Program-made: the position numbers and the translations under genes
In this document: one piece after another, positions 1 through 64,000 of the stretch
How the letters are laid out: the number at the start of each line of letters is the position of its first letter
Numbering within the stretch: position 1 is the stretch's first letter
Notes under the pieces: model-generated
What the model was told of the DNA's origin: nothing
Databases searched by the model: none
Seen by the model: only the letters and a program-made list of their open reading frames with translations
Origin: Rhodanobacter sp. 7MK24
GTDB taxonomy: Bacteria; Pseudomonadota; Gammaproteobacteria; Xanthomonadales; Rhodanobacteraceae
NCBI RefSeq assembly: GCF_014842995.1
Contig: NZ_JACYXL010000006.1
Span: 1-64,000, forward strand
Direction of reading: 5' to 3'
DNA: 64,000 nucleotides

Positions 1-77
1 TCAGCCACCTTCGCGCCGGCCTCGACCTCCTTGAGGATCCGGACGATCTGTTCCTCGCTGAACTTCGACTTCTTCAT
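1..77 (-). CDS. IS3-family transposase OrfA, N-terminus only (runs off the window)
   Basis: Reading leftwards from the ATG at 77, the first 25 codons give MKKSKFSEEQIVRILKEVEA and then GAKVA. This is the typical start of the small helix-turn-helix OrfA protein of IS3-family elements, which binds the element ends and is joined to the DDE catalytic part by frameshifting. Only the N-terminus is inside the window, so the catalytic domain cannot be checked. The call rests on this motif alone. It marks the left part of the window as mobile DNA. Confidence 0.75.
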   Translation of the reverse strand, partial: MKKSKFSEEQIVRILKEVEAGAKVA

Positions 78-487
78 GCAGAGCTCCTTGGTGGGGAAAC
101 TCTACTTCCGACTGGCTCGAATCAACGAGGACGCTTCAACTTCGTTCGGTGCTCCCGGCCCTTTGCGCTACCGGGCGCTTGGCTCTCCCGGATAGTACCG
201 CACCGGTCGATATGCCCCTCGCGTTTGCGTCTCTGTTCGCTGGCGTCAACGGCTTCATGTTCCTTCTACGGGCGGGGGCGTCGACTTCGACGCCCTCCGC
301 TTTCTGAATAAGCGTCGAATTGATCAATTCGTTGCCTCGGTCTCTGGGTCTTTGCCGTCGACCTTCGCCAAGATTACATATTGCGACGGGCGTCGGCAGC
401 GTCCTGTGGAGATACAACGGAACGTGTATCGCCACGAGTGTTGGCTTACTATGAGCTGTCACTATATAAAAAGCATGTAATTAGACA
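78..487. mobile_element. Low-GC DNA between the transposase start and the broken DUF6159 gene
   Basis: This stretch is clearly AT-richer than the chromosome around it. It separates the IS3 transposase start from the point (about 484-490) where recognisable DUF6159 coding sequence begins. It is therefore probably imported DNA: the IS end plus other mobile sequence. I could not identify the IS terminal repeat or a target duplication, because the other end lies outside the window. A 108-codon open frame on the minus strand (136-462) fills most of it but has no family I recognise. Confidence 0.5.
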
Positions 488-1098
488 GGATCGTGTTCTT
501 CAACACCGCACTGGCTGGCGTGGCCCTGCAGCGCCTGCGTGGCGAACCGGCCGGACTGGCCGATGGCTTCGCGCTGGCGCGCTCGCGCTTGGGCAGCATT
601 TTCGGCTACGCGCTGATCGCGGCCACCGTGGGCCTGTTCCTGCGCGCATTGCAGGAGCGACTGGGTCTGATCGGACGTTTCGTGGTGAGCCTGCTCGGCC
701 TGGCATGGACGGTGGCCACCTTCCTGGTGGTGCCGGTGCTGGCCAGCGAAGGCATCGGCCCGGTCGATGCGGTGAAGCGCAGCGCGGAGCTGCTCAAGCG
801 GACCTGGGGCGAGAACCTCATCGGCAACGCGGGCCTGGGCGCGGTGTTCGGCCTGGTATTCGTCCTCGCAGCCCTGCTTGCAGCCGTGCTGGTGTTCGGT
901 GCGGTCGCTACCCAGTCCATCGCTGTCATCGCGCCGGTGCTCGTGCTGGTGGTGATCGCCTTCATCCTGCTTGGGCTGGCGCAATCCACGCTGCAGGGCA
1001 TCTACGCCGCTGCGCTGTACCGCTACGCGGAAGCGGGCGAGGTGGGCGGCGGTTTCGACCAGGCGCTCCTGGAGTCGGCGTTCCGCCCCAAGCGTTGA
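484..1098 (+). pseudogene. DUF6159 family membrane protein, N-terminally truncated by insertion
   Basis: The frame encodes a hydrophobic protein beginning IVFFNTALAG and ending RPKR. Long hydrophobic stretches (two around codons 37-80, another around 115-160) and the block LLKRTWGENLIGN match the C-terminal two thirds of DUF6159 membrane proteins as I know them. The normal N-terminus, roughly 90-100 residues with the first helices, is absent. A stop codon at 478-480 closes the frame and the sequence to its left is foreign low-GC DNA. A GTG at 493 could restart translation, but the product would lack its first membrane segments. The most likely reading is a gene broken by mobile DNA. The function of the family is unknown. 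Confidence 0.7.
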
Positions 1099-1099
1099 T

Positions 1100-1846
1100 T
1101 CACACCGCCAGGGTGCGGCCGCCGTCCACGCGGATGATCTGGCCGGTCACGTAAGGCGCATCGCGAAGCAACCACAGCACGGCGCCGGCCACGTCTTCGG
1201 GCGAGCCGGCACGTTGCAGCGGGGTGCGGGCGAGCATCGCCTGCTGGTCGTCGTAGGGCTTGCCGTCGCTGGGCCACAGCACGGCACCGGGCGCCACGCC
1301 GTTGACGCGGATGTCGGGAGCCAGGTCCAGCGCCAGTGCGCGCGTCATCGCCGCCAGTGCGGCCTTGGCCATGCAGTAGATCGGATGATCCGCCAGCGCG
1401 CGTTCGGCGTAGATGTCCACGAGATTGACGATGGCACCGTGCGCCGCGCGCAACGCAGGCGTGGCAGCTTGCGCGAGGAAGAACGGCGCCTGCGCATTTG
1501 ATGCGAACAAGGCGTTCCACTGTTCGACGCTGGCTGTGCCGATGGGTGTGGGGAAGAAGGCCGAAGCGTTGTTGATCAATGCGTCGAGCCGGCCGAAGTG
1601 CGCAAGCGTGCCGTCCACCAGCGCATTCGGCGCCTGCGGATCGATCAGTTCGGCTTGCAGCACCAGGGTGCTGCCGGCGCGGGCATGTTCGAGTCCGGCT
1701 GCCAGCGCCTTGGCTTCTGCCACCGAATGGCGGCAGTGCAGGACGAGGTCGTGGCCGGCGGCGTGCAGGGTGCGCGCGATCACCGCGCCCACGCGTTTGC
1801 CGGCACCGGTGATCAGGGCGACGGGGCGTTCATGGGCGGCCGGCAT
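1100..1846 (-). CDS. folM: Pteridine reductase (FolM/PTR1-type short-chain dehydrogenase)
   Basis: A 248-residue SDR enzyme. The N-terminal cofactor motif is TGAGKRVG; the basic residue at its end is typical of NADPH-using pteridine reductases. NNASAFFPTP follows the third strand, and the catalytic pair is in YCMAK. The Asp in LVDIYAER replaces the usual SDR serine, as in PTR1 enzymes. The expected reaction is NADPH-dependent reduction of dihydrobiopterin/dihydromonapterin or dihydrofolate in the cytoplasm. I chose the ATG at 1846 because the family starts just before the glycine-rich loop; an ATG 18 bases upstream is possible. The gene converges on the broken DUF6159 gene, with one base between the two stops. 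Confidence 0.8.
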   Translation of the reverse strand: MPAAHERPVALITGAGKRVGAVIARTLHAAGHDLVLHCRHSVAEAKALAAGLEHARAGSTLVLQAELIDPQAPNALVDGTLAHFGRLDALINNASAFFPTPIGTASVEQWNALFASNAQAPFFLAQAATPALRAAHGAIVNLVDIYAERALADHPIYCMAKAALAAMTRALALDLAPDIRVNGVAPGAVLWPSDGKPYDDQQAMLARTPLQRAGSPEDVAGAVLWLLRDAPYVTGQIIRVDGGRTLAV

Positions 1847-1908
1847 GCGGTGATTCCTGCGCAATTCGTGATGGCGAGAGCTTGCCGGATCGGTGTGGGC
1901 GCGTCATC

Positions 1909-2649
1909 TCAAGCCTTGTCTGGCGGTGGTCGACGCTTGCGCGTGGCCACCTTGCGTGCGGCGCCAGCCAGCTTGCGCACGCGTGAAGTCGTGCGCGTCG
2001 TGGGCACTGCATCCGATGCCTCGCCGCCTTCGTGCTCGATGCCATGGCTGAACAGTTCGAGGGTGGTGGCGGCCACCTGTCCGGTGTCGTAGTAGGCGTA
2101 GGCGCCCACGCCCAATGCGCCGATCACCGGCAGCCAGCGCGACAGGCCTTCGCCCACTGCGCGCTGGCTGAGCTTCATGCCGAGCTGTTTGGCGATGCGC
2201 TCCACCACGGCGAACGACATGCGGCGGAACAGCAGACGGTCGCCCATGCGTACCACCAGGTCGCGGAAGGCCTGTGCCGCGGTATGGCGGAACAGGCAAT
2301 ACAACATCTGCTCGCGCCCAAGTTCGGCGTGGCGGCCGTAGGCGGCGGCGATGTCGCTGACCATCTGCGCCTGGATTTTCCAGATCGCCATCAGCTCCGG
2401 CAGCACGGTGAGCCAACCCAACGGCCCCGGCGGCAGTGCCAGCGTGCCGGAAGTCAGCGCCGCGCGCTGTGCGGCACGGCTGGCGATCTGGCGGGCCTTC
2501 GCCTGGGGATCGTCGGCGCCTTCCACCTTGCTGGCCGGGATGCGGCTGATGAAGTCGAGGATGGCCTGGGTGACCCGGTTCGTTTCCTCCTGTCCACCGA
2601 TCACGGCGGGTACCTGGCGACTGCCGTTGGATGGGTCGGGCTGGCTCAT
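1909..2649 (-). CDS. EcsC family protein
   Basis: A 246-residue protein with an EcsC-like core. It has an N-terminal helix (TQAILDFISRIPASK), a glycine/proline-rich hydrophobic stretch (ALPPGPLGWLTVLPEL), conserved mid-region helices, and a hydrophobic hairpin around WLPVIGALGVGAYAYYDTG. The C-terminal 40 residues are strongly basic (KVATRKRRPPP). EcsC was named from a Bacillus ABC-exporter locus, but the role of proteobacterial members is unknown. There is no transporter gene nearby. The start at 2649 (MSQPDPSN) is preferred over one 30 bases upstream. It is divergent from the TonB receptor gene at 2858, with the palindrome at 2781-2798 between them. Confidence 0.65.
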   Translation of the reverse strand: MSQPDPSNGSRQVPAVIGGQEETNRVTQAILDFISRIPASKVEGADDPQAKARQIASRAAQRAALTSGTLALPPGPLGWLTVLPELMAIWKIQAQMVSDIAAAYGRHAELGREQMLYCLFRHTAAQAFRDLVVRMGDRLLFRRMSFAVVERIAKQLGMKLSQRAVGEGLSRWLPVIGALGVGAYAYYDTGQVAATTLELFSHGIEHEGGEASDAVPTTRTTSRVRKLAGAARKVATRKRRPPPDKA

Positions 2650-2780
2650 GGCGGACTCCGCGGAATGCCGGCGAGGCATCTGGAATGGCCAGTCTAGAGC
2701 CGAGGTATGAAGCCCGGGTCAATGGCGGCGCGATCTCGCGACCATGACTTGTGGCCCGTGCCGGGTTGGGTTCAGTGAAG

Positions 2781-2798
2781 GTAATGTTATAACATTAC
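2781..2798. promoter_or_regulatory. Perfect 18-bp palindrome resembling a Zur (zinc uptake regulator) box
   Basis: GTAATGTTATAACATTAC reads identically on both strands and stands out in otherwise GC-rich DNA. Its form, an AT-rich dyad with ATGTTATAACAT at the centre, resembles proteobacterial Zur operators. It lies 60 bases before the receptor start at 2858 and 130 bases from the divergent EcsC-like gene. The sequence is seen directly; assignment to Zur is an inference from motif similarity. Confidence 0.7.
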
Positions 2799-2857
2799 AG
2801 TTCATGACCCGGTCGCTGCGCCGGATCGCTGTCTCCCAGGAATCGGAATCCCGACCC

Positions 2858-5086
2858 ATGAAGCTTTCCCCGCTTGCCCTGAGTCTCGCCGCAGCGTTGT
2901 GCGCGGTCTCCGTCCATGCATATGCCGCCGACGTCACGCCTGTCCCTGCTTCTCCTTCGACCGGGGCGGCGAGCACCGGCGGCGGGACCACGGATGGCGA
3001 TGACAGCCAGCCGGCCTCGCGCAACAAGCGCTCGCCGAATGTGAAGGACCTCGGCGGGGTCAGCGTTACGGCAGCGCTGGATCAGGCGCGCAACGCGCTG
3101 TCGCCAGACACGGGCTCCAGCCAGTACGTGATCGACTCGAAGGACATCCAGGCCTTGCCGCTGGGCGCCTCCACGCCGCTGAACCAGGTCGTGCTGCAGG
3201 CGCCGGGCGTGGTACAGGATTCCTACGGCCAGCTGCACGTACGCGGCGACCACGCGAACCTGCAGTACCGCATCGACGGCGTGATCATTCCGGAGTCCAT
3301 CTCCGGTTTCGGCCAGACACTGGACGCGCGCGCGATCCAGAGCGTGAGCCTGCTCGACGGCGCGCTGCCCGCGCAGTACGGCCTGCGCACCGCGGCGGTG
3401 GTGGACATCACCACCAAGACAGGCGCCGACCTCGGCAATGGCGGCAGCATCGGCGTCACCGGCGGTTCGTTCGGCAGCTTCAACCCGAACGTCTCGCTGT
3501 GGGGCAACAGCGGCAACTGGAGCGGTTTCTTCACCGCCAATTACCTGCAAAGCGACATTGGCATCGAAAACCCCACCGCCAGCCGCACGCCGATCCACGA
3601 CCACACCAACCAGGTCAAGGGTTTTGGCGATATCACCTATCTGATCAACAACGACACGCGGCTGAGCTTCATGTTCGGCTTCACCAACAACCGTTTCGAG
3701 ATCCCAGACCGGCAAGATGTTTCTCCGCAGTTCGGCTACCTCGACGTCACCCATTTCAACTCCGCCGACTTGAACGAGCAGCAGGACGAGCAGACCCGTT
3801 TCGGCGTGCTGTCGCTGCAGGGCAAGCTGGGCAGCACCGACTACCAGGTCTCGCTGGGCCAGCGTTACAGCGGCCTGCAATACCTGCCCGACGTGATCGG
3901 CGACCTGATGTTCAACGGCGTGGCCGGCACCATCAACCAGTCCGACCGCGCCAGCACGCTGCAGGCGGATTTCGCCATGCCGCTGGGCGACAGCAACACC
4001 CTGCGCTACGGCGTCTACGGCGAATTCGACCGCGCCGGCACCAATACCAACTCGCTGGTGTTTCCGGCCGATGCCGACGGCAGCCAGACCAGCACGGTGC
4101 CATTCAACATCTTCACCAGCGCGCCCGTGTTGGCCAAGACGTGGTCGGCCTACGTGCAGGACGAATGGAGCATCGGTGAAAACTGGACGGTGAACTACGG
4201 CCTGCGCGGCGACCAGTACTCCGCCTTCAACACCACCCAGAGCCAGCTCAGCCCGCGCATCGGCATGGTCTGGCAGGCCGGCGAGAACACCACCGTGCAC
4301 GCCGGCTATTCGCGCTACTTCACGCCCCCGCAGACCGAGCTGATCTCCGACGCGGACATCGCGGCCTTCGCCAACACCACCAACGCGGTGAAGAACTACG
4401 GCAACAACACGCCGCTGGCCGAGCGCTCCAACTATTTCGACGCGGGCATCTCGCAGAACTTCGGCAGTTCGTGGACGCTGGGCCTGGACGGCTATTACCG
4501 CCAGGTGCACGACCTGCAGGACGAAGGCCAATTCGGCACCGCGCTGGTCTACTCCACCTTCAACTATCGCCAGGGCCGCGTAACCGGTACGGAGTTCACC
4601 GCCAACTTCAACAACGGCCCGTGGACCGCCTACTTCAACTTCGCCTGGAGCAAGGCGATGGGCAAGGACGTGGTCACCAGCCAGTACAACTTCGCTCCCG
4701 CCGAACTGGCGTACATTGCGAACAATTACATCTATCTCGACCACGACCAGAAATACACCTCCTCCGGCGGCATCAGCTATGCCCTGGACGACGGCACCAA
4801 GTTCGGCGCCGACTACCTGTTCGGCTCCGGCCTGCGTCGCGACTACGTGCTGCCGGACGGCAGCAACATCCCGAACGGCGCCAGCATGCCTGTCTACTTC
4901 CAGCTGAATCTCGACGTCTCGCACGACTTTACGTTCGATCATTTCGGCAAGCTGCATACCCAGCTCGCGCTGATCAACGCGCTGGATCGCACCTACGAGC
5001 TGCGCGACGGCACTGGCGTGGGCGTGGGCGCGCCGCAATACGGTCCGCGCCGCGGTTTGTATCTCAGCTTGCAGAAGGACTTCTGA
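2858..5086 (+). CDS. TonB-dependent outer-membrane receptor, possibly for a zinc complex
   Basis: A 742-residue receptor starting at the ATG at 2858, where an N-terminal hydrophobic segment ending HAYA forms a signal peptide (earlier in-frame starts would overlap the operator). The plug domain follows (ALPLGASTPLNQVVLQAPGV, then QLHVRGDHANLQYRIDGV), with the usual VVDITTKTG end of the plug. A 22-strand barrel then closes with an aromatic C-terminal residue (LQKDF). A linker rich in Pro, Ser, Gly and Asp precedes the plug. The palindrome upstream suggests derepression under zinc shortage, hence a zinc or metallophore substrate. No cytoplasmic transporter sits beside it, so the substrate is an inference. 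Confidence 0.8.
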   Translation: MKLSPLALSLAAALCAVSVHAYAADVTPVPASPSTGAASTGGGTTDGDDSQPASRNKRSPNVKDLGGVSVTAALDQARNALSPDTGSSQYVIDSKDIQALPLGASTPLNQVVLQAPGVVQDSYGQLHVRGDHANLQYRIDGVIIPESISGFGQTLDARAIQSVSLLDGALPAQYGLRTAAVVDITTKTGADLGNGGSIGVTGGSFGSFNPNVSLWGNSGNWSGFFTANYLQSDIGIENPTASRTPIHDHTNQVKGFGDITYLINNDTRLSFMFGFTNNRFEIPDRQDVSPQFGYLDVTHFNSADLNEQQDEQTRFGVLSLQGKLGSTDYQVSLGQRYSGLQYLPDVIGDLMFNGVAGTINQSDRASTLQADFAMPLGDSNTLRYGVYGEFDRAGTNTNSLVFPADADGSQTSTVPFNIFTSAPVLAKTWSAYVQDEWSIGENWTVNYGLRGDQYSAFNTTQSQLSPRIGMVWQAGENTTVHAGYSRYFTPPQTELISDADIAAFANTTNAVKNYGNNTPLAERSNYFDAGISQNFGSSWTLGLDGYYRQVHDLQDEGQFGTALVYSTFNYRQGRVTGTEFTANFNNGPWTAYFNFAWSKAMGKDVVTSQYNFAPAELAYIANNYIYLDHDQKYTSSGGISYALDDGTKFGADYLFGSGLRRDYVLPDGSNIPNGASMPVYFQLNLDVSHDFTFDHFGKLHTQLALINALDRTYELRDGTGVGVGAPQYGPRRGLYLSLQKDF

Positions 5087-5145
5087 CGCGGCTGCGCGGC
5101 GGCATCCGTTATCCTTGCCGCGCTTCCACCTAACCGGCCGACGCC

Positions 5146-6339
5146 ATGCATTCCCGCCTTCCAGAACCGAGCGCCGAAGAGCGTGCGCATTCCGATCTGT
5201 TGCTGCAGCACGTGCGGGAACACATCGCCGCGCACGGGCCGATGCCGTTCTCGCAATTCATGGAGCGCTGCCTGTATGCGCCGGGGTTGGGTTACTACAG
5301 CGCGGGCAAGACCAAGTTTGGCGAGGCGGGCGATTTCGTCACCGCGCCTGAACTGGGCGAACTGTTTGCGTGCTGCGTGGCGAACACAGTGGCGCCCGTG
5401 CTGGACATGCTGGGCGAGCAGGCGAATTTCCTCGAACTCGGCGGCGGCAGCGGCGCGTTCGCGGAAGTGGTGCTCAAGGCTCTCGCCGCGGCCGGCAGCC
5501 TGCCGCATCGTTATCTGATACTCGAGCCCAGCGCCGACCTGCGTGAACGCCAGCGCGAACGCCTGGCTGCCGCGCTGCCCGCCGAGATCAACGAGCGTGT
5601 CAGGTGGCTGGACGGGCCGCCCGACCACGGCTGGCGCGGCGTGCTGTTCGCCAACGAGGTGATCGACGCGTTGCCCAACACGCGCATCGCGATGAAGGGC
5701 GGCGAGGTCTATGAGGAATACGTGGCGCTGGACGGCGAAGGTCGGCTGATGCGCGTGGATCGCCCCGCCGATGCGCTGGTGGCCGGCGCGGTGCGCCACG
5801 TCGAGCGTGATCTCGGCGAGGAATTCGCCGACGGCTACCGCAGCGAGATCCTGCCGCAGTTGCCGTACTGGATGCAGGCGGTGGCCGGCACGCTGGAAGT
5901 CGGCATGCTGCTGTTCGTCGACTACGGTTACGTACGCCGCGAGTTCTATCAGCCCGAGCGCCGCGACGGCACGCTGATGGCGCACTACCGCCACCACGCG
6001 CACGGTGATCCGTTGTGGTTGCCCGGCCTCAACGACCTCACCGCCTCGGTGGATTTCACCGCGCTGGCCGAGGCGGGCAACAGTGCCGGTTTCGGCGTGG
6101 CCGCTTACCTTCCGCAGGCGCAGTTCCTGATCGCCAGCGGTTTGCAGGAAGCTTTCGGGAACGCCCACGCGCGGACCGACGACGAGGCGGTGCGTTATCG
6201 CCTGGCGCAGGAAGTGAAACGGCTCACCCTGCCGGACCGCATGGGTGAGCGTTTCCAGGCGATGCTGTTCGCACGCGGGCTGGACATGCTGCCGCTGCCG
6301 GCGGAATTGCTGGAAGCGGATCAAGGTGAGCGATTGTAA
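5146..6339 (+). CDS. SAM-dependent methyltransferase, MidA/NDUFAF7 family (DUF185)
   Basis: A 397-residue protein spanning the whole family. The early block is FSQFMERCLYAPGLGYY, then FGEAGDFVTAPELGELF. The glycine-rich SAM-binding loop is FLELGGGSGAF, and the typical VLFANEVIDALP and LLFVDYGY blocks follow. The mitochondrial relative NDUFAF7 methylates an arginine of complex I; the substrate of the bacterial proteins is not established. The start at 5146 has the usual family spacing to the first conserved block. It lies 59 bases after the receptor gene on the same strand, but no functional link is apparent. Confidence 0.8.
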   Translation: MHSRLPEPSAEERAHSDLLLQHVREHIAAHGPMPFSQFMERCLYAPGLGYYSAGKTKFGEAGDFVTAPELGELFACCVANTVAPVLDMLGEQANFLELGGGSGAFAEVVLKALAAAGSLPHRYLILEPSADLRERQRERLAAALPAEINERVRWLDGPPDHGWRGVLFANEVIDALPNTRIAMKGGEVYEEYVALDGEGRLMRVDRPADALVAGAVRHVERDLGEEFADGYRSEILPQLPYWMQAVAGTLEVGMLLFVDYGYVRREFYQPERRDGTLMAHYRHHAHGDPLWLPGLNDLTASVDFTALAEAGNSAGFGVAAYLPQAQFLIASGLQEAFGNAHARTDDEAVRYRLAQEVKRLTLPDRMGERFQAMLFARGLDMLPLPAELLEADQGERL

Positions 6340-6888
6340 GAGCGGCGTTCAGTCGAGATGGTTTGTTGCGGAAATTTATTAGGCAGCTACTCGCTGAACC
6401 AGCACGACATGCTGTTTGGGTGAAGTTTGCGATTTTGAAAGCGTGGCAGCGTTCTGGAAATGAAGATACGACCGACTGCCGGCAGAAACTACATGCCGGG
6501 CGATCGATACACGACCGAGAGAGCCCAAGTAGGCGCGGTAAACCACAAACTGTTGCTGGCGGACAGCAAGGTGTGGCTCTTTGTCTATGGCTACGAACTC
6601 ACTGATCGCGAATGAAAGGGCTGATTTGGCAACGGCGGGTGAGACGCTGATTGGCAGCGAGAGTACGGCCAGGTACGACATAGGCATGAATGTGCAGAGT
6701 TGATGCCCAAGACCACACTCCACATCGCAGTTCAGAAGTCGAACGGGAAGGCGGGAATCGTAGCTGTGCAAGGAAAACGGAAGATCGGCGACACGCGATG
6801 CCACCTCGGCAAATGGCAGAGGAAAGTACCGGCCGTTTGCTTCTTTTGATTCCAGATCCCGCGACATGGCTGCAAAAATTGTCTGTGG
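6340..6888. other. Low-GC intergenic stretch with three short plus-strand open frames
   Basis: About 550 bases between two converging genes, visibly poorer in GC than its surroundings. On the plus strand three short frames follow each other: 6460-6615 (51 codons, MKIRPTAGRNYMPGDRYTTE at the start), 6587-6703 (38 codons) and 6703-6849 (48 codons). Their amino acid composition looks protein-like and they switch between two frames, as expected of one small gene broken by frameshifts. A 162-codon minus-strand frame covers the same bases. I recognise neither. This is probably a decayed horizontally acquired gene. Confidence 0.35.
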
Positions 6889-8259
6889 TTACTTCGCCAC
6901 CGGCGCGCCGCGCCCCAGCGCCATGCCCTTCAGCACGTTCAACGCCTGCGCCAGCGCATAGTCGCTGGTGGCAAGCTTGGCTTCGGCGGCGCTGCCGTCG
7001 TTGTCGATATTGCCGCCGGCCTTGGTGTTCTCGTTCGCGAGGTGGTTGGGCAGGTCGGCTTCCGAGCTGATCAGTTCCGGCGCACTGTCGGCCTTCTGCA
7101 CACTGAGGTCGGCCAGCGGGATGTCGGGCTTGATGCCCTCGGCCTGGATCGAGGTGCCGTTGGGCGTGTAGTAGCGCGCGGTGGTGAGCTTCACTGCGTG
7201 GTCGGCATCCAGCGGCAGCACGGTCTGCACCACGCCCTTGCCGAAGGTGCGCTGGCCCATCAGCAGGGCACGGTGGTTGTCCTTCAGCGCGCCGGAGACG
7301 ATCTCGGCGGCGGAGGCGGTGCCATGGTTCACCAGCACCACCAGCGGTGCGCCCTTGAGCAGGTCGCCGTGGTGCGCGCTGAAGCTCATGTTGGAGTCGG
7401 GCAGGCGCCCGCGCGTGGTGACGATGGTGCCGGAGTCGAGGAGGTCGTCGCTCACGCCCACCGCGGCGGTCAGCAGGCCGCCAGGGTTGTTGCGCAGGTC
7501 GAGCACGGCGCCCTTGGGTGCACCGTTCTTGGCGATCAGGTCGCCGAGCTTGTGTTCGAGGTCGGGTGCGGTGTCGCTCTGGAACTGGGTGATGCGGATG
7601 TAGTCGTAGCCGGGCTCGAGCTGGCGCACCTTGATGCTGGTGACGTCGATGTTCTCGCGTACCAGGTGCATGTCCACCGGCTTGTCGCTGTCCTTGTGCA
7701 GGATGGTCAGCGTGATCTTGCTGCCGGGCTTGCCGCGCAGCTTGTTGAACATGTCGTCCACGTTCTGCCCGTCGACCAGCACGCCGTCGATCTTCACGAT
7801 GCTGTCGCCGGGCTTGATGCCTGCGCGCGAAGCGGGCGTGTCGTCGATGGGCGTGACGATCAGCAGGCCGCCGTCCTGTTCCTCCACCTGGATGCCCAGC
7901 CCGCTGTACTGGCCGGTGGTGTCCTCGTTGAGCTGAGCCAGGCCGTCCTTGTCGAGGTATTCGCTGTGCGGATCGAGGCCGGCAAGCATGCCGGTGATTG
8001 CGTCGTTCATCAGTTCCTTGTTGCCCACCGGCTCGACGTAGGCCTGGCGCACGATGTCGTAGACGCGGCTGAAGCGGCGGATGTCGTCCAGGCTGGGCTG
8101 GCCGTCGGCAGCCTTGGCCGGGGCGTCGGCGCGCACGTGGGTGGGCGCCAGATCGGTGGGTGGTTCGGGCGCGCTCGTGGCGGGCGCTGGCACGTTCTGC
8201 GCATGCACGAACGGCGCCGCCAGCAGCAGGGCGCACAGGCTGTAGGTTGGAAACCGCAT
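6889..8259 (-). CDS. ctpA: C-terminal processing peptidase, S41 family, periplasmic
   Basis: A 456-residue protein. The signal peptide ends at FVHAQ. There is a helical region, then a PDZ domain around residues 100-200 (SGLGIQVEEQDGGLLIVTPI, IKPGDSIVKIDG), then the S41 peptidase core. In the core, VLDLRNNPGG leads to the nucleophile motif HGTASAAEIVSGAL and the general-base lysine in TFGKGVVQT. These proteases trim proteins and cell-wall enzymes in the periplasm. The start at 8259 is the ATG that gives the signal peptide. It lies 106 bases downstream of envC, the usual neighbour, and the two are probably co-transcribed. Confidence 0.88.
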   Translation of the reverse strand: MRFPTYSLCALLLAAPFVHAQNVPAPATSAPEPPTDLAPTHVRADAPAKAADGQPSLDDIRRFSRVYDIVRQAYVEPVGNKELMNDAITGMLAGLDPHSEYLDKDGLAQLNEDTTGQYSGLGIQVEEQDGGLLIVTPIDDTPASRAGIKPGDSIVKIDGVLVDGQNVDDMFNKLRGKPGSKITLTILHKDSDKPVDMHLVRENIDVTSIKVRQLEPGYDYIRITQFQSDTAPDLEHKLGDLIAKNGAPKGAVLDLRNNPGGLLTAAVGVSDDLLDSGTIVTTRGRLPDSNMSFSAHHGDLLKGAPLVVLVNHGTASAAEIVSGALKDNHRALLMGQRTFGKGVVQTVLPLDADHAVKLTTARYYTPNGTSIQAEGIKPDIPLADLSVQKADSAPELISSEADLPNHLANENTKAGGNIDNDGSAAEAKLATSDYALAQALNVLKGMALGRGAPVAK

Positions 8260-8365
8260 GGAACGACTCCGGGGAAGGGGGCGGAGCCGCCGAGCGGACG
8301 GCAAGCTCCAACGCTACCAGCCTGCGACGACAAGGCGTTGCCGTCAACGCCGGCGGATCGGGCGA

Positions 8366-9571
8366 TCAGTGTGACTTCAGCCAACTGCGTGGATCCACGG
8401 GCTGGCCATTCTGGCGCAGCTCGAAATACACGCCGGTGTTGGTGCCGGTAGGGGCGCTGGCGGTGCCCACGGCCTGGCCGGCGGTCACCGCGTCGCCCAC
8501 GCCGTGCAGCAGGGTCTCGTTGTTGCCGTACATGCTCATCCAGCCGTTGCCATGGTTGAGGATCAGCAGCATGCCGTAGCCGCGCAGGAAGCCGGCGTAG
8601 ACCACGCGGCCGTTTGCCACGGCATGCACCTCGCTGCCGCCGGGCGCGCGGATCAGCACGCCGTTGCCGTAGCTGTGTACCTCGCCGGAGGCCGGCCAGG
8701 GCAGGTTGCCGCGGATGTCGGCGCCGGCGCCGCCCACTTCCAGCGGCGGCGGTGCCTTGCCGCCGTGCTTGCGCGCGGCGGCCTGCTGGGCGGCGGCGCG
8801 GGCGGCGGCCTCGCGCATGGCCTGGTCGATCTGTTTCTGCAGCCGATCCACCAGACTATTGAGCGATTGCTCGTCCTGTTTCAGCGCGGCCAGCCGCTGG
8901 GCCTGATCCTGATAGGTAGCGTCGGCTTCGGCGGCCAGCTTCTGCTGCGCGGTGCGCTGCTGCGCCAGTTGCCTGCTTTGCTTCTCGCGCTGGTCGCGCT
9001 GGACCTGCAAGGCTTGCTGTTCGGCGGTGATCTGTTGTTCCAGCGTTTGCAACTGGGCAAGGCCGGCCACCAGCTGCTGCACCTTCTGCAAGCGGTCCTG
9101 CTGGAAGTATTTCGAATAGACCAGGGCGCGCGCGATGCGATCCATGTCGTCGTTGTCCAGCAGCAGGCGCAGGTCGGAACCGTGGCCCAGCGCATAGCTG
9201 GCGCGCAGCAGGTCGGCGATGGCGGCACGCTGGCTGGCCAGTTTCTGCTTGAGATCGGCGCGTTGCTGCTGCAGCTGTTCAAGCTGCTGTTGCCTGGCGG
9301 CGATCTCGGCGTCGGTCTGGCGCAAGGCGCGCGCGGCCGCGTCCAGTGCGGCGGCCTGCTTCGCCAGTTCTGCGTTGAGCTGGTCGCGGTGCGCGGCGGT
9401 GGCGGCCTGCTGCTTGTCCAGCGCCTGCACTTCCTGGTGCACGTTGCTCAGTTTTTGCTTGGCCGCGGCCTGTTCGGACTGGCTCTTGTCCTGCGCGTGA
9501 GGGGACGCGGTGACGAGCGCGGCGGCGAGCGCGATGACGGACAGGGCAGGGACGCGGGCGAGGCTGGGCAT
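8366..9571 (-). CDS. envC: EnvC-type murein hydrolase activator (degenerate M23/LytM domain)
   Basis: A 401-residue protein with an N-terminal signal peptide, a long Gln/Ala/Lys-rich coiled coil (about residues 30-260, many QQL/QAA heptads) and a C-terminal LytM domain from about residue 290. The metal-binding residues of active M23 peptidases are replaced: the segment matching the H-x-H motif reads MSMYGNN, and the usual HLHFEIR reads VYFELR. Such degenerate proteins do not cut peptidoglycan but switch on AmiA/AmiB amidases at the septum, the function I infer. The start at 9571 gives the signal peptide. ctpA follows downstream. Confidence 0.87.
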   Translation of the reverse strand: MPSLARVPALSVIALAAALVTASPHAQDKSQSEQAAAKQKLSNVHQEVQALDKQQAATAAHRDQLNAELAKQAAALDAAARALRQTDAEIAARQQQLEQLQQQRADLKQKLASQRAAIADLLRASYALGHGSDLRLLLDNDDMDRIARALVYSKYFQQDRLQKVQQLVAGLAQLQTLEQQITAEQQALQVQRDQREKQSRQLAQQRTAQQKLAAEADATYQDQAQRLAALKQDEQSLNSLVDRLQKQIDQAMREAAARAAAQQAAARKHGGKAPPPLEVGGAGADIRGNLPWPASGEVHSYGNGVLIRAPGGSEVHAVANGRVVYAGFLRGYGMLLILNHGNGWMSMYGNNETLLHGVGDAVTAGQAVGTASAPTGTNTGVYFELRQNGQPVDPRSWLKSH

Positions 9572-9626
9572 CGACCGATTATCGCCGAGCCGGCGAACCG
9601 GAGCGAGCCGGCGGCGCGCCACCCGT

Positions 9627-10328
9627 TCACATGGCCGGCTCATCGGGCAAGGCGAGCGCCTTGCGCAGCTCCGTGCGCGCAGCCGCATAGTCGGCCTGCC
9701 AGGAAGGATCGTCCAGCAGCCGCTCGCCGAGCACGGTGCCGGCAAGCCGGCCGGCCTCCACGTCGCTGGGGAAATGCGCGCCCATCACGATACGGTGCCG
9801 GGCGTAGAGATCCGCACGGGCGAAGATCGCGGCGCGCTTCTCCGGCAGCATATTGGCCAGCAGTACCGCCGCGGTGTAGCCGAACGTGGCGTGCCCACTG
9901 GGGTAACTCCAGTCGTCGGGCTTTTCCGCCGCGAGCGGCTGCACCTGCGCGGATACCGCCGCCGGACGCGGATGACGCCAGTAATTCTTGGCCTGCTTCA
10001 CTTCGGCCTTGTCCAGCGCGGCCACGCGTTTGAAAAAGGCGGCCGTGCTGGGCAGCCGCTCGGCTTGCAGGTTCACGCCCAGTGCGTCCGCAAAGCGGAA
10101 CACGGATCGCTCCGCGTCCGCCTTGGCCGCCGCCGCTTCGGCGGCGGTTCGTGCGTGTTGCGTGGCCAGCACCACATCCAGGTCCTGCCGTGCTTCGGGC
10201 GAATCTGTTGCCGGTGGCGGCGGCAACAGGCGGGTCAGTTCGACCGGCAGGGCGGCAGCGTTGCCGTCGGCGGCCAGTACGTTCTGGCCGGCCAGCAGCA
10301 GCACCACCAGCAACAGCGCGTGCTTCAT
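9627..10328 (-). CDS. Secreted class A acid phosphatase (PAP2 superfamily)
   Basis: A 233-residue protein with signal peptide (NVLAA). All three parts of the PAP2 phosphatase signature are present in order: KNYWRHPRP, YPSGHAT and ARHRIVMGAHFPSDVEAG. The order and the signal peptide fit the PhoN/PhoC class A non-specific acid phosphatases, which release phosphate from organic esters in the periplasm. Its ATG overlaps the TGA of the upstream TonB receptor (ATGA, 10326-10330), so the two are translationally coupled and probably handle the same substrate, such as a phosphate ester imported by the receptor. Confidence 0.88.
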   Translation of the reverse strand: MKHALLLVVLLLAGQNVLAADGNAAALPVELTRLLPPPPATDSPEARQDLDVVLATQHARTAAEAAAAKADAERSVFRFADALGVNLQAERLPSTAAFFKRVAALDKAEVKQAKNYWRHPRPAAVSAQVQPLAAEKPDDWSYPSGHATFGYTAAVLLANMLPEKRAAIFARADLYARHRIVMGAHFPSDVEAGRLAGTVLGERLLDDPSWQADYAAARTELRKALALPDEPAM

Positions 10329-12580
10329 CAGAACAGGTCCGCGGAGAACGTGACGTTGTAGTTGCGCGACGGGATGGTGAAGTACAGCGGCGTGCCATCG
10401 GCCACGGTGGTGCCGGCCAGCGCATTGATGTTGGTGTTGTTGAACAGGTTGTTGATCTGGAAGCCGATCTTGATGTCCTTCACGTCCGTCCGGTGCAGGT
10501 CGAAGCGGTAGCTGGCGGCGAAGTTGGTCACCGCGTAGCCGCCGATCGGCGTGTCATCGTTGGCGTTGGCGGTGTAGTAGGTCTTGCCGACGAACTTGTC
10601 CATCAGCGACGCATACACCGGGCCGTTGCGGTAGATCAGGCCCAGCGCGGCGGTCTTGTGCGGCGTGTTCGGATTCCAGGTGTTGCTCTCGGTCTGGATC
10701 GCGCGGTTGAGCGAGCCGTTGGCGTAGATGCTGAAGCCGCCGCCGATCATGTAGGTGCCTTCCAGCTCGAGGCCGGTGTAGTGCACGCCGCCGCCGTTGT
10801 AGAAGTAGGTGACGCCGCCGATCTTCTGGCTCTGGATGAAGTTGTTGAAATTGATCTTGTAGACGTCGCCGGACAGCGTCAGGTCGTCGCTGTTCCAGGT
10901 GGTGCCGACCTGCCAGTTCGTGGTTTTTTCAGGCTGGAGGCTGCCGTCGGAGATGGCCGGGTCGGCTACGTAGAGCAGGTTGAGGTTGGGTGCCAGGAAG
11001 CCCTTGGCCCACTGCGCATAAGCCGTCCAGTCCGAAGTGAATGAATAGTGGAAGGCCGCCGAGGGCAGCGTAGCGTTCCATTTCGCCGAATAATCCAGTG
11101 GCGTACCCGTCTTCTGGTTGTACTCGGCGTCGAGGTTGCGCTTGAAGTCGTCATACTTCAGGCCGCCCACCAGCCACGCGTTGTCGGTGATGTTCCACTG
11201 GTATTCGAGGAACGGCTGGAAGGTGGTCAGCGAATCGGTCATCACGCGGTCGACCGGGCTGTCGCTGCCCTTGGTCGGCGCGCCGGTGGTGTTGATGGCC
11301 GGTACGTCCAGCGTGTCGTCGAACTCGTATTCCCAGCGCAGATTGTCCTGGTGGTCGAACCAGGCGCCGGTGCGGATTTCGCCCGGGCCCAGTTCCTTGC
11401 TCACGCGGAGAATGTCGCCGAACGAGCGGTACCAGTTGCGCATGTGCTGGCCGGGCACGTCGTCCGGATCGAGACAGTTGTTGCCCTTCTTGTCGCAGAA
11501 CGTGCCGTTCGGCGTCTCACCGTTCGGGTCCAGGCCGTTGAAGCCGAAGTGGTTGTAAGCGTAGGTGTAAGCCTTGTTGTCGACCGTCCAGCCGTCGAAC
11601 TCGGAGTGCAGGCCGATGTAGGCCATGTACGTGGTGATCTGGTCATTGTTGTAGCGGTAGTACGACTGGCTGGTCGGATCGTTGTTCAGGGCATAGTTCG
11701 GGCCGTACTCGGCGATCTGCGCCTTGCTGGCGCCGAATGGCACGTACTGGTTGATCTTGTTCCACATGCCGCCGAAGGTCAGCGTGGTGTTGTCGCCCAG
11801 CGGTTGCACGATCTTGGCGAAGATGTTCTGGCGGCGCTGGCCGGCGTAGGTGAGGTAGCCGTCCGAGCTGCCGTTCTGCACGTTGATCACGGCGGCGGTG
11901 CCGCTGTCGTTGAGCTTGCCGGTGTCGATGCGCGCACCTTCCACTGCCGTCGCCCAGCTGCCGTAGCTGAGGTAGGGGTGCAGGTTGAAGTCGGCCGAGG
12001 GATCGATGGATTCCACCGACACGGTGCCGCCGAAGGTGGCGTCGCCCAGCGTGCTGGCGGTGCCCGGGCCGCGGTCCACCGTGACGCTGCTGGTGTCCTG
12101 GTTGGTGAAGTACGACGTGGAGTGGTGCGTGAAGTCGTTCGAGTCGCCCCACGGAATGCCGTCGAAGGTGACGTTGTACTGGCCGTCCTGGAAACCGCGG
12201 ATGCTGGCGACCGCCGTTTCCATCAGGCCCGAGCCGTTCGGTGCGATGGTGTAGGTGCTGGGCGAGATCGCGATGGCGTCGGTGTAGTCGCCGGTCGGAG
12301 CAATGTTTTCCTGCAGGAACAGGCTGCCGATGATCGACTGCGGCTCGACCGCCACCAAGGAGCCCTGCGTCGGCGCGGTACTGGTCGCGTTGACGGTGCT
12401 GGCATTCACCTGCACCTTCGCCAGCGTCTTGGGGTTGTTCGCCGTGGCTCCGATGGCGCTTGCATCCGCCGTCGGCGCGATGGGCGTGGTGTTCGTGTCA
12501 TCCGCACGAGCCGGCGAGGCGATGGCGGCGGCGATGGCAAGCGCGAGCACGGCGCGCAGGACGGGCATGGATTGGGTCAT
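10328..12580 (-). CDS. TonB-dependent receptor coupled to acid phosphatase
   Basis: A 750-residue receptor from the ATG at 12580; another ATG is 12 bases inside. The signal peptide ends SPARA. A possible TonB box sits in TLAKVQVNAST. The plug contains VASIRGFQDGQYNVTFDGIP and VTVDRGPGTASTLGDATFGG, with VSVESIDPSADF at the plug end. The barrel finishes VTFSADLF, the usual aromatic end. The coupled phosphatase gene suggests uptake of a phosphorylated compound. Four direct repeats at 12708-12748, about 130-170 bases before the start, are likely its control site. Confidence 0.82.
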   Translation of the reverse strand: MTQSMPVLRAVLALAIAAAIASPARADDTNTTPIAPTADASAIGATANNPKTLAKVQVNASTVNATSTAPTQGSLVAVEPQSIIGSLFLQENIAPTGDYTDAIAISPSTYTIAPNGSGLMETAVASIRGFQDGQYNVTFDGIPWGDSNDFTHHSTSYFTNQDTSSVTVDRGPGTASTLGDATFGGTVSVESIDPSADFNLHPYLSYGSWATAVEGARIDTGKLNDSGTAAVINVQNGSSDGYLTYAGQRRQNIFAKIVQPLGDNTTLTFGGMWNKINQYVPFGASKAQIAEYGPNYALNNDPTSQSYYRYNNDQITTYMAYIGLHSEFDGWTVDNKAYTYAYNHFGFNGLDPNGETPNGTFCDKKGNNCLDPDDVPGQHMRNWYRSFGDILRVSKELGPGEIRTGAWFDHQDNLRWEYEFDDTLDVPAINTTGAPTKGSDSPVDRVMTDSLTTFQPFLEYQWNITDNAWLVGGLKYDDFKRNLDAEYNQKTGTPLDYSAKWNATLPSAAFHYSFTSDWTAYAQWAKGFLAPNLNLLYVADPAISDGSLQPEKTTNWQVGTTWNSDDLTLSGDVYKINFNNFIQSQKIGGVTYFYNGGGVHYTGLELEGTYMIGGGFSIYANGSLNRAIQTESNTWNPNTPHKTAALGLIYRNGPVYASLMDKFVGKTYYTANANDDTPIGGYAVTNFAASYRFDLHRTDVKDIKIGFQINNLFNNTNINALAGTTVADGTPLYFTIPSRNYNVTFSADLF

Positions 12581-12707
12581 GGGTGGGCACCGGAGAGGAA
12601 GGGGGTGTAGACAGCGGCGCGGATGCTGGCCCTTGCACATGACATTTGTGCTGCAAAAGGAAGATGCGATTTGCGCGGAAAATTGCGGCTCCCTGGCGCA
12701 ATTTGCT

Positions 12708-12748
12708 TCTCTTAGTGTTCTCTTAGGCCTCTCTTAGATTTCTCTTAG
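12708..12748. promoter_or_regulatory. Four identical 8-bp direct repeats at exact 11-bp period
   Basis: TCTCTTAG occurs at 12708, 12719, 12730 and 12741 with variable 3-base spacers. Direct repeats one helical turn apart are the hallmark of OmpR/PhoB-family response regulator sites. The CTTAG core recalls the PmrA/BasR pattern (CTTAA-type half-sites, 11-bp period) more than the canonical Pho box. The array lies about 130-170 bases upstream of the minus-strand receptor-phosphatase operon. The repeats are seen directly; the regulator is inferred. Confidence 0.75.
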
Positions 12749-12754
12749 TTCTCG

Positions 12755-13510
12755 ATGCGGGAGAGCGGATCATTCGTCGACGACAGAACGGTTTCACCTG
12801 TCTTCCAGTGCGGTGACCGGGTCATTTCTCTTTTGTGTATCCATGTATCCAAAAGAGAAGCGGTCGAGAGAAAAGAGTGCTCGATGCGGCGTTTGGCCGC
12901 CTTCCTGTCCGACCAAAAGGACGCCGCCTTTCCCCCGCGCCCGCTGCGCGGTCTGATCGTCCCCGCCTCGTCAAGGCCAGAAGCCCGGGAAGCGGCGCTT
13001 CAAGTGCGCAAAAGCAGCGTCGACATCCAGAACCAGGACAGGGCCGATGCGGCACGAGGTACCGCGGGGCTTCGAACCTCGGTTTCCAGATGCGGCGCGG
13101 TATGGCCTCGCGTCTATCGCGCGGGCAGGAATGGCTCCCAAACCCCCAGACCCAGCTTGCTTGCAGTTCCGCCGCATCGAACCAGGCAGTTTCTCTGGTT
13201 CCTTGCTCATGACCTCGGGCATCCAGTCTTCCGCTCTTCGGGGCGATTTCGCCGTTCGCCGTCGTTCCTGCGGCGGCATGGCCAGCAAAGAGAAGAACCC
13301 GCACGCCTGCAGGCGACCGAAGCCGCCTTGTTCCTTGCAAGCAAATCCAGATGCCCAGCAAGCAAACCAAAACCCGCAAAGCGTAGTCCCACTCGCAAGT
13401 CTGCAATTCCGCCCCGCAGGGGAAGAAGCGAGGTCCCCGCTGGTCAGCTTTCTCTCGATACCTGCGCGGCTCCAAAGCCCCGAATCGCCAAATTCCATTT
13501 GGACGTATAG
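12755..13510. repeat. Long gene-free stretch with a hairpin and dispersed-repeat character
   Basis: About 750 bases between the divergent receptor and gltB promoters. Open frames exist on both strands but their products are Arg/Pro/Ser-rich and unlike any family, so I do not call a gene. At 12827-12858 a hairpin has 9-bp arms TCTCTTTTG and CAAAAGAGA around a 14-base loop. Such elements, reading as CTTTTGG...CCAAAAG, are common repeated intergenic sequences in Xanthomonadales. The rest looks like the same kind of repeated filler; compare 56433-56917. Confidence 0.45.
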
Positions 13511-13516
13511 AAGTCT

Positions 13517-13545
13517 TTGACGCGACGCAACAAGTGTGTTGTAGT
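13517..13545 (+). promoter_or_regulatory. Probable sigma-70 promoter of gltBD
   Basis: TTGACG at 13517-13522 and TGTAGT at 13540-13545 are separated by 17 bases. The first matches the -35 consensus at five of six positions and the second the -10 consensus at four of six. Transcription would start about 75 bases before the gltB ATG at 13627. Confidence 0.5.
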
Positions 13546-13626
13546 CGAACCGTAATCCACGAAATCCAGGACGGTGCTCCGGCAGCCGCTGGCTTTCCGT
13601 GCCCTGCCGTCCAGCGAGTGAGCAAG

Positions 13627-19511
<5,885 letters not shown>

Positions 19512-19629
19512 AGGATGATGATTTTTGGCTGTTCACCCTGAGCGAAGCGCCGAATGGGCGAAGTCGAAGGGGTACTTCGACTGTGCTTGCTATTGCAAGC
19601 TACGCTCGGTGTGAACGGACGCTCTGTTC

Positions 19630-19715
19630 GTCATCCCGGCGGAGGCCGGAATCCAGTAGCGATTACGCCCATCCAGGCCACACACTTGCTGGATTCCGGC
19701 CTGCGCCGGAATGAC
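19630..19715. repeat. Dispersed palindromic repeat, copy A
   Basis: Two inverted arms, GTCATCCCGGCGGAGGCCGG with ATCCAG and CTGGATTCC with GGCCTGCGCCGGAATGAC, enclose about 30 bases beginning GCGATTACGC. The same arms occur at 24489-24574, 38607-38687 and, more diverged, 34225-34390 and 56833-56860. This is a REP-like family. Here it lies between gltD and the methylglyoxal synthase gene. Confidence 0.85.
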
Positions 19716-19753
19716 AAGCCAAAAGCATCGCCATCACCCAAGAGGACACTCCC

Positions 19754-20638
19754 ATGCGCCTGGGCCTTGCCGCCAACCAGCTGCACCACAGCCACGACGA
19801 CGCGGCACTGTTCCGCTGGCTGGGGGCCTGCGAACAGGGCATCCGCGAACTGGGTCTCGAACTGCATGCGGTGGGCCGCACCCACGACGCCATCATGCGT
19901 GCCGGCCTGCTGGCGAACTACGCGACCTTGCGCCGCTACCCCTACGGCCGCGCCGGCGGACTGATGAAACTGGTGGCCGAAGTGGTAGGCATGGACGGCG
20001 ATGCGCGCACGCTGGATGGTGCGATCTACTTCATCGATCCGGTCGATCCGTCCTCGATATTCCCCGAAGCGGTGGCGCTCAAGCGCCAGTGCGTGATCCA
20101 CGCCAAGCCCTTCCTCTCCACCGTGGCCTCGGCGCGCGACTGGATCGAGCTGGAGCGCATGCATGCCGGGCTGGAACCCGATCCTGGCGCGGACGATCTG
20201 CACGCGCTGGAGTCGCAGACGCTCGCCCTGATCGCCCACGACGCCATGAAGCCCGCGATGCTGGCCTATGCGGCCGAGCACTTCGACACGCTCTCTCGCT
20301 TCGGCCGCCGCGTCGCCACCGGCACCACCGGCCAGCGCCTCAACGAACTGGCCTGGAGCCGCGGCTGGCCGCAGGGCAAGCCGTGGGCGGACCGCTACCA
20401 GAGCGGTCCGATGGGCGGCGATGCGCAGATCGCCGATCTGGTGCTTGAGCGCCGCTGCCATCGAGCGATCTTCTTCGAGGACCCGCACGTGGCGCGCCAG
20501 CATGAGGCCGACATCCAGCTGCTGGAGCGTGCGGTGACCACGCTCACCGACGTGGCGGTGTGCATCACCACCCCGCGTGTGGCGGCGCGCTGGGCCAAGG
20601 CGGCGGAGTTGCGGAGGAATCGGCGGGCAGCCGGTTGA
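19754..20638 (+). CDS. mgsA: Two-domain methylglyoxal synthase
   Basis: A 294-residue protein, about twice the usual 150. The C-terminal half carries the whole catalytic set of methylglyoxal synthase: AHD at 161-163 with a following Lys, SGPMGGD at 217-223, FFEDP at 240-244 and QHEAD at 249-253. It should convert dihydroxyacetone phosphate to methylglyoxal and phosphate. The N-terminal half (1-140) looks like a second, degenerate copy: it has IYFIDPVDPSS in the right place, but AANQ instead of AHD and no GGD. AGAGGA before the ATG at 19754 is a good ribosome site. A decayed copy of its 3' end lies at 22171-22400. Confidence 0.8.
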   Translation: MRLGLAANQLHHSHDDAALFRWLGACEQGIRELGLELHAVGRTHDAIMRAGLLANYATLRRYPYGRAGGLMKLVAEVVGMDGDARTLDGAIYFIDPVDPSSIFPEAVALKRQCVIHAKPFLSTVASARDWIELERMHAGLEPDPGADDLHALESQTLALIAHDAMKPAMLAYAAEHFDTLSRFGRRVATGTTGQRLNELAWSRGWPQGKPWADRYQSGPMGGDAQIADLVLERRCHRAIFFEDPHVARQHEADIQLLERAVTTLTDVAVCITTPRVAARWAKAAELRRNRRAAG

Positions 20639-20926
20639 TTGCGTATTGGCTTGCGGCTGAATCGCGCAGGCTGAAAGCCAAGGGGAAGAAGGGATTTCCT
20701 GGTGAACTCTACTTTGCCGCCCTGTTTGGCGGCTTCTACCTCGCGTGCGTTGGCCATGCCGACGGAAGCGGCCACGGCGGTAGCTTGAGGAAAACCTGCA
20801 CGGGCGAGTCCCTCTCCTTCCGGGAGAGGGTTCGGTCGAAGCGAGGCGCGACGACGTAACCGAACCATCACTCCCGTGTCGACTCTCCCTCGCACAAGTC
20901 CGGTCTTGCTTGGAACCTCCCAAAGT
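20639..20926. other. Intergenic stretch with a short hairpin repeat
   Basis: No gene is supported in these 288 bases. At 20810-20830 the hairpin CCCTCTCC-ttcc-GGGAGAGGG belongs to the same kind of repeated palindrome as 45456-45485. The first 15 or so bases continue the homology with the sequence after the synthase fragment at 22400, so the duplication included some downstream DNA. Confidence 0.5.
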
Positions 20927-22072
20927 CTAGAAACTGATCTTCAGAATCTGTCCGTTGTTGCCGACGAACCATCCGGCTTTGGGATTCGCGAAGGCGACGG
21001 CCCAGTATCCGCTCACGGTAGGCAGCCAATACCAGTTCTGGCCTTCGTCGGGAGTCCAGGCCGCCGATCCCGAATTGAAGTCGGGTGCGGTTTCGGCGGT
21101 GATCACGACCGTGCGATCGAATCGGGGCCCATGGTCATGCTGGTCTTGACCCTGATCATCCTCGTCGTTGGACGATGCGGAAAAGTGACGGTCGCGCAGG
21201 CCTCGGGCGTACGCCACGCAGAAGACTGCTCCGGGGGTTGGCGGTGGGTTGGTCAGCGTCCAGGTCGCGCCACCATCGTGCGAGGTCGCTGCGTCGGCTG
21301 AGGTATTGCTCGACAAGTCGCCGCCGCCGACAAAGCCGTTGCGCGCATCGCGGAAAGCCACGCTCAAGCCGCCAGCACTGGCGTTGCTGATGAGCGGAGT
21401 GGCATAGGCGTTCCAGGTGCTGCCGCCATCGCGCGTTGCGAGAATGCGCGCGGTGGTCGAACCGCCGGTGGCGATCCACGCGTTTTGCGTTCCCTGCGTG
21501 GTGATGCAGGTTCCGCTGGCTGCGAACGAGGCTTCTCCCGGGAGTGCCGGCGGCATGCGGCCGGCGATCGACTGCCAATGGATGCCGTCGAAGGTGCGCA
21601 GATCGGGAAACACCCCATTCACTGAATCGCTGTGCGCGATGCCGCGGTCGGGGGACCAGAAGGCGAAACAGTCGTAGAACGCGTTGGTGAGCTGGTTGGT
21701 GAATTCGACTGTCCAGTGTGCGCCGCCGTCGACGGTCTTGTAGATCTTGAAGTCGGTGGTGTTGGCGCCGACCGACGACAGATAGGCGATCCGGTCGCTC
21801 ACGGCATGGACATCGCGGAACTGCAGATTCTCCGCGCCGGGTACCACGCCGGACTTCCAGGTATTGCCGCCGTCGGTGGTCACCACGTAGGTTCCCCCGG
21901 CTCCCGAAGCCCAGACCACGCGCGAATTCACCGGGCTGACGGCGATCAGCAGCTGTGTGGTGCCGCTCGATTGCGGCGTGAGCGTAGGTTGACGAATCTT
22001 CGGAGGGCTGTCCGCAAAAGCAAGAGTAGCGAACGCAGCGAGCAGCAAAACGAGTACCGAATGCTTGAACAT
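20927..22072 (-). CDS. Secreted YCF48/BNR-repeat beta-propeller protein
   Basis: A 381-residue protein whose signal peptide ends TLAFA. Repeats of the YCF48/sialidase-like type are seen: TTDGGNTWKSG, TVDGGAHWTVEF, TRDGGSTWNAY, SHDGGATWTLTN and TPDEGQNWYWLP, spaced 50-90 residues apart, as in a seven-bladed propeller. Near residue 300 an insert rich in Asp, Gln and His (DEDDQGQDQHDH) interrupts the propeller. Function is unknown; relatives in plants and cyanobacteria help assemble photosystem II, which is irrelevant here. GGGAGGGC before the ATG at 22072 fixes the start. It sits antisense between the two synthase copies. Confidence 0.75.
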   Translation of the reverse strand: MFKHSVLVLLLAAFATLAFADSPPKIRQPTLTPQSSGTTQLLIAVSPVNSRVVWASGAGGTYVVTTDGGNTWKSGVVPGAENLQFRDVHAVSDRIAYLSSVGANTTDFKIYKTVDGGAHWTVEFTNQLTNAFYDCFAFWSPDRGIAHSDSVNGVFPDLRTFDGIHWQSIAGRMPPALPGEASFAASGTCITTQGTQNAWIATGGSTTARILATRDGGSTWNAYATPLISNASAGGLSVAFRDARNGFVGGGDLSSNTSADAATSHDGGATWTLTNPPPTPGAVFCVAYARGLRDRHFSASSNDEDDQGQDQHDHGPRFDRTVVITAETAPDFNSGSAAWTPDEGQNWYWLPTVSGYWAVAFANPKAGWFVGNNGQILKISF

Positions 22073-22170
22073 GGCAGCCCTCCCCGGGTAGTCGATCCAG
22101 AGCAGCGTAAAACTCTCAAGATGAGGGTTTCGCGAAATCGAGGGTTCGAGATCCGCCTTCTCCATGCATC

Positions 22171-22400
22171 GAAGGGTCGTGCGCAAGATCGCCGGCCTGG
22201 CGCTGGTGCGCCGCTGCCAGCGCGCGATCCTCTTCGAGGGCTCGCGCGTGGCGCGCCGGCAGGAGGCCGGTACCCGACTGTTCGAGCGTGCGGTGACCAC
22301 GATCACCGATACGGCGGTATGCATCAACACGCCTTGCGCAGTGGCACGCCGGGCAGAAGCTGCGGAGTTGCGGCGGAATCGACGTGCGGTCGACTGATTG
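22171..22400 (+). pseudogene. Decayed copy of the methylglyoxal synthase 3' end
   Basis: The segment translates to RRCQRAILFEGSRVARRQEA and onward to AAELRRNRRAVD, aligning with residues about 220-294 of the intact gene at 19754. About three quarters of the bases are shared, and the similarity continues a few bases past the stop (TGATTGCGTA). The catalytic Asp of FFEDP is lost (LFEGS) and the QHEAD motif is degraded. There is no N-terminal part. It is therefore a fragment left by duplication or recombination, bracketing the YCF48-like gene in direct orientation with the intact copy. Confidence 0.8.
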
Positions 22401-22531
22401 CGTACCCGCTTGCTGACCGAGCCGCGGGTCGTCTGTAATGGGAGCGGTCCTGAGGCTAATGTCCGGCCTGGGTCGGGACGGACCTGAGAGAAGATGCGGA
22501 CAATGATCACGGAGAACGGAGGGAGGCTTGA

Positions 22532-23050
22532 ATGGAAACGTGCACAGTCAGGTGGTCACTATGGCGCAATGGGGTCGTGGCGTTGCTCGGCTTGACTCTG
22601 GCTGTGCCTGCTCTGCTGGTTCTCTTCACAAGTGACAAGGATCAAGGTGCCCTTTTGCTAGGTGCGTTGCTTTTCGGTCTTGTCGCCCTGCTGTTCGGTC
22701 GTCGGGCGCTTTATCGAAAGCCGGTCCTGGTTGTCGATGCGCAGGGCATGACCTTGCCGAGCTATGGACTGGTCCCATGGGATGACATCGATAGGGTCGG
22801 TGTAGCGCCGGGGCAGGCGGTCCTGATTTTCCCCAAGCGACCGGAAGCTTGGCAATCCAGGCTGCCAACCTTCTATGCCCTGATGTGGCGGCTGTTTCCA
22901 AAGCGACGCTGCCTAGGCGTATCCCTGCAGAACGTAGATACGCTCACGCCGACCATCTATGACGCCATAAAGACGCATCTCGCAAGTGAGAGCACGGGAA
23001 GCGGCCTGCTGGTACTCAAGCGCGGGTACAGTGCGGTGCCTATCTCTTGA
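22532..23050 (+). CDS. Small membrane protein of the STM3941 type
   Basis: A 172-residue protein with two transmembrane helices at about 12-30 and 38-57, then a cytoplasmic domain beginning KPVLVVDAQGMTLPSYGLVPWDDI. The two-helix hairpin and a strand ending in PWDDID are the pattern of STM3941-family proteins of unknown function. GGAGG before the ATG at 22532 supports the start. Base composition is below the local average, as for the next gene, suggesting a small acquired segment. Confidence 0.55.
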   Translation: METCTVRWSLWRNGVVALLGLTLAVPALLVLFTSDKDQGALLLGALLFGLVALLFGRRALYRKPVLVVDAQGMTLPSYGLVPWDDIDRVGVAPGQAVLIFPKRPEAWQSRLPTFYALMWRLFPKRRCLGVSLQNVDTLTPTIYDAIKTHLASESTGSGLLVLKRGYSAVPIS

Positions 23051-23178
23051 ATGGGCATGCGTACTCGAGTACCGCTATGTAGCCAAAATGGGGTATCGGC
23101 CAATGGCCGCTTTCGACTGCGGAAGCGGAAATCAGGGCGCTGTATGAGAGCTGCTTCCACCGATGAGATCGAGGTGGT

Positions 23179-23559
23179 TCAAGGGCCGCCCCTTTCTTCG
23201 CGCAAAAACACGCCGTCGCGCGAATATCTGAAAAGATGGGCGCTGTCTGGTGCGCAGCACTGAGGATCCGCTTTCCCGAAATAGGGCCACGCGAAAACGA
23301 TCCCCTGGTTGTCCATGAGCACTGCATCCAGCCTGCACCCGTCAACGGAATCATCCGACGGATGGCAGAAGGTTGACGAGTCCTTTTCCGCCAACGCAAG
23401 TATGTCCCGTTCGTTGGGCGGGTGAAGCATAGGAACGGCGCTCTTCGCACGAAGTGCTTCCGTTTCTCTTTCCAGAAATTCGGAATGCCGCCGTTCGCTC
23501 GTTCGCACGCATAAATGGATGGCGCCCATCACGAGGAGTATCGCGCCGACCTCGGCCAC
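23179..23559 (-). CDS. Uncharacterised small protein with one N-terminal membrane helix
   Basis: About 126 residues. A hydrophobic N-terminal segment (AEVGAILLVMGAIHLCV) precedes a charged region ending in REERGGP. I recognise no family. The start is doubtful: only a GTG is available at 23559, although the frame stays open upstream with protein-like sequence. A good ribosome site and ATG just above (near 23621) are in another frame. The N-terminus may therefore have a frameshift. Lower GC than neighbours. Confidence 0.4.
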   Translation of the reverse strand: MAEVGAILLVMGAIHLCVRTSERRHSEFLERETEALRAKSAVPMLHPPNERDILALAEKDSSTFCHPSDDSVDGCRLDAVLMDNQGIVFAWPYFGKADPQCCAPDSAHLFRYSRDGVFLREERGGP

Positions 23560-23698
23560 GACTACCTTCCAGTTCGTGGGCCATCCTTGGTTGTGTTCAT
23601 CGAGCCAGCTGGACTCGCCATGTTTGCAAAGGTCCGCCTGGGTCGAAAATGGATCTCAAGTATTGCGTTGCAGGCACTCTGCCTTTGCAGGCAAGGCC

Positions 23699-24367
23699 TC
23701 AGGCAAACAGCGCCTTGAGACCAGCGACAGCGATCTGCAGGCCGATGCAGAAGATGAAGAACGCGATCAGCCGGTTGAAGATCTTCTCGCCCTGCGAGCC
23801 GAGGTAGCGCTCGATGCGTTGCGTGTTGAGGTAGAACACATACACCAGCGCGCACATCGCCACGATGGCGAGCAGGATCGCCGCCATGTTGAGCGCCAGT
23901 TGGCGCAGGTCGGCGTCGGCGCCATGCGCGCTCAGGGTCAGCAGCACCGAGATGGTGCCCGCGCCGGTGGTCAACGGGAACGTCAGGGGATAGAACAGCA
24001 GGTTGTCGATATTCTTGTGCCTGGGCTCCGCAACATCGCCGCTGCTGTTGCTGTCGGCGCTGTCGTCCTTGTCGGAGGTAAGGAAGCCCCAGCCCATCTT
24101 GCAGATCATGATGCCGCCGGCCAGCTGCACCACGGGAATCGACAGTCCGAACAGCTTCAGCACCCACTCGCCGGCGATCAGCGTGACGGTGCAGATGCAG
24201 AACGCGTACAGCGTGATCTTGCCTACCGCCTGCTTCTTGCTCGCCTTGTCCAGTTGCGAAAGGTAGGGCATCACCACGAAGGCGGTGCCGATGGGATTCA
24301 CCACCGGGAACAGCGCCACCACGCCGATGAAAAGCAGGTGGATGAAAGTGTGGATTTCGGAGGCCAT
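23699..24367 (-). CDS. MarC family integral membrane protein
   Basis: A 222-residue protein with six hydrophobic segments. Conserved MarC-type blocks are FPVVNPIGTAFVVMPYL near the N-terminus, AGGIMICKMGW mid-protein and FPLTTGAGTISVLLTLSA in the second half. An unusual hydrophilic loop rich in Asp/Ser (DKDDSADSNSSGD) lies between helices three and four. The biochemical function of the family is not settled. The start at 24367 excludes upstream codons that belong to the dispersed repeat. Confidence 0.85.
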   Translation of the reverse strand: MASEIHTFIHLLFIGVVALFPVVNPIGTAFVVMPYLSQLDKASKKQAVGKITLYAFCICTVTLIAGEWVLKLFGLSIPVVQLAGGIMICKMGWGFLTSDKDDSADSNSSGDVAEPRHKNIDNLLFYPLTFPLTTGAGTISVLLTLSAHGADADLRQLALNMAAILLAIVAMCALVYVFYLNTQRIERYLGSQGEKIFNRLIAFFIFCIGLQIAVAGLKALFA

Positions 24368-24488
24368 GCCCGGCGGATCCCCTGGCGAGAGTGGGTTGCG
24401 CGGCCCGGCGAGGTCGGCCATGCGCGGCGGATGTGCATGATACCGCCGTGCAGGTACAAGCTTTTTGAGAGACGTTTGGCTGCTGCTC

Positions 24489-24574
24489 GTCATCCCGGCG
24501 CAGGCCGGGATCCAGTGGCGATTACGCTTGTCCAAACCATGCGGTCGCTGGATTCCGGCCCGCGCCGGAATGAC
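24489..24574. repeat. Dispersed palindromic repeat, copy B
   Basis: Arms GTCATCCCGGCGCAGGCCGG and CTGGATTCCGGCCCGCGCCG enclose a spacer that starts GCGATTACGC, as in copy A. The two copies share more than 80 percent of bases by eye, including the spacer start. It lies between the MarC and GH42 genes and could act as a transcript-end structure. Confidence 0.85.
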
Positions 24575-24608
24575 GAGAAAACGGCAGGGTGTGCTTACGG
24601 GACAGCGT

Positions 24609-26738
24609 CTACTTCGTGCCTTCCTTCCAGATCAGTACGCCGGCAGGCGCCAGCGGCACCTGGCCGTCCACGACATGCGCGGAAGCGGGCAGCTGCAGGT
24701 CGAACGGTCTGGGGTTGTAGCTCACCATGAAGTCGTAGCCGCCGCGCCAGTCGTGGAACACGCCAGCAGGCAAGTCTTCGATGGGCACGCCGGCATTCTG
24801 GTAGACGCCGCGCACGATCGCACGCTCCAGCTCGCCGTCGTCGGTGGAGACACCGATCATGGTGACCGTGCCCTTGCCCAGCTTGCGCGTGGTCGCCGCG
24901 GCCTTGCCGGCGTAGTAGTGGTCGGCATAGGTGGCGAGCACTTCGGTGCCGGGGCGTGGCGTGAGAATGTCGGCCCAGCGGTGCCAGGCGTGTGTCTTGC
25001 CGCTGGCTTTCACCTCGGCGTCGACGCTGGGCGGCAGCATGTCGAAGCCGTCCACGTCGTCGCCGATCAGGTCGAGGATGGGTGCGTACCACGGCCCTTC
25101 GGGAAACTGGCCCAGCTCGTTCTTCTGTCCGGTGCGGCTGGTGAGGATGAGGTGGCCGCCCTGTTCCACGTAGCGTTTCCACTTTGCCGCCAGCGCGGGG
25201 CTCACCATCTGGTAGGCCGGCGCGATGAGGAAGGGGTAGCGGCTGAAGTCGCTGTCCTCGGCGATGAAGTCCATCGGCGCGCCGGTGGTCTGTACCGCCA
25301 GCGTGTAGCCGTTGCGGTAGGCCCAGGTGTTCCACAGCGTGGTCTGCGGCTGGATTTCCAGGTCCCAGAACACGTCCTGGTTCCACAGGTAGCCGGTGTA
25401 GCGCGCGGCGAGGCGCTCCGGCAGCTTCGCTGACGGATCGAGCTTGCCCTCGAACGCCTTGATGTCGCGCAGGGTGTCGGTGAATTCGCGCCCGGTGCGC
25501 GAGAGCGTCACGCCGTCGGTGCCCACGATGCCCTCGTGGTACATCTCGCTGCCGCGCAACGGGTGGCGGTAGCGATAGGTGGCGAGCAGGGAGGCGCCGG
25601 AGGCGAAGGCATGCCACATCCACATACTGATTGCGCCAGGCATGGGTTGCGGGTTGATCGAAGCCCAGTTCACCTGGCCGGGCTGCAGCTCCATCACGCC
25701 GAAGGTGCCGTTGACGGGACGGAAATAGGCGGCGGCCTCCATCAGGTTCGCGGGCTTGCCGACGGCGTAGCTGTCGCCGCCCAGCACGTTGGTGCCGGCA
25801 ACCGGGTAGAGCGTGAAGGTGGGGAAGTCGAGGTCGCGCGTGCGGCGCGGGTCGGTGTCGGTGCTGACGTTGGTGTAGTCGGTGGTCACCCACTGCCGAT
25901 GGCCGGCGTACTTGTGGATGATGTCGGCCTGGTCGTCGAGGAATTGCGCCTGCGTATCGGCGCGGAAGCGTGCAAGGTCGAGCACGGCGTGCGGGCTCAG
26001 TTTGTCCTCGGCGGCCAGCGTGGTGTTGGGCAGCAGCACTTCGTCGAAGCTGCCGTAGCGCGTGCTCCAGAACGAGCCGGCCCATACCGCGTTCATCGCA
26101 TCGACGGTGCCGTACTTCTTGCGCAGCCAGTCCTGGAAGGCCTTGCGTGCGCTGTCGCTGAAGTCGGGGAAGGTACTGGGCTCGTTGTCGATCTGCCAGC
26201 CCCACACGCGCGGATCGTGGCCGTAGCGCTGCGCCATCGCCGTGACGATCTTCGCCACGAAGGCTTTGTAGGTGGGATCGGTCAGCGACACTTCGGCGCG
26301 GATGCCGTGCTCGTGGCGCTGGCCGTGCTCGTCGACGCGATACACCTGCGGGTAGCGCTGGCCCATCCAGCTCGGTACCGCCGCCGAAGGCGTGCCCAGG
26401 ATCACGCGCAGGCCCGCCGCGTGCGCCAGCGCGATGGCGTGGTCCAGCCAGGTGAAGTCGTACTGGCCTTCCTTCGGCTCCAGGTAGGTCCAGCTGAACT
26501 CGGCCATGTGCGTGAAATCGAAGCCCAGCTTGGCCATGCCGTCGAAGTCGCGCTGCCATTGTGCTTCTGGCCACTGCTTCGGGTAGTAGTAGACGCCGAA
26601 ACTCATCTGCTCCCGCTGGTGCAGCAGCGCCGCGCCCTGCAGATGCGCGTGTTGCGGGTTGCCGGCATCAGCGGGAGCGGCAACAGCCGCGGTGGCGACG
26701 GCGGCGGCGAGCAGCGTGGCGAGCAGGGGTTTGAGCAT
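24609..26738 (-). CDS. Secreted GH42 beta-galactosidase
   Basis: A 709-residue protein with signal peptide, then the GH42 barrel from FGVYYYPKQWPEAQW. The acid/base Glu is in GWQIDNEPS (about residue 186) and the nucleophile Glu in GVMELQPGQVNWA (about 350). A trimerisation-like domain and a small C-terminal beta domain follow. GH42 enzymes remove terminal beta-galactose; the signal peptide places this one in the periplasm or outside. It is divergent from the hydroxylysine-kinase-like gene, with the TTGTAATAC operator motif in the 71 bases between. In context I infer that it may cleave galactose from galactosyl-hydroxylysine; plant galactan oligosaccharides are the main alternative. Confidence 0.9.
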   Translation of the reverse strand: MLKPLLATLLAAAVATAAVAAPADAGNPQHAHLQGAALLHQREQMSFGVYYYPKQWPEAQWQRDFDGMAKLGFDFTHMAEFSWTYLEPKEGQYDFTWLDHAIALAHAAGLRVILGTPSAAVPSWMGQRYPQVYRVDEHGQRHEHGIRAEVSLTDPTYKAFVAKIVTAMAQRYGHDPRVWGWQIDNEPSTFPDFSDSARKAFQDWLRKKYGTVDAMNAVWAGSFWSTRYGSFDEVLLPNTTLAAEDKLSPHAVLDLARFRADTQAQFLDDQADIIHKYAGHRQWVTTDYTNVSTDTDPRRTRDLDFPTFTLYPVAGTNVLGGDSYAVGKPANLMEAAAYFRPVNGTFGVMELQPGQVNWASINPQPMPGAISMWMWHAFASGASLLATYRYRHPLRGSEMYHEGIVGTDGVTLSRTGREFTDTLRDIKAFEGKLDPSAKLPERLAARYTGYLWNQDVFWDLEIQPQTTLWNTWAYRNGYTLAVQTTGAPMDFIAEDSDFSRYPFLIAPAYQMVSPALAAKWKRYVEQGGHLILTSRTGQKNELGQFPEGPWYAPILDLIGDDVDGFDMLPPSVDAEVKASGKTHAWHRWADILTPRPGTEVLATYADHYYAGKAAATTRKLGKGTVTMIGVSTDDGELERAIVRGVYQNAGVPIEDLPAGVFHDWRGGYDFMVSYNPRPFDLQLPASAHVVDGQVPLAPAGVLIWKEGTK

Positions 26739-26768
26739 GGATTTGCCTCGGGTCGAGGTTGTGTATAT

Positions 26769-26780
26769 TTGTAATACTAT
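26769..26780. promoter_or_regulatory. Operator-like motif between GH42 and the kinase gene
   Basis: TTGTAATACTAT lies about 30 bases from both divergent starts, in a short AT-rich island. The same 9-mer TTGTAATAC is present at 29355 and close variants at 29335 and 43856. The last precedes a DgoR-like GntR gene, so this is a candidate binding site for that regulator, able to control both directions. Confidence 0.6.
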
Positions 26781-26809
26781 ATGCCTTTCCGTCACGAGGG
26801 TGCTCGCCC

Positions 26810-27832
26810 GTGTCCACCTTGTCCCCCGAAGCTGCGCTGGCGTTGGCCGACAGGTATTGGCGCGTGTGTGGCGAGGTGCGTGCGCTGCCATCGTATGCCG
26901 ACCAGAATTTCCGCATCAGCGGCGAGCACGGCGACTACGTATTGAAGGTGGCGCACCCGTCGTGGGCCTACGCCGACCTGGATCTGGAAAACCAGGCCAT
27001 GTTGACCCTGGCTGCGCGCGAACCCTCGCTGCAATGGCCGCGCGTGATGTCCAGCATCGATGGCGAGCACTTGCTGGCGTTGTTTATGGAAGATGGCGTG
27101 CAGCATGTGCGCATGCTGAGCTTCGTGCCTGGCATGACCTATGCCGAGGCTATCACCGCGGTGTCGCCCAATCGCCGCCCGGCATTGCACGAAAGCCTGG
27201 GCCGGGCCGTGGGCCTGCTGATCCGCGGTCTCGCGGATTTCCGGCACCCTGCTGCGGGCCGCGCGCAGGACTGGAACCTGATGAGTCTGCCTGCGGTACG
27301 CGGCGAGATCGCCCATATCGAGGACGCAGCGCTGCGCGCCATCGTGGCGGCGCAGGCGGAATCATTCTGCGCGAAGCTGCCGGTGTGGCGCGCACAATTG
27401 CCGATCACCGTGCTGCACAACGACGCCAACGACCTCAACGTGATCGTGGTGCTGGACGGGCAGGGTGGCGGCAAGGTCGACGCGATCATCGACTTCGGCG
27501 ACATGTGCACCAGCTTCCGACTGTGCGAACTCGCCATCGCCTGCACCTATGCCATGCAGCACGAGGCCGATCCCGTGGCCTGCGCGCAGGCGATCGTGCG
27601 CGGCTGCCTCGACCTGTGCCCGCTGACGCGGGTCGAGCTGGAACAACTGTACGACTTCATCGTCGCGCGCCTCTGCCACAGTGTGCTGATGGCCACGCGT
27701 GCACACCGCCAGCAGCCGGACAATCCCTTCGTGCTGGTGTCGCAACAGGGCGTGCGCGCGTTGCTGCATACGCTTGCCGGCATCGACCCGAATGCCATCG
27801 TCGCCCCTTTCCTGGAAACCTGCCATGAGTGA
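26810..27832 (+). CDS. Hydroxylysine-kinase-like phosphotransferase (APH fold)
   Basis: A 340-residue kinase of the aminoglycoside phosphotransferase fold. Diagnostic blocks are shared with human hydroxylysine kinase (HYKK/AGPHD1): LPSYADQNF near residue 27 (human LPSYDDQNF), the catalytic loop LHNDANDLNVIV (human NHGDLNDHN), the metal motif IIDFGDM (human ILDFGDM), and near the end FIVARLCHSVLMAT (human LVCSRFCQSLVMAA). HYKK uses GTP to phosphorylate 5-hydroxylysine. The GTG at 26810 with GAGGG before it is preferred, because longer frames would run through the operator. The stop overlaps the next gene by 8 bases, and the next gene encodes the matching phospho-lyase. An ethanolamine or other amino-alcohol kinase is the alternative. 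Confidence 0.72.
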   Translation: MSTLSPEAALALADRYWRVCGEVRALPSYADQNFRISGEHGDYVLKVAHPSWAYADLDLENQAMLTLAAREPSLQWPRVMSSIDGEHLLALFMEDGVQHVRMLSFVPGMTYAEAITAVSPNRRPALHESLGRAVGLLIRGLADFRHPAAGRAQDWNLMSLPAVRGEIAHIEDAALRAIVAAQAESFCAKLPVWRAQLPITVLHNDANDLNVIVVLDGQGGGKVDAIIDFGDMCTSFRLCELAIACTYAMQHEADPVACAQAIVRGCLDLCPLTRVELEQLYDFIVARLCHSVLMATRAHRQQPDNPFVLVSQQGVRALLHTLAGIDPNAIVAPFLETCHE

Positions 27833-29159
27833 TCGCACCGTCGCCGAAACCGTCCTTGGCGGTGTACCCGCGCGCGGCAATGCCGAGCTGCTGGACCTGC
27901 GCAAGCGTTATCTCAACCCCACGCTCAGCGTGTCCTACCGCGAGCCGCTGAAGATTGTGCGTGGCGAAGGCGTATGGCTGTACGACCAGCATGGCGAGGC
28001 CTACCTCGACATGGTCAACAACGTCTGTCACGTCGGGCATTGCCATCCGCGCGTGGTGGCGGCCGGACAGGCGCAGATGGCGCGACTCAACACCAACACG
28101 CGCTACCTGCACGACAACATCGTCGAGTATGCGATGCGCCTTGTGGCGACGCTGCCGGCGCCGCTGTCGGTGGTATTCCTCACCAATTCGGGCACCGAGG
28201 CGAACGACCTTGCGCTGCGCCTCGCGCGCGCCCACACCAGAAAGCGCGGTGTGCTGGTGCTCGACCACGCCTACCACGGTCATTCGCCGTCGATGGTCGA
28301 GTTGAGCCCGTACAAGTTCAACGGCAAGGGCGGCGAGGGGCAGGTGGCGCACGTCGGCGTGGTCGGCATGCCGGACGTCTACCAGGGCGCGTTCCGCGAT
28401 CCGGCCGCTGCAGGCAGGCGCTACGCCGATTTGCTGCCTGCCGAGATCGCGGGGTTGCGCGAACGTGGCTTCGATCCAGCGGTGTTCTATTGCGAATCGC
28501 TGCTCGGCTGCGGCGGTCAGATCGTGCTTCCCGACGGCTACCTGAGCGAAGCCTACGCCATCGTGCGCGCCGCCGGTGGTCTCTGCCTCGCGGACGAAGT
28601 GCAGGTGGGTTTCGGCCGCGCTGGCGACCACTTCTGGGCCTTCGAGCGGCAGGGCGTGGTGCCGGACATCCTCACCGTGGGCAAGCCCATCGGCAATGGC
28701 CACCCCATCGGCGCCGTGGTCACCACGCCGGAGATCGCCGCCAGCTTCGTCACCGGCATGGAGTACTTCAACACCTTCGGTGGCAATCCGGTGTCCTGCG
28801 CCATCGCGCTGGCCGTGCTCGACGTGATCCAGGAAGAGCGCCTGCAGGACAACGCGCAGGCGGTCGGCAACCTGCTGATGGACGGCCTGCGCGACCTGCA
28901 GCGCCGCCATGCCTGCATCGGCGACGTGCGCGGCTGCGGCCTGTTCATCGGCGCCGAACTGGTGAGCGATACCGCGGCGCGCACGCCCGACCGCGCCAAG
29001 GCCAGGCAGGTGGTCGAGGCGATGAAGGCGCGGCACGTGCTGCTTTCCACCGAAGGCCCTGCCGACAACGTGCTGAAGATCAAGCCGCCGGTGGTGTTCG
29101 GCCAACGCGACGCCGCGGAGTTCCTCGAAAAGCTCGATGCGGTGCTGCACGAAGGTTGA
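27825..29159 (+). CDS. 5-phosphohydroxylysine / ethanolamine-phosphate phospho-lyase-like class III PLP enzyme
   Basis: A 444-residue class III aminotransferase-fold protein. It resembles human PHYKPL closely throughout: KIVRGEGVWLYD, VCHVGHCHPRVV, NTNTRYLHDNIVEYA, NSGTEANDLALRLARAHT, DHAYHGHSPSM, DEVQVGFGR, EYFNTFGGNPVSCA and HVLLSTEGPADNVLKIKPP all have near matches. The PLP lysine is K287 in TVGKPIGNGHP. PHYKPL and its sister ETNPPL split phosphate and ammonia from phosphohydroxylysine or phosphoethanolamine rather than transaminate. Overlap with the kinase gene makes the pair a two-step unit: phosphorylate, then eliminate, giving 2-aminoadipate semialdehyde if the substrate is hydroxylysine. 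Substrate choice between the two sister activities cannot be made from sequence alone. Confidence 0.78.
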   Translation: MSDRTVAETVLGGVPARGNAELLDLRKRYLNPTLSVSYREPLKIVRGEGVWLYDQHGEAYLDMVNNVCHVGHCHPRVVAAGQAQMARLNTNTRYLHDNIVEYAMRLVATLPAPLSVVFLTNSGTEANDLALRLARAHTRKRGVLVLDHAYHGHSPSMVELSPYKFNGKGGEGQVAHVGVVGMPDVYQGAFRDPAAAGRRYADLLPAEIAGLRERGFDPAVFYCESLLGCGGQIVLPDGYLSEAYAIVRAAGGLCLADEVQVGFGRAGDHFWAFERQGVVPDILTVGKPIGNGHPIGAVVTTPEIAASFVTGMEYFNTFGGNPVSCAIALAVLDVIQEERLQDNAQAVGNLLMDGLRDLQRRHACIGDVRGCGLFIGAELVSDTAARTPDRAKARQVVEAMKARHVLLSTEGPADNVLKIKPPVVFGQRDAAEFLEKLDAVLHEG

Positions 29160-29187
29160 GCAGGCCGACTGTCGGTGAGAAAGGGCA

Positions 29188-29214
29188 ACGGGGCCGCAAG
29201 GCCCCGTCTTTGTT
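29188..29214 (+). terminator. Rho-independent terminator after the kinase/phospho-lyase pair
   Basis: ACGGGGCC-gcaa-GGCCCCGT forms a perfect 8-bp stem with a tetraloop, followed by CTTTGTTT. It ends the bicistronic unit and isolates the TonB receptor promoter downstream. Confidence 0.85.
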
Positions 29215-29334
29215 TGCTGGGTGCGTCCGTTGGCGGCCGCTTGTTCGATTCAAACGACGCGAAACATGACCATCTGGTCTGCCGTTCGGCTGCGAATGGA
29301 GGCTTTGCGCGCAGGCGCCATGACTATTTTCATA

Positions 29335-29366
29335 TTGTAGTATGAATAAACATTTTGTAATACGAT
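29335..29366. promoter_or_regulatory. Two operator-like motifs upstream of the TonB receptor
   Basis: TTGTAGTATGAA at 29335 and TTGTAATACGAT at 29355 are 20 bases apart, two helical turns, in an AT-rich island 130-160 bases before the receptor ATG at 29495. The second shares nine identical bases with the motif at 26769. Both resemble the TTGTAnTACA pattern found before the gntR gene, so the same regulator may control this receptor. Confidence 0.6.
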
Positions 29367-29494
29367 GCATCCACAGGCGTGGACTTCGCGTCCAAGCCGG
29401 CCGCTCCTAAAGAGGCGACAAGCCCGGTGAGCTGGTCCGTGCGAAACGCCTGCGCAGCAGCCAAGGCCAACAACTACTCCGGGAGGGGACCAAC

Positions 29495-32050
29495 ATGAAG
29501 AATCAGCAGCGGATCAATCGACGACACGCACTGGCGGCGGCCATCAGCCTCATGCTGTTGTCGGGCGCGGCGTTTGCGCAGGACACCGCCACGCAGCCAT
29601 CGACGCAGCAGGCCGCGCCGGCGAAGACCGGCAAGACGAAGCAGCAGTCGGCGGACTCGAAGTCCGCACAGACGCTGGACCAGGTGGTGGTCACCGGCAC
29701 GCCCACGGTCGGCGGCATCCGCAAGATCGACGCCAGCTACTCGATCACCACGGCGACCAGCGAGCAGATCAGGGAACTCAACCCGGTCAGCACGGCCGAT
29801 CTGCTGAAGCTCTCGCCGGGCGTTTACCCCGAATCGTCAGGCGGCGAAACCGGCGCGAACATCGAGGTGGCCGGCTTCCCGTCGGACAGCGGCGCGCCCT
29901 TCGTGACGCTGCAGATGAACGGCTCGCCGCTGTTCCCGAAGTGGGATTACTTCACCGACGCGATGTTCCGCCTCGACGACACCATCGACCGCGTGGAAGC
30001 GGTGCAGGGCGGCACCTCGGTGCTGTACGGCAACGGCCAGCCCGGCCTGATCGCCAACTTCATCATGCGGGAAGGCTCTTCCAAGCCCGGCGGCGACATC
30101 GGCATCACCTACGGATCGGAAGGCAGCGAGCGGCTGGACGGCTTCTACGGTTTCCCGCTGGGCGCGAACAGCGGGTGGTACGCCAGCGTGGGCGGTTTCT
30201 GGCGCAAGTCGGACGGCGTGCGCGATCCGCAGTTCCCCTCGGACAAGGGCGGCCAGCTCAGCGCCACGCTCAGCCACGATCTCGAGCACGGCTCGCTGAT
30301 GTTCTACGCGCGCGACCTCAAGGACAAGAACCAGTGGGTCACCGACACGCCGATCTACAACCCGTCTGCGGGCAAGTTCACGCCGTATCCCGGGTTCAAT
30401 CCGCTCACCGGCACCTTCGGCAGCAACGCTGACCGTTACCAGTTCCTGCAGACCACGCCGTGCTTCACCAACGGCTGCACGCCCACCGGCCAGAACATCG
30501 ACATGGCCAACGGCCAGGGCGGCGACATGCACGTGGTCGGCGCCAACCTCGACCTGGATTTCGACAACGGCTGGTCGCTCTCCGACAAGGCGCTGCTGGT
30601 CGGCGGCAACATGGACACCACGGCGTTCTTCAGCACCGGCGCCAACCCGAGCTCGCTGGGCGACTTCATCGCCGGTTCCGTCGCCGGTTTCGGCCTGCCC
30701 GCCGGTGGCACCGCCACCGCGGTCTACACCAACAACGGCCAGGCGGCGGACCTGAACCAGAACGTCACGGTGCAGAACCCGGAGTACATCCACAAGCGCA
30801 TCCACTCGATCAGCAACGAGTTCCAGCTGAGCAAGGAAATCTTCGAAGGCAACACGCTGACCTTCGGCAACTACACCGCGGTGTACGGCATGGACCACTC
30901 CGAGGACGACGGCCTCAACATGCTGCTGCAGGCGAAGACCAACCCGACCCCGATCGCGGTGAACTACAACGTCGGTGGCACCGTCTACCAGCTCACCGAC
31001 CAGCAGGGCCTGTTCTGGGCGCCCGGCCCGGCCTCGTGGATGGCGTTCAACGAGCACTGGCACGCCACCACCACGGCGTTCTACCTCGCCGACAACTGGA
31101 CCGTGGGCCAGTGGCGCTTCGACGGCGGCATGCGCTGGCAGCACGACAACATCGGCGGCAACTTCCAGAACACCGCGTCGGGCGACCTCGACGCCAACCC
31201 CCTCACCGTCTACAACAATCAGGCCGAGTACCTGATCGACAGCTGGACCCACTACGGCCAGAACCGCGGCGCGGCTTCCTGGACGCTGGGCGCCAACTAC
31301 GAGCTGGCCAGCAACATGAGCCTGTACGGCCGCGTCAACAACGGCGCGTTCCTGCCCAGCTTCGACGACATCGTGAACCTCGGCAACCCGCCCACCGAGC
31401 ACATCCACAACTACGAGATGGGCTTCAAGTACCAGGCATCGTGGATCTACGCGGACGTCGGCGTGTACCACCGCCAGTTCATCGGCGTGCCGTATTCGAT
31501 CCAGTTGAGCACGGGGCTGGTCAGCCTGGTCTACGGTTCGATGACCAATGGCGTCAACGCGCAGGTGATGCTCAAGCCGTTCGAGAACTTCTCCCTCGCG
31601 CTCAGCGGCAACTACATGCATGGCCACTACAACCGCTACTCGGGCTGCGTGACGTACCAGGCGCAGGACGGCAGCTACCAGTGCAGCAGCATCAACGGCA
31701 TGCAGGTGGATCGCCAGCCGGAAATCCAGTACCGCGTGACGCCGGCCTACGAAGTGCCGACCAGTTGGGGCAGCCTGAAGTTCTGGGCCACCTACGAACA
31801 CATCGGCGATCGTTTCAGCGACCAGCTGCAGCAGCAGCCGATGGGCAGCTACTACGACTTGAGCTTCGGCGCCAACGCCAACATCGGCGAGCAGTGGGTG
31901 CTGAGCCTGCGCGGCACCAACATGACCAACCAGATCGGCATCACGGAGGGCAACGCGCGCTTGTTCGGCTTCGCCAGCAGCGGCGGCGTGATCCTGGCTC
32001 GCTCCATCGAGGGTCGCGAGGTGAACTTCCAGGTCAAGTACAAGTTCTGA
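29495..32050 (+). CDS. TonB-dependent receptor of the galactoside locus
   Basis: An 851-residue receptor with signal peptide (GAAFAQD), Gln/Thr/Lys-rich linker and TonB box (TLDQVVVTGT). The plug includes LNPVSTADLLKLSPGVYPES and VQGGTSVLYGNGQPGLIANF. The long barrel ends VNFQVKYKF. GGGAGGGG precedes the ATG at 29495. It is followed on the same strand by the GH63 glucosidase gene (gap 137 bases) and preceded by two operator-like motifs shared with the GH42 and dgo promoters, so it probably imports the glycoside that these enzymes split. Confidence 0.85.
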   Translation: MKNQQRINRRHALAAAISLMLLSGAAFAQDTATQPSTQQAAPAKTGKTKQQSADSKSAQTLDQVVVTGTPTVGGIRKIDASYSITTATSEQIRELNPVSTADLLKLSPGVYPESSGGETGANIEVAGFPSDSGAPFVTLQMNGSPLFPKWDYFTDAMFRLDDTIDRVEAVQGGTSVLYGNGQPGLIANFIMREGSSKPGGDIGITYGSEGSERLDGFYGFPLGANSGWYASVGGFWRKSDGVRDPQFPSDKGGQLSATLSHDLEHGSLMFYARDLKDKNQWVTDTPIYNPSAGKFTPYPGFNPLTGTFGSNADRYQFLQTTPCFTNGCTPTGQNIDMANGQGGDMHVVGANLDLDFDNGWSLSDKALLVGGNMDTTAFFSTGANPSSLGDFIAGSVAGFGLPAGGTATAVYTNNGQAADLNQNVTVQNPEYIHKRIHSISNEFQLSKEIFEGNTLTFGNYTAVYGMDHSEDDGLNMLLQAKTNPTPIAVNYNVGGTVYQLTDQQGLFWAPGPASWMAFNEHWHATTTAFYLADNWTVGQWRFDGGMRWQHDNIGGNFQNTASGDLDANPLTVYNNQAEYLIDSWTHYGQNRGAASWTLGANYELASNMSLYGRVNNGAFLPSFDDIVNLGNPPTEHIHNYEMGFKYQASWIYADVGVYHRQFIGVPYSIQLSTGLVSLVYGSMTNGVNAQVMLKPFENFSLALSGNYMHGHYNRYSGCVTYQAQDGSYQCSSINGMQVDRQPEIQYRVTPAYEVPTSWGSLKFWATYEHIGDRFSDQLQQQPMGSYYDLSFGANANIGEQWVLSLRGTNMTNQIGITEGNARLFGFASSGGVILARSIEGREVNFQVKYKF

Positions 32051-32064
32051 TGTCCGCCCGCTGA

Positions 32065-34188
<2,124 letters not shown>

Positions 34189-34224
34189 ACCCATCGACTG
34201 GTCGTACCGATCAGCTCAACCCTC

Positions 34225-34390
34225 GTCATTCCGACGCAGACAAGCACGAAGCGCGCAGAACGCCCGCAGGCGGTCCCGAAAGGGCGAGCGCAGCGAGTCA
34301 TCCAGGAACCACGTGGCTTGAACAGGCATGGTCGTTACTGGACGAGCAACTGCGCTGTCGTGAAGCGCTTCTGGCCTGCATCGGGATGAC
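34225..34390. repeat. Dispersed palindromic repeat, diverged long copy D
   Basis: It starts CGTCATTCCGACGCAG and ends GGCCTGCATCGGGATGAC, the same outer arms as the shorter copies. The interior is longer (about 130 bases) and contains CGAGCGCAGCGAGTCATCCAG. No gene is supported in 34189-34427. Confidence 0.55.
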
Positions 34391-34427
34391 GGGCAAAGTC
34401 AGACTCTCCATCGGGTGACCAGCGAAC

Positions 34428-35729
34428 ATGAGTGCAAGCAAGCGGCAGATCGGATTGGCTACAGCCACAGCGCTGGTGCTGGGCAACATGATCGGGTCGG
34501 GTGTATTCATGCTGCCCGCGACGCTGGCGCCCTACGGCGGCTACAGCCTGGTGGGCTGGCTGGTGAGTGCCGTGGGCGCACTGTTGCTGGCAGGCGTGTT
34601 CTATCGCCTCGCCAGGCGCGCGCCGCGCGCCGGCGGTCCCTATGCGTACAGTCGCGAGGCCTTCGGTGACTGCATCGGCTTCCTCGTGGCCTGGATTTAC
34701 TGGTTCTCGTCGATCGGCGGCAACGCGGCGATTGCGGTGGCCTTCGCCAGCTATCTCTCGGCCTTCGTGCCGGCAGTGGGCGCCAGTCCGCTGTTCGGTG
34801 CCTTGACCGCGCTGGCGGCGATCTGGGCGGCCACCTTCGTGAACATGGCCGGCGTGCGCAGCGCGGGCGTGGTGCAGGTGGTGACCACGGTGCTGAAGAT
34901 TGCGCCCTTGCTGGCCCTGGTGCTGTTCGGGCTGGCGCATTTCAATCCGCACCTGCTGAAGCCAGGAACGGATGCGGGATCGCCGTGGAGCGCCATCAAC
35001 ATCAGCATGACGGCGACGCTGTTCGCATTCGTGGGCGTGGAGTGCGCAACCATCCCGGCGGGGCATGTGCGTGATCCGGAGAAAACCATTCCGCGCGCGA
35101 CCCTGCTGGGAACTCTGATCGCGGCGCTGGTCTATGTGGCCTGCACCGCGGCGGTGATGGGCATGCTGCCCGCGCCGGTGCTGGCGAAATCGCAGGCGCC
35201 GTTCGCGGATGCGGGGCAGATCCTGTGGGGCGGATGGGCGAGCTATCTCATCGCGGGAGCCGCCGCCGTATCCTGTTTCGGCGCACTCAACGGTTGGACG
35301 CTGATCGCCGGGCAGTTCCCGCAGGCGGTGGCGCAGGACGGCCTGTTTCCGAGGTTCTTCGCGCGCGAATCCAGGCGTGGCGCACCCGTACCGGCCTTGC
35401 TGGTCGCAGCCGTGGTCAACAGCCTGCTGGTGCTGGCGAACTACAGCCGCGGCATGGTCGGCATGTTCACCTTCGTGGTGCTGCTGACCACCTTGAGCAA
35501 CGTGGTTGCCTATCTGTTCTGCGCCATGGCGGACGTGGTGTTGGCATATCGGGAAGGGCGCCCGGTGCCGTTGCGCGATCCGCTGCTTGCCTGTGCCGCG
35601 TTCGGCTTTTCGATCTGGGCCGTGATTGGTGCGGGCGCGGATGCGGCGTACTGGAATCTCATTTTGCTGGCGCTGGGGTTGCCGGTCTACGTGTGGCAGA
35701 CGCGGCGCGCTGCCATCGCCATTGCGTGA
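34428..35729 (+). CDS. AdiC-like basic amino acid transporter (APC family)
   Basis: A 433-residue protein with about 12 membrane helices. GNMIGSGVFMLPATLAPYGG is the substrate-binding first helix of the APC family. The later blocks GVECATIPAGHVRDPEKTIP, GWTLIAGQFPQAVAQDGLFP and FARESRRGAPVPALL align well with E. coli AdiC, the arginine/agmatine antiporter. It should therefore carry a cationic amino acid. Beside hydroxylysine-kinase and phospho-lyase-like genes it is a natural candidate for (hydroxy)lysine uptake, but this is inference. It is not part of the known acid-resistance system: no decarboxylase gene is nearby. Confidence 0.75.
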   Translation: MSASKRQIGLATATALVLGNMIGSGVFMLPATLAPYGGYSLVGWLVSAVGALLLAGVFYRLARRAPRAGGPYAYSREAFGDCIGFLVAWIYWFSSIGGNAAIAVAFASYLSAFVPAVGASPLFGALTALAAIWAATFVNMAGVRSAGVVQVVTTVLKIAPLLALVLFGLAHFNPHLLKPGTDAGSPWSAINISMTATLFAFVGVECATIPAGHVRDPEKTIPRATLLGTLIAALVYVACTAAVMGMLPAPVLAKSQAPFADAGQILWGGWASYLIAGAAAVSCFGALNGWTLIAGQFPQAVAQDGLFPRFFARESRRGAPVPALLVAAVVNSLLVLANYSRGMVGMFTFVVLLTTLSNVVAYLFCAMADVVLAYREGRPVPLRDPLLACAAFGFSIWAVIGAGADAAYWNLILLALGLPVYVWQTRRAAIAIA

Positions 35730-35921
35730 CGACAGCCGTCGCGGCGTCTGTCGGAGTGAACATGATTACCCGCCGATGCGGAGCAGTGACACGGCGGCAA
35801 TGGCGAGCCGAAGTGCTTCCGCCTGAAATACCGAGGTGGTGTACAGGGGGGGCTCGCCAGACGTCTTATTATTTATGGGTGATCGGGCTTGCCCGATGCC
35901 ATTCCATGAAGCGGGGACTGC

Positions 35922-37073
35922 ATGATGAACAGGCACCTGGCCGTTTGCGCTTTCTTCCTGCCGGGACTGGCTGCACCATGGCTGTGCACCGCGGCCGATG
36001 TCAGCCGGGCCACCTTTGGCACGCTGCCCGACGGGCGCAAGGTGGAGGTGCTGACGCTGGACGACGGCCATGGCTTCACTGCCCGCGTGATCAGCCTGGG
36101 TGCGAGCCTGCAGTCGCTCATGCTGCCGGATCGCCATGGCAAGCTCGCCGACGTGGTGCTGGCCTATCCCGACCTGCACGACTACCTGGCCAAGCCGCAG
36201 TACTTCGGCGCCACGGTGGGGCGCTTCGCCAACCGTATTGCCAAGGGCCGCTTCACGCTGGACGGCAAGAGCTACCAGCTCACCATCAACGACGGGCCGA
36301 ACTCGCTGCATGGCGGCACGAAGGGTTTCGACAAAGTGGTGTGGCAGGTGGTGAAGGTGGTGAAGTCGCCCGAACCCAGCGTGACCTTGCAGTACGTCAG
36401 CCCCGACGGCGACCAGGGCTACCCCGGCACGCTCACCGCTACCGCCACCTACACGCTCAAGGCCGGCCACGAGCTGGACATCGACTACAGCGCCACCACC
36501 GACAAGCCCACCATCGTCAACCTCAGCAACCATACCTACTGGAACCTGGGCGGCGAAGGCTCGGGCAGCGTGTACGACGACATCGTCACCATTCCGGGCG
36601 ACAGCATCACGCCGGTGGACGACACGCTGATCCCCACCGGCGAGTTCCGCGCCGTGGCCGGTACCGACTACGACTTTCGCCAGGGCAAGCCGATCGGCCG
36701 CGACATCCGTGACGGCAAGGAGCCGCAGCTTCTGCTCGGCCACGGCTACGACATGAACTGGGTGATCAGCCGCACGGAGGCGTCCGCGCCGCGGCGGGTG
36801 GCGAAGGTGGAGGATCCGCGCAGCGGCCGCGTGCTGGAGCTCTACTCCGCACAGCCGGGCCTGCAGTTCTATTCGGGCAACTTCCTCGACGGCACCAGCC
36901 TGGGCAAGTCGGGCCGCATCTACCGCCAGGGCGATGCCTTCGTGCTGGAGCCGCAGCGGTTCCCCGACACGCCCAATCATCCCGACTTCGGTCCGGCCCG
37001 GCTGGCGCCTGGGCAGATCTATCGGAACCGCATCGTTTACCGCTTCTCGGTCGACGGTGGCGCAGCTCGCTAG
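35922..37073 (+). CDS. galM: Secreted galactose mutarotase (aldose 1-epimerase)
   Basis: A 383-residue protein; the signal peptide ends APWLCTAAD, so this epimerase is periplasmic. Family motifs include FGATVGRFANRIAKG, the catalytic His region NLSNHTYWNLGG and the catalytic Glu in LEPQRFPDTPNHPDF. It interconverts alpha and beta anomers of galactose. GH42 releases beta-galactose, so a mutarotase in the same compartment would prepare sugar for GalP or the dehydrogenase. Two adjacent ATG codons (35922 and 35925) are possible starts. It converges on galP. The 192 bases before it hold a small hairpin (ATCGGGC-TT-GCCCGAT) and no gene. Confidence 0.88.
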   Translation: MMNRHLAVCAFFLPGLAAPWLCTAADVSRATFGTLPDGRKVEVLTLDDGHGFTARVISLGASLQSLMLPDRHGKLADVVLAYPDLHDYLAKPQYFGATVGRFANRIAKGRFTLDGKSYQLTINDGPNSLHGGTKGFDKVVWQVVKVVKSPEPSVTLQYVSPDGDQGYPGTLTATATYTLKAGHELDIDYSATTDKPTIVNLSNHTYWNLGGEGSGSVYDDIVTIPGDSITPVDDTLIPTGEFRAVAGTDYDFRQGKPIGRDIRDGKEPQLLLGHGYDMNWVISRTEASAPRRVAKVEDPRSGRVLELYSAQPGLQFYSGNFLDGTSLGKSGRIYRQGDAFVLEPQRFPDTPNHPDFGPARLAPGQIYRNRIVYRFSVDGGAAR

Positions 37074-37169
37074 GCGCCGCGCCGCCGCGCATTCAGAGGT
37101 GCGGACAGGTCGATTCCACCAACCGCGGCGCTCATAAGGGCCGCGGGGCTGGATGCCATGGGTTTCGCC

Positions 37170-38561
37170 TCAGCGCCCGATCTGCCGCAGCGCCTTGCCG
37201 GCCATCAGGTTGCGCTCGATCTGTTCCAGCGTGACGCCCTTGGTTTCCGGCACCAGCCAAACCGTGAGCGCGATGAACACCACGTTGAAGGCGCCGTAGA
37301 GCCAGAACGTCTCGGCCTGGCCAATGCCGTTGAGCAGCGGCAGGAACGAGAGGCCGACCAGCCAGTTGGCTGCCCAGTTGGTGAAGGTGGAACAGCCGAT
37401 GCCGAAGTCGCGGCCCTTGAGCGGCTGGATTTCCGAGCACAGCGTCCAGATCAGCGGGCCGGCCGACATCGCGAAGCCCACGATGAACACCAGCAGCATG
37501 CCCACGGTGAAATACTGCTGGCCGTGCGTATGGATGCCCAGCTTCATCATGGCGCCGACCACGCCGAGGCCGATCGCCATCACCACGAAGCCGACGTAGA
37601 GGATGGGCTTGCGGCCCAGCTTGTCCACCAGGCCGATGGCGATGAAGGTGGCCAGCACGTTCACCAGGCCGACGATGGCGGTAAACCACATCTGCGATTC
37701 GGTGTCGTAGCCCATGCCCTGGAAGATGCGCGGGGCGTAGTACATCACCACGTTCATGCCGGTGAGCTGCTGCATCACCTGCAGCAGCACGCCCAATCCC
37801 ACCGAGCGGCGGAAGTTGGTGTTCTGCAGGAACATCTGCAGGCCGCGCTGCGGCGTCTTGAGCTGTTCGCGGATTTCGCTGACTTCCTTGGCGATGGCGT
37901 CGCGGTCGCCGAGCAGCCTTTGCAGCACCTGTTCCGCCTCCGCTTGGCGGCCCTTCATCAACAGCCAGCGCGGGCTTTCCGGCAGGAATGCAACGCCCAG
38001 CAGGAACAATGCGCCGGGGACGGCGATGATGCCCAGCATCCAGCGCCAATTGCCCGAGTAGCTGAGGGCGGTATCGGAAAGGAAGGCGACCAGGATGCCG
38101 ATCGTGATCATCAGCTGATACATCGAGATCATCGCGCCGCGGATCGATTCCGGCGCGACTTCGGCGAGATAGAGCGGCGCGGTGAAACTGGCCAGGCCGA
38201 TGGCGACACCCAGCACGAGGCGACCCGCGATCAGCACTTCCGGCGTCGGCGCCAGGCCGCACAGCACGGAGCCACCGACGAACAGTACGGCGCCGAGGAT
38301 CATCGTGCGCTTGCGGCCCAACTGGCTGGACAGCCAGCCTGCCACCAGCGCGCCCAGCGCGGCGCCGAGCATCATCACGCTGACGATCCAGCCGAGGGTG
38401 TCGTCGCCGATGCCGAAGTCCTTCTGCAGGAACTGCTGCGCGCCGGAAATCACGCCGATGTCCAGGCCGAACATCAGGCCAGCCAGTGCGGCGAGGATGC
38501 AGACGAAGATAGCGGTGGCCTTGCTGTGCCTGGCGGCGGGTGCTGCGCTGGTGATGCTCAT
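37170..38561 (-). CDS. galP: Galactose/proton symporter, MFS sugar porter
   Basis: A 463-residue protein with 12 membrane helices, very close to E. coli GalP along its length. FVCILAALAGLMFGLDIGVI, APLYLAEVAPESIRGAMISM, VLLQVMQQLTGMNVVMYYAP, CSEIQPLKGRDFGIGCSTFT and LVPETKGVTLEQIERNLM all have direct counterparts. The sugar-contacting QQ and the RGR/PETK loops are intact. It imports galactose or a related hexose. The start at 38561 excludes codons lying in the dispersed repeat at 38607. It ends the dgo-type operon but is separated from it by 156 bases containing that repeat, which may partly terminate transcription. Confidence 0.92.
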   Translation of the reverse strand: MSITSAAPAARHSKATAIFVCILAALAGLMFGLDIGVISGAQQFLQKDFGIGDDTLGWIVSVMMLGAALGALVAGWLSSQLGRKRTMILGAVLFVGGSVLCGLAPTPEVLIAGRLVLGVAIGLASFTAPLYLAEVAPESIRGAMISMYQLMITIGILVAFLSDTALSYSGNWRWMLGIIAVPGALFLLGVAFLPESPRWLLMKGRQAEAEQVLQRLLGDRDAIAKEVSEIREQLKTPQRGLQMFLQNTNFRRSVGLGVLLQVMQQLTGMNVVMYYAPRIFQGMGYDTESQMWFTAIVGLVNVLATFIAIGLVDKLGRKPILYVGFVVMAIGLGVVGAMMKLGIHTHGQQYFTVGMLLVFIVGFAMSAGPLIWTLCSEIQPLKGRDFGIGCSTFTNWAANWLVGLSFLPLLNGIGQAETFWLYGAFNVVFIALTVWLVPETKGVTLEQIERNLMAGKALRQIGR

Positions 38562-38606
38562 CAATCTCTCCCCGTGGGATGGCGTGCGTGCGGCTTGTTT
38601 CTTGCC

Positions 38607-38687
38607 GTCATTCCGGCGAAAGCCGGAATCCAGCACCTTTCGGCATGAAGTGCGAAGTCACTGGATCCCGGCTTTCGCCGGAATGAC
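38607..38687. repeat. Dispersed palindromic repeat, copy C, inside the dgo-galP operon
   Basis: Arms GTCATTCCGGCGAAAGCCGG and CTGGATCCCGGCTTTCGCCG enclose about 27 bases. The arms pair almost perfectly over 27 bases, so the transcript can form a long hairpin between the lactonase gene and galP. Confidence 0.88.
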
Positions 38688-38717
38688 GAGCTGAGGCATT
38701 CCCAGACATTGCCGTAG

Positions 38718-39635
38718 TCATGGAGTGTCGCCCACTGGCGGCCTGCCTGCAAAGCGAGGCTCAGGCAGGCCGTGCAGGCCGACCTGCGCGGCGAACAGCG
38801 CGCCGGCCAGTGGCTCGCTGGCTAGCGAGGTATCGTCGAGGCCGTCGCGGGCGCTGGTGACGTAGAGCGTGTCCAGTGCGGCGCCGCCGAAAGCGGGCCG
38901 CGTGGGCTGACGCGCGTCCAGCGGCAGGATGCGGTCCACGCTGCCGTCGGTGCGGTAGCGCACCACGCGGCCCAGGCCCCATTGCGCGTTCCACAGGCCG
39001 CCATCGGCGTCGACACAGGAGCCATCCGGCTCGCCCGCGGTGTCGCGCAGATTGGCGAACAGACGCGTGTCGCCCAGCGTGTCGCCGTAGTCGCAGCAAC
39101 GGATCGTGCGCGCCAATGAGTCGCAGTAGTACAGCGTGCGGCCGTCGGGACTGAAGGCGAGGCTATTGCTGATCGCCACGCCTTCCAGCGGCAGCTTTTC
39201 CAGCGTGAGGTCGGCGTGCAGGCGCCAGAAACCGGCGATGGGCTGCTTCGCGCCGCTGTCGGCGGGTTCGTGCAATGTGCCGAACACGAAGCGGCCCTGC
39301 CGGTCGCAGGCGCCGTCGTTGCAGCGCGTGGGCAGCTGCGGTTCCACTTCGTGCAGCGTGTGCAGCGCACCGTCTTCGAGGCGGAAGAACGCCAGCCGCG
39401 AGGCCAGCGCCAGCAGCAACCAGCCGTCCGCCTCGCACAGCGCGAACGAGGCGAGGCGCTCGGGCAGGTGCCACTGCTTCGTCTCGCCGCTGGATGGCGC
39501 GTAGCGCCAGAGTGTCGATGCGTGGATGTCGGTCCAGTACAGCGCCTGCGCACGATCGCACCACGTGATGCCTTCGCCCAGTGTGTTGCGCGCTTCGAGT
39601 ACTGCTTGCATGGCCGCCTGCATCGGCGCGCTCAT
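38718..39635 (-). CDS. SMP-30/gluconolactonase family sugar lactonase
   Basis: A 305-residue six-bladed propeller. The family blocks are NTLGEGITWCDRAQALYWTD with the metal-binding Glu, PTRCNDGACDRQGRFVFGTL, ISNSLAFSPDGRTLYYCDS and EPDGSCVDADGGLWNAQWG; the Glu, Asn and Asp residues that bind the metal are all present. It would hydrolyse galactono-lactone to galactonate, the step between the dehydrogenase and DgoD. ATG at 39635 overlaps the SDR stop (ATGA). Confidence 0.87.
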   Translation of the reverse strand: MSAPMQAAMQAVLEARNTLGEGITWCDRAQALYWTDIHASTLWRYAPSSGETKQWHLPERLASFALCEADGWLLLALASRLAFFRLEDGALHTLHEVEPQLPTRCNDGACDRQGRFVFGTLHEPADSGAKQPIAGFWRLHADLTLEKLPLEGVAISNSLAFSPDGRTLYYCDSLARTIRCCDYGDTLGDTRLFANLRDTAGEPDGSCVDADGGLWNAQWGLGRVVRYRTDGSVDRILPLDARQPTRPAFGGAALDTLYVTSARDGLDDTSLASEPLAGALFAAQVGLHGLPEPRFAGRPPVGDTP

Positions 39636-40399
39636 ACCCAGCCGCCGTCTACGATGAAGTCCTGGCCGGTGCACATGCGGCTGTCGTCGGCGGCGAGGAA
39701 CAGCGCCATGCGCGCCAGGTCCTCCGCCATCAGGTAGCCGGGCATGCACTGCACGCGCGCGATCTCCGCTTCGCCCTCGGCGTCCAGCCACAGCGCGCGC
39801 TGCTTCTCGGTGATCGCCCAGCCGGGCACCAGCGCGTTGATGCGGATGTTCTGTTGGCCCAGCTCGCGCGCCATGCCGTTGACGAAGCCGTGCACGGCGG
39901 CCTTGGCCATCGCGTACAGCGGGTAGCCGGCGTTCTTCTTCATCCAGCCGGTGGAGCCGAGGCAGATGATGGAGCCGCCACCGAGCTGCTGCATGTCGGG
40001 GATCACCGCCTGCGTGGCGAACACCTGGTGGCGCAGGTTCACCGCCACGTTGCGTTCGAACACGGCGGCGTCAACCTTGGCCAGCGCATGGCGCACGTCG
40101 TTGGCGGCGTTGTTGACCAGCACGGCGATCGCGCCGATGTGCGCACGCGCGGTGGCGATGGCGGCGTGCAGGGCCTCGAGATCGGTGAGGTCGCAGCGCA
40201 GGAACAGCGGCGGGTGCGCCACGTCCTGCAAGGTTTCGAGCAGGGACTTCGCGCCGGTTTCGTCCACGTCGAGGAAGGCCACCTTCGCGCCCTGCCGTGC
40301 GAAGTGTTCGACGAAGGACGCGCCGATGCCGCTGGCGCCGCCCGTGATCAGCACGCTGCGGTCGCGCAGACTGGGATAGCTGGCGTAGCGGTCGGCCAT
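39632..40399 (-). CDS. SDR-family sugar 1-dehydrogenase, probably galactose dehydrogenase
   Basis: A 255-residue short-chain dehydrogenase. TGGASGIG is the cofactor loop, FLDVDE ends the second strand (the Asp favours NAD), and LVNNAAND precedes the catalytic Ser and YAMAK. The conserved C-terminal FIVDGGWV is present. By position between the galactonate dehydratase and the lactonase it should oxidise galactose at C1. A GTG nine bases upstream overlaps the dgoD stop and is an alternative start. Relatives act on several aldoses, so galactose is inferred from context. Confidence 0.78.
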   Translation of the reverse strand: MADRYASYPSLRDRSVLITGGASGIGASFVEHFARQGAKVAFLDVDETGAKSLLETLQDVAHPPLFLRCDLTDLEALHAAIATARAHIGAIAVLVNNAANDVRHALAKVDAAVFERNVAVNLRHQVFATQAVIPDMQQLGGGSIICLGSTGWMKKNAGYPLYAMAKAAVHGFVNGMARELGQQNIRINALVPGWAITEKQRALWLDAEGEAEIARVQCMPGYLMAEDLARMALFLAADDSRMCTGQDFIVDGGWV

Positions 40400-40404
40400 C
40401 GCGC

Positions 40405-41553
40405 TCACCACTCCGCCACGCTGCCGTCGGCGTGGCGCCAGACCGGGTTGTGCCACTGGTGGCCCACCTTGGCGCGCTCGGCCACATAGGCCTCATTCAC
40501 CTCGATGCCCAGACCCGGGCCTTTCGGCATGCTCACGAAGCCATCGGCATAGGCAAAAACGTTGCGGTCGGTGACGTAGTCGAGCAGGTCGTTGCTGGCG
40601 TTGTAGTGGATGCCCAGGCTCTGCTCCTGGATGAAAGCGTTGTGGCACACCGCGTCCAGCTGCAGGTTGGCGGCCAGCGCGATCGGCCCCAGCGGGCAGT
40701 GCAGCGCCAGCCCCACGTCGTAGGCCTCGGCCATCGCGGCGATCTTGCGCGTTTCGGTGATGCCGCCCGCATGCGAGGGATCGGGCTGGATGATGTCCAC
40801 GCCGCCGATCTGCAGCACGCGCTTGAAGTCGTAGCGCGAGTACAGGCGTTCGCCCAGCGCGATGGGCGCGGGCGAGATCGCGGCCAGCTCGGGGATGCAC
40901 TCCAGGTATTCGGAGAGCACCGGCTCCTCGATGAACATCAGCTTGAACGGTGCGAGCTCGCGCATCAGCACCTTGGCCATCGGCTTGTGCACGCGGCCGT
41001 GGAAATCCACGCCGATGCCGATGTTGCCACCCACCGCGTCGCGGATGGCCTGCACGTTTTCCAGCACGCGCTCGACCTTGTCGTAGGTATCGATGTACTG
41101 CAGTTCCTCGGTGGCGTTCATCTTCACCGCGGTGAAGCCGCGTGCCACGGCGTCCTGCGCCGCCTTGGCTGTATCGGCCGGCCGGTCGCCGCCGATCCAC
41201 GAGTACACGCGGATGCGGTCGCGCACCGGGCCGCCGAGCAGTTCGTGCACGGGCTTGCCGAGGTCCTTGCCCTTGATGTCCCACAGCGCCTGGTCGATGC
41301 CGGCAATGGCGCTCATCAGCACCGGGCCGCCGCGGTAGAAGCCGCCGCGGTAGAGCACGCTCCAGTGGTCCTCGATGTGGCGCGGATCCTTGCCGACCAG
41401 GTAATCGGACAACTCCTCCACGGCGGCGGCCACGGTGTGTGCGCGGCCTTCCACCACCGGCTCGCCCCAGCCGCTGATGCCGGCGTCGGTGTCGATGCGC
41501 AGGAACAGCCAGCGCGGCGGCACCTTGTAGACGGTGAGCTTGGTGATCTTCAT
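40405..41553 (-). CDS. dgoD: D-galactonate dehydratase
   Basis: A 382-residue enolase-superfamily enzyme, the same length as E. coli DgoD. Metal ligands are seen in VDFHGR (Asp, with the catalytic His), MFIEEP (Glu) and ALGERL (Glu); the second catalytic His is in LHCPLGP, and [11 protein letters not shown] is diagnostic. It dehydrates D-galactonate to 2-keto-3-deoxygalactonate. ATG overlaps the dgoA stop (ATGA). Confidence 0.93.
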
Positions 41554-42179
41554 GCGTGTGTTTCCAGGGAATGCCAGGCCTGCGCGAAGGCGCTGGCGCG
41601 TTGTGCAGTGTCGTCGAGGGTGCGACCGGGGGCGTACAGCGCCGAGCCGATGCCGAAACCGGCAGCACCCGCGGCCACCCACGGCGCCATGTTGTCGGGT
41701 GCGATGCCGCCCACCGGCAGTACCGGCACCTCGCGCGGCAGTACCGCGCGCCAGGCCTTGAGCACGGCCGGCGAGGATTGCTCGGCGGGGAACAGCTTCA
41801 ATCCGTCGGCACCGGCGGCGAGTGCGGCGAAAGCTTCGGTAGGCGTCGCCACGCCGGGCACGCAGAGCAGGCCGGCGGCCTTGGCGGTGCGGATCACCGT
41901 GGTGTCGGCATGAGGCATCACGATCAGGCGGCCGCCCGCGTTCGCCACGGCTTCGACCTGTGCCGGGGTCATCACGGTGCCCGCGCCCACCAGTACATCG
42001 CTGCCCAGCGCATCGGCGAGCAAGGCGATGCTGTCGAACGGTTGCGGCGAGTTCAGTGGCACTTCGAGCACGCGGAAGCCGGCGTCGACGATGGCGCGGC
42101 CGGTGGCTACGGCTTCGCCGGGCGCGAGGCCGCGCAGTATCGCCACCAGCGGCAAAGGTTTGAGCCAGGGCGTCAGCAT
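41550..42179 (-). CDS. dgoA: 2-dehydro-3-deoxy-6-phosphogalactonate aldolase
   Basis: A 209-residue KDPG-type aldolase. [20 protein letters not shown] and [14 protein letters not shown] match E. coli Dgo[16 protein letters not shown] follows, and the Schiff-base lysine is in [18 protein letters not shown] contacts phosphate. It splits KDPGal into pyruvate and glyceraldehyde-3-phosphate. In E. coli annotations dgoA was once fused with dgoD; here the genes are separate but overlap at both ends (7 bases with dgoK, ATGA with dgoD). Confidence 0.93.
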
Positions 42180-43105
42180 GCGCGGGATTCCTCGTGATGG
42201 ACGGGAACAAGGCCGGCCTGCATCGCCAATTGCCACAGGCCACGCGCGGCGGCATCGGCGATGGGCGGCGGCAGCGTGATGTCGAACTGCGCGGCGGCGC
42301 GGCGATAGCGCTCGCACAGCGCGGCTTCGCCAATCAATTGCAGCGGCGTGTCGCGGCAAGCGAGGCCGTCAGCCAGCGCGGCGCGGAATTCCTCGCCAAT
42401 CAGCAGGCCGGAGAGATAGTCGGGCACGGACGCGGGCGCCAAAGCGCCATCGAGCATCAGCGCGCGCGCGGAGAACAGACGGCTCAGCGCGCCGGCCGCG
42501 CCGCTGTCACGTGCCATGCCGACACCGCGCTCGAAGGCTTCGGCATCGTTCGCCGCCTCGGCTCCGGTGGCGCCGAGGATGGAATGCTGCCGCAGCATGG
42601 CGAACAACTCGCCGGTCATCTGGGTGCGGAAGCCGGTTACCGCGCCGTCGCGCACCGCCGCCCATTTGCTGTGCGTGCCGGGCAGGATGACGGTGGAGGT
42701 CGCGGCCAATTCGGGGTGCAGCTCCAGTGCACCGATCAATTGCGTTTCCTCGCCGCGCATCACGTCGGGCCCGTGCGGGTCGCGCAGGCCGGGAATCAGA
42801 TGGACGTCCATGCCGTCGGCTGCGCGCACGGCACCGATCGCCTTGGCGAGCTGCGATGCGCTCGCGGGCAGGTCGAGATAAGGCATCTCGCGCCAGCCGT
42901 TGCGGCTGCCGACCATGCCGCAGGCCAGGCGTGGCAACACGGGCCAGCCTGCGGTGATGTCGGCCAGCGCGGTGTCGTAGCCGCCTTCCGGCAGGTGGCG
43001 GATGCCCCAGGGGCGCATCCGCGTTTCGTCAAGCTGGCCCATTCCGTCGAAACGGAACGCACGCAGGCTGCTGGTACCCCAGTCGAGTGCGATCAGTCCG
43101 CTCAT
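42173..43105 (-). CDS. dgoK: 2-dehydro-3-deoxygalactonokinase
   Basis: A 310-residue kinase of the DgoK family. [13 protein letters not shown] is the N-terminal phosphate loop, and [30 protein letters not shown] and [15 protein letters not shown] all match E. coli DgoK. It phosphorylates 2-keto-3-deoxygalactonate for the DgoA aldolase. Its ATG overlaps the gntR stop (ATGA). Confidence 0.92.
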
Positions 43106-43809
43106 GCCTTCTTCGCGTGACGGCGGATGTTGCTGCGCGAGTCGGCCACCATCTTGTGCATTGCTTCGCGCGCCACTTCGGGTTGCCGGCGGCGGATGGC
43201 GTCCAGCACCTTCTTGTGGTGCGGCAGCGAATACTTGAAGTCGCTGGCTTTGCGCGCCGACAGGGCCAGGTAGCTGCCCAGCGCCGTCTCGATCACCGAG
43301 AACAGCGAGATCATCAGTTCGTTGTGCGTGGCATGCAGCACGGCCTCGTGGAAGGCCAGGTCCGCCACGGACCATTCCTCGCGGTCGGTCGAGGCGGCCA
43401 TGGCTTCGTAGGCGGCCTCGATGCGGCCGAGCTGGTCGGCGGTGCGGCGGCGTGCGGCGGCGGCGGCCGCCGCCGGTTCGATGATTTCGCGCATTTCCGC
43501 CAGCTTTTCGACGAAGTCGTCGGTGGGCATGGAGGCGCAGCGCCAGGCCAGCACGTCAGCGTCGAGCTGGCTCCAGTGGACGGTGTCGCGCACGCGGGTG
43601 CCGGTTTTCTGGCGCGATTCGATCAAGCCCTTGGCGGACAGGACCTTCATTGCCTCGCGCAGAGCGGTGCGGCTCACCTTCATGTGCTCGGCCAGCAGCT
43701 CCTCGCGTGGCAGGTTCACGCCGGGCGCGATCTCGCCACTGACGATCAGCCGGCCCAGCTCCTGCACCACCTGGCCATGCAGGTTGCGCACCACGACGGG
43801 TTTCACCAT
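43102..43809 (-). CDS. GntR-family (FadR/FCD subfamily) regulator, DgoR-like
   Basis: A 235-residue regulator. The N-terminal winged helix contains LIVSGEIAPGVNLPREELLA and VSRTALREAMKVLSAKGLIE. A C-terminal FCD ligand domain has metal-binding His residues (LAFHEAVLHATHN, LPHHKKVLDAI). As first gene of a galactonate operon it corresponds to E. coli DgoR, a repressor released by galactonate. Upstream at 43856 is TTGTACTACAT, matching the TTGTA(G/C)TACA pattern I recall for DgoR sites, so autoregulation is likely. Similar motifs before the GH42/kinase and TonB receptor genes suggest a wider regulon. Confidence 0.88.
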   Translation of the reverse strand: MVKPVVVRNLHGQVVQELGRLIVSGEIAPGVNLPREELLAEHMKVSRTALREAMKVLSAKGLIESRQKTGTRVRDTVHWSQLDADVLAWRCASMPTDDFVEKLAEMREIIEPAAAAAAARRRTADQLGRIEAAYEAMAASTDREEWSVADLAFHEAVLHATHNELMISLFSVIETALGSYLALSARKASDFKYSLPHHKKVLDAIRRRQPEVAREAMHKMVADSRSNIRRHAKKA

Positions 43810-43854
43810 GCCTGTTCTCCCTGCCGCGGCCGCGCTTTGCGGTCTCGGGCATTA

Positions 43855-43876
43855 TTTGTACTACATAATATTACAG
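43855..43876. promoter_or_regulatory. Operator-like motifs upstream of the gntR-dgo operon
   Basis: TTTGTACTACATAATATTAC (43855-43874) contains TTGTACTACAT on the plus strand and CTGTAATATTAT on the minus strand (43876-43865). They abut each other 46 bases before the gntR ATG. These are the best-formed members of the motif set also seen at 26769, 29335 and 29355. No gene is supported in 43810-44014. Confidence 0.65.
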
Positions 43877-44014
43877 CAAGTCGTGAAGCCGCGTTAACTT
43901 GTCGGCCCCAACCAGCATGCCGGTCCTTAAGGCGAAAATGCATAAGGCCGGACCGGCGGACACAAGACGGCCCGCACCGGCAAGCGGTGCGAAAGAGCGG
44001 AATGCCGTTGCAGC

Positions 44015-45415
44015 TTACCTGTCCGGCGCGCCGTGCGCCTGCGCTGCGTCGCCGTCGTCCAGCGTGTGCAGGAAGGCGATGACATCCCGGATGTCTTGCG
44101 CGGTAAGCGGGGCCGGGTCGCCCTCGTGGTGGTTGAACGGCGCGTCGGCGGTGTCGACGTTGGCCTGGTAGGCGGCCGGCAGGTCGTCGTAGAGCTGCGG
44201 TTGGCCATGCGCATCGCGCGGGTAGATCTTCCCCGGCGCGACGCTGCGCAGGTTGTAGAAGTCGAGCACCTGCACCAGCGAGTGGTAGACGCCGTTGTGG
44301 AAGAACACGGCGCGCCGGTCCACATTGCGCAGAGTAGGCGTGAGGAACATGCCGCAGTATTGCGTCTGCGCAGCGAGATCCTTGCGGAACGGCCCGCAGA
44401 TGCCGAGGTCGTGGAAATGCGGGTCGCGGTTGACTGCCAGCGCGGTGTTGCGTGGCACGCCCAGTGCCTCGTACTGGGTGTCGGTGAACAGCGGCGGCAG
44501 GCCGTCGCGCGTGGGCTGGCTGAGGTGGCAGGCGGCGCAATTGCCTTTCGCGGGGTCGTCGAACAGGCGCAGGCCGCGCATTTCGGCGGGCGTCAGGCGG
44601 GCCCGCCCTTGCAGCCATGCATCGTACTTGCTGGTGAAGGGATGAAAGGACGGGTCTTCGGTCTCGAAGCGACCGATGGCGAACATGGCTTCGTCGATGA
44701 GTTGTCGCGGATCGTTGGCGATGCCTTGCCCGAACAATTGGGTGAAGGCCCGGCGATAGCGGCTGTGCTGCAGCTTCGCGGCCACCCTGTCCATGTTGGG
44801 GTTGGCCATTTCCACCGGATTGAGGAGGGGCAGATAGGCCTGCCGTTGCAGCGAATCGGCGCGGCCATCCCAGAACAGGCCGCCCTGCGGCACCATCGCC
44901 GGGCTGGCGGGCGTGGCGTCGGCCTGTTTGGTGGCGCGGGAGTCGCTGCGCGCGGAAGCGGCCAGCGCGTTGAGGTTGGGTGCCACGTCGTCGCCCGAGG
45001 TATCCGGGCCGATGCTGAAAGGTCGTTGCCGATACAGGTAGGCCAGCGAAGGCGGCGGCCGGTAGCCGACCTTGCGCAGATCCACGCCGCCCGGTTGCAC
45101 GGCGAGGGCATTGGGCGGGTTGTAGCTGTACGCGGGGCTGTGGCACGACGCGCAGGACTGCCTGCCCGAGCCCGACAGCATGGGATCGAAGAACAGTGCC
45201 TTGCCGAGTTGCGCGACGGCGCTCAGCGGCTGGGCTTTTGGCAGGCGCAGGTGGACGGGGTGCGGATTGCTGCCGTCGCCGCCCTGTGGTCTGGTTGTCT
45301 GGTTGAGGAAGGCATAGCTGGTCAGGCAGCCGAAGGTGGCCGCCATGCCCAGCATCAGCCTAGTCAGACGATGCGATTTGCGCGTGGTGCCGGGAGTGGT
45401 TGGGTCGACCTGCAT
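44015..45415 (-). CDS. Dihaem cytochrome c peroxidase (MauG/CcpA superfamily)
   Basis: A 466-residue protein from the ATG at 45415. A hydrophobic N-terminal anchor or signal (LTRLMLGMAATFGCLTSYAF) is followed by two haem c motifs, CASCH and CAACH. Further family features are ALFFDPMLSGSGRQ before the first haem, GLFWDGRADSLQRQA and FLTPTLRNVDRRAVFFHNGV. Periplasmic. Canonical members reduce hydrogen peroxide; MauG-like ones oxidise other substrates, and I cannot decide which. It follows the phosphoesterase gene by 83 bases, across a strong hairpin. Confidence 0.85.
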   Translation of the reverse strand: MQVDPTTPGTTRKSHRLTRLMLGMAATFGCLTSYAFLNQTTRPQGGDGSNPHPVHLRLPKAQPLSAVAQLGKALFFDPMLSGSGRQSCASCHSPAYSYNPPNALAVQPGGVDLRKVGYRPPPSLAYLYRQRPFSIGPDTSGDDVAPNLNALAASARSDSRATKQADATPASPAMVPQGGLFWDGRADSLQRQAYLPLLNPVEMANPNMDRVAAKLQHSRYRRAFTQLFGQGIANDPRQLIDEAMFAIGRFETEDPSFHPFTSKYDAWLQGRARLTPAEMRGLRLFDDPAKGNCAACHLSQPTRDGLPPLFTDTQYEALGVPRNTALAVNRDPHFHDLGICGPFRKDLAAQTQYCGMFLTPTLRNVDRRAVFFHNGVYHSLVQVLDFYNLRSVAPGKIYPRDAHGQPQLYDDLPAAYQANVDTADAPFNHHEGDPAPLTAQDIRDVIAFLHTLDDGDAAQAHGAPDR

Positions 45416-45455
45416 CGTGGTGCGCGTTCTCTGATTTCCCGAAGAAGCTGAAGTT

Positions 45456-45485
45456 GGCCCCTCTCCCGCTTGCAGGAGAGGGGCC
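45456..45485. repeat. Perfect hairpin between phosphoesterase and peroxidase genes
   Basis: GGCCCCTCTCC-cgcttgca-GGAGAGGGGCC has an 11-bp perfect stem. This sequence type is a repeated intergenic palindrome; a related copy is at 20810-20830. With no T-run it may slow or stabilise the transcript rather than end it. Confidence 0.75.
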
Positions 45486-45498
45486 GGGATGGCTCCCG

Positions 45499-47241
45499 TC
45501 AGGAATGCCAGCGCCAGCGCTTGTCCACCGGCAAGCCGGTCTCGGGATCCAGGATCAGGCGCGGCGTCAGGTCGAACGCACGGCGGCGGAAATCGAACAT
45601 GCCCATGATGCTGCCGGTGGTGGCATCGTTCGAGCCCTGGCCGATGCGCTGGCCGTGCAGCCAGTTGTCCTCGATGAAGCGCACCACCGAGGCCTGCGTG
45701 ACCTGCGTGTCGTCCACGTAGTTGCTGCGCGCCCACGGCGAGATCACCAGGAACGGCACGCGCGTGCCGGGGCCGCAACGGCCGTTGACCGTGCCGCCGT
45801 TCACGCCCACGCCCTGCTTGGCGCCTTCGGCATTGCACACGCCCGCTGCGTTGAGCTGGTCGGCACCGATGACCGAGCCTTCCCTGGTGGCGGCGTCGAA
45901 GGACGACGTCGTGGGCGCGGCGTAGCGGTGGTCGTACCAGCCGTCGGAGTCGTCGTAGGTGATGATGACGGCGGTGCTGTCCCAGTCGGGCTGGTGCTGC
46001 AGGAAGTTGAGCACCTTCACCACGAAGGCCTGCTCGTCCAGCGGATCCGAATTGCCCGGATGCGCGTCGCCCACGGCGGGCGGCTTGATGTAGCTCACCG
46101 ACGGGAAGTTGCCGGCCGACACAGCCCTGAAGAAGTCGTTGGCGTCGTACTCGTGGTGCACCGGCGTGGCGGTACCGTCCTTGTCGTCGGTGCGTCCGAT
46201 TTCCTCCAGCGAGGTCGGGCGCGTGTGCGCCGGATTGGACGTGCTGGCGTAGTACTGGAACCAGTTGTGGTGCGGCACATAGTCGGAGACGGTGGCATCC
46301 AGCACGCTGGAATAGGTGCTGCGCGTGCAGCCGGTGCTGCCGTTCTCGTTGGTGGCGGCCAGGTCGAAGCCGCCCATGAAGCCGCCCCAGGTGATGTGCC
46401 CGGCGTTGAGCAGGTCGCCGATGTTCTTCGACGTCATCTGCACGGTGTTGCTGGTGGACGAGCAGGTGTCGTAAGCCGGGTCGGTGTCGCCGATCAGGCT
46501 GAGGCCACCCTGCGTGTCGGGCACGGTGGCGGCCGAGCCCAGCACCACTTTGGCGCCGTTGTTGGTGCCCGATACCACGGCGATCGCGCCCGGCGTCGAG
46601 GGGCCGTAGGTGTCGGTGTAGGCGTTGTCGTCCATCGCGAAGTTCTGCGCATAGTTCCACATCGCGGTGACCGTGTTGCCGTCGAAGTAACCCATCACCA
46701 GGCCGTGCGTGCCGAACGCGCCGGTGGTGGTCACCGTGTTGTTGCCGGTGTAGGCGGGGAAGCGGTCGGCGGCGCCGTTGTCGTAGGCAAGCTGTTCCGG
46801 CGTGTAGCTGTGGTTCTGGCCTTCGGTATTGGCCTGCGTGCGATCGAGGCGGAACGGGTTCACCGCGTTGACGCCGTTGGCCAGATTGGACTTGTTCGGG
46901 TTGTCGTTGAGCAGCGCCGGCGTGAGGCCCTGCACCTGCGGAGTGAAGGGCCGAGCCTTGAAGGCAGGTTCGCCGGACGGGTTCGCGGCCACCGGGTAGG
47001 TGCCGAAGTAATGGTCGAACGAGCGGTTCTCGTCGAAGATCACCACCAGGTGCTTGATCGGCGTGGCGGTGGGGATTTCGTCCTGCGGCGAGCGTTGCTG
47101 GCCCGGCCAGGAGGAATGCGGAAAGTCGCCCGCATCCCGGTTCGTGGCGGGATCGACCTGTGCATGAGCGGCGAGCGCGAATCCCATGATGGCGATCGAC
47201 GCAGGCAGCAGGGCCTTGCGGAACAAGCGAAGACTGGACAT
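45499..47241 (-). CDS. Secreted acid phosphatase/phospholipase C-like phosphoesterase (PF04185)
   Basis: A 580-residue protein with signal peptide (ALAAHAQ). The phosphoesterase core has IKHLVVIFDENRSFDHYFGT with the metal-binding Glu-Asn, NHSYTPEQLAYDNGAADRFP, MGYFDGNTVTAMWNYAQ, YGPSTPGAIAVVSG and VIITYDDSDGWYDH. This arrangement is that of AcpA-like acid phosphatases and phospholipases C. It should hydrolyse phosphate mono- or diesters outside the cytoplasm. The following dihaem peroxidase gene is on the same strand; their functional link is unclear. The start at 47241 gives the signal peptide. Confidence 0.85.
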   Translation of the reverse strand: MSSLRLFRKALLPASIAIMGFALAAHAQVDPATNRDAGDFPHSSWPGQQRSPQDEIPTATPIKHLVVIFDENRSFDHYFGTYPVAANPSGEPAFKARPFTPQVQGLTPALLNDNPNKSNLANGVNAVNPFRLDRTQANTEGQNHSYTPEQLAYDNGAADRFPAYTGNNTVTTTGAFGTHGLVMGYFDGNTVTAMWNYAQNFAMDDNAYTDTYGPSTPGAIAVVSGTNNGAKVVLGSAATVPDTQGGLSLIGDTDPAYDTCSSTSNTVQMTSKNIGDLLNAGHITWGGFMGGFDLAATNENGSTGCTRSTYSSVLDATVSDYVPHHNWFQYYASTSNPAHTRPTSLEEIGRTDDKDGTATPVHHEYDANDFFRAVSAGNFPSVSYIKPPAVGDAHPGNSDPLDEQAFVVKVLNFLQHQPDWDSTAVIITYDDSDGWYDHRYAAPTTSSFDAATREGSVIGADQLNAAGVCNAEGAKQGVGVNGGTVNGRCGPGTRVPFLVISPWARSNYVDDTQVTQASVVRFIEDNWLHGQRIGQGSNDATTGSIMGMFDFRRRAFDLTPRLILDPETGLPVDKRWRWHS

Positions 47242-47489
47242 CTGGCAACTCCCGGAGTGGATGCGGCGGCACGAGGCGGATAGGGCGCCTCCCCCGTGTG
47301 GATTTCCCCCTGCAGCAAGCCCTGCGGCACGCTGCGCGCGTCACCGGGCATGTGCGGGATTGCACCACTCTTGTATGAAGATTCCGGGACAGCAAAAGCC
47401 TGCGACACCGGCTGAACCATCGGTTACGCTTGCGCTGGCGCCGTGCCAGAGGGGCCGCGGCGGTTCACGGGATAACAGGGGAGAAAGCC

Positions 47490-47906
47490 ATGTTGGGGAT
47501 GTCGATGTTCGGCGCGTTTGCGGGCGTGGGATTGCTGATGGGCTTGGTGGGACTTGTGGTCGTGGTAGTGGTTTCCGCGTTGCTGCTGAGCCTGGCGTAT
47601 CGGCTGGTGGTCGGACACATGCCGTCCTTCGCGCGGGCGCTGGGCACGGTGCTGGCATCCTGGCTGGCTTCGGTGGTCGTATCGCTGATCCTGCATGGCG
47701 GCGCGGGCCACCTGCTGTCGTTCGTGGCGCAGTTCCTGGTGGGTGCGCTGGTCATCAACCTGCTGTTGCCGGGACAGGACGGCAGTCAGGTCGGCTATGG
47801 CAAGGCCTGCGTGGTGCAACTGGTCTACATGGTGATCTTCTTCGTGCTGGCCTTCGTGCTGGCGCTGCTGTTCGGAGGCATGATGCTGGCCATGCTGCAT
47901 CACTGA
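47490..47906 (+). CDS. Small integral membrane protein, unknown function
   Basis: A 138-residue, almost wholly hydrophobic protein with four predicted helices (about 7-35, 48-68, 72-90 and 105-135). I recognise no family motif. The ATG at 47490 is chosen because upstream codons are polar and untypical. It is followed at once by a strong terminator, so it is transcribed alone, divergently from the phosphoesterase gene. Confidence 0.6.
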   Translation: MLGMSMFGAFAGVGLLMGLVGLVVVVVVSALLLSLAYRLVVGHMPSFARALGTVLASWLASVVVSLILHGGAGHLLSFVAQFLVGALVINLLLPGQDGSQVGYGKACVVQLVYMVIFFVLAFVLALLFGGMMLAMLHH

Positions 47907-47930
47907 TGCTTTGATGTTCTGCACGGCAAT

Positions 47931-47966
47931 AAGGAGGGCAGGCGTGAGCCTGCCCTCCTTTTGTTT
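47931..47966 (+). terminator. Strong Rho-independent terminator
   Basis: AAGGAGGGCAGGC-gtga-GCCTGCCCTCCTT is a perfect 13-bp stem with a tetraloop, followed by TTGTTT. It ends the small membrane protein gene. Confidence 0.92.
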
Positions 47967-48079
47967 GACGCGCACGGCTGAAGCGCGTTCCGACACGCTG
48001 GGTCGCAAGAACACGCGGCTTCGGTTTGTACGGGCCGCGGCGTAGAATTCCCGCCTTTGAGTCCTGACGGATCCTTCCA

Positions 48080-49996
48080 ATGACCTCCCCGGCTGACCAG
48101 TCCCTCGGCCACACAGACGTGCGCACCCAGGGCAGCACCGACGCGTTGCCGTTGTCGCCCGCGCTGGGCGTGACGCTGGATGCGGCGAAGATGCCGCGCC
48201 GCTCCACTCTGGTGGATCGCCGCGTGTTGCGCATTACTGCGGTGTCGGTGGTGCTGGGTATCGGCGCCGCGCTGATCGCGAAGACCCTCACGATGCTGAT
48301 CGGCCTGATCACCAACCTGGTGTTCTATGGCCGCGTCTCCACGGCATTCTCCTCGCCTGCTGACGCGGTGCCGCACCTGGGTTGGTGGGTGGTGCTGATC
48401 CCCGCGCTGGGTGGCGTGGTCGTGGGCTTCATGGCGCGCTGGGGTTCGCGGGCGATCCGCGGCCACGGCATTCCCGAGGCGATGGAGCAGGTGCTGCTCA
48501 ACGAATCGAAGATCCCGCCGCGCATCACCTTCCTCAAGCCGATTTCCTCGGCCATCGCCATCGGTACCGGCGGCCCGTTCGGCGCGGAAGGCCCGATCAT
48601 CGCCACCGGTGGCGCGCTGGGCTCCTTCGTCGGCCAGGTGATGAAGGTCACCGGCAGCGAACGCAAGGTGCTGCTGGCGGCAGGTGCGGCGGCGGGCATG
48701 TCGGCGATCTTCTCTTCGCCCATCGCGGCCGTGGTGCTGGCGGTGGAGTTGCTGTTGTTCGAACTGCGCCCGCGCTCGCTGATCCCGGTGTCGCTGGCCT
48801 GCGTGACCGCCACCGGCATGCGCTATGTGCTGATGGGCACCGCGCCGGTGTTCGCGATGCCGGTGCTGGCCTCGCCCGGCGGCTGGGCACTGGCGACCTA
48901 CGTGCTGGTCGGCGCGGTGGTCGGCCTGATCAGCGTGTGGACCACGCGCATCGTCTACGGCATCGAAGACTGGTTCGAGAAGCTGCCGATCCATTGGATG
49001 TGGTGGCCTGCGCTGGGCGGCCTGGCGGTGGGTGTGATCGGCTACTTCGCGCCGCTGACCCTGGGCGTGGGCTATACCAACATCGAGGACATCGTGAACG
49101 GCAGGCTGACGCTGGCGGCGCTGGCCTTCCTGTGCGTGATGAAGTTCCTGTCCTGGTCGATTTCGCTGGGCAGCGGTACGTCCGGTGGAACGCTGGCGCC
49201 GCTGTTCACCATCGGTGGCGCGCTGGGCGCGATGATGGGCATCGGCGTGGCCGCGCTGGCACCGCACTTCGGCGTCGACCCGCGCATCGCCGCGCTGGTG
49301 GGCATGGCAGCGATCTTCGCCGGTGCCTCGCGTGCGCTGCTTACCGCGGTGGTGTTCGCGTTCGAGACCACCGCGCAGCCCGCGGGTCTGCTGCCGCTGC
49401 TGGGCGGTTGTGCCGCGGCCTACCTGATCTCCGCGCTGATGATGCGCAACACCATCATGACCGAGAAGATCGCGCGCCGCGGCGTGCGTGTACCTGCCGA
49501 ATACGCGGCCGACTACCTCGACCAGGTGGCGGTGGGCGATGCCTGCGCGCGTGACGTGGTGACGCTGAAGACGACTCAGGCGCTGGCCGAAGTGCGCCAC
49601 TGGTTCATCGAGGGCACGCCGGAAACCCAGCACCAGGGTTATCCGGTGGTGGACGAGCAAGGCCTTGTGAAGGGCGTGCTCACGCGTCGCAGCCTGCTCG
49701 ATCCGCAATGGCATTACACCTTGACCCTGGGCGAGCTGGTCACGCGTCCTCCGGTAGCGGTGACCGAGGATCACTCGCTGCGCGAAGCCGCCGACCATAT
49801 GGTGGCCGAGGACGTGGGCCGATTGCTCGTGGTCAGCAAGGACGATCCGCACAAGCTGGTCGGCTTCCTCACTCGCGGCGACATCCTTGCCGCGCACGGG
49901 CGCCGCCTGCGCGAGGCGCGCCACTCCTCGCGCTACCTGCGCTTCCGCGACGGCCTCAGGCCGCGGCCGGAAGAAGCGGTGGCCTCCCGCCACTGA
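48080..49996 (+). CDS. CLC-family chloride channel/antiporter with C-terminal CBS domains
   Basis: A 638-residue protein. The CLC membrane part (about 45-450) carries the selectivity motifs in order: GHGIPEAME, GAEGPIIATGG (the gating glutamate of GxEGP is present) and GTSGGTLAPLFTIGGALGA. Two CBS domains follow (about 475-600; VVDEQGLVKGVLTRRSLLD and LVVSKDDPHKLVGFLTRGD), which bind nucleotides and regulate gating. The gating glutamate suggests chloride/proton exchange. Mono-cistronic, ending in a terminator at 50017. Confidence 0.9.
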   Translation: MTSPADQSLGHTDVRTQGSTDALPLSPALGVTLDAAKMPRRSTLVDRRVLRITAVSVVLGIGAALIAKTLTMLIGLITNLVFYGRVSTAFSSPADAVPHLGWWVVLIPALGGVVVGFMARWGSRAIRGHGIPEAMEQVLLNESKIPPRITFLKPISSAIAIGTGGPFGAEGPIIATGGALGSFVGQVMKVTGSERKVLLAAGAAAGMSAIFSSPIAAVVLAVELLLFELRPRSLIPVSLACVTATGMRYVLMGTAPVFAMPVLASPGGWALATYVLVGAVVGLISVWTTRIVYGIEDWFEKLPIHWMWWPALGGLAVGVIGYFAPLTLGVGYTNIEDIVNGRLTLAALAFLCVMKFLSWSISLGSGTSGGTLAPLFTIGGALGAMMGIGVAALAPHFGVDPRIAALVGMAAIFAGASRALLTAVVFAFETTAQPAGLLPLLGGCAAAYLISALMMRNTIMTEKIARRGVRVPAEYAADYLDQVAVGDACARDVVTLKTTQALAEVRHWFIEGTPETQHQGYPVVDEQGLVKGVLTRRSLLDPQWHYTLTLGELVTRPPVAVTEDHSLREAADHMVAEDVGRLLVVSKDDPHKLVGFLTRGDILAAHGRRLREARHSSRYLRFRDGLRPRPEEAVASRH

Positions 49997-50016
49997 GCAC
50001 GAAGCACGACGTTCAA

Positions 50017-50037
50017 CGGCCCGCGAGGGCCGTTTTT
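50017..50037 (+). terminator. Rho-independent terminator after the CLC gene
   Basis: CGGCCC-gcga-GGGCCG followed by TTTTT, 20 bases after the stop codon of the chloride channel gene. The remaining 190 bases to the next gene hold no recognised site. Confidence 0.88.
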
Positions 50038-50231
50038 CGTGATGCGCGTCCGCTACGGCGTGAGCGCCGGTTTGCGCATGCGGACAAAGATCGTGGATGC
50101 TCAGGGGGCAACGTCGCGTGGATCGCGGCCCGGAATAGGGGCGGGTCACTTTCTTCACGGCGCTGTGAACGTCGCGAGGCGTTAACTAGGGATGACCACA
50201 CGACAAGAATCACTTTGGGGAGGCAAAGCGG

Positions 50232-53189
50232 ATGAATCGTCGCGAAAATCAGGGATCTATGGAGAAGGGTGCCGCGTTGCAGCGGCGCAGGCTGGTCGTG
50301 GCATGCACAAGCGCGTGGCTGTTGGTCGCGCCAGGCACCGCAGTGCTGGCGCAGGATGCCTCGGGGCAGTCGTCGTCGACTCAGGCCCAGCCGAATCAAG
50401 CCCAGTCGGGCCAGGCTACACAGCAGCCGAAGAATACGAAGCCGCAATCCAAGGCGGAGAAGCAGAAGAAGGTCGAAGCCAGCCAGCTCGGTGCCGTGGT
50501 GGTGAACGGCATCAGCAACAGCATCCAGAGTGCGTTGGACACCAAGCAGAACTCCGACGACATCGTCGAAGCGATCTCCGCCGAAGACATCGGCAAGCTG
50601 CCGGACGTGAGCATCGCCGACAGTCTGGCACGCTTGCCGGGCCTGGCCACGCAGCGCGTGGATGGGCAAGCCAGTGCGATCTCGATCCGCGGCCTGTCTC
50701 CCGATTTCGCGGGCACCACGCTGAATGGCCGCGAGCAGGCGACGATTGGCGAGAACCGCGGCGTGGAGTACGACCAGTACCCCTCCGAACTCATCAACGG
50801 CGCCACGGTGTACAAGACGCCCGACGCCAGCGTGATCGGCCAGGGCCTGGCCGGCACGGTGGACCTGCAGACCATCAATCCGCTGGACCTGTCCAAGCGC
50901 ACCATGGTGTTCAACCTGCGCGGGGAGCACGACAGCGACGGCAACCTCAATCCCGGCACCGGCACGGGCACCACCGGCCATCGTGCGAGCTTCTCCTACA
51001 TCGACCAGTTCTTCGACCACACGTTCGGTGTGGCCATCGGCTTCGCGCAGCTCGACCAGCCGATCCAGGAGAAGCAGTACCAGGCCTGGTGGTGGGGTGC
51101 CGACAACGGTAGCGCGGGCATGGACCAGAACTGGGGCGCGCGTACCATGCCGGGCATGCCGGACAACGTGAACGCGCAACAGGGCATGCAGTTGCGCGCG
51201 CAGTCGCAGGACGAGAAGCGCAACGGCCTGATGGCCGTGCTGGAGTGGGCGCCCAACGAGACCTACTACTCGAAGCTGGACATGTACTACTCCACCTTCA
51301 ACAAGAGCGAGTTCACCAACGGCCTGCAGTGGTCCAGCAGTCCCTACGGCCAACCCTACGACAACCTTTCCTACGCGAACGTCGGCACCTCGCCGGGTTC
51401 GCCGCTGCCGATCGTGACCTCGGGCACCATGCTCGGCCTGGCGCCGATCATGCAGAACGAATACACCAAGGAGCACGACAAGCTGTATTCGATCGGCTGG
51501 AACAACAAACTCTACCTGGGCGACTGGACGACCTCGCTGGACCTGTCCTCGTCCTCGGCGCGGGTGAAGTTGCACGACGCTTACCTGTTCACCGGGCTCG
51601 CCAATGGCGGCCTGGCCAACGTGGGCTTCAATACGCCGACGGGCGAGGGTTACCCGGATTTCAGTCCGAACGTGAACTTCGCCGATCCTTCCAGCGTGGT
51701 CTTCACCGATCCGGACAACTACGGCTACAACGGCCGCGAGGAGTTCGACCGCCAGGACGACCGCATCGACGCGTTCCGCCTGCAGGCGAGCCGCACCCTG
51801 GACTGGTGGATCTTCAGCAGCATGGACCTGGGCTTCGATTACTCGGACCGCACCAAGACCAAGCATGCCGACGTGGACTTCGCGTGGTTGAACGGCAACG
51901 GCGATACCGACGGCACCTACCAGTACGGCTACAGCGCACCGATCAACCCGGCCTTCCTCTACAACCCGACCTCGCTCGGTTACGGCGGCATCCCCGGCAT
52001 CATCAACTACAACGTGCTGGGCGCCATGTACAGCCAGTTCTACCTCACGCCGGAGAACGGGGCGGGCGACTGGAGCCGCAACTACACGATTGAAGAAAAG
52101 GTCCCGCTGGCCTACGCCAAGTTCAACATCGACACGGACGTGGCCGGCATTCCGGTGCGCGGCAACATGGGTGTGCAGTTCGTGCATACCGACCAGTCGT
52201 CCACGGCGCTGCAGACCAACGGCAACACATTGGTGGGCCAGATCAACGGCGGCACCTCGTACAACAACGTGCTGCCCAGCCTCAATCTGGTCGCCAAGCT
52301 GAGCGACACCCAGTACCTGCGCTTCGGACTGGCCAAGACCATGACGCGCGGCCGCATCGACGACGAGAAGGTGTCCTCTTCCGCCGGCGTGTCGAAGATC
52401 ACCGACGGTCCGCAGGCAGGACAGGTCGTGTGGTCTGGCAGCGGCGGCAATCCCTTGCTGAAACCGTACGTGGCGGTAGGCACCGACATCTCGTGGGAGA
52501 AGTATTTCGGCAAGGCCAGCTACGTGTCCGTGGCGGTGTTCCGCAAGAACCTCCTCAACTACATCTACAACAAGACCATCCTGAACTACGACTTCTCCCA
52601 CTACATCAACAACACGCCGACGCTGACGCCGACCAGCAACTACGGCGCCTTCACCCTGCCGGAAAACGGCACGGGCGGTTCGATGGACGGCCTGGAGCTA
52701 GCCGGTTCGTTCGAAGGCGGCTTGCTGGCGGAGGCGTTGGAAGGCTTCGGCATACAGGCCAACTATTCGCTGACCAACAGCACCATCCCGACCAGTTCCA
52801 TCTCCGCGATTCCCGGCGGACCCAAGACGTTGCCCGGTCTGTCGCACAAGGTGGGAAACATCACCCTGTATTACGAGCGCAACGGGTTCTCGGCACGCAT
52901 CGCGCAGCGCTACCGTTCCTCGTTCACCGGCGAGGCGGTGGCATTGTTCGACCAGCTCGGGTACACCAAGATCCTGGCGAACCGGCAGACCGACCTGCAG
53001 CTGGAATACGACTTCAGCCAGGGGCCGATGAATGGCCTGTCGATCCTGTTGCAGGTGAACAATCTGTTCAACTCGCCGGACGAGACGGTGCAGTACGCCA
53101 CGCTCGCAAACAATGTGCCGATGACCATGCCGCTGGAATACGACACCTGGGGGCGCACCGTATTGCTCGGTTTCAGTTACAAACTGTGA
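50232..53189 (+). CDS. Large TonB-dependent receptor, carbohydrate type
   Basis: A 985-residue receptor. The ATG at 50232 is preceded by GGGGAGG. An N-terminal hydrophobic segment ends TAVLAQD, then a Gln/Ser-rich linker and the TonB box (LGAVVVNGIS). The plug, IVEAISAEDIGKLPDVSIAD, SLARLPGLATQRVDGQASAI and FAGTTLNGREQATIGENRGV, is typical of the long sugar-uptake receptors of Xanthomonads and Caulobacter. The barrel ends LLGFSYKL. It is followed by a GH30 glycosidase, so the imported substrate is probably a beta-glucan fragment. Confidence 0.87.
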   Translation: MNRRENQGSMEKGAALQRRRLVVACTSAWLLVAPGTAVLAQDASGQSSSTQAQPNQAQSGQATQQPKNTKPQSKAEKQKKVEASQLGAVVVNGISNSIQSALDTKQNSDDIVEAISAEDIGKLPDVSIADSLARLPGLATQRVDGQASAISIRGLSPDFAGTTLNGREQATIGENRGVEYDQYPSELINGATVYKTPDASVIGQGLAGTVDLQTINPLDLSKRTMVFNLRGEHDSDGNLNPGTGTGTTGHRASFSYIDQFFDHTFGVAIGFAQLDQPIQEKQYQAWWWGADNGSAGMDQNWGARTMPGMPDNVNAQQGMQLRAQSQDEKRNGLMAVLEWAPNETYYSKLDMYYSTFNKSEFTNGLQWSSSPYGQPYDNLSYANVGTSPGSPLPIVTSGTMLGLAPIMQNEYTKEHDKLYSIGWNNKLYLGDWTTSLDLSSSSARVKLHDAYLFTGLANGGLANVGFNTPTGEGYPDFSPNVNFADPSSVVFTDPDNYGYNGREEFDRQDDRIDAFRLQASRTLDWWIFSSMDLGFDYSDRTKTKHADVDFAWLNGNGDTDGTYQYGYSAPINPAFLYNPTSLGYGGIPGIINYNVLGAMYSQFYLTPENGAGDWSRNYTIEEKVPLAYAKFNIDTDVAGIPVRGNMGVQFVHTDQSSTALQTNGNTLVGQINGGTSYNNVLPSLNLVAKLSDTQYLRFGLAKTMTRGRIDDEKVSSSAGVSKITDGPQAGQVVWSGSGGNPLLKPYVAVGTDISWEKYFGKASYVSVAVFRKNLLNYIYNKTILNYDFSHYINNTPTLTPTSNYGAFTLPENGTGGSMDGLELAGSFEGGLLAEALEGFGIQANYSLTNSTIPTSSISAIPGGPKTLPGLSHKVGNITLYYERNGFSARIAQRYRSSFTGEAVALFDQLGYTKILANRQTDLQLEYDFSQGPMNGLSILLQVNNLFNSPDETVQYATLANNVPMTMPLEYDTWGRTVLLGFSYKL

Positions 53190-53192
53190 GCA

Positions 53193-53318
53193 GTGCGGCC
53201 AGGGAGGGCCGTCTGCTGAATCTTCGCGATCAGGGACGATCGCAGGAGACCTCGGATAGTGTGGCCTGGGATGGCCTTCCATTTGATTTGGGCGATCATG
53301 GGGGATCGCAAGAACCTG
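53193..53318. repeat. Two 60-bp imperfect tandem units, each with two small hairpins
   Basis: Units start at 53193 and 53259, period 66. Unit 1 has CGGCC-aggga-GGCCG-like arms then GCGATC-agggac-GATCGC; unit 2 has GGCC-tgggat-GGCC then GCGATC-atgggg-GATCGC. The arms are conserved while the loops and linkers differ, so the hairpins are what selection keeps. They lie between the TonB receptor stop and the GH30 gene and could modulate read-through. Confidence 0.75.
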
Positions 53319-53449
53319 GCCGAACGGCGGCTTGCCGCACGGCGCGAAATCGGGGCAAGCTTCGGCGATTCGTCGCCAGGCATTGCGGTGCGGTCGCAGC
53401 AGAGAAATTTTCTTGATTCACAAGGTCAACCGCGTGGCGAGTGTCGCCC

Positions 53450-55018
53450 ATGAGTGAACCGCAGGGCATCTCCGGCCGGGTGGCGGTCGTGCTGTTTGCC
53501 CTGCTCACCGCGTGTGCACTGGGCGCGTTGCGCGTGCCCTTGCGCCTGCCGCCCGCGCCCGTGCTGCTGGTGCCGGCGATGCCGGACGGTTCGGAAGTCC
53601 AGCTGTGGCTGAGCACCCAGGACCGCAGGCTGCGTCTGGTACGGCAACCGGATATCCCGTTGACCGTGTCGGCCGCGCGCGCGGAACCGCCTGCAGCCGA
53701 CATCAATATCGATACCAGCCGGACCTTCCAGGCCATCACGGGTTTCGGTGCGGCGATGACGGAGTCGTCGGCGTGGCTGCTGGACCATGCGATGGACGAC
53801 GACCAGCGCTTCGCCTTCCTGGAAGAGATGTTCGGGCCGCCGCCTGGCCTCAATCTCGACATGACGCGCGTGAGCATCGGCGCCTCGGACTTTTCACTCA
53901 AGCCCTACACGCTGGACGACATGCCCGAGGGCCAGACCGACCCCGGACTGACGCACTTCAACCTTGCCGCCAGCCCGCGTGACGTGGTGCCAGCGCTGCG
54001 CGAAATGATGGAGATCAATCCGCAACTGCACATCATCGCCGCACCGTGGAGTGCGCCGGCATGGATGAAGACTATCGACGCGCTGAACGGCGGCTCGCTG
54101 CAGCCGCAGTACGAGGCTGCCTATGCGCGGTACCTGGTGAAGTACATCGATGCCATGCAGGCGCAGGGTGTCCCGATCTGGGCGTTGACCGTGCAGAACG
54201 AGCCGGGTTTCGAACCACTGACCTACCCGGGCATGTTGCTGCCCGGCGACGCCCGCGCACGCATCATCGGGCAACACCTCGGCCCCGCGCTGGCGAGCCG
54301 CGATCCGCGGCCGCTGATCCTCGACTGGGACCACAACTGGGATGCACCGGAGCAGCCGCTGACCGTGCTGGCTGACGCGGATGCGCGGCGCTACGTCGAC
54401 GGCGTCGCCTGGCACTGCTACGCGGGTAGCGTGAGCGAACAGAGTCGCGTGCATAAGTCGTATCCGGACAAGGACGCGTACCTGACCGAGTGCTCGGGTG
54501 GCGACTGGGCCTCGGCAAAGAACGGCGAGCTGCTGCTCTTCGCGCGCGACGTGCTGCTGCTGAGCCTGCGCAACTGGGCGCGCGGCGCGGTGTACTGGAA
54601 CATCGCGCTGGACGAGAAGCATGGACCGCATTCCGGCGGCTGCATCGATTGCAAGGGCATGGTGACGATCGACTCCAAAACCGGCGAGATCCAGCGCAAC
54701 GACGAGTACTACGCCTTCGCCCACTACAGCCGTTTTGTACTGCCCGGTGCCGTGCGCGTGTGGTCGGACGACACCGGTCCGGACATCCATAACGTGGCGT
54801 TCCGCAATACCGACGATGGCTCCATCGTGCTGGTGGTGACCAACAGTTTGAACAAGCCGCGCCATGTCAGCGTGGTGCAGGACCGGTTGTCGTTCGGATA
54901 CACGATGCCGCCCGAAAGCGTGGCGACGTTTACCTGGAACCCGGGCCTTGCCGCGCACTCGTGGGAGCGTCGCGTACGCGATCTGTTCAACAAGGCGTTG
55001 GGCGTCGTCACTCCGTGA
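53450..55018 (+). CDS. GH30-family glycosidase (beta-1,6-glucanase/glucosylceramidase type)
   Basis: A 522-residue protein. An N-terminal hydrophobic helix (VVLFALLTACALGAL) serves as signal or anchor. The GH30 barrel begins FQAITGFGAAMTESSAWLL. The acid/base Glu is in WALTVQNEPGFEPLTYPGM and the nucleophile Glu in YLTECSGGDW. The C-terminal beta domain ends FTWNP, as usual. Likely substrates are beta-1,6-linked glucans or glucosides. The ATG at 53450 is preferred over the GTG at 53441. It pairs with the TonB receptor upstream and the phosphodiesterase downstream (gap 55 bases). Confidence 0.88.
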   Translation: MSEPQGISGRVAVVLFALLTACALGALRVPLRLPPAPVLLVPAMPDGSEVQLWLSTQDRRLRLVRQPDIPLTVSAARAEPPAADINIDTSRTFQAITGFGAAMTESSAWLLDHAMDDDQRFAFLEEMFGPPPGLNLDMTRVSIGASDFSLKPYTLDDMPEGQTDPGLTHFNLAASPRDVVPALREMMEINPQLHIIAAPWSAPAWMKTIDALNGGSLQPQYEAAYARYLVKYIDAMQAQGVPIWALTVQNEPGFEPLTYPGMLLPGDARARIIGQHLGPALASRDPRPLILDWDHNWDAPEQPLTVLADADARRYVDGVAWHCYAGSVSEQSRVHKSYPDKDAYLTECSGGDWASAKNGELLLFARDVLLLSLRNWARGAVYWNIALDEKHGPHSGGCIDCKGMVTIDSKTGEIQRNDEYYAFAHYSRFVLPGAVRVWSDDTGPDIHNVAFRNTDDGSIVLVVTNSLNKPRHVSVVQDRLSFGYTMPPESVATFTWNPGLAAHSWERRVRDLFNKALGVVTP

Positions 55019-55073
55019 ATGCGATGGTCGTATTCCGACGGGCCGTGGTTCCTTAATGTAAGGAGGTTGGAAT

Positions 55074-56432
55074 ATGAGTTCAGACATCACCGGGTGGCGC
55101 CTCCTGGCTGCGGCGACGCTGGCGGCAGGCATCGCCGCCTTGTCGCCAAGCGTGCACGCGACGGATACGCCGCGACCCAAGGTGGTGGTGATCAGCCTCG
55201 ATGCCTTCGGGGCGCAGAGCCTGCGCGAACCCGAGCTGCCGGCGCCCACCCTGCATGCATTGATGCAACAGGGTGTGCACGCCGCTTCGATGCAGCCGAT
55301 CAACCCAACCATCACCTGGCCCAACCACACCGCCATGGTCACCGGCGACAACGCCAGCCTGCACCATGTGCTGGTCAACGGCCTGATCGTGGGGCAGCGC
55401 GAAAGCACGCCGCCGCACATCGACATGAATGCGGCCAAGTCGAAACTGGTTGCCGTGCCCACCGTGTACGACGCCGCGCACGCAGCCGGCCTGGTCACGG
55501 CCGAGGTGGACTGGGTGGCCATCATGGACGCCCCCACCATCGACTGGCGATTCCCGGAAAAGCCGAATCCCGATGGTGCGATCGAGCAGGATCTGGTGAA
55601 GCAGGGGATCGTCACGCGCGCCCAGCTGATGCAGTTCGGCGAACCCTCGCAGGCCTGGCGCGACCGCATGTACACGAATGCGGCGGTGGACATCATCCGC
55701 AGGCATCATCCCGACCTGCTGCTGTTGCACCTGCTTGCGCTGGACAGCATCGAGCATGAGACCGGCTACGGCAACAACGCGGGGCGCAACACCATCGCCT
55801 TTCTCGACGACCGCGTGAAGGAAGTGATCGACGCCGTGCGCGCGGCGGGCGAGCTCGACAACACCACCTTCGTCATCGTCTCGGACCACGGCCAGGAGAG
55901 CGTGCACCACCTGCTGAATCCCAATGTGCCGCTGCGCGAGGCCGGCTTGCAGGCCAGTACGGCAAACCGGCCGGCATTTGCCATACCTGAGGGAGGTTTT
56001 GCCTTGGTGTTCCAGAAGAACGCCACCGATGACTCGCGGCAGGCATTGAAGAAACTGTTCGCGGGCAAGGCCGGCATCCGCGCGGCGCTGACGCCCGACG
56101 CGGCGGCGAAGATGGGTTGGCCGGTGCCGGCGACGAGCGATCAGGCGCCCGATCTCCTGCTCTACCCGGCGAACGATTACGAATTCGACGACAAATACGC
56201 CACGCAATACGACGCGCCCACGCTGCAGCGGGGCGCGCACGGTTATCCGAATTCGGAGCCGCTGATGCAAGCCATCTTCATTGCCGCAGGGACGGGTATT
56301 CAGGGCAAGGGCGTGGAGATTCCCGCGTTCCACAATGTGGATGTGGCGCCCACCATCGCGCGCTTGCTGCACATCCGGTTTGATGATGCGGAGGGGAAAC
56401 CTTTGACGGGGATTCTGGCGCCTGGTTACTGA
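55074..56432 (+). CDS. Secreted type I phosphodiesterase/nucleotide pyrophosphatase
   Basis: A 452-residue protein with signal peptide (SVHATD). The alkaline phosphatase-fold core shows VVVISLDAFG with the first metal Asp, the nucleophile Thr in ITWPNHTAMVTG, the second metal site in LALDSIEHETGYG, VSDHGQES, and the last His in GAHGYPNSEPLMQAIF. The substrate could be nucleotides, phospholipids or phosphorylated glycans. AAGGAGG stands before the ATG at 55074. It lies directly behind the GH30 gene and is probably co-transcribed. Confidence 0.87.
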   Translation: MSSDITGWRLLAAATLAAGIAALSPSVHATDTPRPKVVVISLDAFGAQSLREPELPAPTLHALMQQGVHAASMQPINPTITWPNHTAMVTGDNASLHHVLVNGLIVGQRESTPPHIDMNAAKSKLVAVPTVYDAAHAAGLVTAEVDWVAIMDAPTIDWRFPEKPNPDGAIEQDLVKQGIVTRAQLMQFGEPSQAWRDRMYTNAAVDIIRRHHPDLLLLHLLALDSIEHETGYGNNAGRNTIAFLDDRVKEVIDAVRAAGELDNTTFVIVSDHGQESVHHLLNPNVPLREAGLQASTANRPAFAIPEGGFALVFQKNATDDSRQALKKLFAGKAGIRAALTPDAAAKMGWPVPATSDQAPDLLLYPANDYEFDDKYATQYDAPTLQRGAHGYPNSEPLMQAIFIAAGTGIQGKGVEIPAFHNVDVAPTIARLLHIRFDDAEGKPLTGILAPGY

Positions 56433-56917
56433 GGTTGCTGGCAGTCCTCTCCCTTCCCGAAAAGGCTCGGGTGAGAGTCCGGACTTGCCTCGGCGTTTCG
56501 TTTTGCCTGAATCCTCGGCTCTTGCGGAGCGACGGGCTTTGCACTGCCGCAAGTTTCAAAGCGGTCTCTGTCGCCTGCCGGCGCTCGCTCCAGCCACCTC
56601 TCATGGCTGGCCAACGCCACCGCAGCAGCGATGGCGAACGGCAGTCGGTCCGAGAGGCGAGATGCGCGAAAGCTAAAGAGAAGTAGCCAGAGAAGTGACC
56701 AAGAGAAATGGCCGGGTTCCATCCGCCGGAACTACGAGCGAGCGGCGTCGAGGACGTTGGATTGACTCCAGCCGACACGGGCCGCAATGCGGTCACGCGG
56801 CACCGCCTCTGGAAACTGTGGGCTACCGCGCTCCTCATCCCAGCGAAGGCCGGGATCCGGCGGCGGTGCGGCTTGGGCAAACGTCGTCGCTGCGGTGCGG
56901 GATGGGTAGAGGCCGCT
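56433..56917. repeat. Gene-free stretch with dispersed-repeat character
   Basis: These 485 bases between convergent genes hold frames that look like filler. It includes a short palindromic piece CTCTCCC...GGTGAGAG near 56448-56478, an AAGAGAAG/AGAGAAGTG stretch near 56680-56705 and, at 56833-56860, one arm of the GTCATTCC-type repeat (CTCATCCCAGCGAAGGCCGG). Its style matches 12755-13510. No gene is supported. Confidence 0.45.
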
Positions 56918-57559
56918 TCAGATTTCCTTGTCACCCACCAGCACCACATCCGCCGGCCGCTGCGCGAACAGACCCACGGTGACAACGCCGGCGAGCTGGT
57001 TGAGTTGTTGCTCCAGTCCCACCGGGTCGGTGATGCGCCAGCCGTGCACGTCGATGATCCAGTTGCCGTTGTCGGTGGTCACGCCGTCGCGCCACACCGG
57101 CTGACCGCCCAGCTTCACGATCTCGCGGCTGACCAGACTGCGCGCCATCGGGATCACCTCGATCGGCAGCGGGAACTTGCCCAGCACGTCCACGCGCTTG
57201 CTGGAATCGATGATGCAGACGAACTTCTGCGCCGCCGCCGCCACGATCTTCTCGCGGGTCAGCGCCGCGCCGCCGCCCTTGATCAGGCGCTTGTGCGGAT
57301 CGCACTCGTCGGCGCCGTCGATGTAGATGCCGATCGGGCCAGTGGCGTTGAGGTCGAACACTTCGATGCCGTGCTGCTTCATGCGCGCGGTGGACTGCTC
57401 GGAGCTGGACACCGCACCTTTGATACGGTCCTTCATGCCGGCCAGCGCATCGATGAAGAACGCCACCGTGCTGCCGGTGCCTACGCCCACGATGGCGCCG
57501 TCTTCCACGTAGCGCAGCGCGGCTTCGCCGGCCAGTTGTTTTTCGTTCGGGTTGTTCAT
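56918..57559 (-). CDS. rpiA: Ribose-5-phosphate isomerase A
   Basis: A 213-residue enzyme. [15 protein letters not shown] is the phosphate-binding loop, IDGADECDP holds the catalytic Asp pair, and [19 protein letters not shown] holds the catalytic Lys and Glu. It interconverts ribose-5-phosphate and ribulose-5-phosphate. It follows the EVE gene on the minus strand (gap 34 bases), probably in the operon fau-EVE-rpiA. Confidence 0.96.
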
Positions 57560-57593
57560 GCGGGTGTTCCGGCAAGGATGAAAAGGTCGGGGC

Positions 57594-58049
57594 TCATTCG
57601 AGCGTGAGGATGTGCTGCCAATGCGCGGCTTCGACCGGCTGCACCGACAGACGGCTGCCCTTGCGTACCAGCACCATGCCGTCCAGCTCGGGGTCGGCCT
57701 GCAGCTCCTTCAGCGTGATGGTGCGCTTGAGCTTCTTCACGAACTTCACGTCAACCAGCATCCAGCGCGGGTTGTCGCGCGAGCTGCCGGCATCGAAATA
57801 CTTGCTCTTTGGGTCGAACTGGCTGGGGTCTGGGTAGGCGTCGGTGGCGACTTCGGCGATGCCCACGATGCCGGGTTCGGCGCAGTTGGAGTGGTAGAAG
57901 AACACCTTGTCGCCCACGCGCATGCCGTCGCGCATGTAGTTGCGCGCCTGGTAGTTGCGCACACCGTCCCAGGCTTCGTGCTTCTTGCGCTTGAGGTCGT
58001 CGATGGAGAAGGCGTCCGGCTCGGACTTCATCAGCCAGTGGTTCTTCAT
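57594..58049 (-). CDS. EVE domain protein
   Basis: A 151-residue protein spanning one EVE domain: [15 protein letters not shown] at the N-terminus, [28 protein letters not shown] and the C-terminal [15 protein letters not shown]-type block. EVE domains belong to the PUA superfamily and are thought to bind modified bases in DNA or RNA. Its ATG overlaps the fau stop (ATGA), as in many Proteobacteria. Confidence 0.92.
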
Positions 58050-58654
58050 GCGGCGGGCTCCGTGGCATGGCAGTCGATCAGTTCGCGGTCGGTGGCGATG
58101 TAGTCCAGCGGCACGTCCCACGGTTCCGCATCGAGCTGTTCGACTTCCTGGAAGTCGTAGGCCACGCCCACCAGCAGCGGCTCGGTGGGACGCGCCTGGT
58201 CCTTGAGGAAGGCGAAGCTGCGGTCGTAGTAGCCGCCGCCGTGGCCGAGACGGTGGCCGCGGCGGTCGAAGGCCAGCAGCGGCACCAGCACCAGGTCGAG
58301 CTGGAACGGCGCGAACCATTCGCGCGGCGCCACCGGCTCGGGGATGCCGTAGCGGTTCGGCGCCACCGCATCGCCATCGCGCCACGGCGCGAAGTGCAGT
58401 TCCTTGCCCTTGGCGAGTAGAGGCAACAGGAAGCGCTGGCCGCGTGCGGCCAGCGGCGGGATGACCAGATTCAGCGGCAACTCGCCGCCGGTAGCCCAGT
58501 AGCCGGCTACGCGCACGTCGGTAAGGTATTCGGGCAGCTGCTCCAGCGAGCGGCGCAGCCCCTGCGCGGCGGCCATGCGCGCCGGCGGCGGCAAGGCGCG
58601 GCGACGTTCGGCCAGTTGCTGGCGCAGTTCGTGGCGACGGGCGGCGGAGTCCAC
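58046..58654 (-). CDS. fau: 5-formyltetrahydrofolate cyclo-ligase
   Basis: A 202-residue protein starting at GTG 58654 with GGAG seven bases before. RRHELRQQLAERRRAL leads to the ATP-binding and substrate regions. YGIPEP and LVPLLAFDRRGHRLGHGGGYYD are diagnostic. It converts 5-formyl-THF to methenyl-THF with ATP. It sits directly downstream of the 6S RNA gene, the conserved ssrS-ygfA arrangement of Gammaproteobacteria. A longer frame upstream would run into the terminator and 6S RNA and is rejected. Confidence 0.92.
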   Translation of the reverse strand: MDSAARRHELRQQLAERRRALPPPARMAAAQGLRRSLEQLPEYLTDVRVAGYWATGGELPLNLVIPPLAARGQRFLLPLLAKGKELHFAPWRDGDAVAPNRYGIPEPVAPREWFAPFQLDLVLVPLLAFDRRGHRLGHGGGYYDRSFAFLKDQARPTEPLLVGVAYDFQEVEQLDAEPWDVPLDYIATDRELIDCHATEPAA

Positions 58655-58669
58655 GGGGCTTCTCCATCG

Positions 58670-58704
58670 AAAAACGCCCCGTCCATCGAACGACGAACGG
58701 GGCG
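58670..58704 (-). terminator. Terminator between 6S RNA and fau
   Basis: On the minus strand CGCCCCGTTCGTCG-ttcga-TGGACGGGGCG pairs through CGCCCCGT/ACGGGGCG and is followed by TTTTT. It ends six bases beyond the predicted 6S RNA 3' end, so fau is expressed by read-through. Confidence 0.8.
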
Positions 58705-58710
58705 TGGAAG

Positions 58711-58904
58711 AGGTGGCGTCAACCGCGATGCCGCTGCCCACCAAACGACCTTGATCCACGATGGATCAGGTGGGAGGGCGACATGGCCTCAAGGCTTTCC
58801 GCACGCGGCGGACATGCACAACGACCGATGAAAAGCCGACCCGGGGCCGTATTTAGGAACAAGGCAAATGTAAGAGTGTGCCGGCGCACACCGCAGAAAA
58901 CGCC
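58711..58904 (-). ncRNA. ssrS: 6S RNA
   Basis: Located between zapA and fau, the conserved site of ssrS. The minus-strand segment CGGTCGTTGTGCATGTCCGC with GCGTGCGGAAAGCCTTGAGG follows the central part of E. coli 6S RNA, and GGTGGGCAGCGGCATCGCGG matches its 3' arm. GGCGTT near the 5' end pairs with GACGCC near the 3' end to close the long hairpin. A TAAAAT -10 box at 58912-58917 lies seven bases upstream. 6S RNA mimics an open promoter and holds sigma-70 RNA polymerase in stationary phase. Ends are approximate to about ten bases. Confidence 0.85.
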
Positions 58905-58914
58905 GGAACCGATT

Positions 58915-59277
58915 TTAGGCTTTCGGGAACAAATCCGCCACCGTTTCACGGTGCAGCGTGTCGGTATTTTCCAGCGCGAACTCCAGTCGCTGCCGCATCG
59001 CGGCAAGGCGGTGCGCTGTCTGCTGGCCGTCGCCGCCCTGCTGTTTGCGCAGCGCCAGCAGTTCGTGGGTCATGCTCACCGCAGCAAGTACGGCGAGGCG
59101 CTCGAAGCTGGGCGCACGGGCATTGGCGCGCAATTCGCGCATCTTGCGGTCGAGCAGGGCGGCGGCTTCGATCAGTCCCTCGCGCTCTTCCGGCGCGCAG
59201 GCGATCAGGAATTCGCGGTCGATCAGCCGCAGTGCGACCGGGTCATTGCTGCCGGGTGTAGTCATTGCTTCAGCCAT
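58915..59277 (-). CDS. zapA: Cell division protein ZapA
   Basis: A 120-residue protein: an N-terminal alpha/beta head (VALRLIDREFLIACAPEERE) followed by helices LIEAAALLDRKMREL and a C-terminal coiled coil. It crosslinks FtsZ filaments at the division ring. Two ATGs fit: 59277, which overlaps the preceding stop by eight bases, or 59265, just after it. The gene follows the small coiled-coil gene and precedes 6S RNA, as is usual. Confidence 0.92.
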   Translation of the reverse strand: MAEAMTTPGSNDPVALRLIDREFLIACAPEEREGLIEAAALLDRKMRELRANARAPSFERLAVLAAVSMTHELLALRKQQGGDGQQTAHRLAAMRQRLEFALENTDTLHRETVADLFPKA

Positions 59278-59509
59278 TGCTTTCGAGCGACTTCAGTCGC
59301 TGGATCATTGCCTCGACGCGGCTGCGCGCCTGTTCGTTGCGGGCGAGCAGGCTGGCACGTTCACCCGACAACTGTTCCTGGCTGTGCCGCAGGCTGCGGT
59401 TCTCCTCGCTGAGCCGGCGCACGGTGTCGAGCAGACGATCGACCTGGCGGCCAAGCGCTTCCAGTTCAATCTGCACGGGATCGGGCGAGGTGGATTCGGC
59501 GGGGTTCAT
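59270..59509 (-). CDS. TIGR02449 family small coiled-coil (ZapB-like) protein
   Basis: A 79-residue protein that is almost one coiled coil: ELEALGRQVDRLLDTVRRLS, then heptads through LSGERASLLARNEQARSRVE. The genomic position before zapA and the length fit the TIGR02449 family, which resembles ZapB. A role in the division apparatus is inferred from the neighbour. Confidence 0.85.
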   Translation of the reverse strand: MNPAESTSPDPVQIELEALGRQVDRLLDTVRRLSEENRSLRHSQEQLSGERASLLARNEQARSRVEAMIQRLKSLESNG

Positions 59510-59586
59510 GCGCCGAACTATAACAGTACGCCGTCGCCGAAACGGGCGTGGCGTAGAATGAACATTCGCTCCCAGGGAACCCTGCC

Positions 59587-60153
59587 ATGTCGGCCAATGA
59601 ACCGCTCAGCCATGACCAGTTGGATGCGCTGATCGTACGCCTGCGGCTGGGCGTGGACGCCAGCGAACTGCACGGCTCGCTGTGCGGTTACCTCGCCGGC
59701 GGCGCCAGTTCCAACGGCGGCAAGCTGCTCGCCGCGCTGGAGCTGGAAGGCGTCGAAGATGTCGCGCCATCGCCCGCCGACCAGGCCACGTTGGACGCCT
59801 TGCTGCGGCAGTGCCGCGAGGCGCTGGCCGATCCCGACCTCGGTTTCGAACCGCTGCTGCCGGACGGGGACCGCCCGCTGGACGAGCGCGCCGAGGCGGT
59901 GGTGGACTGGTGTCGCGGCTTCCTCGGCGGCTTCGGCCTTGCCGGCACCGGGCCGCACGCGAAGCTGTCGGACGACGCGCAGGAAGTGCTGCGCGATTTC
60001 GGCACCGTCGCCGCTTCGTCCTTCGATTTCGGTGACAGCGCGGAGGACGAGGATGCACTGATCGAAGTGCAGGAATTCCTGCGCGTGGGCGCGCTGTTGC
60101 TGTACACCGAATCCGCTGGCCGCGGCCAGTCCGGCAGCGATCGGTTGCATTGA
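59587..60153 (+). CDS. UPF0149 (YgfB/YecA) family protein
   Basis: A 188-residue acidic protein. DASELHGSLCGYLAGGAS is the family signature at residues 22-40 and DWCRGFLGGFGLAG the second. The C-terminus (AEDEDALIEVQEFLRVGALLL) is typical. Function is unknown; it neighbours zapA and pepP in many Gammaproteobacteria, as here. Its TGA overlaps the TTG start of pepP. Confidence 0.9.
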   Translation: MSANEPLSHDQLDALIVRLRLGVDASELHGSLCGYLAGGASSNGGKLLAALELEGVEDVAPSPADQATLDALLRQCREALADPDLGFEPLLPDGDRPLDERAEAVVDWCRGFLGGFGLAGTGPHAKLSDDAQEVLRDFGTVAASSFDFGDSAEDEDALIEVQEFLRVGALLLYTESAGRGQSGSDRLH

Positions 60154-61490
60154 ACGCTGCGCCTGATCGCGGCGTGCCTTCCGCCATCGCGGGCGAGGAG
60201 TTCGCGCGTCGCCGCCGCCAGTTGATGGCGATGGCGGGCGAGGAGGCGGTGCTGCTGGTGGCCGCCGCCCCCGAGCGCTTGCGCAACGCCGACGCCACCT
60301 GGCCGTACCGGCAGGACTCGGACTTCCATTACCTCGCCGGCTTCCCCGAGCCCGACGCGGTGCTGGCGTTGTTGCCCGGCCGCCTGCACGGCGAGGCGGT
60401 GTTGTTCTGCCGCGAGCCCGATGCCGAGCAGGCGCGCTGGCATGGCCCGTCCATCGGCACCGAACGTGCAGTGGCCGACTACGGCATGGACGACGCCTTT
60501 CCCATCGAAGACATCGACGACATCCTGCCCGGCATGATCGAGGGCAGAGCGCGCGTGTACTGCCATTTCGGCCGCGAGCCCCTGTTCGACGCGCAGCTGC
60601 TGGGCTGGATGCGCCGCTTGCGCCAATTGCGCGGCGGCGGCGTGGTGCCCAAGGAATTCGTGGCGCTGGGCCATCTGCTGCACGACCTGCGCCTGTACAA
60701 GTCGCGCGCCGAACTCAAGCTGATGCGCGCCGCCGCCGGCATCGCCGGCGAAGCGCATCTCGCCGCGTGGCGTTGCGCCTTGCAGGGACGCCACGAATAC
60801 GAAGTGGAAGCCGAGTTGCTGCACGCCATGCGCAGCCGCAGTGCGGTGCCTGCGTTCACGCCCATCGTCGCGGCCGGCAGCAACGCTTGCGTGATGCACT
60901 ATCAGCACAACCGTGCGCGGCTGGCCGGCGGCGACCTGCTGCTGATCGATGCCGGTGCCGAGCTGGACTGCTATGCCAGCGACATAAGTCGCACCATTCC
61001 GGTCAACAGTCGCTACAGCCGCGAGCAGCGTGCGCTGTACGAAGTGGTGCTGGCCGCGCAACTCGCCGCCATCGATGAAGTGCGACCCGGCCGGCCGTTC
61101 GACGCCGCGCACCATGCCGCGGTGCGGGTGATCGCCGAAGGCCTCTGTGCACTTGGGTTGTTGCGCGACGATGCGGATGCGGCGATTGCCACTGGCAGCT
61201 ACCAGCGCTACTTCCCGGCCAAGACCGGGCACTGGCTGGGCCTCGACGTGCACGACGTGGGCGACTACCGCATTGACGGCGCCTCGCGCCTGCTGGAGCC
61301 GGGCATGGTGGTGACGGTGGAACCCGGCATCTACGTGCCGCCCGACGAGGCCGGCGTGGACGAACGCTGGCGCGGCATCGGCATCCGCATCGAAGACGAC
61401 GTGGCGGTGACGCGCGACGGGCACGAGGTGCTCAGCGCCGGTGTGCCCAAGGAACCGGTGGAGATCGAGGCGTTGCTGGCCCGACGCTGA
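60150..61490 (+). CDS. pepP: Xaa-Pro aminopeptidase (aminopeptidase P)
   Basis: A 446-residue protein. The N-terminal creatinase-like domain has FHYLAGFPEPDAVLALLPG. The C-terminal pita-bread domain carries the five metal ligands in LLIDAGAEL, CYASDISRTIPVN, GLDVHDVGDY, VVTVEPGIYVP and GIRIEDD. It removes N-terminal residues before proline. The TTG at 60150, overlapping the previous stop, gives the length closest to E. coli PepP. Confidence 0.93.
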   Translation: MNAAPDRGVPSAIAGEEFARRRRQLMAMAGEEAVLLVAAAPERLRNADATWPYRQDSDFHYLAGFPEPDAVLALLPGRLHGEAVLFCREPDAEQARWHGPSIGTERAVADYGMDDAFPIEDIDDILPGMIEGRARVYCHFGREPLFDAQLLGWMRRLRQLRGGGVVPKEFVALGHLLHDLRLYKSRAELKLMRAAAGIAGEAHLAAWRCALQGRHEYEVEAELLHAMRSRSAVPAFTPIVAAGSNACVMHYQHNRARLAGGDLLLIDAGAELDCYASDISRTIPVNSRYSREQRALYEVVLAAQLAAIDEVRPGRPFDAAHHAAVRVIAEGLCALGLLRDDADAAIATGSYQRYFPAKTGHWLGLDVHDVGDYRIDGASRLLEPGMVVTVEPGIYVPPDEAGVDERWRGIGIRIEDDVAVTRDGHEVLSAGVPKEPVEIEALLARR

Positions 61491-61527
61491 GGTGAAAGCG
61501 GCCATCCGTGGCTTTCCGCTTTCGATG

Positions 61528-64000
61528 TCAGAATTTCCAGTCGAGGCTGATGCGGCCGGATTGGTCGCGCGACTGCTTGCCGAACTGGCCCTGATAGGTG
61601 CCATCCACCGTCACGTTGGGCGCGATGGTGAAGCTGACGCCCACGTTGGCCACGCCGGCATTGCGCAGCACCGGTGTGCCGGCGATGTCGAAGCTGTCGC
61701 CGCCGCTGGCGAAGCGCATCGTATCCACCGGCAACACGTCGCCCCAGGCATGTTGCCAACCGAGGCTGGCGTGGGCATGCAGGCCGTGGTTCGCCGCGCC
61801 AAGGTCGAAGCTGGCGCGCAGGCCCAGCGTGCCGTAGCCCACGGTGCTGTCCTGACCCGCCACATCGAGCGCGGCCGGCGTGCCGTTCTCCTGCACGCTC
61901 GGCGTGCTCAGGCGTTCCACTGCCAGGTTGGCGAACGGCGCCAACGTGGTGTTGCCCTGCACGAACGGCAGGCTGCCATCGAGGTACGCCTGTGCGGTGT
62001 GCGCGTGGTAGCTGCTGTCGGCGACGCCGTCGAACGAGCCAAAGTCGATGGCGCGATGGGTGTCCACCTTCTGCCAGCCGTAGATCGCCGCGCCCTGCCA
62101 CAGCAGGGCACCGGTCTGCGCGCTGCCGTAGACGCCGAGGTGCTGGTCGAGGGTGTGTGCGGCCGAGCCCTGCGCGTCGATGCGCGTGCTGCCTTCGCCC
62201 GTGCTCATCACTGCGCCGAGACGTGCCGTGCCCAGCGGCAGATCGGCGCCGAACAGCAGGCCGCTGCCGTTGGAATTCATGGTCGAGGCGTTGTTGTTGC
62301 CGTCGTGGCTGCCCCAGTGGCCCCACGTGGACGTCCAGGCCGTGACGCCGTCGGCATCGGTGACGTTGAGGCCGTTGGCGTCGTTGCTCTGACCGGCGAT
62401 GTGCTGGTTGATCGCGTCGCGCACGTAGTGGTCGTCGTCCATGATCGCGGTGCGGGTGGAGGCAAGGATTTCGCCGCCGAGCTGGTCGAAGGCGTGGCGT
62501 GCGGTGGCCGCGTCCAGCATCAGCACGGCGTCGTAGACGGAGGTGCCGTAGCCCAGCGAGGCGACGCCCGAGGCAGCGGCACGCTGGTTGGGCGTTTGCG
62601 CCACGTTGCCGAAGCCGACGTCGTTGCGTTCCAGCGACAGCTTTACGTCGTTCGCGTCGTAGCTCAGCACCGGCGTGAGGAAGGCGAAGTTGACGGTGGG
62701 CGTGGCGAAGGTGCCGCTCACACCGCCCGTGGCGGTGAGGATGGTGTAGCTGGTGATCGGCGCCCAATTGCCCGCATCCGCCAGTACCAGCGCACTGCCG
62801 GCCAGGGTGGCCGTGCCCTTGACGGCGAGTAGGCTGGCCTGGCCCGTCGGCGTGGCTTCGACCTCGTACACGCCTTCGGCGGTCTGGGTGTAGTTGCCGT
62901 CGATGGTCAGCGTGCCGATGGAGCCACCGGCCCACACGTTGCCACCGTTGGTGACGTTGCCACCGATAGTGCCGTGGCCGCGCAGTGTGCCGCCCGCGTC
63001 CACGGCGACGCCGCCGCCGAGCATTGTCGACGGCGTGGATGCATCACCCACTTCCAGCGTGCCCGCGGCGACTGTCCACGCGGCAGTGGAGGCCGTGCTG
63101 CCGGTGACGACCAGCGTACCCGAGCCGGTCTTGGTGAGGTTGGCGAAACCGTAGTACTGCACCGTGCCGGTCCATGACGTGGGAGCTGTGGCCACGATTT
63201 GCGAGAGGTCGAAGCTGTTGCTCGCACTGCCGCCCAGCACCAGCGTGTCGCCGCCATTCTTCGTGCCGCTGGTGGACACCACGTTGCCGGTGAAGCCGTA
63301 GCCGCTCGCCAGGGTCAGCGTGTTGCCGCCGCCGGAGAAATCCACAGCGTCGGCCTGCGCGCCGGTGCCGTTATCGCCGAGGCCGCCCTTGATGATGCCC
63401 GCGTTGATCACGCTGGCGCCGCCGGTGGCGACCACGCCGGCACCGCCAAGGCCGCCCGTGCCGATGCCGCCGTTGCTGCCGCCGCTGTACCCCAGGCCAC
63501 CGCTGCCGCCTGCACCACCGTTGCCGCCGGTGATGGTGCCGATGTTGGTCAAGGTGGTGTCGCTGCCGAGACTGACGCCCACGCCACCACTGCCGCCTGC
63601 GCCGCCATTGGCGCCGTTGCCGCCGCGACCATTGCCCATGGCATTCCCACCATAACCGCCTGCGCCGCCGGTACCGCCCTTGCCACCGCTGATGCTGCCG
63701 TCGTTGGTCAGGCTGGCACCGCTGCCGCTGAGGCTTGCGCCGGCGCCAGCCTCACCACCGATGCCACCCACGCCTCCGGCGCCGCTGTTGTCGGCGACGG
63801 TAGCGCCCATGCCGCCGTAGCCGCCGCTGCCACCGGCGCCGCCATTTCCGCCGGTGAGGGTGCCTTCGTTGGCAAGGCTGGCACTGCTGCCACTGAGATT
63901 TGCGCCGGCGCCGCCGTTGCCGCCGGCGCCACCACCGCCACCAGCACCACCGTTGCCACTGGTTGCATAGCCACCGGTACCGCCACCACCGCCGGCGCCA
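61528..64000 (-). CDS. Glycine-rich autotransporter, C-terminal part (5' end outside the window)
   Basis: The frame is open from the window edge to the stop at 61528, over 820 codons. The visible passenger is made of degenerate repeats of about 45-50 residues, alternating a strand such as GASLTNDGSISGG with a Gly-rich run (GKGGTGGAGGYGG). Then comes a pertactin-like beta-helix end (NYTQTAEGVYEVEATPTGQA) and a C-terminal beta-barrel of about 280 residues finishing GRISLDWKF, the classic aromatic end. Type Va secretion: the barrel inserts in the outer membrane and displays the passenger. The start, signal peptide and passenger length lie beyond position 64000. An adhesin is the likely role. Confidence 0.88.
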   Translation of the reverse strand, partial: GAGGGGGTGGYATSGNGGAGGGGGAGGNGGAGANLSGSSASLANEGTLTGGNGGAGGSGGYGGMGATVADNSGAGGVGGIGGEAGAGASLSGSGASLTNDGSISGGKGGTGGAGGYGGNAMGNGRGGNGANGGAGGSGGVGVSLGSDTTLTNIGTITGGNGGAGGSGGLGYSGGSNGGIGTGGLGGAGVVATGGASVINAGIIKGGLGDNGTGAQADAVDFSGGGNTLTLASGYGFTGNVVSTSGTKNGGDTLVLGGSASNSFDLSQIVATAPTSWTGTVQYYGFANLTKTGSGTLVVTGSTASTAAWTVAAGTLEVGDASTPSTMLGGGVAVDAGGTLRGHGTIGGNVTNGGNVWAGGSIGTLTIDGNYTQTAEGVYEVEATPTGQASLLAVKGTATLAGSALVLADAGNWAPITSYTILTATGGVSGTFATPTVNFAFLTPVLSYDANDVKLSLERNDVGFGNVAQTPNQRAAASGVASLGYGTSVYDAVLMLDAATARHAFDQLGGEILASTRTAIMDDDHYVRDAINQHIAGQSNDANGLNVTDADGVTAWTSTWGHWGSHDGNNNASTMNSNGSGLLFGADLPLGTARLGAVMSTGEGSTRIDAQGSAAHTLDQHLGVYGSAQTGALLWQGAAIYGWQKVDTHRAIDFGSFDGVADSSYHAHTAQAYLDGSLPFVQGNTTLAPFANLAVERLSTPSVQENGTPAALDVAGQDSTVGYGTLGLRASFDLGAANHGLHAHASLGWQHAWGDVLPVDTMRFASGGDSFDIAGTPVLRNAGVANVGVSFTIAPNVTVDGTYQGQFGKQSRDQSGRISLDWKF

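Follow-up and report, generated by a model that had tools for sequence, protein, structure and literature searches.

What reads four perfect repeats, set 11 bp apart, in front of an operon for a TonB-dependent receptor and an acid phosphatase? The repeats lie in the window, a 64,000-nucleotide stretch of the Rhodanobacter sp. 7MK24 genome. The original prediction saw in them the geometry of OmpR/PhoB-family sites. The question was addressed by comparing the locus with orthologous operons, related genomes, and known regulatory systems.

The array and its operon

The sequence TCTCTTAG starts at positions 12708, 12719, 12730, and 12741 with zero mismatches and an exact 11-bp period, which confirms the four perfect repeats that were predicted. 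The spacers between the copies are tgt, gcc, and att. The window reads TCTCTTAGtgtTCTCTTAGgccTCTCTTAGattTCTCTTAG from 12708 to 12748, and the CTTAG pentamers of the plus strand occupy 12711-12715, 12722-12726, 12733-12737, and 12744-12748. Shuffling of the window gave an expectation of 0.02 for TCTCTTAG-N3-TCTCTTAG with up to three mismatches versus three occurrences found, and 0.09 for CTTA-N7-CTTA versus three found, all of them within the array. The array is genuine and did not arise by chance. Direct repeats at a step of about 11 bp mark tandem operators of the OmpR/PhoB family, and the array has this arrangement.

The operon in front of which the array stands is encoded on the minus strand. 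On that strand, the array consists of four copies of CTAAGAGA located 128 bp 5′ of the probable ATG of the receptor gene (10328-12580, minus strand, 750 aa), whose product matches Pfam TonB_dep_Rec_b-barrel (4.5e-42) and Plug (5.1e-08). The gene that follows (9627-10328, minus strand, 233 aa) encodes a PAP2-family class A acid phosphatase-like protein (Pfam PAP2, 6.9e-16), and its start overlaps the receptor gene stop. The predicted receptor and acid phosphatase operon is supported. The nearest NCBIfam model of the PAP2 protein is PhoC at 60 bits, which is under the model cut-off, and K-x6-RP, PSGH, and xR-x5-H-x3-D, the motifs of class A phosphatases, were recognized by eye. The flanking gene on the other side of the array is gltB on the plus strand. 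The operon (9627-12580; orthologous loci L061-L085) adjoins gltB here, as it does in several Rhodanobacter, and rarA in Dyella and some others. A separate element just upstream of the array, TCTCTTTTGTGTATCCATGTATCCAAAAGAGA at 12827-12857, has an inverted repeat, TCTCTTTT/AAAAGAGA, around two tandem copies of TGTATCCA.

Four half-sites are retained before the orthologous receptor gene in three congeners. An alignment across four congeners has 20 invariant columns out of 20 in the pentamers and only 7 out of 18 in the spacers. Because the pentamers are invariant and the spacers drift, the repeating unit is one CTAAG at each 11-bp step, and the feature at 12708-12748 (minus strand) is annotated as an array of four CTAAG half-sites on the basis of its repeats and its conservation upstream of the congeners' orthologous gene. 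This corrects the proposed core from TCTCTTAG to CTAAG; the 8-bp perfection is partly incidental. Of the 26 orthologous operons compared, which come from Dyella, Rhodanobacter, and related bacteria, 21 have an exact CTTAG-N6-CTTAG pair, three a pair with one mismatch, and two none; genus statements rest on the named contigs among these operons. Most of the exact pairs face the other way from the gene, reading CTTAG-N6-CTTAG, and the orientation of the array with respect to the gene is reversed between Dyella and the window's group. This reversal counts against the reading of the array as an operator for the candidate regulator described below (RR-Y), as does the absence of the array from two congeners that have the operon (L070 and L074). 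The array was not found before distant receptors from Burkholderiales and others.

Spacing and targets of CTTAG pairs across the family

The gaps between CTTAG pairs were tallied in 13 Dyella-type genomes. A gap of 6 occurs 51 times versus 1-11 times for each other gap; gaps of 2, 3, 4, 5, 7, 8, 9, 10, and 11 have 9, 4, 8, 6, 1, 5, 11, 8, and 11 cases, respectively. The 11-bp spacing is therefore enforced across the family, as the predicted OmpR/PhoB-type tandem geometry implied. Many gap-6 sites are orthologous, and the 53 sites examined in 22 genomes reduce to 35 non-redundant ones. Fifty of the 53 are intergenic according to a heuristic codon-position gene call. The genes downstream of the sites encode several types of TonB-dependent receptor, including a second receptor-acid phosphatase operon, YncE-like propellers, heptosyltransferase (GT9)/ArnT operons, a PAP2 protein, RND pump adaptors with their pumps, secreted proteins, and OmpR-family regulators.

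Genome by genome, exact pairs are no more numerous than those of a reversed control word, and one-mismatch triple-site counts across the family are similar for the reversed control and do not discriminate. Since the raw count is no larger than the control, the evidence consists of the gap excess, the intergenic placement, the conservation, and the coherence of the targets. The genome scan that the original prediction called for had a divided outcome. There is no exact CTTAG-N6-CTTAG in the whole genome of the window's strain besides the array, which counts against an RR-Y operator, but a large set of sites exists in the relatives and a degenerate copy precedes the RR-Y gene in this genome. CTTAGCT heptamers are tandemly repeated with a 7-bp period in genomes G163 (contig C33, 30919-30971) and G164 (contig C199, 85-110), and these are unrelated to the 11-bp array. 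Locus L190 on contig C19 of genome G054 is a compact cluster of PMT/ArnT-like, RND pump, YncE, GT9, PAP2, and two-component genes with CTTAG pairs, and is possibly an island for lipid A or envelope modification.

RR-Y as the candidate regulator

RR-Y is a PmrA/QseB-like response regulator of the OmpR family encoded in the genome of the window's strain (contig C5, approximately 53926-54588, minus strand) and followed by a QseC/PmrB-like sensor kinase. Its orthologs were found at no fewer than seven loci in at least six genomes, the window's own included, and the motif recurs in their promoters. In genome G164 (L192), RR-Y comes third, between a second receptor-PAP2 pair and the kinase gene, in an operon preceded by CTTAGCGCGGACTTAG, and L246 has the gene order receptor-PAP2-RR-Y after a CTAAG pair. 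In genomes G133, G163, and G164 (second copy), RR-Y immediately follows a CTTAG/CTAAG pair, and the loci with the motif directly before RR-Y are L031, L180, L218, and L282. A degenerate TAAG-N7-TAAG directly precedes RR-Y in G157 and in the window's genome; the copy in the latter is CTTAC-N6-CTTAA, and its degeneracy counts against RR-Y as the reader of the array. A scan of the 700 bp before each DNA-binding domain of all 35 OmpR-type winged-helix genes in the window's genome and G157 detected two CTTA-N7-CTTA sites, both at RR-Y. In the RR-Y promoters, about 10-11 nt separate the gene-nearest site from a −10-like hexamer downstream of it, a position expected of an activator of the OmpR family; the hexamer is weak in the window's genome.

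The best NCBIfam model for RR-Y is PmrA with 238.6 bits, followed by QseB with 200. The PmrA score is below the cut-off of 330, so RR-Y is not a certified PmrA. Its top PDB match is Klebsiella BasR/PmrA, and it is 48% identical to K. pneumoniae PmrA. RR-Y of the window's genome keeps PmrA residues N188, E191, V192, H195, R171, R198, and R210, and has Q for H193, G for T187, and R for K153. Positions 187, 188, 191, and 193 are more variable in the RR-Y of other species, and the substitution of H193 may have to do with the G of CTTAG. The kinase is nearest to QseC and PmrB but below both cut-offs (best model QseC, 221 bits versus 475).

The head-to-tail half-sites bound by K. pneumoniae PmrA are CTTAAT and CCTAAG, separated by 5 bp (PMC3973317), and CTAAG is therefore close to a known PmrA half-site. 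The array resembles the enterobacterial PmrA (BasR) box in its tandem head-to-tail half-sites at an 11-bp step and shares CTTA/TAAG with CTTAAT/CCTAAG. It differs in the G at the fifth base of both half-sites and in having up to four copies, and it does not match the PmrA box consensus YTTAAK-N5-YTTAAK, which has A at the fifth base. The systems are alike in that the candidate regulator is PmrA-like and ArnT-type and PAP2 genes are among the targets in this family, but here the target set extends to TonB-dependent receptors and acid phosphatases, and the kinase is closest to QseC. The predicted kinship of the core to PmrA-type sites is supported by inference, and PmrA is the top match of the best regulator candidate. 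QseB/QseC is similar in that QseB is the second-best family of RR-Y and QseC is the best model of the kinase; unlike that system, no quorum or flagellar genes were seen among the motif targets. In the openly searchable literature we found no report of a PmrA/QseB operator built from CTTAG direct repeats.

From these comparisons, we predict that the array is a multimeric operator for RR-Y, an assignment we regard as likely. Each CTAAG pentamer would be one half-site, and successive RR-Y monomers, spaced 11 bp apart, would line up head to tail along a single helix face. With one half-site per monomer in head-to-tail order, the four half-sites could hold two dimers, and phosphorylated RR-Y would occupy them as two head-to-tail dimers.

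A different OmpR-family regulator might bind the array instead. RR-X, with its own copy in the window's genome at C31:560639-561295, is an example, and in some species it is divergent from a heptosyltransferase/ArnT operon and has CTTAG pairs before it. Pairs or near-pairs precede RR-X in G054, G169, and G041, which tells against RR-Y as the reader of the array, and the RR-X neighborhood in G054 (PMT/ArnT-like, RND, YncE, GT9, and PAP2) holds the same classes as the motif targets. Against this, RR-X was not found at E≤1e-60 in 14 of the 22 genomes, most of them motif-bearing, which led us to reject it as the universal regulator. Most RR-X promoters in the window's genus have only one CTAAG, and PmrA His195 is Phe in RR-X. 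Binding by RR-X or another such regulator in place of RR-Y is an unlikely explanation; RR-X may be a second binder. The RR-X promoters of the window's genus (L194-L201, L206, and L207) share a conserved element that resembles GAATGTTTTGCTAAG and contains one CTAAG.

A Pho-box-like element in the operon promoter

Between the array and the receptor gene is a Pho-box-like element, TGCAGC-ACAAA-TGTCAT (12639-12655, minus strand), with TGTCA kept in orthologous promoters. Comparison of the promoters places a probable −10 hexamer, CAGCAT (12623-12628, minus strand), 10 nt after the element; the relatives have TACGGT, TAGGTT, or TAGCGT at this place. Almost every orthologous promoter has TGTTAY-N5-TGTCAT, 10 nt, and a −10-like hexamer downstream of the array. 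The second half-site and the spacing of a Pho box, which has a pair of TGTCAT-like half-sites at an 11-bp distance and 10 nt before the −10, are present in the relatives, and the first half-site of the window (TGCAGC) is weak. A sigma-70 consensus scan near the array found no promoter. P. aeruginosa PhoB recognizes a pair of (T)GTCAT boxes with 5 nt between them (PMC4513871), and because TGTTAY-N5-TGTCAT resembles these boxes, a predicted PhoB site likely occupies the −35 position, separate from the array. The array lies 43 bp from the element in most Dyella orthologs and 45-46 bp from it in the remaining CTTAG-type orthologs; in the window's group and in congeners L060 and L076, the distance is 55 bp.

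The acid phosphatase downstream and the Pho-box-like element in the same promoter would also fit an array bound by PhoB itself as an alternative Pho box, the operon being a plain member of the Pho regulon. Cyanobacterial SphR, too, uses CTTAACCT repeats with an 11-bp period (PMC1906773), and its Pho boxes are like the array in having CTTAA-rich 8-bp repeats with 3-bp linkers, often in three or more copies. SphR is a different regulator from a different phylum, however, and the pstS promoter of the window's genome has a TGTCAT-type sequence and no CTTAG pair, on which ground PhoB is rejected as the array binder. Many CTTAG targets also have no TGTCA boxes nearby, and the array and the TGTCAT element are separate conserved blocks at a fixed distance. 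The array was rejected as a Pho box: it consists of CTAAG without TGTCAT-type half-sites, which agrees with the prediction of a core unlike the Pho box and nearer to PmrA sites. We consider PhoB binding to the array very improbable, and phosphate control, if any, would act via the element at 12639-12655, not via the array. The least probable account, a functionless tandem repeat born of chance or slippage, could draw on the single such array in the genome and its absence from two congeners with the same operon, but the family-wide gap-6 excess opposes it, and a slippage or microsatellite origin is rejected because the spacers differ and drift while the pentamers stay, leaving it next to no credence.

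We return to RR-Y as the predicted reader of the array. Since the Pho-box-like element is the −35 region of the operon promoter, the receptor-phosphatase operon is probably controlled jointly by RR-Y and PhoB. Bound RR-Y would act from about 90-130 bp upstream on this promoter and would add a second signal to the phosphate control of the operon. Composite PhoB/TctD boxes in P. aeruginosa integrate two signals (PMC4513871) and are similar in combining a PhoB box and a site for a regulator of the PmrA/QseB/TctD group in one promoter at a defined distance. The TctD motif is at most 22 nt from the PhoB box there, whereas the array is 43-55 bp upstream here and has a different sequence. No PmrA-controlled receptor-phosphatase operon was found described in the openly searchable literature.

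The wider reading, which we favor by a small margin over doubt, is that a PmrA/QseB-like system of the Rhodanobacteraceae recognizes CTAAG-N6-CTAAG and has been rewired to a broad envelope and nutrient-uptake regulon with PhoB as a partner at receptor-phosphatase operons, and that the operator was expanded to four copies in phase within the window's group. The regulon would comprise several TonB-dependent receptors, secreted acid phosphatases, YncE propellers, LPS enzymes, and RND pumps. For the Rhodanobacteraceae, a family from acid soil, the openly searchable literature yielded no account of such a two-component system; the sequences now give it an outline in the form of an operator, a candidate regulator, and a set of likely targets. 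PmrA-type control is known for lipid A changes and the polymyxin response. These results suggest that it may also extend, together with PhoB, to how phosphorylated or metal-bound nutrients are released and taken up.
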